DNA of 35,354 nt from assembly GCA_017883315.1 (NCBI GenBank), contig JADGNW010000297.1, forward strand, positions 1-35,354, written 5' to 3'. This document shows, in pieces, positions 1 through 35,354 of this stretch. The notes under the pieces were generated by a model. The model did no database searches. It worked only from the letters and a program-made list of their open reading frames with translations, and was not told the origin of the DNA. The DNA comes from Blastocatellia bacterium. Lineage in GTDB: Bacteria; Acidobacteriota; Blastocatellia; UBA7656. Every line of letters begins with the position of its first letter. The stretch's first letter is position 1. The translations under genes and the position numbers were made by a program.

Positions 1-498
1 ACCATCCGTTTAGACTCGCGACGGAAAGGCAAGCTGCTCGCCCTGGAGGTGATCTCACGCATCACCAGCGCCGATCAAAAGTGCTTCGAGATTCCAGGCA
101 CTGAAGACGAAGGGATCGATATGGAATTGGAGTTCACCGATGACAAAGGCAAAGGCACCGGCAAGCGGCTGTACTTGCAATTGAAGTCAGGCAACTCGCA
201 CTTGAAAGCGCGTAAAGACGGCGTGGAGATTTTTGCGATCAAAGAGCAGCGCTGGGTGGACTACTGGATGAAGCAATCGCATCCAGTGATGCTGGTGATT
301 GGAACCTTCGCCGTAGACGACGAGCGCTCAATGGGCAGCCCGAAGTTGGAGTTCGACGAAGTTCGCTGGATGGAGATCAGCAGCTACCTGAAGCGCGAAA
401 GCCAGAACGGGAAGAAGCCGGTTAAGCAAATCGAGTTCAAAGGCGAACGCCTGGACATGACCAGCGTGCGCCGCTGGCGGGATAAGGCGTTGAGCTAA
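1..498 (+). CDS. DUF4365-domain protein, 5' end cut by the window edge
   Basis: The frame is open from base 1 with no stop, and the first in-frame start is a GTG at 49 without a convincing ribosome site, so the gene most likely begins outside the window. The visible part has the DUF4365 signature: an acidic GID...E stretch followed by the motif LYLQLKSG, which resembles the D...(E/Q)xK active site of PD-(D/E)XK nuclease folds. The rest (WVDYWMKQSHPVMLVIGTF and a conserved WRDKALS end) fits the family. DUF4365 is often the C-terminal module of larger proteins, including NTPase, leucine-rich-repeat or Roc-COR proteins; this is family knowledge and the partner domain is not visible here. Function is unproven; nuclease activity is inference. 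It is followed after 38 bp by a convergent gene. Confidence 0.75.
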   Translation, partial: TIRLDSRRKGKLLALEVISRITSADQKCFEIPGTEDEGIDMELEFTDDKGKGTGKRLYLQLKSGNSHLKARKDGVEIFAIKEQRWVDYWMKQSHPVMLVIGTFAVDDERSMGSPKLEFDEVRWMEISSYLKRESQNGKKPVKQIEFKGERLDMTSVRRWRDKALS

Positions 499-536
499 GA
501 TCTGACACCGACGCCCGAGCGCATATGCGCGAGGTT

Positions 537-1196
537 TCACTCGAACTGTTTTTTGAAATCGACAAACTGCTGCTTGAGTTCCGCCAACTCGCTGCGAACT
601 TGCGCCAGCTCTTCTTCAAGCTTTGCGATTCTTTCATTCTCCTGGCGAACCTCCAGCGTAACCGGCTCGAGTCGCGGGGCCACTTCACGCTCTTCAACTT
701 GAACCTCTCCCGCAAGCAGGTGTGCGTAGCGCGATTCTTTCGTTCCAGGCTGACGTGGCAGCTTCACTGCCAGCGGCGGGTCGGCGGTCATCAGCGCTTG
801 AAGCGTCAACTCTACTTCCTCGAGTTCTCTGAATTCATACAGCCTTCCCGTGCGGCCGCGAATCTCGCCCACCGTCTGCGGTCCGCGCAGCATCAACACG
901 CACAACACTGCCACTTCCTGTTCGGCGAGCTTGAGCGCTTCAGTAAACCGGTGCTCGTACTTTGGCACTCGACCGACGCCGGTCACCATCCACGTGAGTT
1001 TTTTCTCCCGCAAGCTCTCCAGCGCTCGCGCCACCGTTCTCTCGTCGAATGAGACTACCGGATCGCGATTAGAAATCTGATTGCACGCGTTCACGAGCGC
1101 GTTCAGCGTGAGCGGATAGTACTCGGGCGTCGTGATATCTTTTTCGATCAGCGAGCCGAGCACTCGCACTTCAACTTGCGTCAATATCTGGTCCAC
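537..1196 (-). CDS. YceH family protein (DUF480)
   Basis: A 219-residue protein matching the YceH/DUF480 family: it opens with a segment containing EVRVLGSLIEKDITTPEYYP, typical of the family, followed by NALVNACNQ and SNRDPVV. The family folds as tandem winged helices, so a DNA-binding or regulatory role is often assumed, but no function is established. After the second winged-helix region (about residue 165) there is a C-terminal coiled coil rich in E, K, L and Q that extends to the end, suggesting oligomerisation. The start is a GTG with a GAGGA ribosome site 6 bp upstream; an overlapping ATG two bases earlier on this strand is out of frame. It diverges from the exported protein at 1292. 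Confidence 0.9.
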   Translation of the reverse strand: MDQILTQVEVRVLGSLIEKDITTPEYYPLTLNALVNACNQISNRDPVVSFDERTVARALESLREKKLTWMVTGVGRVPKYEHRFTEALKLAEQEVAVLCVLMLRGPQTVGEIRGRTGRLYEFRELEEVELTLQALMTADPPLAVKLPRQPGTKESRYAHLLAGEVQVEEREVAPRLEPVTLEVRQENERIAKLEEELAQVRSELAELKQQFVDFKKQFE

Positions 1197-1229
1197 ATTG
1201 ATTCCTCTTCAAAAGTGCTTCGAGCGTCG

Positions 1230-1258
1230 TTGAGAAGTTATATAACAAAGTCTATACT
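1230..1258 (+). promoter_or_regulatory. Predicted sigma-70 type promoter
   Basis: TTGAGA (1230-1235) and TATACT (1253-1258) are separated by exactly 17 bp and sit 34 bp before the ATG at 1292. The match to the consensus is good (5/6 and 5/6). It would drive the exported protein at 1292. A GGAGG ribosome site lies at 1280-1284, seven bases before the ATG. Confidence 0.6.
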
Positions 1259-1291
1259 CGCTGCATTACTTTTTGTTCCGGAGGCTGCCAT

Positions 1292-1945
1292 ATGAAGGAG
1301 CCTGGTAAAGCACAAGCTAAAACAGTTCTGGTTCTTGTCGTGTTAGCCTTGATGCTCGGGAACTCACAATCGTTCCTCGCGCAACAGCAGCAGAACCAAG
1401 GCTACAAGCAGCCTGTTGACCCGGCAGCGAGGCCAAAGGTCCGGGCGATGGTAGACGCGATTAACCAGCGAGCTCGCGAACTGGGGCTGATAGCGGCCAC
1501 TGATGACGATGACCAGGCTGCATTCATCCGCAGGAAACTGAACGGTCAGTTGAGCGAAGACTTCGAAAAGCTGTACTCGATCAACGTCGAGAAGATCGCC
1601 ACGCAGTCATCCGCGGCCTCCTTAGACTATAAGACTCTTTCCGACGCAACAGCCGATCTGAAGAATCGCGCAACTCGCATCAAGTACAGTGTCACGTTGC
1701 TCCAGATCGCCGATAAAGGTGAAAAAACTCGATACGAGGAGAATCCTGAGCAGCTCTCGTCGATGCTGCCCGAGCTCAGCCGGCTGATTAACAGCTTCCT
1801 GGGCAGCCCCGTCTTTCGTCTTAATTCGCCGAACGACGCCGCGCTTCGACTGAAAGCCAGTCGCGATCTGGACGGCATCATCAAACTAAGCGAAACGATC
1901 AACAAGATCACGAAGCACTCGAGCAAGACGGCGGCGTCGAGATAA
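1292..1945 (+). CDS. Exported protein of unknown function
   Basis: I do not recognise this 217-residue protein. Residues 1-31 form a signal peptide (basic n-region, hydrophobic VLVLVVLALML core, cleavage near SFLA-QQ). A Q-rich linker follows, then a mostly helical, charged body that includes the acidic run DDDDQ near residue 66 and no cysteines. No catalytic motif is visible. The start is supported by GGAGG at 1280-1284 with 7-bp spacing and by a promoter at 1230-1258. It is convergent with the universal stress protein 42 bp downstream and seems to be a single-gene unit. Periplasmic location is inferred from the signal peptide alone. Confidence 0.75.
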   Translation: MKEPGKAQAKTVLVLVVLALMLGNSQSFLAQQQQNQGYKQPVDPAARPKVRAMVDAINQRARELGLIAATDDDDQAAFIRRKLNGQLSEDFEKLYSINVEKIATQSSAASLDYKTLSDATADLKNRATRIKYSVTLLQIADKGEKTRYEENPEQLSSMLPELSRLINSFLGSPVFRLNSPNDAALRLKASRDLDGIIKLSETINKITKHSSKTAASR

Positions 1946-1987
1946 ACAGCGGCGGCCCATCGCACTGGTAAAACCTGTCGCAGAAGA

Positions 1988-2917
1988 TTAAGTCCCGGTT
2001 GATTTCCGAAGCGAGCGGTCGCGGATAACCTCTACCGAACAATGCGCGCGCATCGCGACGGCTTCAGAAACGCTACCCAATAAATAACGAGTCAGTCCGC
2101 GCCGGCCGTGTGAGCCGACCACCACCAAATGAGCGCCCCACGCGCTGGCGTCTTCGACGATTCGTTTCTTCGGGTTCCCATCCAGGACCGCAGTTTCCGT
2201 TTTGAATCCGGTTTGCACCACGATTTGTTCAGCGGCGCTGACTGCGTCCTCGCAATTCTTCGCGCTGACTTCGTTACGGGTTTTGGCGACCGCACCCGCG
2301 GCGTACCAGGGATCGGCTGCCGGAATGATCCGTTCAACCACGCTTGCGATCCTGAACTCCGTATCATCAGGCCAGGGCCGCTCGGCGATTGATCGAGCCG
2401 CTGCAAACGAGAACTCCGAGCCATCCGTAGCTAACAGGATTCTCATTCGTTCTCGCGGCTCGTCAGCTCGATGGTGATCGGGATGTTCAGCGTCGTGACG
2501 AGCGTGCCGGACTATCTCGACCGAGCAAGCAGCGTTTTCGACGACCGCTTTTGCAATGCTGCCCAAAAAGAAACGAACGAATCCGCCGTGTCCGTGCGAC
2601 CCGACGAACACGAAATCAGCGCCATACTTCTCCGCCTCTTCGGCGATGCTTGCTGCCGGGTACCCTTCGACTACTTGCGCCGTCGTCCGGAGGTCTCGCC
2701 GGCTCAGGCGTTCTGCCACTTCCTGAACCAGGAGCCGCGCCGCCTTGTTTTCGCTCTTCATGAAAGGCTCGAGATACCCGACGCTGTAGGTGAGCGCGAA
2801 CAAATCGATCACGGTGAGCACACACACTTCAGTGCCGGTCGGCCAGGGTCGCGCTTCGACTTCGCTCACGACCGATTCCGACAGCGGCGACGAATCAATG
2901 GCCAAAAGTATTTTCAC
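1988..2917 (-). CDS. Tandem universal stress protein (two UspA domains)
   Basis: Two UspA domains lie in a single 309-residue chain (about residues 1-145 and 158-300). Both keep the ATP-binding pattern G-x2-G-x9-G(S): GSHGHGGFVRFFLGS in the first and GSHGRRGLTRYLLGS in the second. This places them in the ATP-binding class, and tandem Usp proteins usually act as cytoplasmic stress-response or signalling proteins. The GTG at 2917 is chosen because it gives the typical beginning (M)KILLAIDSS and has GGAGG at 2926-2930, eight bases upstream; the more distal TTG at 2932 overlaps that site. A promoter is visible at 2963-2992. The gene stands alone, with a repeat-rich region upstream. Confidence 0.92.
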   Translation of the reverse strand: MKILLAIDSSPLSESVVSEVEARPWPTGTEVCVLTVIDLFALTYSVGYLEPFMKSENKAARLLVQEVAERLSRRDLRTTAQVVEGYPAASIAEEAEKYGADFVFVGSHGHGGFVRFFLGSIAKAVVENAACSVEIVRHARHDAEHPDHHRADEPRERMRILLATDGSEFSFAAARSIAERPWPDDTEFRIASVVERIIPAADPWYAAGAVAKTRNEVSAKNCEDAVSAAEQIVVQTGFKTETAVLDGNPKKRIVEDASAWGAHLVVVGSHGRRGLTRYLLGSVSEAVAMRAHCSVEVIRDRSLRKSTGT

Positions 2918-2962
2918 GATCTTATCCTCCAAACTGTTGCAGCAAGACTGCTGCCAGGCTCT

Positions 2963-2992
2963 ATTTTACGACAGCCAACCGGGAGCTTCCAA
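2963..2992 (-). promoter_or_regulatory. Predicted promoter of the universal stress protein gene
   Basis: On the minus strand TTGGAA (2992-2987) and TAAAAT (2968-2963) are separated by 18 bp, 46 bp ahead of the GTG start at 2917. Good match to a housekeeping promoter; not tested. Confidence 0.45.
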
Positions 2993-3021
2993 TCGGGCGG
3001 TGACATCGCGAACCTCTGGGA

Positions 3022-3050
3022 GCGTAGGCCCACGTAGGCCCCACGTAGGC
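3022..3050. repeat. Short tandem repeat, unit CACGTAGGCC (about 3 copies)
   Basis: Three consecutive copies of a roughly 10-bp unit (GCGTAGGCC, CACGTAGGCC, CCACGTAGGC) lie between the promoter of the stress-protein gene and the histidine kinase. Directly after it, CGCCCTCAGGGCG (3061-3073) forms a short perfect inverted repeat. No coding function is apparent. Confidence 0.75.
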
Positions 3051-3258
3051 ATGGATGCCTGCGCCCTCAGGGCGGGAGGGGAACATCTCGGTGTTTGAGC
3101 CGGTTCGTCACGCGATAAATCCCATCGGTCACAAAGTTGTTCCACTAATGAACCTGCAGATACAGAATGGCGGCGCTACAACGAATGCTGGAAGTGTAAG
3201 AAGCCGGCGGGGTCGCGCTCGCCGTTCGCACTCAAACAATCCCAGGGGGAAAAATTAT

Positions 3259-3294
3259 TATAGGACGTATAGGACATATAGGACCTATAGGACG
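3259..3294. repeat. 9-bp tandem repeat TATAGGACN, four copies
   Basis: Four uninterrupted copies of TATAGGACN (N = G, A, C, G) fill 3259-3294, ending 31 bp before the start of the histidine kinase gene. The same 9-bp unit recurs, slightly degenerate, at 9699-9730 after the first Oar-like receptor. Because the unit is 9 bp, reading through it gives a repeating YRT tripeptide, but no real gene is supported there. Its position just upstream of a kinase gene could influence transcription; this is inference. Confidence 0.9.
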
Positions 3295-3325
3295 CATCAG
3301 TTAGAATGAAGATCTCAGGGGATTA

Positions 3326-4438
3326 ATGATCAGCAGACTCTTGAATCGTCGTTGGTTTCGCGCGGTTCTGGTAATGGCCGCGTGGACAGTCTTCGCGATT
3401 TTTCTGTCCAGCCAGATGTATCTTGCCTACAGCCGCGGCACGACGCCGATTCGATATCAGCGCATATTCTTAGTCGAGCTGATCTACGCATACATCTGGG
3501 CTTCACTGACTCCGTTCATTCTGTGGCTCGCGCGCCGCTTCAGGATCGACCGAGGTAGATGGCTTCGCGGGTTACTGGTCCATCTCAGCGCTTCATTATT
3601 GATCGGCGTCGCGACCCGAGTGTTGCACGATTTGATGCTCTTCTTCTTTCTCGCCGATTACGGCACGAGCTTCTCGGTCGTCAAGCTTCTGTTGAGTGTC
3701 TATTACATGACGGACTATGGCGCAATGGTCTATTGGCTAATACTTCTCGTCAGCTATGCCTTCGACTATCACCGGCGCGTCAGGGAAGGCGAGGTGCGAG
3801 CGACGCGGCTGAAAGCGCAGCTCGCGCAAGCTCAGCTTGATGCGCTCAAGATGCAGCTTCAACCTCATTTCCTGTTCAACACTCTTCACTCAATCTCGGC
3901 GCTGGTTCACAAGAACGCCAACGCAGCCGACCGAATGATCGCGCGGCTTGGAGACTTCTTGCGCCAAACGCTTGAGAATGCCGGAACTCAGGAAGTCTCA
4001 CTTCAGCAGGAACTCGAGTTTCTGAAATGCTATCTGGATATCGAGCGCATACGTTTCGAGGACCGGCTCACTGTTCAGATTGACATCGAGCCGCGAACAC
4101 TTGACGCGCAATTGCCAAACCTGATCCTGCAACCGATCGTTGAAAACGCTATTCGCCACGGCATCTCTCATCGAACCTCTCTCGGCCGAATCGAGATCGA
4201 AGCGCGGCGGCTGAATGGCACGCTTCAAGTTCAGGTCACAGACAACGGGCCGGGCCTTCCCTCCAACTCAAACTCGGGCGCCATAGTCAAAGAGGGCATA
4301 GGGCTTGCGAACACCCAGGCCCGGTTGAAACAACTCTACGGCGAAGATCATCGTCTCGACCTATCCAACACCGCTCGCGGCGGTCTCACAGTAACTCTAG
4401 AGATTCCCTTTCGAGAAGTAACTTCGAAGCAAAAATGA
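3326..4438 (+). CDS. LytS/YehU-type sensor histidine kinase
   Basis: The 370-residue protein has four predicted membrane helices (roughly residues 10-30, 46-66, 78-100 and 117-145), a short coiled coil, then the His_kinase (PF06580) H-box with QPHFLFNTLHS, where His181 is the likely phosphorylated residue. A HATPase_c domain follows: N-box ILQPIVENAIRHG with Asn274 and the G-box DNGPGLP. There is no extracellular ligand domain, so the signal is probably sensed in or through the membrane. It would phosphorylate the LytTR regulator encoded 45 bp downstream, presumably in one operon. The ATG is preceded by a weak AGGGG element. The upstream region carries the TATAGGACN repeats. Confidence 0.93.
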   Translation: MISRLLNRRWFRAVLVMAAWTVFAIFLSSQMYLAYSRGTTPIRYQRIFLVELIYAYIWASLTPFILWLARRFRIDRGRWLRGLLVHLSASLLIGVATRVLHDLMLFFFLADYGTSFSVVKLLLSVYYMTDYGAMVYWLILLVSYAFDYHRRVREGEVRATRLKAQLAQAQLDALKMQLQPHFLFNTLHSISALVHKNANAADRMIARLGDFLRQTLENAGTQEVSLQQELEFLKCYLDIERIRFEDRLTVQIDIEPRTLDAQLPNLILQPIVENAIRHGISHRTSLGRIEIEARRLNGTLQVQVTDNGPGLPSNSNSGAIVKEGIGLANTQARLKQLYGEDHRLDLSNTARGGLTVTLEIPFREVTSKQK

Positions 4439-4483
4439 ACTCAGGGCGCCGCGCTGACGTTTAAGGCGGCAAAGGGAGTACTC

Positions 4484-5263
4484 ATGTCAGGCGCGACGTG
4501 TATTCGAACTCTGATTGTCGATGACGAATCCCTCGCACGCGAGCGGATTCGCGACATGCTCGCATCCGATCCGGCTATCGAGATTGTTGCCGAGTGCGCA
4601 AACGGCCAGGAAGCAATAGAAGCGATTCAGCAGTATTCACCCGACCTTGTCTTTCTCGACGTCGAGATGCCCGGCATCGACGGCTTCGCTGTCCTCGAGG
4701 CGCTGCCCGCTGATCGAATGCCGACACTGATATTCGTGACGGCGTACGATCAATACGCGGTGCGGGCTTTTGAGGTCTATGCGCTGGACTATCTATTGAA
4801 GCCGTTTGATCAGGAGCGTTTCGACAGGGCACTCAAACGGGCGAAGGAGCAGATTGCGAGCGAGCAGACCGAAGCTTTGAGCCAGCGAATTCTGAGAGCG
4901 ATCGAAGACATAAAGACCAAGCCGGTTCATCTGGAGCGCCTGGTAATCAAGCTGAACGGCCACGTCTTTTTCATGAAAGCCGAAGAGATAGACTGGCTCG
5001 AAGCCGAAGGCAACTACGTGCGTCTTCACTCGGGTAAGGAATCCTACCTGTTGAGAGACACGATAAGCGCGCTGGAATCACAACTCGATCCGAAGCGGTT
5101 CATACGGGTCCATCGCTCTGCCATCGTCAACGTCGATCGAATTTCAGAATTGCAGCCCTGGTTCCACGGCGAATACCGCATCGTCCTTCGCGAAGGCGTT
5201 CAACTCACGCTGTCGCGCACCTACAGAGAAAAGCTCCACGAGTTGTTGGGAAGGCCGTTGTAA
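4484..5263 (+). CDS. LytTR-family response regulator
   Basis: A 259-residue regulator. An N-terminal receiver domain (residues 7-122) has acidic pair Asp13/Asp14, phospho-acceptor Asp59 in FLDVEMPG, Thr86 and Lys106 in LLKPFD, so all conserved switch residues are present. A C-terminal LytTR DNA-binding domain (about 155-257) includes WLEAEGNYVRLH, RFIRVHRSAIVNV and LTLSRTYREKL. LytTR regulators bind paired direct repeats in promoters. It follows the histidine kinase by 45 bp with a GGGAG ribosome site, so the two form a two-component system. Target genes cannot be told from the sequence; the exported JAB-like gene downstream is a candidate only by proximity. Confidence 0.95.
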   Translation: MSGATCIRTLIVDDESLARERIRDMLASDPAIEIVAECANGQEAIEAIQQYSPDLVFLDVEMPGIDGFAVLEALPADRMPTLIFVTAYDQYAVRAFEVYALDYLLKPFDQERFDRALKRAKEQIASEQTEALSQRILRAIEDIKTKPVHLERLVIKLNGHVFFMKAEEIDWLEAEGNYVRLHSGKESYLLRDTISALESQLDPKRFIRVHRSAIVNVDRISELQPWFHGEYRIVLREGVQLTLSRTYREKLHELLGRPL

Positions 5264-5276
5264 GAGCACGCTTCCT

Positions 5277-5333
5277 CGTCACGCGATTCCGCCATCCCAT
5301 CACAAAGTCCCTTAGCTTCATCCCAAAACTGTT
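5277..5333. repeat. Two dispersed intergenic motifs side by side
   Basis: The stretch 5277-5308 (CGTCACGCGAT, then ATCCCATC, then ACAAAGT) repeats, in the same order, the blocks at 3106-3137 before the kinase gene. The stretch 5316-5333 (CTTCATCCCAAAACTGTT) matches 6173-6190 (CTTCATCCCAAATCTGTT) at 17 of 18 positions. Both copies of each motif are intergenic. Function unknown. Confidence 0.55.
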
Positions 5334-5468
5334 CTTCCAAAAAACCATCGCACCTAAACTCCTACGGTAACAGGCGCGCGTTTGGGCGGGAACGCGCGTA
5401 GGTTAACGCCGCGCTCCAGTCACGCAGTCGAGTTAGCGCGGCCAATCCCGATCGGGTGGAGGTCGTTT

Positions 5469-6020
5469 ATGAAGAGGATTGTGCGACTTATCACTGCGAC
5501 TGTCGCGCTGACCGCTGCAGCGATTCCAGCTCATAGCTTTAACCTGTCGGTCGGTGTGTCGCGCTCGCTCCTGGACGCGGTTGCGGCCACCAGAACACGC
5601 ACCAGCGCGGATTACGCGATGTCCAAGGTCGATAAAGGGATCGTGAAAGCCTTTGGGAAGGCCTGGCAAAGGTCGGGCGATGGAACGTCATCGCTGGAGG
5701 GTGTGGTCTTGATTCTGCGAATGGCTGACGGCAGCTTCAGTGGAAGGGACATGGGCGCGACCAACGAGTATAAGCGCTTCACTTTTCCATGGCACCCGGC
5801 AGCGATTGCGATCGTGCACACTCATCCAAACGGATCCGATCCGAAGCCGTGCGACCAGGACATCGTTGCCGCCGACAAGCGTGGGGTTCCCGTTTTCACC
5901 ATCACACGACGGGGGATGTATGTGTACGACCCCGGCACCAGGAAAATCAGCAAAGTGATGAACGATCTTGACTGGCTCGATCAATCGAGTTGGAGCAACG
6001 CGGTGTTTGTAAAACGGTAA
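5469..6020 (+). CDS. Exported JAB/MPN-like (DUF4329-like) protein
   Basis: The ATG at 5469 is chosen over the upstream in-frame start because GGAGG at 5458-5462 sits six bases before it and it yields a clean signal peptide (MKRIVRLITATVALTAAA, cleavage near AHS). The mature part of about 160 residues has a JAB/JAMM-like core: HTHP with His117 and His119, then PC(128)DQD with Asp131, followed by GVPVFTITRRGMYVYDP. JAMM enzymes coordinate zinc through HxH and Asp, and normally carry Ser where Cys128 is found here. RadC and DUF4329 proteins share this pattern. A periplasmic zinc hydrolase or peptidase is plausible, but activity is uncertain given the substitution. It is followed by a strong hairpin terminator. 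Confidence 0.7.
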   Translation: MKRIVRLITATVALTAAAIPAHSFNLSVGVSRSLLDAVAATRTRTSADYAMSKVDKGIVKAFGKAWQRSGDGTSSLEGVVLILRMADGSFSGRDMGATNEYKRFTFPWHPAAIAIVHTHPNGSDPKPCDQDIVAADKRGVPVFTITRRGMYVYDPGTRKISKVMNDLDWLDQSSWSNAVFVKR

Positions 6021-6360
6021 GACATCGTTGCTCTCAAACTGCTCACAAGTTTCCTCGCGGCCTTCGAGACACACTGCTCGAAGGCCGCATCCGTCTTTAA
6101 ACGCTATCGGTCGGTTGCATATCAAATTTCGCTCGTCAGTCTTTTTGGCCACTCCGGCCCACGATGATCCGTCTTCATCCCAAATCTGTTTGCCGGTTCT
6201 ATTACTCCGCCTAGACTCGACGAGCACATTCTTGTTTGTGCGAGGCACGACGACGGAACGAAGTTGTGAGACTTGGGAGGGTCTCGGTGTTTCGCCAATG
6301 ACTAAATTGATTCAGCCCGCTCTGGAAGAAAACGAATTCTCAGTTTCAAGGAGAAGACAA
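6021..6360. other. Intergenic region before the first Oar-like receptor
   Basis: Apart from the terminator at 6057-6098 and the dispersed motif at 6173-6190 I see nothing firm. The receptor frame is open through this region (from 6028), but the sequence upstream of 6361 does not look coding: it lies within the terminator hairpin and gives no signal peptide. Confidence 0.5.
6057..6098 (+). terminator. Hairpin terminator after the JAB-like gene
   Basis: GCGGCCTTCGAG (6057-6068) and CTCGAAGGCCGC (6077-6088) form a perfect 12-bp stem with an 8-base loop, 36 bp past the stop codon, followed by a short CGTCTTT tract. It separates the JAB-like gene from the receptor gene. Confidence 0.75.
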
Positions 6361-9300
6361 ATGAGGCACCTTAGAAAAATGAAATCGCTGGCAGTCACCG
6401 CAGCATCTCTGATGATCGCGGTATTGCTGCTACCGCTATTCAGTAGTTCGGTTCTTGCGCAGTCCAGTAAAGGAATAATCGTAGGAACTACAAAGGACCC
6501 GTCTGGCGCAGTAGTCGACGGGGCCAGCATCAAGATCACTAACAAGGCTACGAATACATCACGCGAAACAACTACGACCGCAGAGGGCGGCTATCGCCTG
6601 GACGCGGTCGACCCGGGTTCATACAAAGTCGAGGCAACAGCGGGCGGCTTCAAGACCAGTACGCGTGACAACGTGGTCGTGGAAGCAGCCCAGGCTACGA
6701 CGATTGACTTTGCTTTTGAAGTGGGCGCCCAGACAGAAGTGGTCAACGTCAACGCAGATTCGAGCGTGATTCTGCAAAAGCAGGACGGCGCTCGTGCAAG
6801 CACTCTTGAGTCTCGCCAGATAGTTGACCTGCCCGTGGGAGCGCTCAATCCGGTGAATCTTGTCTTCACGCTTCCGGGCGTCACCAATCCCGGAGTGCTC
6901 GCAGGCGGATTCGTCCAGGGCACCGAGTTCAACATCAACGGGTTGAGAGCGCGCGCCAACAACCAGTTGATCGACGGCGCCGACAACAATGATAACTCGA
7001 TCACCGGCCAGCAGCTTCAACCGGGTCTGCGCGACGGATTCAAAGAGGTGACCGTGTTGGGCGGCGACAACTCCGCCGAATACGGCCGCGCCGGCGGCGC
7101 GGTGATCAATGTCGTCACCAAGAGCGGAACGAACCAGTTCCACGGTTCTGTTTACGACGTGATCGACACCAGCGCGCTTTCGTCGTTGAGCGCGGGCCAG
7201 AAGGCAAACGAAGGTCTAACCTCTGTGCCGGTGTACATCCAGAACGCGTTCGGTTTCTCCTTTGGCGGGCCGATAAAAAAGGACAAGCTGTTTTTCTTCG
7301 GGACGTTTCAGCCGACGCTGACTCGCATCGGGGCCGCAAACGGCTCGGCGGTCATTCCTACAGAACAGGGCTTCAACACCCTTCGCTCGCTTTTCCCGCA
7401 AGGCGCAAGCGCGAACCTGGATCGCTACCTCGGCGTTGTTGGAGGCCTTCGCGGCGCGACCAATACGTTCAATGTGCCCCTGGGAGGCGGACGGCCCGAC
7501 GTGCAGTTTGGAACAGTGACCGCCGCCGCACCCGCGCCCATCAACACCTATGATCTTCTAGCGCGCGTCGATTGGACGCCGAATGAGAGAGACAACTTCT
7601 CGGCGCGTTATATCTTCAACAACCAGGTGGTCACCAACCAGTTCCCCACGCCGTTTCAGGGCTTCGCTGTCGATGTTCCGGGGCGCGTGCAGAACCTCTA
7701 CGGCAACTACACTCGCATTCTCTCGTCGAGAATGACCAACGAGCTGCGGTTTTCGTATGGACGATTCAACGTGCTGTTCGGCGCTCAGGATCCAGCGGCG
7801 CTCAACTTTGGACCGCAGTTCCTGTTTTCAGGCGCTTCCATCACCGGCGTAGGCATACTCGGCGGTCTCACGACCACCTTCTTCCCTCAAGGCCGCGTGT
7901 TCAACAACTATCAGATTCAGGACACGATCACCTACACCAGCGGCGCACACACCATCCGAGCCGGGACGGACATGATGCGCCAGGCCGCTAAGCAGTTCGT
8001 TCCCTTCAACGCGCAGGGCACGCTGACCTTCTCAGCGGGCGGCGGGTTCCCGGCTTTCGGCAATTTCGTTGATGGATTCTCGGGGACGCAGGGAACATTC
8101 GCGGCGATTACGTTTGGCAGCCCGGTGACTCATCCCAACGCGTTTCAACAAGCGTATTTCGTCAACGACACGTGGCGGGTCAAGCCGAACCTGAGTTTGA
8201 ATCTGGGCCTTCGATACGAGAACTACGGGACGCGTTACAACGTGGTGCCGTTCCCGGCCTTCGCGGGCTTCGACAAACCGTTTGACGCTGTAGCGAAGCA
8301 GAAGGGTGACAACAACAACTTCGCTCCACGGGTGAGCTTCGCGTACACGCCGCACCTCGCGAGCTGGCTGTTCGGCGAAGACAAGACGGTGATTCGTGGT
8401 GGAGTTGGAGTCGGTTACGATGTCTACTTCAACAACATCCTGAGCAACACCGCGGCTTCGCCTCCGAACGCGTTTGGAGTCTCGCTTCTGGGCTCGACCG
8501 CAGGCGGCCGCGGACTCGCGAACGCAGGCGTCCACTCATTGCCAACGACGGGTTCTCCAAATCCGAAAGCTGCGGTCACCAGTATCGACCCGAACCTGGT
8601 CAACCCGATGACCTGGACCTGGAACCTTGACGTCCAGCGCGAGTTGCCGGGCAACTTCATCGTCGATGCGGCGTATGTTGGAACCCGCGGAATTCGACTG
8701 TTCATCAATGAGCAGTTGAACCCCGGAGTTAATAACGTGCGGCTGCATCCCGACCGCGGATCGATCGTGCTTCGAACAAACGGAGGCGATTCGATCTACC
8801 ACTCTCTGCAAACGCGTGTCGAGCGCGGATTCAAGAACGGCCTGCTCTTCCGCTTTGCATATACCTACTCGAAGGCGATAGACGACGTGAACAGCGAAGT
8901 CTTCGTCACGTCAGGCGGCGCAAGCAGGGCGTCGAACCCGTTTGATCGCAGGGCAGACCGCAGTGTGGCGAGCTTCGATGTTCCGCATCGAGGCGTGCTG
9001 TCTTTCATCTACGATGTTCCGGGTCCAAAGCGAGGGTTTCTCGGACAGGTTGGCGGTCTCTGGACGCTAGGAGGGATCTATCGGATACAGTCAGGGTCGG
9101 TCGAGACTCCCTTTGTCGGAGGGATCGATCTGAACGGCGATCTGGAGAACACCAATGACCGGCCGGCTATCGCGAACCTCAACGCACCTCCGACATCGGT
9201 GGCCATTCTCGCGTCGTTGCTGGGCGCCACGTCGCCGACCGGCTACGTTGATGCGAACGGGACTCCGGTGAATCCGGCGAACGTCCGATACATTGTGGAT

Positions 9301-9609
9301 CCAGCGATTCGCACTAACATCGCGGGCCGCAACACCCTGCGCGGGAACATAACTAACACAATGGACCTGAGCTTGAACAAGGGGTTCAGGCTGCCGTTTG
9401 AAGGTCACAAGCTCGAAGTGCGCTTTGATCTCTTCAACGTCTTCAACCACCCCAACTTCACCTGGGCGTTCTTGGGAGCCGACAATAGCAACGGCGACGT
9501 GACGAATCCGTTCTTCAACAACGTCCGGTTGAACGACGGCGGAATCACGGGACCGGTCGGCACGCAGGTCGGCCGTTACGGGCGGGTTCAGTTGCGCTAC
9601 AGCTTCTGA
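6361..9609 (+). CDS. Oar-like TonB-dependent outer-membrane receptor
   Basis: The chosen ATG has AAGGAGAAG at 6348-6356 and gives a 1082-residue precursor with a signal peptide (residues 1-33, ending SSVLAQ). In-frame alternatives are 6298 and 6028. Residues about 36-120 form a carboxypeptidase-regulatory-like beta-sandwich (GTTKDPSGAVVDGASIKI ... GGYRLDAVDPGSYKVEA). A plug-like domain follows (LPGVTNPG, INGLRARANNQLIDGADNND, EYGRAGGAVINVVTKSGTN), and then a long beta-barrel with NDTWRVKPNLSLNLGLRYE and FDLFNVFNHPNF. It ends in an aromatic residue (RVQLRYSF), as outer-membrane barrels do. Substrate is unknown; related receptors take up glycans, peptides or siderophores or act in secretion. 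Its terminator lies at 9650-9680. Confidence 0.93.
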   Translation: MRHLRKMKSLAVTAASLMIAVLLLPLFSSSVLAQSSKGIIVGTTKDPSGAVVDGASIKITNKATNTSRETTTTAEGGYRLDAVDPGSYKVEATAGGFKTSTRDNVVVEAAQATTIDFAFEVGAQTEVVNVNADSSVILQKQDGARASTLESRQIVDLPVGALNPVNLVFTLPGVTNPGVLAGGFVQGTEFNINGLRARANNQLIDGADNNDNSITGQQLQPGLRDGFKEVTVLGGDNSAEYGRAGGAVINVVTKSGTNQFHGSVYDVIDTSALSSLSAGQKANEGLTSVPVYIQNAFGFSFGGPIKKDKLFFFGTFQPTLTRIGAANGSAVIPTEQGFNTLRSLFPQGASANLDRYLGVVGGLRGATNTFNVPLGGGRPDVQFGTVTAAAPAPINTYDLLARVDWTPNERDNFSARYIFNNQVVTNQFPTPFQGFAVDVPGRVQNLYGNYTRILSSRMTNELRFSYGRFNVLFGAQDPAALNFGPQFLFSGASITGVGILGGLTTTFFPQGRVFNNYQIQDTITYTSGAHTIRAGTDMMRQAAKQFVPFNAQGTLTFSAGGGFPAFGNFVDGFSGTQGTFAAITFGSPVTHPNAFQQAYFVNDTWRVKPNLSLNLGLRYENYGTRYNVVPFPAFAGFDKPFDAVAKQKGDNNNFAPRVSFAYTPHLASWLFGEDKTVIRGGVGVGYDVYFNNILSNTAASPPNAFGVSLLGSTAGGRGLANAGVHSLPTTGSPNPKAAVTSIDPNLVNPMTWTWNLDVQRELPGNFIVDAAYVGTRGIRLFINEQLNPGVNNVRLHPDRGSIVLRTNGGDSIYHSLQTRVERGFKNGLLFRFAYTYSKAIDDVNSEVFVTSGGASRASNPFDRRADRSVASFDVPHRGVLSFIYDVPGPKRGFLGQVGGLWTLGGIYRIQSGSVETPFVGGIDLNGDLENTNDRPAIANLNAPPTSVAILASLLGATSPTGYVDANGTPVNPANVRYIVDPAIRTNIAGRNTLRGNITNTMDLSLNKGFRLPFEGHKLEVRFDLFNVFNHPNFTWAFLGADNSNGDVTNPFFNNVRLNDGGITGPVGTQVGRYGRVQLRYSF

Positions 9610-9649
9610 GTTGCAGTAAGGATCTTCCTCGTGTGAGTACCTCCTCAAT

Positions 9650-9680
9650 GGGAGCCTTCGGGCTCCCTTTTTTTTCTTTT
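9650..9680 (+). terminator. Intrinsic terminator of the first Oar-like receptor
   Basis: GGGAGCC-TTCG-GGCTCCC (9650-9667) is a perfect 7-bp stem closed by a stable TTCG tetraloop, followed by eight T and a further T-rich run. A textbook Rho-independent terminator 40 bp after the stop codon. Confidence 0.95.
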
Positions 9681-9698
9681 CAGACTGCTTATCTGGCC

Positions 9699-9730
9699 TA
9701 TAGGACCTATTAGACCTATGGGACCTATCG
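9699..9730. repeat. 9-bp tandem repeat TATAGGACC-like, second locus
   Basis: Three copies with period 9 (TATAGGACC, TATTAGACC, TATGGGACC) and a partial fourth (TATCGG). The unit is that of the array at 3259-3294, with one substitution in some copies. It lies between a terminator and the 3' end of the convergent nuclease gene. Confidence 0.85.
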
Positions 9731-9763
9731 GTTGCGGAGGAAGTCCAAAGAGCCGAGCTACTC

Positions 9764-12700
9764 TCAGTTGCAAGTGCACTGATTACCTGCGATCGATCGA
9801 TCAGTGATCTGGCAGGAATGCGCTCCGAATGTCTGAATGAAAGCGGCGCCGGCGCCCGCACCGTTGCTCGAGACGGTGTCCGCCTGGATGAACACTCGTC
9901 GATCTCCCTTCTGGTGCTCAATCGTGACAACGCACCCATGCGCGTTCAAGACGCCCCGGCCGCTCGCCACCACGACTCCTTTGCAACAGTAACGGTAATC
10001 ACCAGTGATTGCATTTATCAGGACGACATTCCCCGGATTGCCATCATCAACCAGGCAAAGGCTGAACACATTCAATTGGAAGGTGCAGGTAGCCACGTTA
10101 CCCGCGCCGTCCGCAGCAGCGCAGTTCACTGTGGTCGTGCCGACGGGGAAGGTTGATCCGGTTGGCGGGTTGCAGGTAACCGCAAGGCCTCCGTGGCAGT
10201 TTTCAGTTGCAGTTGGATACGCATAGCTCACCGGTGCGCTTGTGGCTATGGGACACGAAGCGCTAACGGCAGTGTAGACATTCGCGCGGCAGTTCGTGAA
10301 CACCGGCGGCTGCGTGTCATTGACAGTGACATTGAAACGACAACTCGCCTGGTTGCTATGGGCATCGAGCACCGTGCAAAGCACTGTTGTAGTGCCTTTC
10401 GGGAAGATCGATCCGGAAGCCGGATTGCAAGCAGGAACCAGCGGCGTGTCGGGCTGCATTCCCTTCGGGCCGGGTGCTGCTGTGGCTCCACAGTTGTCAA
10501 TCACCGTAGGAGCCGGGTACGTGACCATAGCCGTGCACTTATTTGGATCAGTAGGTTTGATTACGGTCGCAGGACACGTGATCGCTGGCGGCTGGGTGTC
10601 GCTGATCGTTACCGTGAACGAACATGGGGCTGCGCTGGTCACTCTAGATTTGGGCGGCGCTGCGTTGCCAGGCGACTCCGAGCAAGTCACCGTAGTTGTG
10701 CCGAGAGGAAAGAGTGAACCCGGCGCAGGCACGCAACTGATCGTGTTGCAATCCCCGGTAGTGATGGGCGAGTAAGCGACTACCGCGCCGCACTGGCCGA
10801 TATCGTTCGATCTGGTGATGTTTGCCGGACAGCTAAGGGCGCAAGGAGTTGGAAAGGTGAAATAAGCAACCGCCATGTCGTGATCGGAGATTCGCTCGGG
10901 CCGGTTGGAATCGTTGCGGAACGATTCAGGAAAGTCAGCATCGTTGCGAGCATAGTTTATGTGCGCGAAACGCGTGAGCAGATTCGAGGTGATCAACTCG
11001 TGATCGAGCGCCTGTGCGTCGCCGTCGAGACTATAAGAATATTTCTGATCAGCCGAGGCAGAACCGATCAAGTCCGTGAGATCGGGATTCACCAGATCGC
11101 CGCTGGCGAGCACTACTTGATTCACGGGAGTCGGTGTGCCTTTTATCGTGCCGATGCTGTCTACATACCCATCATTGAACTCGAAAGCATTGTAGTCACC
11201 AAGAGACACAATGTGCTCGGTCGAATCGGCCACCTGGCGCGCTTGAATCAGGTTTGCCAGGTATTCAGCTTGCGCGCGACGCTTTGTCCGAACGCGATTG
11301 CCGTCCACCGGATCGTCAACTCCTGAGAGCGAGCGAAGATGATTGGCGATCACCGTAATGGAATAGACGGGTCCGGAGGCCGGTTGAATAGTAGCTCGCA
11401 GCACAAGCGGTGGCCGATCGTTGAGAAGTTCCGGTTGACCGTTATTCGGATTGATGTACGTTGTGGTTAAGCCAAACTGGGTTACGTCGATCACGTTTAC
11501 GCGCGCCGACTTGACCAGGAATCCTACGTCAATTCCCCCAATGTCGTTACCTTCCACAAGGTAAGGCTGGTAGAGAGGATTTGGCTGACCGGCTGCGACT
11601 GCATCCGCGTTTACCTTGTTGGCGACAGCCTGCAGCGTCGTCAGATTCTCCATCTCCTCGACGCCGACAATATCCGGTGTGCGCATTACATTTCGAATGG
11701 CTAGCGAGGCTTTCTTCAACCGGTTGTTGAATGCGGTTGTGGTCAGGACAACGTCGTCAGTATTCGGATCGTCTACCGTGTCGAAGAATCGCTCCATGTT
11801 GAAAGAAGCGACGGTGAATTCATTGGCCGTAGGAACCGGCACCGGTGTTGCGCTGATGTTGCCGGAGACCGAAGGCGGCGTGGCTGGGTCCGGAAGAATT
11901 GTATAGGTTCGAAAAGCATAATCCAGCGGTCCCGTCAGATTAGTAACGACGGCTCCAGAGGTGACTTCAAGCGCGGCTGCGCCGGTTAGGCCGTCGCTAT
12001 CGACACGCACACGTTCGGGATTCGCATCAAAGCGCGGCACGCAACACGGCGAACCGGGCGGCAACGGATCCGGCACCTGAACTCCCGGTTCGCGGAACGG
12101 GCGAGAGACTCCGGTGATCACTCCATAGAAAACTCCGTTCGATGTAGACGTGGCGTTTGGTTCGTTGACGGTGCCCTGGGTTGGCGCTATGACCGTCAGC
12201 GAATCGACATGCACTCGCATCCCTTCGTACTTCTCAAGGTTGTTGAGATCGTTCACCAGCGTCGCCGCTGCCGTGATGGTTATCGGAGATGGAAGCGGAT
12301 TGCCTGTTGAAAGCAACGACACTGTCGGTGATCCTGCAATCTCGGTAGCCGGCGGGCTGTTTGGATCCGCTGAAGGAATGAACTCCTGCACAAGGCCCAT
12401 CACCGCTACATAGTTGCCGACGGCTGCGGCCGCGGGAGGCGTGCTCGAAGTAAATACCAATATCCCCTCCGACGTATTTGGATCACCATCAACCTGCGCA
12501 TCCGGCGTTTGAAGGAAGAACCCGTTGCTCTTTACTCCGGTGACGATTCCGATAGTTGTTACCGTGCTACCTGCTAAGGGCGACGAATTGCCGTTACCTT
12601 GAATGGTGTGGATTGGCGTGGACACGAAATCGTCGTTTGAGATCGTGCCAACTCCCTGCGCATCTCCAATGGTCGCCCCCATGACATTAGTCACGTTGAC

Positions 12701-13729
12701 AAGGAAGGTTTCGTTCGGCTCGACGTTCGTATCACCGTTGACGGTTACATCGAAGGTATAAGTCTGGTTACCCTGGGTAATGCTCTGTGCAGTGAGCGCG
12801 CGAGCAACATAATCATTGTCGAGGGTGGTTGCCGTTTGGTCCTGGGTTGCGATATCGAATGTGACGCCACTGGGAAGCGCGGGTGACGACAGGCTCACGG
12901 TGAACCTGGCGATCGTCGTGCCGGAGTCGCCTTCCAGGACGACAACATCGTTGATCGAGAGCGATGGCGGTGGATTCGGGGTCAGCGAGAAGTCATCCAC
13001 CGCGAGCCCATCGTCTGAGCCGGAAGCATTAAAGTCGGTCCAGCGCATAAAGAAAGTCGCGCCGCTCGGGATGCTCAATCCGCCGATCGTGGAGCCGACT
13101 GCCGTGCGATTCGCAGCAGCATTGCCATCAAGCGCCCCGGCAGTTCCAGTAGTCACCGGGCTAGAAAAATCAAGTGCGTTTACATCTACCCATGTTCCGT
13201 CCGCTAAACCCGTTGCATTCAAGCTGTATTGAAAATCGATTCGATCGGCGCGCCCGGTTGCGCCTAAGCGCCATTGCTCACCCGTATAGGCGATCGCGAG
13301 GGAAGTGATAGTGCTGCCGGTGTCGTTGGTGAAACAGGCTCCGATGGTGGGGATGAGGCTGCCGCTCTGAAGACCTCCGAATGCGCGTTCAGTGTTGCCG
13401 CTAGCGCCAAAGCTATAGGTGTCGCCGGTCGTGCCTGAACCTGTTCCGGCTGCGTAAGTGGTATTAGCGGCAGAGCCGGACTCGCTGAGAGCCCAGCCGG
13501 TTGGAAGCGTGCTTGATAGTCCGGTGCTAGCCAGCGTATTGAAGTCCTGCGTGTATGCCGATCCCAATGTCGCGAGACTAATGCACGTTGACGCGGCAGC
13601 GCCGTGAGTAATTGACATGACAATGACAGCGACGGCTACAGAGGCTAACACGCTCAGTCCAATGAATGACCGAAGCCACGAAGCGGAGTCTGTGAACTCC
13701 TTGAGTATGGGAGAGAATTGTTTTTTCAT
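9764..13729 (-). CDS. Secreted endonuclease/exonuclease/phosphatase-family protein with Calx-beta and HYR repeats
   Basis: A 1321-residue exported protein. The ATG at 13729 is preferred: it gives the basic start MKKQF and a hydrophobic segment around residues 20-42 (IGLSVLASVAVAVIVM) ending AAAS. A TTG start at 13801 is possible. Approximate domains: N-terminal beta-sandwich (45-250), Calx-beta (252-368, VVVLEGDSGTT ... TISNDDF), OB-like region as in ExeM-type nucleases (375-625), then an EEP catalytic domain (635-955). The EEP motifs are ASFNMERFF, VGVEEMEN, VIANHLRS, SLGDYNAFEFNDGY and ISDHDMAVAYF, covering the metal-binding Asn/Glu and the Asp-His catalytic residues. Three HYR repeats (960-1215) and a Cys-rich C-terminal domain (1215-1321) follow. 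An extracellular or surface DNase, perhaps for nutrient DNA or biofilm matrix, is the best guess; a phosphatase is possible. Confidence 0.9.
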   Translation of the reverse strand: MKKQFSPILKEFTDSASWLRSFIGLSVLASVAVAVIVMSITHGAAASTCISLATLGSAYTQDFNTLASTGLSSTLPTGWALSESGSAANTTYAAGTGSGTTGDTYSFGASGNTERAFGGLQSGSLIPTIGACFTNDTGSTITSLAIAYTGEQWRLGATGRADRIDFQYSLNATGLADGTWVDVNALDFSSPVTTGTAGALDGNAAANRTAVGSTIGGLSIPSGATFFMRWTDFNASGSDDGLAVDDFSLTPNPPPSLSINDVVVLEGDSGTTIARFTVSLSSPALPSGVTFDIATQDQTATTLDNDYVARALTAQSITQGNQTYTFDVTVNGDTNVEPNETFLVNVTNVMGATIGDAQGVGTISNDDFVSTPIHTIQGNGNSSPLAGSTVTTIGIVTGVKSNGFFLQTPDAQVDGDPNTSEGILVFTSSTPPAAAAVGNYVAVMGLVQEFIPSADPNSPPATEIAGSPTVSLLSTGNPLPSPITITAAATLVNDLNNLEKYEGMRVHVDSLTVIAPTQGTVNEPNATSTSNGVFYGVITGVSRPFREPGVQVPDPLPPGSPCCVPRFDANPERVRVDSDGLTGAAALEVTSGAVVTNLTGPLDYAFRTYTILPDPATPPSVSGNISATPVPVPTANEFTVASFNMERFFDTVDDPNTDDVVLTTTAFNNRLKKASLAIRNVMRTPDIVGVEEMENLTTLQAVANKVNADAVAAGQPNPLYQPYLVEGNDIGGIDVGFLVKSARVNVIDVTQFGLTTTYINPNNGQPELLNDRPPLVLRATIQPASGPVYSITVIANHLRSLSGVDDPVDGNRVRTKRRAQAEYLANLIQARQVADSTEHIVSLGDYNAFEFNDGYVDSIGTIKGTPTPVNQVVLASGDLVNPDLTDLIGSASADQKYSYSLDGDAQALDHELITSNLLTRFAHINYARNDADFPESFRNDSNRPERISDHDMAVAYFTFPTPCALSCPANITRSNDIGQCGAVVAYSPITTGDCNTISCVPAPGSLFPLGTTTVTCSESPGNAAPPKSRVTSAAPCSFTVTISDTQPPAITCPATVIKPTDPNKCTAMVTYPAPTVIDNCGATAAPGPKGMQPDTPLVPACNPASGSIFPKGTTTVLCTVLDAHSNQASCRFNVTVNDTQPPVFTNCRANVYTAVSASCPIATSAPVSYAYPTATENCHGGLAVTCNPPTGSTFPVGTTTVNCAAADGAGNVATCTFQLNVFSLCLVDDGNPGNVVLINAITGDYRYCCKGVVVASGRGVLNAHGCVVTIEHQKGDRRVFIQADTVSSNGAGAGAAFIQTFGAHSCQITDRSIAGNQCTCN

Positions 13730-14040
13730 TTCGTGCCTAAGCCCGGCTCTTGCCGCGGACCGGAAGTGGATATGCCCGGGGCAGTCGAAACCGATGGGCA
13801 ATCCTATTACCTAACCACGTGTTCTGGAAATTTGGCGGATGGAAGGAATCCGTTTTAAAGCAGCCCAAATTCTAGCTTAGGCTGAACTACTCTACAAGCG
13901 AACTGGGGATCGGAGCAATTTATTCTTTCATCAAGGACAAATACGTAGATTTTCAATTTCAATTTATCGAAGGATGCGGTAAAACAGCAGTGCAGCAAGT
14001 CGTCAATCACACAATCTGTCTGAAGTACACTGGAGGCCCT

Positions 14041-14361
14041 TTGATCGAACGCAGAAGAGCGAAGCGGTTTCAGGTAGATTGGCAAATTCGAGTTGAAGTA
14101 ACCGGCGGCAGTGGCAACACCCTTGTTGAGACGGGCGCACTGCGTAATATAAGTTCCAATGGCGCGTTGCTGTCTTTGGCAAAGCCGCTGACAACAGGAA
14201 CCAAGCTCGACGTATACATCAAGCTTCCGCTTCAAGGAAAAAAGTGGATGAAATATCCGGCTCGCGTAGTGCGGATTGAACCCGGCGATGCTGCTATTAC
14301 CGCCGCGATCAAGTTCGATAGCGTGCGTCCTAATTTTGGAATGCCGCTCGTTCCAGCTTGA
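14041..14361 (+). CDS. PilZ-domain protein
   Basis: About 106 residues forming a single PilZ domain. The c-di-GMP-binding signature is present: ERRRAKRF (RxxxR) near the N-terminus and, about 30 residues later, NISSNGALL, matching (D/N)xSxxG. Such proteins act as cytoplasmic c-di-GMP effectors controlling motility, exopolysaccharide or secretion. The TTG at 14041 follows GGAGG (14032-14036) at close spacing and starts just ahead of the RxxxR motif. A GTG at 13990 would add 17 residues (MQQVVNH...) and is the alternative. The stop lies 2 bp from the end of the convergent pdxH. The upstream region, shared with the divergent nuclease gene, is A+T-rich. Confidence 0.85.
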   Translation: MIERRRAKRFQVDWQIRVEVTGGSGNTLVETGALRNISSNGALLSLAKPLTTGTKLDVYIKLPLQGKKWMKYPARVVRIEPGDAAITAAIKFDSVRPNFGMPLVPA

Positions 14362-14363
14362 TG

Positions 14364-14990
14364 CTAAGGCGCGAGTCTCTCGATCACCCATTCGCGCTCA
14401 GTCCTGGTATAACGAAGCCGATCGTGCAGACGGCTTGGCCGGCTTTGCCAGAACTCAAGGACGAACGGTGCGACGCGGTAGCCTCCCCAATACGGCGGGA
14501 GTGGGATCTCCTTGCCCTCATACTTCCTCACAAGGTCTTCCATTCTTGCTTCAAGGACGTCGCGGCTCGAGATCACCTCGCTCTGATTTGATGCCCACGC
14601 TCCCAGTTGGCTATCAACCGGGCGCGTATGAAAATACGCCTCAGACTCCTCCCGGGAAGTTCTGGACACCGTGCCCGTGATTCGTACCTGGCGGCCGAGC
14701 TCGGCCCAGTAAAAGCACAGCGACGCGACGGCGTTCTCGCCCAGTTCTTTGCCTTTCGGGCTCTCACAGTTCGTGTAGAAAACGAACCCGCGCTCATCGA
14801 AGTCCTTCAGCAAGACCACTCGCGCAGACGGCACGCTATCCCTGCTTGCCGTCGCCAGCGTCATAGCGTTTGGCAGAATGGGGACCGCGGCCTCTGCCTG
14901 CTTGAACCATTTCTCGAATTGCTTGAACGGATTTGGGTCGGCGTCCTTCTCGTTAAGCTCGGGATAGTTGGGTGCGACAGGCTCAGACAT
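14364..14990 (-). CDS. pdxH: Pyridoxamine/pyridoxine 5'-phosphate oxidase
   Basis: A 208-residue flavoprotein that oxidises pyridoxine or pyridoxamine 5'-phosphate to pyridoxal 5'-phosphate using FMN and oxygen. Family motifs are present in order: NAMTLATA, SARVVLLKDFDERGFVFYTN, SPKGKEL, LCFYWAELGRQVRITG, FHTRPVDSQLGAWAS and the C-terminal WQSRPSRLHDRLRY ... WVIERLAP, which makes the FMN and substrate sites. Length matches typical PdxH (about 210-220). The ATG is at 14990, with AAGGAA some distance upstream. It lies 40 bp downstream of pta on the same strand and may be co-transcribed with it. Confidence 0.97.
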   Translation of the reverse strand: MSEPVAPNYPELNEKDADPNPFKQFEKWFKQAEAAVPILPNAMTLATASRDSVPSARVVLLKDFDERGFVFYTNCESPKGKELGENAVASLCFYWAELGRQVRITGTVSRTSREESEAYFHTRPVDSQLGAWASNQSEVISSRDVLEARMEDLVRKYEGKEIPLPPYWGGYRVAPFVLEFWQSRPSRLHDRLRYTRTEREWVIERLAP

Positions 14991-15030
14991 GAGTAGTTGG
15001 TTTCCTTGCTATCGTTCGGCCCTCTGGCTT

Positions 15031-16029
15031 CTAAACAGCTTCGGCTTGAACGGCGGTTATCGCTATTGCATCACGAATATCTTCCGCTTTGCATCCGCGC
15101 GAGAGGTCATTCGCGGGGCGCGCGAGTCCCTGAAGAATTGGACCGACGGCCGCGGCGCCGGCAAGGCGCTCGACCAATTTGTAAGCTATGTTTCCGGCCT
15201 CGAGGTTCGGGAAAATCAAAGTATTTGCTCGCCCTGCAACCTGGCTGCCAGGCGCCTTCTTTTGCCCGATCGCATCAACGAGCGCGGCATCGGCCTGGAG
15301 CTCGCCGTCAACCAGCAACGACGGCGCGCGTGCTTTGACGGTGCGCGTCGCTTCGACGACTTTATCGACCAGCGGATGACTGGCGCTGCCCTTCGTCGAG
15401 AATGAAAGCATCGCGACGCGCGGCTCGACACCGAGCAGCGCGCGCGCGGAATCCGCCGAAGCAATCGCTATATCGGCAAGCTCAGACGCCGAAGGATCAA
15501 TAACGACTCCGCAGTCAGCGAAGATAAAGGCGCCGTCCTCTCCGAACTGGCATCCGGGAACGGCCATCAGGAAGAAACTGGAGACGGTCTTTAAGCCGGA
15601 CCTGGGTCCTATGCACCGAAGGGCGGCGCTGACAGTGTGTCCTGTCGTATGCGTGGCGCCCGATACGCTCCCATCCGCTCGGCCTTCTCGCACCATCATA
15701 TTTCCGAAAAAGAGCGGATCGTCCATCTGCTGCCGAGCTTCATCGAGGGTCACACCTTTCGCGCGACGTGCTTCGTAGTAGCGCGCCGCGTACTGCTCGC
15801 GATCACTCGACCGCCGGTGGTCGATTATCGAAACTCCGGTGAGCGTGACACCAATCTTCGAGGCCTTGTCTCGAATCACCTCTTCGTTGCCGAGCAGCGT
15901 GAGCCGAGCGATGCACTCTTGAATGCAGAGCGACGCCGCCCGAATAGTTCGCTCATCTTCGCCTTCGGGCAAGACAATGTGTTTTGGAGCGGACGCCGCG
16001 CGCGCGCGAATTTTTTCTAGAACGTGCAT
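15031..16029 (-). CDS. pta: Phosphate acetyltransferase
   Basis: Converts acetyl-CoA and phosphate to acetyl phosphate and CoA, linking central metabolism to acetate. The ATG at 16029 gives 332 residues ([12 protein letters not shown]...), the usual length of the single-domain short form; an in-frame extension upstream has no family similarity. PTA_PTB motifs are clear: [15 protein letters not shown] near the start, [16 protein letters not shown], and the C-terminal [19 protein letters not shown] ... [18 protein letters not shown], including the Ser and Arg of the CoA/phosphate site. No acetate kinase gene is visible in the window. A phosphate butyryltransferase is less likely given the C-terminal motif. 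pdxH follows in the same direction. Confidence 0.93.
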
Positions 16030-16238
16030 GACCGAAGCAGGACTCCGAGGCTCGCGTTCAACCCTCCGACAACAATGGATCGAGCACGATGATAGCTCAT
16101 TTTGATACCCGGTGGCGAGCAACGAGTCGAACCCTTGAAGACACAGCCGCAGAGGAGTACGATGCTCGGGTTCTCGCAGCTCTCCCGACAGCACGGACCA
16201 GCTTTCTCCCGGACACAACCACAGGGGTACTGATCATC

Positions 16239-16646
16239 ATGCAAGCACTCGTGATTGTATGGAGCTTGTCGCTCTTTTTGACATTCGCGCCCTCGGTTCA
16301 ACGCGATACGTTGCGTGACCAGACCAGCCAACGGGGGCCTGCGGCAAGACAGTTGGCAGCGGTCCGGGGCGAGATAATAAAAATAGCTAAGCCGAGTAAG
16401 GGCATGTTACTCATAACCGTAAAACCGGCGAAGGAGTTTCCGGAGATCACCGTGCTCGCACGCGAGAACGATCTGGTAGGGACTGCGGTTGGACGCTCGG
16501 GTGAAGCCGACCTGTTAGGCTTGCTCTCCGACGACACGCACGACGACGAAACCATCACCGCAGCCGAGCTGAATCAGAGCGACATAATATCGGTCATCTA
16601 CGATCCTCAGCTGCAGAATCGAGTGCTTGAGATTTACTTGCACTGA
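16239..16646 (+). CDS. Small exported protein of unknown function
   Basis: I do not recognise this protein. The ATG at 16239 is preferred to the upstream frame (from 16089) because it gives a hydrophobic signal-like segment (MQALVIVWSLSLFLTFAP) and has AGGGG 11 bases before it. The mature part of about 115 residues contains a beta-rich segment (RGEIIKIAKPSKGMLLITVKPA) and an acidic stretch DDTHDDE. There are no cysteines. It diverges from pta. The role is unknown; the beta-rich part could be a small beta-barrel or periplasmic domain. Confidence 0.6.
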   Translation: MQALVIVWSLSLFLTFAPSVQRDTLRDQTSQRGPAARQLAAVRGEIIKIAKPSKGMLLITVKPAKEFPEITVLARENDLVGTAVGRSGEADLLGLLSDDTHDDETITAAELNQSDIISVIYDPQLQNRVLEIYLH

Positions 16647-16668
16647 GGTGTCGAGATAATAGCCCGCT

Positions 16669-16697
16669 TTGCGTGACGAAGCCGCAATCGGTATAAT
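16669..16697 (+). promoter_or_regulatory. Predicted promoter of the double-YHS gene
   Basis: TTGCGT (16669-16674) and a perfect TATAAT (16692-16697) are 17 bp apart, 53 bp before the ATG at 16750. AAGGAG at 16731-16736 is the probable ribosome site. Confidence 0.6.
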
Positions 16698-16749
16698 CGA
16701 CCGTGGCTTTGGGCCAATCAATTGACACGTAAGGAGTGGAATTAAGATC

Positions 16750-17148
16750 ATGAGAAAGCTTGCGATTGCAATCCTTCTAGTTGGAATACTCTCAAGCGCG
16801 GTAGCGGCCGGCGCGTACTCGGACGGCTCCGAGAAGAAGAACGTCACCAACAAACTGTGTCCCGTCAGCGGCGGGCCTGTGAGCGAGAAGTATCGCACGG
16901 AATACAAAGGCCAGTACGTTTATACTTGCTGCGAAGGCTGCCTTGGGGAGTTCAACAAGACTCCCGAAGTGTTCGTAGCGAAGATGTCGAAGGAAGAGCG
17001 CGACGCGATCGCAATTAATGAGGTCTGTCCCGTGTCGGGCGAGCCGATAGACAAGACCAAGTCCCTGGAGTTCGAGGGCCGCAAGGTCTACTTCTGTTGC
17101 GACCACTGCGTGGACAAATACAAGAAGGACCATCCGACGGCGAAGTGA
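16750..17148 (+). CDS. Exported protein with two YHS/TRASH-like metal-binding repeats
   Basis: A 132-residue protein with a signal peptide (MRKLAIAILLVGILSSAVAA, cleavage near AGAYS). The mature part is two copies of a Cys motif: CPVSGGPVSEK ... YVYTCCEGCLGEF (about residues 37-62) and CPVSGEPIDK ... VYFCCDHCVDKYKK (about 95-127). Each carries a CPVSG and a CCxxC, typical of YHS/TRASH domains that bind copper or other soft metals. Two tandem copies in a small exported protein suggest a periplasmic metal chaperone, sensor or buffer; specificity cannot be read from the sequence. A good promoter precedes it and a strong terminator lies after it, so it is probably monocistronic. Confidence 0.85.
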   Translation: MRKLAIAILLVGILSSAVAAGAYSDGSEKKNVTNKLCPVSGGPVSEKYRTEYKGQYVYTCCEGCLGEFNKTPEVFVAKMSKEERDAIAINEVCPVSGEPIDKTKSLEFEGRKVYFCCDHCVDKYKKDHPTAK

Positions 17149-17214
17149 TCGCGCGCTTATTTACCGTGCTTAACGCAGCGCTTGTTGCTGCGACGGTGTA
17201 AACCAGAATCCAAA

Positions 17215-17266
17215 GCGGCGGCGCGTCGCGCATTCATCGCGCAGCGCTCGCCGCCTCTGCTTTTTT
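17215..17266 (+). terminator. Hairpin terminator between the YHS and cyclophilin genes
   Basis: GCGGCG (17215-17220) pairs with CGCCGC (17249-17254), with extended G+C-rich pairing inside (GCGCG and CGCGC segments). TTTTTT follows at 17261-17266. The T-run abuts the GAGGAG ribosome site of the next gene, so termination and the leader of the cyclophilin gene overlap. Confidence 0.75.
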
Positions 17267-17280
17267 GAGGAGTTGCTCAA

Positions 17281-17928
17281 ATGAGTTCCAACGAGAGTCC
17301 CATAAGTGTCGGGCGCCGTCGAATCGGGCGGGGCAATCAAACGTCTCTTGGTGTGATCGTAATGCTCTTCTCGATTCTGATGGGCGCGTGCAGCGAAAAG
17401 CAGAGCGAACCCGCGAAATCACCGCGCCAGAATCAGCCTAATCGAACTGCCGTGATTGAAACCGATGCCGGCAACATAAAGTTCGAGCTACTCGAAAACG
17501 AAACTCCCAAAACAGCCGAGAACTTTCGCTTGCTCGCAGAACGTGGCTATTACAACGGCACGATCTTTCATCGAGTGATCAGCGGCTTCATGATTCAAGG
17601 CGGCGATCCGAACGGCGATGGAACTGGGGGGCAGACTGCCACCGGGCAGCCGTTGCCCAACGAAATCAATCGAAGCTCGCCAACCTATCAAGGCGGTTAC
17701 CGCCGCGGGCTGGTCGCGATGGCGAATAAGGGAATACCAGAAACCGGGTCGAGCCAGTTCTTCATCATGCATCAGACCTACCCGCTTCAGCCGAACTACA
17801 CAATTTTCGGTCGCGTGATCGAAGGGATGGATGTTGTCGACAAGATCGCTGCAGCTCCAAACACCGGACCATCGAATCAGAATCGTCCGGTCACGCCCGT
17901 GAAAATGAACAAAGTGTATGTCCAGTAA
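17281..17928 (+). CDS. Cyclophilin-type peptidyl-prolyl cis-trans isomerase, probable lipoprotein
   Basis: A 215-residue exported prolyl isomerase of the cyclophilin fold. Residues 1-38 are a signal sequence with an n-region rich in Arg, a hydrophobic core and a lipobox-like end ILMGAC, so Cys38 may be lipidated (weak lipobox). The cyclophilin domain covers about 58-215, starting TDAGNIKFELLENETPKTA and including YNGTIFHRVISGFMIQGGDP with the catalytic Arg in FHRVI and the GSSQFFI motif. It is likely a periplasmic or outer-membrane-anchored folding helper. GAGGAG (17267-17272) sits eight bases before the ATG, right after the terminator of the previous gene. Confidence 0.92.
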   Translation: MSSNESPISVGRRRIGRGNQTSLGVIVMLFSILMGACSEKQSEPAKSPRQNQPNRTAVIETDAGNIKFELLENETPKTAENFRLLAERGYYNGTIFHRVISGFMIQGGDPNGDGTGGQTATGQPLPNEINRSSPTYQGGYRRGLVAMANKGIPETGSSQFFIMHQTYPLQPNYTIFGRVIEGMDVVDKIAAAPNTGPSNQNRPVTPVKMNKVYVQ

Positions 17929-17983
17929 GCAAAGTCATGGGTCTTGATGGGTTCGCCGGTGGAATGGAGAGATCCGTGCGCGT

Positions 17984-19486
17984 GTGATTGCGGACAGAGA
18001 AATGGGCGATTTAGATCAGCCTGTGAAACCCGGCCTCAGCGCAGACCACTCAGCTAACAGCGAGAAAGTCGGAATAGAAAGCGGTGCTCCGAGAACTCCC
18101 GCGCTTGCCCGCCAGGCCGTCGCAAGCGTCCGGCTGGCAAGGCGACGCATTGCCGGCGCTCTGATCAGGTCTCTTATTGCGGTTCTTGTGGGGAGTTTGA
18201 TTCTGCGCCTTGCGAGTCAAGCGACGGGTCAGATGACCCAATTCTACCTTGGTTACATAAGCCACAATTTTCACCACATTTCTCACACGACTCGGGGCTA
18301 CGTCATTGCTTCTTTCTTCATCACGGAACTCGTTGGCTCTCTGGTGCTCGGAGCGATGAGCGATCGATACGGCAGAAAGCTATTCATTATGCTGGGACCG
18401 GCGTTCGGCGTTATCGCCGTCCAACTGACCGCGATGACTTCCGTACTCTGGCTGCTCGTGCTGGCGAGATTGCTCGAGGGACTCTCGACCGGCAGTTCCA
18501 TCCCCTCGACACTGGGCTACATTTCCGAGGCGACTGTCGGGCGCCCCAGCCTGCGTGCGCGGGTGATGGGGATGTTTGAAATAACACTTGTCGGCGGCAT
18601 TGCGCTGGGCGCGGTAATCGGAGGCTATCTCTGGAAGTTCCTCGATAGCCCGCGGACTGTAGCGGGTATCACAATGCAAAGCCCCGCGTTCAGCATCATC
18701 GGATTGGTCTACCTTATCAGCCTTGCGGTTTTTGCGTGGGGCCTAAAAGATGTGAGTCGCAGGTCGAGTGTAGCCGACGCCGAGAAGACTGATCCTTCGC
18801 GTGCGGGAGCGTTGCGCACGAAGTTGAAGCACTATTACGAGGTCTTCAAGTCGCCCCCGGTATGGATGTTCATCCCGGCCTGGCTGTCTATCTTTTCGGT
18901 AATCGGAATCTGGACAAACAACAGCGTAGGACTCTTAACCGGGGAGCATTTCAAGGGTCAAGGGCTCACGGGTACTGTCACGCCGGAGAGTTTCGGAAAC
19001 GGATTCGCTGCGCTGGCAGTTTTCTTCGCGGTGGGCGTCCTGGCATGGAGCTTTGTCCTCGCGCGCTTTCGCAAGACTAACGTCATGCTCATCGGCACAC
19101 TAAGTCTGTTCGCGCTGTTGCTCACGGTGTTCGGACTCAATCATCTGGGTTCTTTCTCCAGTTCGTTCTACTATCTGCTGCTAGGTGCGTTGCTGATCGA
19201 GGTGCTCGTGATGAGTGGCTTCACACCTGCCGCGCTAACCTATCTGGCTGATGTGACTGAGAACTACGCAGCAGATCGAGGCTCGATAATGGGATTGTAT
19301 TCAGTCTTCCTTGGGGTCGGGCAATTGATCGGAACATCGATTGGTGGATACTTCGCGGACTGGAATGGCGTCGATGGATTGATACTCTTAAGCGCGATTC
19401 TTGGCGGCATAACAGCGATCAGTCTCTTGGCGCTTCGCAGACGGGAGATGTCTGCGGCGAGCCGCCTTGAGCTGGCAGTAGATTAG
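17984..19486 (+). CDS. Major facilitator superfamily transporter
   Basis: About 500 residues with an N-terminal cytoplasmic tail of about 50 residues followed by about 12 hydrophobic helices. The MFS signature is visible after the second helix: LGAMSDRYGRKLFIMLGP. A second-half MFS pattern ends with GLYSVFLGVGQLIGTSIGG. A His-containing segment YISHNFHHISH lies in the first periplasmic loop. The substrate is not clear from sequence; sugar, organic-acid or drug export are all possible. The GTG start at 17984 has GGAGAG about 12 bases upstream; an ATG at 18002 would shorten it by six residues. It follows the cyclophilin gene by 55 bp and may share its transcript. Confidence 0.85.
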   Translation: MIADREMGDLDQPVKPGLSADHSANSEKVGIESGAPRTPALARQAVASVRLARRRIAGALIRSLIAVLVGSLILRLASQATGQMTQFYLGYISHNFHHISHTTRGYVIASFFITELVGSLVLGAMSDRYGRKLFIMLGPAFGVIAVQLTAMTSVLWLLVLARLLEGLSTGSSIPSTLGYISEATVGRPSLRARVMGMFEITLVGGIALGAVIGGYLWKFLDSPRTVAGITMQSPAFSIIGLVYLISLAVFAWGLKDVSRRSSVADAEKTDPSRAGALRTKLKHYYEVFKSPPVWMFIPAWLSIFSVIGIWTNNSVGLLTGEHFKGQGLTGTVTPESFGNGFAALAVFFAVGVLAWSFVLARFRKTNVMLIGTLSLFALLLTVFGLNHLGSFSSSFYYLLLGALLIEVLVMSGFTPAALTYLADVTENYAADRGSIMGLYSVFLGVGQLIGTSIGGYFADWNGVDGLILLSAILGGITAISLLALRRREMSAASRLELAVD

Positions 19487-19995
19487 AGATCGTTAGCGCA
19501 GGCTTGCTCCGATCTGTATTGATCAATCGTCTGGTCCAAACTTCGGTCGAATATCCAAATGAATGGATATTTTCCAAAAATTTGAAATCGTCACCGCGAT
19601 GACAAAGTACTTCGCGACGCCGATTATTTTTCTAAGTCAAACAGCCGGAAACGTTACCGTAACTATGCGCAGAGACAGCGTTTGGGTATATGAGTTGCCT
19701 CAATACAGGTGCCTCGGGCGACGAATCGTTGAGGCCAGCATATAACAAGGGGCCGAAGACCTCTTTCTGTAGTCAGTACGAGCAAGGGCTCAAGTAAGAA
19801 ATAACAAGATTTTTTGGCATTATGGTTCAAGCGTCTCTTTCCAACTCCGCGTCACATCAAGCTAGCGGTAAGAAGTTAAGGCCGGGTCACCGGCTCGCCC
19901 GTTTTAGCTCGCTTGAACATCCGTTACCGCAGAACGATTAGACTACGAACAAACCTCCTGATTAGTCAGGAGAAGTTACGACAAAGGTACTCAAG
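19487..19995. other. Gene-poor region upstream of the second receptor
   Basis: This 509-bp A+T-richer stretch has no gene I can support. AATATCCA (19550-19557) and TGGATATT (19564-19571) form an 8-bp hairpin followed by TTTCC, a possible weak terminator for the transporter. GCCGG (19881-19885) pairs with CCGGC (19890-19894), and CTCCTGA (19955-19961) with TCAGGAG (19966-19972). Two open frames of about 60 codons are not convincing. Confidence 0.55.
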
Positions 19996-20163
19996 ATGGC
20001 GAAGCAGACAAAGCGAGTCACCGATCGAGGCGTCGAGCTTTTTTGGTATGGCCATCGCAGTCATTTGCCGGTTGTCACCGAAGAGCCGGCGTCGTCAGCA
20101 GCTATGAAGATCGACTCAGCGCCCGTGTTTGAGTTGAATTTCAGTCGCTGCTTTAACTCTTAG
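19996..20163 (+). CDS. Possible 55-codon leader ORF upstream of the second receptor
   Basis: An ATG at 19996 preceded by AAAGG (19983-19987) opens a 55-codon frame (beginning MAKQTKRVTDRGVELFWYG) whose TAG stop (20161-20163) overlaps the AGGAGG ribosome site (20162-20167) of the receptor gene. That arrangement is typical of a translated leader. The peptide is not recognised, is rich in Ser, Val and Arg, and has no signal peptide. It could equally be chance, since only length and position support it. Confidence 0.3.
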   Translation: MAKQTKRVTDRGVELFWYGHRSHLPVVTEEPASSAAMKIDSAPVFELNFSRCFNS

Positions 20164-20174
20164 GAGGAAGATAA

Positions 20175-23100
20175 ATGAAAGTCAAAAGGAGAGTATTGAA
20201 GGAGGCACTCGCAAGCCTTCTTACAGCTTTTCTACTCTTGTCTCTAGGCTCGGCCTCAGTGTTCGCACAGACTGAGACCGGCCAGATCATTGTGAAAGCA
20301 ACCGATCCAACCGGCGCGGTCGTTCCCGGCGCTACTGTCAACGTCACCCAGGTTAATACCGGACGAAAGCTCCCGCAGACCACAACAAGTGAGGAGGGCT
20401 CCGCAACGTTCACCAACCTTCAGCCCGGTCGGTATGAAGTTACAGTATCGGGAGCCGGGTTCGCGGCCTATACGCAGCAGGTAGAGGTGACGGTCGGCGC
20501 GAAGATAAGCATCGAGGCCACTCTCTCGGCGACGGCCAGGGGAGAAACAGTTACGGTAGTAGCGGGTGAGGGAGGCGTCGAGGTCAACACTCAAAATCAG
20601 GAGTTGTCCAACGTCGTCTCGGCAAAACAGATCACAGAGATGCCCACGCTCACCAGAAACATCTATGACCTGGTAGGGCTGTCGGGCAACGTGGCCCAAG
20701 ATCCGCAGGGATCAAGCGTGCGCGGGGTTGGCTTTAGCATCAACGGCCAGCGCTCCTCGAGCACGGCGATTCTGCTTGACGGCGGTGACAACACCGACAC
20801 ATTCACGGCAACCGCAGGCCAAAGTGTACCGCTCGATTCCGTGCAAGAGTTCCGCGTCATCACGAGCAACTTCTCTGCCGAGTACGGGCGCGCCAGCGGC
20901 GGCGTCGTTAACGTCGCCACCAAAGGCGGATCTAACACTTTCCATGGCTCGCTCTACGAGTTCAACCGCATTTCGGCACTGGCGTCCAACAGCTTCAACA
21001 ACAACGCCAACAGCGTTCCGAAGGGCGTGTTCACACGAAACCAGTTCGGCTATTCCATCGGCGGGCGCATCATTAAGGACAAACTCTTCTTCTTCAGCAG
21101 CACCGAATGGACGCGCGTCCGGAGCGCGGAGGAAGCCATCAACCTCGTGCCGACGCCGCAACTGATCGCTGCTTCAAATGCCAACACGCAGGCGTTCTTC
21201 AGTGCGTTCGGTCAGCTTCCGACACCGATCAACGGCACGATCCTCACTGTCCACGATGTCACGGTAGCGCGCGGTCTGGCTGCGGGCAGCGCCTTCACGA
21301 ATCTGCCAGCGAATCTCCCGGCCTTCGGTCAGGTGCGCTACTCGATTCCGAGCGACGTGGGCGCAGGATTTCCAACTGATACCTATCAAACGGTAAATCG
21401 CGTTGACTGGAACTGGAGCGACAAGACGCAGATCTATGGCCGCTATGCCTTGGAGAGCATTATCAATCCTCCAGGGGCGGTCAGCGTCAGCCCGTATCAG
21501 GGCTACAGCACCATCAACACCAATTTCAACAACAACTTCCTGCTGTCGGTAACGCACAGCTTTTCGTCCAACCTGGTTTCGCAGACCAAAGGTGTCTACA
21601 ACCGGTTAAACAACGCGCAGCCGCTTTCCAGTCGCGGTGATGTGCCGACGCTGTATTTCTTCTCGAGCGGCGCCGGGAGCATCGAAGGCTTTCCCGTGGC
21701 TCTGCCCGGCTTCCTGCCCTTCGCACCCGGGAGCGGCGTGCCGTTCGGCGGCCCGCAGAACCTGCTCCAGTTCTTTGAAGACCTAAACTGGACGAAGGGC
21801 AAACATCAGTTCCGGTTTGGCGGCCAGTACGTCTATATCGCCGACAATCGACTCTTCGGTGCTTACGAGACGGCGAGCGAAGCGCTAGGCAGTAACTACA
21901 ACACTGCGCTTTCAAACTTTGTCTCCGGTCAGCTTACGCAGTTCCAGGCCGCAGTTGATCCGCAAGGCAAGTTCCCGGGCCAGTCCGTGACGCTGCCGGT
22001 CAGTCCGCCGCAGTTTACCCGCAACAATCGTTACAGCGACTGGGCGGTTTATGCTAATGACGCATGGCGGGTCAAGCCGCGCGTGACGCTCAACCTCGGC
22101 GTGCGTTATGAGTATTACGGCACTCAGCACAACACTGACCCGAAGCTGGACTCGAACTTCTACTTCGGCCAGGGCACGACGCTCTTTGATCGCATCCGCA
22201 ACGGCAGCGCGCTGGTTGCGCCCAACAGCCCGATTGGCAAACTCTGGGCTTCTGATCCGAACAACCTCGCGCCGCGTTTGGGCCTCGCTTGGGACGTGTT
22301 TGGCGACGGCAAGATGAGCGTTCGCGGCGGCTACGGCATGGCTTACGAGCGTAACTTCGGCAACGTGACGTTCAACGTCATTCAAAACCCACCCGGCTAC
22401 GCGGTGGTTTCGCTGGTCGCACCAACGGACGTCGCTTCGATCCCGATCACCACCAATAACGCCGGCCCGCTGGCCGGCTCCAGCGGCACGAAAATTTTGC
22501 CTGCAACCAGCTTGCGCGCCGTTGACCCGAACATCAAGACCGCTTACGCCCACTTCTGGAGCGCGGCGATCGAGCGCCAACTCGGCAGCACGGTCTTGTC
22601 GGTTGAATACTCCGGCTCGGCTGGCCGCAACCTGTACTCGATTGCCAACATCAACCGCAGCGGCACGGGCCTCCAGTATCTGGGCAGCTCGTCACACAAC
22701 CCGTTCACCAACGCAGCATCAAGCCGTTTGAACGGCCAGTACAGCAATATCAACTTCCGAGGCAGCGATGGCCGCTCCAACTACGACGCGATGATCGTCT
22801 CGGTTGAGAGCAACGCTTTCCGTAAGGTGGGCCTGCACTTTACGGGCCGTTACACCTATTCCCAGGCGAGAGACAATCTCAGCTCAACGTTCAGCGAAGG
22901 TCAGATCGGTGGCTTCGGACTCGGGTACGTCGATCCGTTCAACCCCGGTTTGGATTACGGGCGTGCGGACATTGACATCCGCCATCGTATGACCGCGAGT
23001 TGGAACTGGGAGATCCCGGCTCCGAAGGGTGGTAATGAGTTCGCTAAGAGACTGATCGGCGGTTGGGAGTTGACGGGCATCTTCACGGCTCGCAGCGGCG

Positions 23101-23561
23101 CGCCGTTCAGCGTCTATGATTGCTCGTTCGCGATCACGGCGTGCGCGCGCCTGGTTAACGGCCCGGACGGTTCGGTGGCAACGACCGGGACGAGCCACCC
23201 GGCGGAGGATCCGACGGGAGTGCCGAATCACCTGGTCTACATTGACCTGAGCAGAACGAATGCCATCGCCTTCTTTAACCCGATTGCGGGAAATGGAGAG
23301 GTGGGACCGTTCCCGGCCGACATGACCAAGCGCAACATATTCAATGGGCCGGGCGCGTGGAATCTCGATTCGGGCCTCTACAAGCGCATTAGCTTTAACG
23401 AGCGTTTTAGCTTGCAACTGCGCCTTGAAGCCTACAACGTGTTCAACCACGCGAATATGTTTGTGAGCGGTGGCGAGGCCGACGTAAGTTCGCTCGACTT
23501 TGTCCCCGCATTCCGCAATGGCCGCCGAAACGTGCAGTTGGCCGCGAAGCTCCTATTCTAG
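20175..23561 (+). CDS. Oar-like TonB-dependent outer-membrane receptor
   Basis: A 1128-residue precursor. AGGAGG at 20162-20167, seven bases before the ATG, fixes the start. The signal peptide is residues 1-32 (LLTAFLLLSLGSASVFAQ). Residues about 35-115 form a carboxypeptidase-regulatory-like domain (VKATDPTGAVVPGATVNV ... LQPGRYEVTVSGAGF). A plug-like domain carries INGQRSSSTAILLDGGDN and EYGRASGGVVNVATKGG, and a barrel follows with NDAWRVKPRVTLNLGVRYEY and RLEAYNVFNHANMF. The end is LAAKLLF with a terminal aromatic residue. It is the same family as the receptor at 6361 but clearly diverged. Substrate unknown. No TonB or ExbBD gene is in the window. A hairpin terminator lies at 23590-23619. 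Confidence 0.93.
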   Translation: MKVKRRVLKEALASLLTAFLLLSLGSASVFAQTETGQIIVKATDPTGAVVPGATVNVTQVNTGRKLPQTTTSEEGSATFTNLQPGRYEVTVSGAGFAAYTQQVEVTVGAKISIEATLSATARGETVTVVAGEGGVEVNTQNQELSNVVSAKQITEMPTLTRNIYDLVGLSGNVAQDPQGSSVRGVGFSINGQRSSSTAILLDGGDNTDTFTATAGQSVPLDSVQEFRVITSNFSAEYGRASGGVVNVATKGGSNTFHGSLYEFNRISALASNSFNNNANSVPKGVFTRNQFGYSIGGRIIKDKLFFFSSTEWTRVRSAEEAINLVPTPQLIAASNANTQAFFSAFGQLPTPINGTILTVHDVTVARGLAAGSAFTNLPANLPAFGQVRYSIPSDVGAGFPTDTYQTVNRVDWNWSDKTQIYGRYALESIINPPGAVSVSPYQGYSTINTNFNNNFLLSVTHSFSSNLVSQTKGVYNRLNNAQPLSSRGDVPTLYFFSSGAGSIEGFPVALPGFLPFAPGSGVPFGGPQNLLQFFEDLNWTKGKHQFRFGGQYVYIADNRLFGAYETASEALGSNYNTALSNFVSGQLTQFQAAVDPQGKFPGQSVTLPVSPPQFTRNNRYSDWAVYANDAWRVKPRVTLNLGVRYEYYGTQHNTDPKLDSNFYFGQGTTLFDRIRNGSALVAPNSPIGKLWASDPNNLAPRLGLAWDVFGDGKMSVRGGYGMAYERNFGNVTFNVIQNPPGYAVVSLVAPTDVASIPITTNNAGPLAGSSGTKILPATSLRAVDPNIKTAYAHFWSAAIERQLGSTVLSVEYSGSAGRNLYSIANINRSGTGLQYLGSSSHNPFTNAASSRLNGQYSNINFRGSDGRSNYDAMIVSVESNAFRKVGLHFTGRYTYSQARDNLSSTFSEGQIGGFGLGYVDPFNPGLDYGRADIDIRHRMTASWNWEIPAPKGGNEFAKRLIGGWELTGIFTARSGAPFSVYDCSFAITACARLVNGPDGSVATTGTSHPAEDPTGVPNHLVYIDLSRTNAIAFFNPIAGNGEVGPFPADMTKRNIFNGPGAWNLDSGLYKRISFNERFSLQLRLEAYNVFNHANMFVSGGEADVSSLDFVPAFRNGRRNVQLAAKLLF

Positions 23562-23589
23562 GTTCTTCGCCCAGCGGCTTTTAGAAAAA

Positions 23590-23619
23590 GGGGGGGGTCT
23601 CGCGACTCCCCCCTTCTTT
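23590..23619 (+). terminator. Hairpin terminator after the second receptor
   Basis: A run of eight G (23590-23597) pairs with CCCCCC (23608-23613), with GTC and GAC also pairing around a TCGC loop, followed by TTCTTT. It lies 29 bp after the stop codon. The T tract is short, so strength is uncertain. Confidence 0.6.
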
Positions 23620-23680
23620 ACGTGCTACGGGCCGCGCAGGTCTGGGATAATTGATTCCGTTAAGCGCGTATGATAGCCTG

Positions 23681-23694
23681 AGCTAACGTTAGCT
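23681..23694. promoter_or_regulatory. 14-bp perfect palindrome before the LolA-like gene
   Basis: AGCTAACGTTAGCT is a perfect palindrome, 29 bp before the start codon at 23724. It could be an operator for a dimeric regulator. A TATGAT (23669-23674) lies seven bases upstream, but the nearest TTGATT is only 12 bp from it, so no full promoter is claimed. Confidence 0.4.
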
Positions 23695-23723
23695 ACCTCG
23701 CTTGATTCGCGGAGGGTTCCCGT

Positions 23724-24539
23724 ATGAGGACAATTCTTCGTAGCCTTTGTACAGTCACTATGATCACACTCTCTGTGTCCGCGGGCGCACAGGATAAGGA
23801 AAAACGGTTGGACGCGTCGGAAATCATCGCGAGCCATCTGGAGGCCTGCGGCGGCAGGGCGGCGCTCTCGAAATTCAAATCGCGCGTCGCTGTCGGAACA
23901 GTTCAAAAAGAAAGCGCGGCCGCTGTGCCGTTTGCGATTATGTCGGAGGCGCCTAACCGCGTGTCTGCCATATATCAGTTTCAGGATACTACCCCATGGC
24001 AACTCACCTACGACGCAGGCAAGACTGTTTTTCGTCCTCAGTTTCCCCGTGCCTACGCTCGTATTGAGGAAAAGTACCGCGAGATGCTCGGCACCGGCAC
24101 GCTTTTCAATGGCATCTCGCTATACAATATCCTGCTTCAAGGCGAGGGTTCAGGTGTCAAGTTTGAGGGCAAGGGCACGAAGAAAGTTAAAGATCGGCTG
24201 GCTTACGTCGTAGAAGCGAAACTCGGTAAGAGCCTCAACGTCAGACTGTATTTCGACACGAAAACGTTCATGTGGGTCCGCACGGATTACGGGCGCACAA
24301 CTGTTACGCACCCGATGAGCACGTTCACCAATGACGCCACCTCCAAAGACGAAGAGACGACCTATGATTTCTATGTCGAGACTTCGGATTTCAAACAGGT
24401 AGACGGCGTGAAACTGCCGTTCCGAGTCGAGATGGTGACGACTCGTCCCATACTGCGGGAGAAGGATTCGGGCATCGTTGTAGGGTTAATCAGTGAATAT
24501 CACCACAACATTCCAATTGACCCCAAGATGTTTCATTAA
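23724..24539 (+). CDS. Exported LolA-like (outer-membrane lipoprotein-sorting-like) protein
   Basis: A 271-residue protein with a signal peptide (MRTILRSLCTVTMITLSVSA, cleavage near GAQ) and a body that resembles the LolA/LolB half-barrel fold as seen in proteins annotated as outer-membrane lipoprotein-sorting proteins: a repeated pattern of beta-strands (FKSRVAVGTVQ ... VPFAIMSEAPNRV ... VVEAKLGKSLNVRLYFD ... VDGVKLPFRVEM). The helical segment ASEIIASHLEACGGRAAL is typical of the N-terminus. It probably binds a lipid or lipidated molecule in the periplasm. It is not a canonical LolA, and no LolB or LolCDE is nearby. GGAGGG (23711-23716) is seven bases from the ATG. A palindrome lies upstream. 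Confidence 0.65.
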   Translation: MRTILRSLCTVTMITLSVSAGAQDKEKRLDASEIIASHLEACGGRAALSKFKSRVAVGTVQKESAAAVPFAIMSEAPNRVSAIYQFQDTTPWQLTYDAGKTVFRPQFPRAYARIEEKYREMLGTGTLFNGISLYNILLQGEGSGVKFEGKGTKKVKDRLAYVVEAKLGKSLNVRLYFDTKTFMWVRTDYGRTTVTHPMSTFTNDATSKDEETTYDFYVETSDFKQVDGVKLPFRVEMVTTRPILREKDSGIVVGLISEYHHNIPIDPKMFH

Positions 24540-24676
24540 GGATGAATCGCGCGCTGCGCGGCGCGCGTCAAAAAAGGGCCGCAATATTGCCACTTTTATG
24601 CGCTTTGCCACCCTGCGGAAAGGGGCTGCGTACTAGCGGTGGAGGAGTTCGGCAGTGCTAGAACTGAGGAGCTGCC

Positions 24677-26173
24677 TTGACTGACATTCTCGCGGCGTCC
24701 CCTCGTGGCGCGATACATTTCATATTTACACAGATCATGCGCAACGCTTTTTCTTTGATTGCGATCGTTGCTCTTTTCCCGGTGTCCTACGGGGCCCAGT
24801 CGCGCGCCGCACCAAAACCGCGGCCGGCTGTAGTGTATCTATCTTATGAAGACGCGCGTCCGGTCCTCGATTCGCTAAAGGAAGTCTTGCCGTCGGAATT
24901 GGGTGATGCGTCGCCGGAAAAATTACCACTTGTGTGGCGCGATTGGGTAGCACGGCGCGACCATGATATTCGTTCGCGTCTCAACAAGGGTGATGAAGAC
25001 TCTCTTGTGAACTTCCTGCTTTTTGGGACGTCCTTCACGCTCCGCCCGCGGCTGACCCTCGCAGACATAGCGCGCGCAGGCCAGAAAGAGAACTCCGAAG
25101 AGGCGACCAAAGCCTTCGCATTGATTCAAGCGCGCGCGGAGGATCTGATCCAGGGTATTGTCGCGCCGAGAGACAATGAGCGATTGCTGTTTGCGCGGCG
25201 GCTGTATGAAGCGAAAGGCTACGATTTGAACAACCCAGCGGCGCTTCAGCAAGCGAAGATTGATTTGATCAAGAACCTGGCGCGGGTGCTAGAAGAGCAA
25301 GCGGGCTATGGGCGACTGCTCGATTCCGCGAGGCTGATGGGCGACACGTCACAGGAACTCGCCCTGCGGTCGAAGCTCTACAAAGACCGCGGTTTGAGTT
25401 CGGACACGTCGCTGAAGCCGAACTACGCGATCGAGCGCGCGCTTGCGTCAATTAAGGCCAACGCTTGGCTCGCGCGCGCAAGCGTGCGACGTGTAGCGAT
25501 AGTCGGACCTGGCCTCGATTTCACCGACAAACAGGATGGCTTTGACTTCTATCCACAACAAACGATTCAACCATTCGCCATCGTCGATTCGCTGACGAGA
25601 CTAGGTCTTGCGAAGCCGGACGACTTGCGCATTGTCACCTTCGATCTTAGTCCGCGTATCAACGATCACCTTGCGCAGGCGCGAGCACGCGCCGCGAAGG
25701 GTGCGTCCTATGTTGTGCAGGTGCCGCGCGATCTGGAATGGAACTCGGAGCTGGCGGCGTACTGGTCGCGGTTCGGCGATCGGATCGGGGTTCCGGTGAT
25801 GCCCGTAACCGTTCCCGCCGCGCTCGGCATGTTGAAAGTCAGGGCCGTGAGTATTCGTCCGGCCGTTGTTTCCGGAATAGACTCGGAAGATGTGAACATA
25901 GTTTTGCAGCATCTGAACCTGGCGCCTCCCGAATCATTCGATCTCATCATCGCAACGAACATCCTTGTATACTACGACACCCTCGAGCAGAGCCTTGCGC
26001 TGGCGAACATCGAACGGATGCTTAGGCCGGGCGGCTTCCTGCTTTCTAACAACGCGCTGCTCGAGCTCCCCAGCTCTCGAATGCGCTCGGTGGGTTATGA
26101 GACTGTTGTCTACTCAGACAAGCCGAACGACGGTGATCACATTGTCTGGTATCAACGCTCCGCTGACAAATAA
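24677..26173 (+). CDS. Probable exported protein with a methyltransferase-like C-terminal domain
   Basis: The TTG at 24677 has GAGGAG five bases upstream and is chosen; an ATG at 24737 (MRNAFSLIAIVALFPVSYGA) gives a more typical signal peptide. Either way the protein has a hydrophobic N-terminal export signal. The body has an all-helical region (about 55-265) followed by a class I S-adenosylmethionine methyltransferase-like domain: motif I VAIVGPGLDF (about 273-282), an acidic second strand (TFDLS), and FDLIIATNILVYYD (about 421-434) with the later MLRPGGFLLSNN. The layout recalls CheR-type or related methyltransferases. A periplasmic methyltransferase would lack SAM, so the location or the activity needs testing. 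No homologue can be named from memory. Confidence 0.65.
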   Translation: MTDILAASPRGAIHFIFTQIMRNAFSLIAIVALFPVSYGAQSRAAPKPRPAVVYLSYEDARPVLDSLKEVLPSELGDASPEKLPLVWRDWVARRDHDIRSRLNKGDEDSLVNFLLFGTSFTLRPRLTLADIARAGQKENSEEATKAFALIQARAEDLIQGIVAPRDNERLLFARRLYEAKGYDLNNPAALQQAKIDLIKNLARVLEEQAGYGRLLDSARLMGDTSQELALRSKLYKDRGLSSDTSLKPNYAIERALASIKANAWLARASVRRVAIVGPGLDFTDKQDGFDFYPQQTIQPFAIVDSLTRLGLAKPDDLRIVTFDLSPRINDHLAQARARAAKGASYVVQVPRDLEWNSELAAYWSRFGDRIGVPVMPVTVPAALGMLKVRAVSIRPAVVSGIDSEDVNIVLQHLNLAPPESFDLIIATNILVYYDTLEQSLALANIERMLRPGGFLLSNNALLELPSSRMRSVGYETVVYSDKPNDGDHIVWYQRSADK

Positions 26174-26299
26174 GCACTGGATAGAATCGCGGCGCGCGAG
26201 TCTTTTGGGCTGCCGGGCTTTGTGGTATCATCGCCGTGGTTTAATCTAGCCACTTCGCTCATTTCCGCTTTGCTCAGCCAACCAAGAAGGAGGTAGAAG

Positions 26300-27385
26300 A
26301 TGTACACCTCGCTCGCATCACTTCAGCAACTCTTCTCCAGGTACTCTCTTCCTGTTGCCCTTCGCCTGGGGCTGCTGATTGCGATATGCTCTTCGACAGC
26401 TTTCGCCCAAATCGGAGGTATCGATTCTGATCCCGGCGAACCTGGAACTGGCGGTGTCAATACGATACAGGGAAACATCTTTGTGCCTGGCGGTCGCCGA
26501 CTGGGTCTGCGGGCGCAGGTCAAGCTCCGCCCCGTAACCGGCGGCGCCGAACAGTATCAACTATCAGACGACAGCGGAGCGTTTTCATTCAGAAGACTGA
26601 CCGGCGGTTCGTACACTCTGATCATAGATGCTGGAAAGGACTACGAGGTCACAGTCGAATCGGTGGACATAATCCAGCCGGCCCGGCGTCGAGGTGACCC
26701 CGGCATTGTTGTGCCGGTGAACATCGAATTGAGACTGAAGTCGAATGTGAGTCCAGGCAAAGTAGGGACGGTTGATGCGTCGGGAGGCGGAGCCCCCGAA
26801 GCCGCAGTTGACCTCTACAAGCAAGCCGTTGAGTCTTCAAAGGCCGGCGATAGGAAGAAAGCCATAGAACAGTTGAAGCAGGCCGTCACGATATACCCAA
26901 ATTTCATGACCGCGCTGAACGAGCTGGGCGTTCAGTACATGGCTCTCCAGGAGTGGCGGAAGGCTGCCGAGGCTCTGCGTGCGGCGCTTAAGATCGGGCC
27001 CGAAGCTTTTCACCCGCGCCTCAACTACGGCATCGTGCTATTTCAGCTGAAGGATTATAAGGCGGCGGCCGCTGAGCTTCAGATTGCTGTTCAGAAGGAT
27101 AGCTCGTCGGTGGTGGCTCATTTCCAATTTGGCCGCGCTCTGGTTAACGTCGGCAATTACGACGCCGCTGAGAAGGAATTGAAACAGTCAATCAGCATCG
27201 ATGGCGGAGAATCCGCGGAAGCGCACCGATATCTGGGCGCGGTCTACATTGAAAAGCGCGACAGCGTGCGCGCCGCCGATGAGTTGGATGCGTACCTGAA
27301 GCTGGCGCCAAACGCGAAAGACGCGGATAGGATTCGAGCCATAATCAAGGATCTGCGTAGCCAGGCATCAGCGAAACATGGGTAG
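26300..27385 (+). CDS. Exported TPR protein with a carboxypeptidase-regulatory-like domain
   Basis: A 361-residue protein. The signal peptide covers residues 1-36 (ALRLGLLIAICSSTAFAQ). Residues about 55-140 form a carboxypeptidase-regulatory-like beta-sandwich (IQGNIFVPGGRRLGLRAQ ... SGAFSFRRLTGGSYTLII). At least four TPR motifs follow (about 165-345), such as FMTALNELGVQYMALQEW and PRLNYGIVLFQLKDYKAA. TPR proteins of this kind act as periplasmic scaffolds, but the partner is unknown. The start has GAAGGAGG (26286-26293), a very strong ribosome site. The combination of the two domains in one small exported protein is frequent in this kind of genome. Confidence 0.85.
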   Translation: MYTSLASLQQLFSRYSLPVALRLGLLIAICSSTAFAQIGGIDSDPGEPGTGGVNTIQGNIFVPGGRRLGLRAQVKLRPVTGGAEQYQLSDDSGAFSFRRLTGGSYTLIIDAGKDYEVTVESVDIIQPARRRGDPGIVVPVNIELRLKSNVSPGKVGTVDASGGGAPEAAVDLYKQAVESSKAGDRKKAIEQLKQAVTIYPNFMTALNELGVQYMALQEWRKAAEALRAALKIGPEAFHPRLNYGIVLFQLKDYKAAAAELQIAVQKDSSSVVAHFQFGRALVNVGNYDAAEKELKQSISIDGGESAEAHRYLGAVYIEKRDSVRAADELDAYLKLAPNAKDADRIRAIIKDLRSQASAKHG

Positions 27386-27432
27386 CACTGTTGTGTATTG
27401 GCGACTTACTCAGCCACACGCATCAACACGGT

Positions 27433-28533
27433 TCACATAACCGGCACGTTGGCCGGTAAGAAAAAGAACGCAATCGCGAAGATCAAGTAAACCGCCAGCA
27501 GCAGCACGCCCTCCATCCAGTTCGATTCTCCATCTGCCGCCACCAGGCTGACTATAGCCACGCCCAGCCCGACCGTTATCACCTCAAAAGTCGTGAACAG
27601 CAGATCCATCGGGCGTCCGAGCGCATAGCTCGCAAACACGAGCACCGGCGCGACCAACAGCGCGATCTGCATACTCGACCCCACCGCTATGTGATAAGCC
27701 AGGTCCATCTGATTCTTCATCGCCATCAGCACCGCAGTGCTGTGCTCGGCTGCGTTTCCGATGATCGCTACGGCTATTACTCCGACGAAGACCTCTGTAA
27801 GCCCGAGCGCTTTAGACGCCGGTTCAACAGCCCCGACCAACAACTCACTCATCCACGCTACCAGAGCCGTAGCGCCAAGCAACGTAGCGACGGCAGTTCT
27901 CGGACGCATCTTTGAAACATGCTCACGCGGCAGGCCCGGCCCAAGATAGAGCTCGCGGTGAGTCTTGAGAGAAAAGATCAGGCTTAGAATGTAGGTGACA
28001 AACAATACGATAGAAATCTCGAGACTCAGATTCCTTTCCGCGGTTCCCGAAGCCCCGTGGGTGACCCAGTGAAACAGCGCCGGCACCAGCAACGCAATCG
28101 CGCTCAACGCCATAAGCGTCGCGCTCATCGTCGCCGCAGCGCGGTTGAATTTCTGGCTTCGGTGCTTGAGTCCGCCGGCCAAAATGCTGGCGCCTAACAC
28201 AAGCAGGATGTTCCCGAGGATCGATCCCGTGAGCGATGCCTTGACCACTTCGGTCAAACCCGCGCGCAGACCCTGGAAGGCTATGATCATCTCGGCTGCG
28301 TTGCCGAAGGTTGCGTTCAACAATCCGCCGATCCCTGCGCCCATTCTTTCTGCGAGACTCTCCGTAGCCTTGCCCATCCAACCGGCGAGCGGAACGATCG
28401 CAAGCCCTGACGCGACAAATGTCCAGAGTTCCGGCGCGTGCAAATAATGGAGAATCGCGGCGACTGGAATGAAGATCAGCAGCAAGTCGAGGGCGTGCGC
28501 GATCAGGTGTTTATTGTTGGCGGGTTTCTTCAC
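27433..28533 (-). CDS. Calcium/proton exchanger (CaCA family)
   Basis: A 366-residue, about 11-helix membrane protein with two inverted alpha repeats that each carry a conserved acidic motif: [17 protein letters not shown] with the glutamate, and [17 protein letters not shown]. This is the Ca2+:H+ antiporter (Cax/ChaA-like) arrangement, exporting Ca2+ in exchange for protons. The start is GTG at 28533, with no clear ribosome site. It is convergent with the TPR gene (47 bp) and lies downstream of a secreted esterase on the same strand. An A+T-rich repeat-like element (28550-28636) lies between those two. Confidence 0.93.
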
Positions 28534-28549
28534 GAAGTTTGCGATTCAG

Positions 28550-28636
28550 AATAGAACACAGATAACACTGATGCAATTGATCGACGCAAATCTGATCCGT
28601 GTTGATCAGTTCAGTCCGCATCATCCGCGGTCTATT
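28550..28636. repeat. AACACAGAT-type interspersed element
   Basis: The sequence around 28554-28564 (AACACAGATAA), ATCTGATCCGTGTTGATC, and then CATCATCCGCGG resembles the widespread prokaryotic intergenic element built on AACACAGAT / ATCTGTGTT repeats, in a degenerate form. It fills the 98-bp gap between the exchanger and the esterase gene. Function unknown. Confidence 0.45.
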
Positions 28637-30170
28637 TTCTGGCCTTTTCAATCGCCGCAGCCATCTGATCCATCATCTCGCGCTCGGTAAAAGCCATCCA
28701 CCCGTGACCCTTCCCGGCGCCGTAGATGATCTTCCCCTCGTAAGGCGGATTGGCTTTCGAAAGAAACGCGTCGAGCAAATGAACAGCATTGTTCAGGAAG
28801 TAATCGTCCGCTTCGCCAACCCAAATCGTGAGCTTGCCCCGCAGCTTCGGACCAAGCGTCTTCCAATTCTGCTCGAGCACCATTCGAAGATCATACTTCT
28901 TCCAATGCTCAGCCAGTTCGTGGTTGATCTTTCCCGTCTTCGGATCCCAAAGAGGCGCAGGGCGTCCGTCCGCGCCCCGAGGTCCGTACGTCGCATTCCA
29001 GGCGCCCCATTGCTCGCCCGACATCGTGTAGATGTCACCCAGGCCCATGACGTTTTCCATCTGGCACTCGTGACGAATCGTGAAGCGCACGTCACCGTTC
29101 AAGTCTCGAGCGCTGGGCCGTTCAAATCCGTGCTTGTTCACATACGCGTTCCCGTCCTCGTAGATGTTGATCAGTTGAAACGCGCGGAAGTCGACGCCGT
29201 CGGGAAACCCTGACCACGTTCCGTTGAAGAAATCCGGATAGAAGATCTGAAGCGCAAGCGAAACCCATCCGCCTGTCGAACCGCCATCGAGCACGCGAGC
29301 CCACGGCTGGCCGACGCAGTGAAACTTTTGTTCGACGTAAGGAATCAGCTCTTGCGTGATCGCGTCGCCGTACGGTCCGTTGTTGTCTGAGTTCACCTGA
29401 TAGCAATCGCCGTAAGGTCCATCACCATCAAGATACAGCAGGACCATTCGAGGTCTACCGTCCGCGAGCCAGGTAGTGCGGAAGCTCGAACCTTCTCTCA
29501 TCATCTGCCGCACCCCGGTGAAACGATCGCCATAACCGCCGATATGAACGCGCAATGGATACTGCCTGTTTTGGTCGGCGGTGAAACCTGTAGGTAAGAT
29601 CACGCCGGCTCGCAAGTACATTGGCCTCCCGTGAAACTTGCTTAGCAGAGCCGACTGAATCCTGACGTACTTGACGTACTCGGTGTCGGGAGGCAACTGC
29701 TCATCCGGGACCTTTTGTGTCAGCTCGATCTTCACCGCTGCCCCGCGAGCAGGATCGAGATGGACCCTTTGCGGTGGGCTGTACAGGTTGCCCGGCGCGT
29801 TCAACGATTTCAGATCAATGTTCGAATCGAACAAGGCTTGCACGTAGTAATCGCCGGCCGGAAGGTGTGCGAGGCTGTCGATTGGAAACGCAGCACACGT
29901 TTCATCGATTGTGCCCGTGACACCCTGGCCGAAGTTACGAATGTCACGAGCGAATACTGGCGAGGCGTCCAGACCGGTCTCGCCGATTGTGAGCCTCGGT
30001 TCCGGCTGGCTCTTCGGACTCATCACCACGAATAAGCGTCCGCTTTGCGGTGATGAAACCAGGGCCGGCGCGATTGTGACCTCAAATCTCAGTGACGAAG
30101 GCTGCGCACCGGGCGCCGCAGATGGGAGAAGCAGAATCAGACCGCCCACAAGAGCCGCTATCCTTTTCAT
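28632..30170 (-). CDS. Secreted esterase of the alpha/beta-hydrolase (esterase D) type
   Basis: A 512-residue exported hydrolase. The ATG at 30170 has GGAG at 30178-30181, seven bases upstream, and gives the signal peptide MKRIAALVGGLILLLPSAAPG. A beta-rich N-terminal domain (about 30-200) precedes an esterase domain like PF00756 (about 205-510). The nucleophile Ser298 lies in DGGSTGGWVSL, and the likely acid and base are in VGEADDYFLNN and GAGKGHGWM. It probably hydrolyses an ester outside the cytoplasm; substrate is not evident, and feruloyl-esterase-like or peptide activities are possible. It is the last gene before the repeat-like gap and the exchanger. Confidence 0.85.
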   Translation of the reverse strand: MKRIAALVGGLILLLPSAAPGAQPSSLRFEVTIAPALVSSPQSGRLFVVMSPKSQPEPRLTIGETGLDASPVFARDIRNFGQGVTGTIDETCAAFPIDSLAHLPAGDYYVQALFDSNIDLKSLNAPGNLYSPPQRVHLDPARGAAVKIELTQKVPDEQLPPDTEYVKYVRIQSALLSKFHGRPMYLRAGVILPTGFTADQNRQYPLRVHIGGYGDRFTGVRQMMREGSSFRTTWLADGRPRMVLLYLDGDGPYGDCYQVNSDNNGPYGDAITQELIPYVEQKFHCVGQPWARVLDGGSTGGWVSLALQIFYPDFFNGTWSGFPDGVDFRAFQLINIYEDGNAYVNKHGFERPSARDLNGDVRFTIRHECQMENVMGLGDIYTMSGEQWGAWNATYGPRGADGRPAPLWDPKTGKINHELAEHWKKYDLRMVLEQNWKTLGPKLRGKLTIWVGEADDYFLNNAVHLLDAFLSKANPPYEGKIIYGAGKGHGWMAFTEREMMDQMAAAIEKARK

Positions 30171-30523
30171 CGATATGCTCCGCATTGTCAGATACGCGAC
30201 CTGATCAGGCCTTTACTCTGCCTTGAGCCGGCGGGTCCAGCGTTGCGTACTATTGCTTCGTTGGCGCCGCGCTCCCTTCGTCCGCTCGTCGAGGGTTTGG
30301 ATCCGTTTGGTCAGACTATTTTTATCACAGAACCGCTGTGACGATGAAGTGATGCCCACCCCCGACGAAGCGCGTTCGAGGACCCTTCAAGTTGAACGCT
30401 TCGAGACTTCAGCCGTTAGAGTCCTGGTCCTCGATCCAACATCGGCAGAGGCAAGACGAACAATCACGCCCGCCGCAGAGCTTTCTTAGTTGGAACTCAT
30501 CCTTTAATCTAATCATCTTTGAT
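30171..30523. other. Intergenic region before the GH57 gene
   Basis: The 353 bp between two divergent genes hold no gene I can support. The open frame from 30223 is Arg-rich and looks like noise, and the GH57 frame is open from 30392 but only from 30524 resembles the family. A short inverted repeat GCGTTC/GAACGC (about 30370-30397) is present. No confident promoter. Confidence 0.5.
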
Positions 30524-32959
30524 ATGAACAAGCGTTTCGTTTGCATCCACGGCCACTTTTATCAGCCTCCGCGCGAGAATCCCTGGCTCGAAGACGTCGA
30601 GGTCGAGGACTCGGCCGCGCCCTATCACGACTGGAACGAGCGAATCACCACCGAGTGCTACGCCCCGAATGCTGTCTCCCGTATCCTCGACGGCAGCGGG
30701 AAGATTATCGAACTGGTCAATAACTACGAGAAGATGAGCTTTAACTTCGGGCCGACGCTCTTGTCGTGGCTCGAGAGACATCGCGGCGAGGTCTACAACG
30801 AAGTCATCGAAGCGGATCGCATCAGTCTTAGTGCCCACGCCGGACACGGCAATGCAATCGCTCAATGCTACAACCACGCGATCATGCCGCTGGCGTCGGA
30901 GCGCGACAAGCTGACGCAGGTTCGATGGGGAATTGCCGATTTCCAGTTCAGATTCGGCCGCAAGCCCGAAGGTATGTGGCTTCCCGAAACCGCAGTCGAC
31001 CTCGCGACGCTACAGGTTCTCGCCGAACACGACATCAGGTTCACCATCCTTTCTCCTCATCAAGCCGAAGCCGTTCGCGCACCGGGCGAGGACTGGCAAG
31101 ACGTGTCGCACCGCCGCATCGATCCTACTCGGGCTTATCGCTGCCCGCTCGAGAACGGAAAGCATATCGATCTGTTCTTCTACAATGCCCACGTGTCACA
31201 CGACATCTCTTTCGAGAGCTTGCTCAGAAGCGGTGACAGATTCGCTGAGCGATTGGCCTCCAGCTTTGATGATCGTCGCGACCATGCTCAATTGGTGAAC
31301 GTGGCGACGGACGGCGAAACCTTTGGCCATCATTCCAAGTTTGGCGAGATGGCCCTGGCTTACGCGATCGGCAAGATCGAGCGTGAAGGGATCGCGCGAA
31401 TAATGAACTACGGCGAGTATCTCGCGCTGCACCCGCCAACGCACGAAGTAAAGATAAGCGAGAACACTTCGTGGAGCTGCGGGCACGGCGTCGAACGCTG
31501 GCGAAGTGACTGCGGCTGCAATAGCGGCAACACGCATTGCCATCAGCGCTGGAGAGGACCGTTGCGGCAGGCGCTGGATTGGCTTCGAGCAAAGCTCGAC
31601 ATAGTCTTCGAACACGAGGGTTCGGTCTTCTTGAAAGACGTGTGGATGGCACTCGATGACTACATCTTTCTTATGCTTGACCGCTCGGCTCAAGCTCGCG
31701 AAGCGTTTCTGGATATGCACGCTCGGCGTCAATTGTCGGAAGTCGACAGGGTCAATGTCTGGCGCTTGCTTGAAATGCAACGGCACGCTGCGTTGATGTA
31801 TACAAGCTGCGGCTGGTTCTTCGATGACATATCCAACATCGAAACCGTTAAGAACATCGAGTACGCGGCGAGGGCGATTCAGCTTGCGCGTGAGGCATCG
31901 GGCACCGATCTGGAGCCACAATTCATCGCGAATCTCGAGAAGGTGCCCGGCAGCAAGCCTCAGCTTTCCGATGGCGCGAAGGTCTATGACCAACTGGTGA
32001 AGCCTTCAATTACCAACCTCAAGAAGGGCCTGGCGCACTACGGAATCAGCTCGCTGGTGGAAGAGTACGCGCCCGAGCAACGAATCTTCTCATTCGAATT
32101 TGATCGTCAGGACTACCGTCGCGAGAAAACCCTTGGGCGAACGCTCGCGATGGGAGCTGTCAACGTGCGTTCTGAGATAGCCCGAGAACAGTTTGAAGGG
32201 ATGTTCGTTGTGCTGCACCTGGGCGGCTACGATTTTCACTGCGCGGTCCGCGAGCGCTTGTCTGCTGATGAGTATGAAAAGCTAATAGAAACGTTATTTC
32301 GCAGCTTCAACGAAGACTCAACTCGAAACCTGTTACGCGCGATCGATGCCGGCGTCGACGGCGACAGTTTCGCGCTCAAAGATCTGTTCGACGATGAGCG
32401 CAGAAAGATCGGCCGGCTGCTTTTGGGAGACGCATTGGAGCGATCCCGCGATCACTACCGGCGCATCTACGAAGAGAGCCGCGATGTGATGAGGCTGCTT
32501 GCGAGCATGAAGATTCCGGTGCCCGATAGTTTGAAAAAGCCGGCAGAGTACGTGCTGAGTCAGAGGCTCGATCAGGCATGCTCGGAGCTGAAGAGTGAAG
32601 CACGCTCAGAGGCGCAACTCAGCGAGGCGGCGGCTTCCATCTTGCGGGAAGCTGAATCGCTCGGCTGCGAGGTTGACCTCTCAGGCTTGAAAGGCGCGCT
32701 CGAAGAGTTTGTGCATTCCAGCCTCGTCGCGTATCGCGCGCATCGCGATGAAGCAAAAGCCGAATCGGCGATTCATTTCCTGCGACTCGCCGAGCAATTG
32801 GGTGTCAGTCTCGATTTGTGGCGATCGCAGAATCTGTTTTGGGCGCTCCTAGATGAGTCTGACGAGGAGATTGTAACCGCCACAGCATTAATTGTTGAGT
32901 TGCGCGACAGACTCAGTTTCAGTGAGCGAACGGCTCGCACAAGGCTTCTCGGTATTTAG
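30524..32959 (+). CDS. Glycoside hydrolase family 57 protein with DUF3536
   Basis: An 811-residue protein that starts with HGHFYQPPRENPWLE, the GH57/DUF3536 signature, at the ATG 30524; the frame extends upstream to 30392 but that part does not match the family. GH57 motifs: WLPETAVD with the likely nucleophile glutamate, and ATDGETFGHH with the likely catalytic aspartate. The catalytic domain covers about residues 1-330, and the rest (to about 650) corresponds to DUF3536, rich in helices. A Cys-containing region CGHGVERW ... DCGCNSGNTHC may bind a metal. GH57 enzymes act on alpha-glucans. No ribosome site is visible at the ATG, so the message could be leaderless. It is convergent with glgB across a short insert. 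Confidence 0.92.
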   Translation: MNKRFVCIHGHFYQPPRENPWLEDVEVEDSAAPYHDWNERITTECYAPNAVSRILDGSGKIIELVNNYEKMSFNFGPTLLSWLERHRGEVYNEVIEADRISLSAHAGHGNAIAQCYNHAIMPLASERDKLTQVRWGIADFQFRFGRKPEGMWLPETAVDLATLQVLAEHDIRFTILSPHQAEAVRAPGEDWQDVSHRRIDPTRAYRCPLENGKHIDLFFYNAHVSHDISFESLLRSGDRFAERLASSFDDRRDHAQLVNVATDGETFGHHSKFGEMALAYAIGKIEREGIARIMNYGEYLALHPPTHEVKISENTSWSCGHGVERWRSDCGCNSGNTHCHQRWRGPLRQALDWLRAKLDIVFEHEGSVFLKDVWMALDDYIFLMLDRSAQAREAFLDMHARRQLSEVDRVNVWRLLEMQRHAALMYTSCGWFFDDISNIETVKNIEYAARAIQLAREASGTDLEPQFIANLEKVPGSKPQLSDGAKVYDQLVKPSITNLKKGLAHYGISSLVEEYAPEQRIFSFEFDRQDYRREKTLGRTLAMGAVNVRSEIAREQFEGMFVVLHLGGYDFHCAVRERLSADEYEKLIETLFRSFNEDSTRNLLRAIDAGVDGDSFALKDLFDDERRKIGRLLLGDALERSRDHYRRIYEESRDVMRLLASMKIPVPDSLKKPAEYVLSQRLDQACSELKSEARSEAQLSEAAASILREAESLGCEVDLSGLKGALEEFVHSSLVAYRAHRDEAKAESAIHFLRLAEQLGVSLDLWRSQNLFWALLDESDEEIVTATALIVELRDRLSFSERTARTRLLGI

Positions 32960-32984
32960 GGTTAAGCGCAATCTAAGCGCATGC

Positions 32985-33233
32985 TCATGATGGCTGCTCA
33001 CTGTACGTGCCGTAGTCGACGGTTAGTTCTTCGCCCGGCTCGATATCTCTCAACGCGAAGAACTCATAGTCCTCGTTTCAACGCACGTTGGGCTTCTGTG
33101 AACCGTTAGGCTCGTTTAGATACCAAGAGATTCTCAAGCGGTTAAAATTCTTAGGGCAGCCAAAGCGCGTTTCGCCTTCCCCATCTGTATCTACTTCGAC
33201 TGGCACGCCGCTCTTCTTTACGCAGCAAACCAT
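32985..33233 (-). pseudogene. SET-domain protein remnant with an in-frame UGA
   Basis: On the minus strand, an ATG at 33233 opens a frame giving NFNRLRISWYLNEPNGSQ, then PNVR, a TGA at 33080-33078, and then, in the same frame, NEDYEFFALRDIEPGEELTV followed by DYGTYSE. This is the C-terminal half of a small bacterial SET (protein-lysine methyltransferase) domain, where the stop falls at a position that in relatives is a cysteine (PNVRC). The N-terminal half of the SET fold is missing. Most likely a decayed gene; a recoded UGA or sequencing error cannot be excluded. It is flanked by the GH57 gene and the small-protein/HNH pair. Confidence 0.6.
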
Positions 33234-33308
33234 CTGTCATAGAATCTCGACAGCGATGTGAGAACGTGCTGCGTGAACGAATTAACTTAACAGAGAAAAG
33301 GACGAGAC

Positions 33309-33716
33309 ATGAGCCACGCTAACCAAGCGTTGACAGACGCGATCGCGGCCGCTGAGCGCCTGCCATTGAAACTACAACGTCATCTGGCGGAACAACTGCT
33401 GGCAAAGACTGCTCGGAAGCACACAACCGTCACGGTGCGCCTTCAGCGCCTTCCTCACGAACAGCAAACCCGTCTTGCTGAACTCATGGACAAGTGCAAC
33501 GAGGGTAAGGTTAGTCTATCAGAGCAAGCGGAACTCACTAGAATTGGTTCAGAAGTGGATGAGCTGATGTTGGCTAACTCTGTAGCGTTAGCCCGCGCCC
33601 TCCGACCAGAGCTCTTCGACGCGAAGGGGAGAACTGTTACGAGTCGTATTCGACAAGCGGCTGGGCAGCAGTCGTCCAAAGTTGGACATACCAACCGGGA
33701 GAAGACGCACAGGTGA
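33309..33716 (+). CDS. Small helical protein paired with the HNH gene
   Basis: A 135-residue protein I recognise only as the partner of an HNH nuclease gene, an arrangement I recall from cyanobacterial and other genomes. It is mostly helical, with a repeated Leu-rich character (LPLKLQRHLAEQLLAK ... LPHEQQTRLAELMDK) and a conserved-looking LANSVALARALRPELFD near residue 95. It is basic at the C-terminus ([21 protein letters not shown]), which could bind nucleic acid. Its stop codon overlaps the GTG of the next gene (GTGA), so translation is probably coupled. A toxin-antitoxin-like role is a guess. The ATG has an AAAAGGA element seven bases before it. Confidence 0.6.
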   Translation: MSHANQALTDAIAAAERLPLKLQRHLAEQLLAKTARKHTTVTVRLQRLPHEQQTRLAELMDKCNEGKVSLSEQAELTRIGSEVDELMLANSVALARALRPELFDAKGRTVTSRIRQAAGQQSSKVGHTNREKTHR

Positions 33717-34159
33717 CTTCGAGCGTCACTCCCGCTTTGGCCACCCAGGTAAGAGCACGCGCGGTCGGGCGCTGTGAGTACTGTCACGCTCCGCAAATCC
33801 TCATCGGACAAGCATTCCATATTGATCACATAGTGCCGAGATCGGTTGGTGGACAAACGGCAAGCGCGAATCTCTGTCTGGCTTGCTCGCACTGCAACAT
33901 AGCCAAGGGCAATCAAACGCATGCGAGAGATTCTCGCACAGGCAGAGTCGTGTCACTGTTCAATCCACGCGCAGAGTTTTTGGGAAACGCACTTTCGCTG
34001 GAGTTCAGACTGGACAAGACTGATTGGTCGGAATGCTGTAGGACGAGCCACGGTGGCGGCTTTGAATATGAACGCATCCATTCTCAAGCGTGCCAGACCC
34101 TACTGGCGCGTTGTGGGTTTCATTCCCTAGCAGATTTCTCCTCTTGTTCCTGGCGCTGA
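33713..34159 (+). CDS. HNH endonuclease with an apparent +1 frameshift
   Basis: The open frame gives 148 residues with a complete HNH core: [21 protein letters not shown], then [18 protein letters not shown]. The first CxxC and the second CxxC would bind zinc, while HIDH and the Asn form the ββα-metal site. At 33971 the frame changes: the family-typical ending (SFWETHFRW ... [11 protein letters not shown]) is read from 33972 in the +1 frame to a stop at 34130, while the printed frame continues to 34159 with unrelated residues. Removing one base near 33971 restores a normal 138-residue protein. The start GTG overlaps the upstream stop. Either an error in the sequence, a pseudogene or a programmed shift. 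Confidence 0.75.
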
Positions 34160-35354
34160 GGTTTTAGCACAACCACTGCAAGCGGAGGCAACGTCAGCTC
34201 AAGAAGGCACGGCCAGCCGGCCCATTCCTCAGCTCTTGCCGTCACGCCGCCTTGATTTCCCATGTTGCTTCCCCCGTACGATGACGAATCGCTGTTCAGC
34301 ACCTCTTTGTAGAACACTTCTTCAGGCACTCCCAAGCGATACCCCGATCGCGGCACCGGCGTGAAGTTCAAAGCAAAGATCAAGTAATCGTCTTCGTTCT
34401 TCGCTTTGCGCATGAACGCGATCGTGCTGCCCTCGGCGTCGTGAAAGTCGAGCCATTGAAAACCCGCCGAGTCGAAATCAACTTCATAGAGCGAAGGCTC
34501 GCTCGAGTAAAGACGATTCAGGTCCTTCACATACTCTTGGATCTGGCGGTGCGAGTCGTAATCAAGCAGATGCCAGTCGAGACTGCGCTGATGATTCCAC
34601 TCGATCCACTGGCCGAACTCGCCGCCCATAAACAAAAGCTTCTTGCCGGGATGCCCGTACATGTAGCCATACAGCGCGCGCAGGTTTGCGAATTTCTGCC
34701 AAACGTCGCCAGGCATCTTGTCTAACAGCGAGCGCTTGCCATGAACAACCTCATCGTGAGAAAGCGGCAGCACGAAGTTCTCGCTAAACGCATACATCAA
34801 GCTGAAAGTCAGCTTGCCCTGATGATACTTTCGATAGAGCGGATCGGTAGCGAAGTACTTGAGCGTGTCGTTCATCCAGCCCATGTTCCATTTGAAATCA
34901 AACCCGAGACCTCCGTCATGAGTCGGCCGCGAAACCAGAGGCCAGGCCGTCGACTCTTCCGCGAACGTGATCGCGCCCGGATGCTGCTCGTGAACCAACT
35001 CGTTGAACTTCTTGACGAAGTTGACCGCTTCGAGGTTCTCGCGTCCGCCGTAAATATTCGGCAGCCAGCGGCCCTCCTTGCGCGAGTAATCGAGATACAG
35101 CATCGATGCAACAGCATCAACTCTCAGCCCGTCGATGTGATACTTCTCAAGCCAGAAGAGCGCGTTGCCGAGCAGATAATTTCTAACTTCGTTGCGTTCG
35201 TAGTTGAAGATCAGCGTGCCCCAATCCTGATGCTCGCCTTTGCGAGGGTCTGCGTATTCGTACAAATGAGTTCCGTCGAAGTAGGCCAGTCCGTGCCCGT
35301 CTTTTGGGAAATGAGCCGGCACCCAATCGAGGATTACGCCTACGCCATTGCGGT
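34120..35354 (-). CDS. glgB: 1,4-alpha-glucan branching enzyme, N-terminal part outside the window
   Basis: This is the C-terminal part of a GH13 branching enzyme: it has no stop on the upstream side, and the frame runs to the window edge (with [11 protein letters not shown] in the last bases). The visible catalytic domain has [10 protein letters not shown] with the nucleophile aspartate, TFAEESTAW with the acid/base glutamate, and [13 protein letters not shown]. The C-terminal all-beta domain follows, with [20 protein letters not shown]. It makes alpha-1,6 branches in glycogen. The reading frame ends at 34120, overlapping the end of the HNH gene (in the frame-restored form) by 11 bp. The neighbouring GH57 gene fits the same metabolism. 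Confidence 0.95.

Follow-up and report, generated by a model that had tools for sequence, protein, structure and literature searches.

Class I methyltransferases are regarded as cytoplasmic because SAM is, and we know of no SAM in the periplasm. The closest described relative of the protein studied here is CheR (PF01739; structures 1af7, 5ftw and 5xlx), of which D154, N212 and N231 are what we take to be the SAM/SAH contacts in structure 1af7. The catalytic residues of CheR are R98 and Y235 (PMC3447774). A CheR-like domain that lacks the catalytic residues but still binds SAM and SAH has been described in CheWS of Treponema denticola, where it serves as a sensor (PMC10653840). On the side of transporters, Oar of Myxococcus xanthus is a TonB-dependent transporter that the protease PopC needs for its secretion (PMC6434023). 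A limited search of the open-access literature found no description of a periplasmic bacterial methyltransferase or of a family such as the one presented below, and "secreted methyltransferase" returned only papers on pathogens and plant parasites.

The window analysed here is the whole stretch of 35,354 nucleotides from contig JADGNW010000297.1 of a Blastocatellia bacterium (Acidobacteriota). What is new here is the pairing of an exported CheR-like gene with an Oar-like TonB-dependent receptor. To judge by the sequences of the window protein and its homologues, it is very probable that CheR-like identity, export and receptor pairing hold together. The gene lies in an open frame at 24677-26173 on the forward strand, with an ATG in frame at 24737:

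24737 to 26173, forward strand: protein with a CheR-like methyltransferase fold, predicted to be exported; its length is 478 aa if translation starts at the ATG and 498 aa if it starts at the TTG (24677).
24666 to 24679, forward strand: alternative start read from the sequence, a GAGGAG sequence resembling a ribosome-binding site (24666-24671) followed by the TTG codon (24677-24679).

No clear ribosome-binding site precedes the ATG, and most homologues start at or near that codon; the TTG has the better site, in disagreement with the starts of the homologues. Since the same hydrophobic segment, FSLIAIVALFPVSYGA, lies downstream of both codons, the question of export is independent of the choice between them. 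Residues are numbered below from the ATG.

The protein can be divided into two domains:

24836 to 25459, forward strand: helical N-terminal domain, about residues 34-241 (alignment, model, hhalign).
25469 to 26161, forward strand: CheR-like class I methyltransferase domain, about residues 245-475 (Pfam, profile, hhalign, Foldseek).

A first-pass annotation, made from the letters of the window, had read a class I SAM-methyltransferase signature from the stretches VAIVGPGLDF, NILVYYD and LRPGG. They are found at residues 253-262, 408-414 and 429-433, and the spacing of 140 residues that it gave between the first two is about 145 here. The signature is borne out by the Pfam model Methyltransf_11, which matches the window protein above its cut-off (25.0 vs 21.2 bits), and by the kinship to CheR described next; CheR as closest relative and the TonB-receptor pairing were both absent from that annotation. 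PF01739 scores 21.7 bits in the window protein, under its curated cut-off of 27, and 29.4 bits in one homologue; the Pfam CheR model is matched by 16 of 18 family members (best 1.1e-8). When the family profile was compared with the PDB, CheR from B. subtilis came first (E=2e-6), with NodS and further CheR chains behind it. With hhalign, the family aligned to CheR sequences of related genomes at 93% (E=3.5e-7, 190 columns), each of its two subfamilies alone reached about 91%, and the controls, namely the CheR alignment reversed and ten versions of it with shuffled columns, all stayed at or below 0.2%. Two AlphaFold models, built from three sequences each, are poor (pLDDT 55 and 57, with low TM-scores to every target) and serve as support only. 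The fold search that the first-pass annotation had suggested after structure prediction did, even with these low-confidence models, lead to SAM methyltransferases: CheR ranked first or close to first, and the top 50 matches listed were SAM methyltransferases or proteins closely homologous to them. The fold assignment rests mainly on the profiles, with the models in support.

The hhalign signal to CheR is located in the C-terminal part. The helical N-terminal domain, which had been reported as unrecognised, still has no Pfam match, and it aligned to CheR at only 0.2%, so the N-terminal domain of CheR is unlike it. It is conserved within the family all the same, R81, G85, T101, E148, R149, R218, D223 and T224 being invariant or nearly so.

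The positions that bear on cofactor binding and catalysis were transferred from CheR through the hhalign correspondence, and the CheR numbering was checked on the PDB-match alignment, with chain residue 1 counted as residue 11:

25388 to 25408, forward strand: RGLSSDT motif, residues 218-224, directly before the methyltransferase domain (hhalign, alignment).
25505 to 25519, forward strand: motif I equivalent GPGLD, residues 257-261, in which all 38 members have G257 and G259 (alignment).
25643 to 25645, forward strand: D303 at the end of strand 2, equivalent to CheR Asp154, invariant in 38 of 38 (hhalign, alignment).
25895 to 25897, forward strand: N387, equivalent to CheR Asn212, kept in 33 of 38 (hhalign, alignment).
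25955 to 25972, forward strand: T407-N408-x-x-x-Y412, equivalent to CheR Arg230-Asn231...Tyr235, with T kept in 38, N in 37 and Y in 37 of 38 (hhalign, alignment).

Conservation of the SAM-binding residues across homologues, which the first-pass annotation had proposed to check, is thus found at the CheR-equivalent positions in 33 to 38 of the 38 members. P258, D261 and D223 are kept in 36 of 38 and T224, which aligns with CheR Thr94, in 35 of 38; CheR Arg98 has no counterpart in either the hhalign result or the 38-sequence alignment. Over the same 38 sequences, motif I is atypical (GPGxD), the acid before the first Gly being V or I and the third Gly being Asp, and it carries a 15-residue insertion with conserved residues of its own (D270, Q275 and Q278-P279-F280). 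The alignments indicate that the pocket for an adenosyl ligand is under strong selection and that the substrate need not be that of CheR. The family thus shares with CheR a class I domain with the DLS, N...FDLI..TN...YY and PGG blocks and equivalents of D154, N212, N231 and Y235. It differs from CheR by its export signal and its other helical N-terminal domain, by the missing Arg98 and the changed motif I with its insertion, by a place beside TonB receptors and not beside chemosensory genes, and, for the window protein, by a score below the Pfam CheR cut-off. Because Arg98, the CheR N-terminal domain, signs of a cytoplasmic location and a chemosensory context are all missing, the window protein is to be read as CheR-like and not as CheR.

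Such a combination of kept and lost positions would also suit a protein that binds and does not catalyse, with a pocket that holds SAM, SAH or another adenosyl compound outside the cytoplasm and reports it, or passes it on, to the paired receptor. This SAM/SAH sensor is the main rival to an enzyme, and its precedent is the CheR-like domain of CheWS, which likewise combines a CheR-like fold and a kept ligand pocket with an incomplete catalytic set (PMC10653840). The pocket is kept here while Arg98 is not, and the gene travels with a transporter. However, CheWS is a cytoplasmic protein of chemotaxis arrays that carries a CheW domain (PMC10653840), whereas the present family has export signals and retains the equivalent of catalytic Tyr235 in 37 of 38 members, and the many invariant polar residues in both domains go beyond the needs of a simple binder. 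We regard a purely binding role as possible and somewhat doubtful. It could also be that the methyltransferase fold was reused for a ligand or a chemistry without SAM, in which case the missing periplasmic SAM would pose no problem. The altered GPGxD motif and the insertion with its own conserved residues would fit such a reuse, as would the fact that, to our knowledge, SAM is not known outside the cytoplasm, but the adenosine-holding positions of CheR (D154, N212, N231) are all kept, and we consider this reading unlikely.

The N-terminus of the protein carries the following feature:

24737 to 24796, forward strand: predicted signal peptide, residues 1-19 or 1-20 (MRNAFSLIAIVALFPVSYGA), with cleavage probably near SYG/AQ, the cut falling between G and A (hydropathy, charge, -3/-1 criteria).

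The N-terminal hydrophobic segment, already taken for an export signal in the first-pass annotation, is kept in every homologue with an intact N-terminus and has the character of a signal peptide when scored by our own hydropathy, charge and -3/-1 criteria. Among 37 members, the mean net charge is +2.5 before the core and +0.7 after it (positive before in 35), the uncharged core run has a median of 16 residues, and a lenient test finds a -3/-1 site in every one of the 37, with Gln at +1 in 17. The Bacteroidetes Q-rule for A/Q sites was considered for these and not relied on, as the paper confines it to Bacteroidetes and does not mention Acidobacteria. No further segment shows clear transmembrane hydropathy (maximum 19-residue average 1.7). 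No segment of the N-terminal kind is found in CheR proteins of related genomes, where the maximum 11-residue hydropathy is about 1, and Cys makes up 0.14% of the mature chains (none in 22 of 38) vs 0.32% in the receptors and 0.91% in CheR of the same group. These properties are those of Sec-type signal peptides and suggest that the family members are soluble after cleavage.

The same segment might instead stay uncleaved as an anchor with its N-terminus out, leaving the methyltransferase domain on the cytoplasmic side with ordinary SAM at hand. The window protein considered alone has a charge of +3 after the segment (SRAAPKPRP) vs +1 before it, counted from the ATG, as expected for such an orientation, and L055, L057 and L078 show the same pattern. 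Over the 37 members, however, the charge balance favours an N-in topology, the core is short and followed by cleavage-like sites, often with Gln at +1, the mature chains are nearly free of cysteine, and the linked gene encodes an outer-membrane receptor. On these grounds we hold a cytoplasm-facing anchor to be very unlikely. It was one of three options left by the first-pass annotation, and we retain the other two, namely another use of the fold and an enzyme working on something unexpected. In a distant member, L081 (G353:C1), the signal resembles the twin-arginine type (TRRQVLALAVATAVPGSAAWGA); since proteins exported by Tat are already folded, a bound cofactor could in principle travel out with this one.

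The neighbours of the gene in the window are, in order, the receptor and a 271-aa protein upstream and a TPR protein downstream:

20175 to 23561, forward strand: Oar-like TonB-dependent receptor (CarboxypepD_reg, plug, OMP_b-brl_4 barrel), presumed cognate partner.
23724 to 24539, forward strand: 271-aa protein whose N-terminus resembles a signal peptide and which matches nothing in Pfam or NCBIfam.
26300 to 27385, forward strand: protein that combines an N-terminus resembling a signal peptide with a CarboxypepD_reg-like stretch and TPR repeats.

The term Oar-like is read from the domain order and not from a comparison with Oar. A receptor gene lies at most 1.1 kb from the family gene in 27 of 38 homologous loci and 1.2 kb from it in the window. 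In total, 28 of 39 family genes stand beside an Oar-like TonB-dependent receptor vs about 2-4% expected by estimate; eleven loci have no adjacent receptor. Such receptors are common in the carrier genomes, each of which gives 47 to 74 profile matches, fragments included, and a binomial estimate for the pairing is below 1e-20 even at a chance rate of 8%, a figure that is only indicative because the loci share ancestry. The receptor occurs in three arrangements: on the strand of the family gene, either upstream or downstream of it, or in convergent orientation. When the neighbours were clustered, it was the only widely shared gene (26 loci), the TPR protein being found in 5 and the 271-aa protein in 3; the TPR protein is common to the window and at least three other loci. 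The 271-aa protein is also near the family gene in L021 and L058, there on the opposite strand. Elsewhere in the window, a second TonB-dependent receptor of OMP_b-brl_4 type (6028-9609, forward strand) has no exported CheR-like gene beside it, and a gene at 30392-32959 (forward strand) encodes a protein in which DUF3536 comes after a glycoside hydrolase family 57 domain.

A receptor tree places most linked receptors in what appear to be three groups, separate from the background receptors of the same genomes. The first, to which the window belongs, holds L021, L053, L056, L058, L059 and L082 as well, despite differing orientations; the second is made of L064-L069, and the third corresponds to the distant subfamily with L074-L077. 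The linked receptors of L054, L062, L071 and L072 are placed outside these groups. Receptor clades mostly follow the subgroups of the exported protein. From the groups and the outliers taken together, the pairing looks long-lived with some exchange. The example of Oar, an Oar-type transporter that acts with another protein outside the cytoplasm and is needed for PopC secretion in Myxococcus (PMC6434023), makes it conceivable that the receptor might secrete the CheR-like protein instead of importing for it; PopC, unlike the partner here, is a protease.

Clear members occur in about 23 of 396 sampled Acidobacteriota genomes, one of them decayed, and are scattered over many families; this count excludes short CheR-type matches. 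Those low-scoring matches (40-90 profile positions, E about 1e-4 to 1e-8) cover only the C-terminal block common to CheR and other methyltransferases and were rejected as members. A first search of 58 relatives had given a match in 16 genomes. A single-sequence query of genome contigs returned two close relatives, from an Acidobacteria bacterium and a Pyrinomonadaceae bacterium, and relatives were found neither in viral contigs nor in plasmids. The window's own genome has two members, both near receptors. Its second copy, L054 (G000:C327), is 56% identical (tblastn), and the receptor alongside differs in type from that of the window. L082 (G240:C4) and L079 (G212:C22) are split by a frameshift or deletion, and L089/L090 (G014) are fragments cut at contig ends. 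The broken copies suggest that some lineages are losing the gene.

Our best explanation is that the protein would carry a cleavable signal peptide of Sec type for passage across the inner membrane and, as a soluble mature chain made of the conserved helical domain and the CheR-like class I methyltransferase domain, would act as a dedicated periplasmic or surface partner of the adjoining Oar-like receptor. SAM or a similar adenosyl ligand would be bound outside the cytoplasm, and the protein may be an enzyme with Tyr412 at its active site, acting on a transported ligand or on an envelope protein. Sec moves unfolded chains, with which a bound cofactor cannot ride along, so SAM would have to be met outside; the adenosyl ligand could be taken from the surroundings, with the receptor as a conceivable route, or derive from material that has leaked or been set free by cell lysis. 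We rank catalysis first because Tyr412 and the many invariant polar residues resemble an active site. We give this full explanation, including catalysis outside the cytoplasm, a probability of roughly 0.4, and count against it that SAM is not known in the periplasm, the atypical motif I, the lack of Arg98, the poor models, the eleven receptor-less loci, the few linked receptors placed outside the main clades and the charge of the window protein. Location, SAM binding, catalysis, substrate and SAM source are points that we infer and do not read directly from the gene. A more specific form, in which a secreted CheR-like enzyme would carry out SAM-dependent methylation outside the cytoplasm with SAM or the substrate imported by a dedicated TonB-dependent receptor, seems to us rather doubtful.

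By joining export signals, the SAM-pocket residues of CheR and a TonB-receptor pairing in many Acidobacteriota lineages, the family makes the existence of usable periplasmic SAM a directly testable question. Each acidobacterial genome holds dozens of orphan TonB receptors, and the family also offers a lead to the role of some of these.
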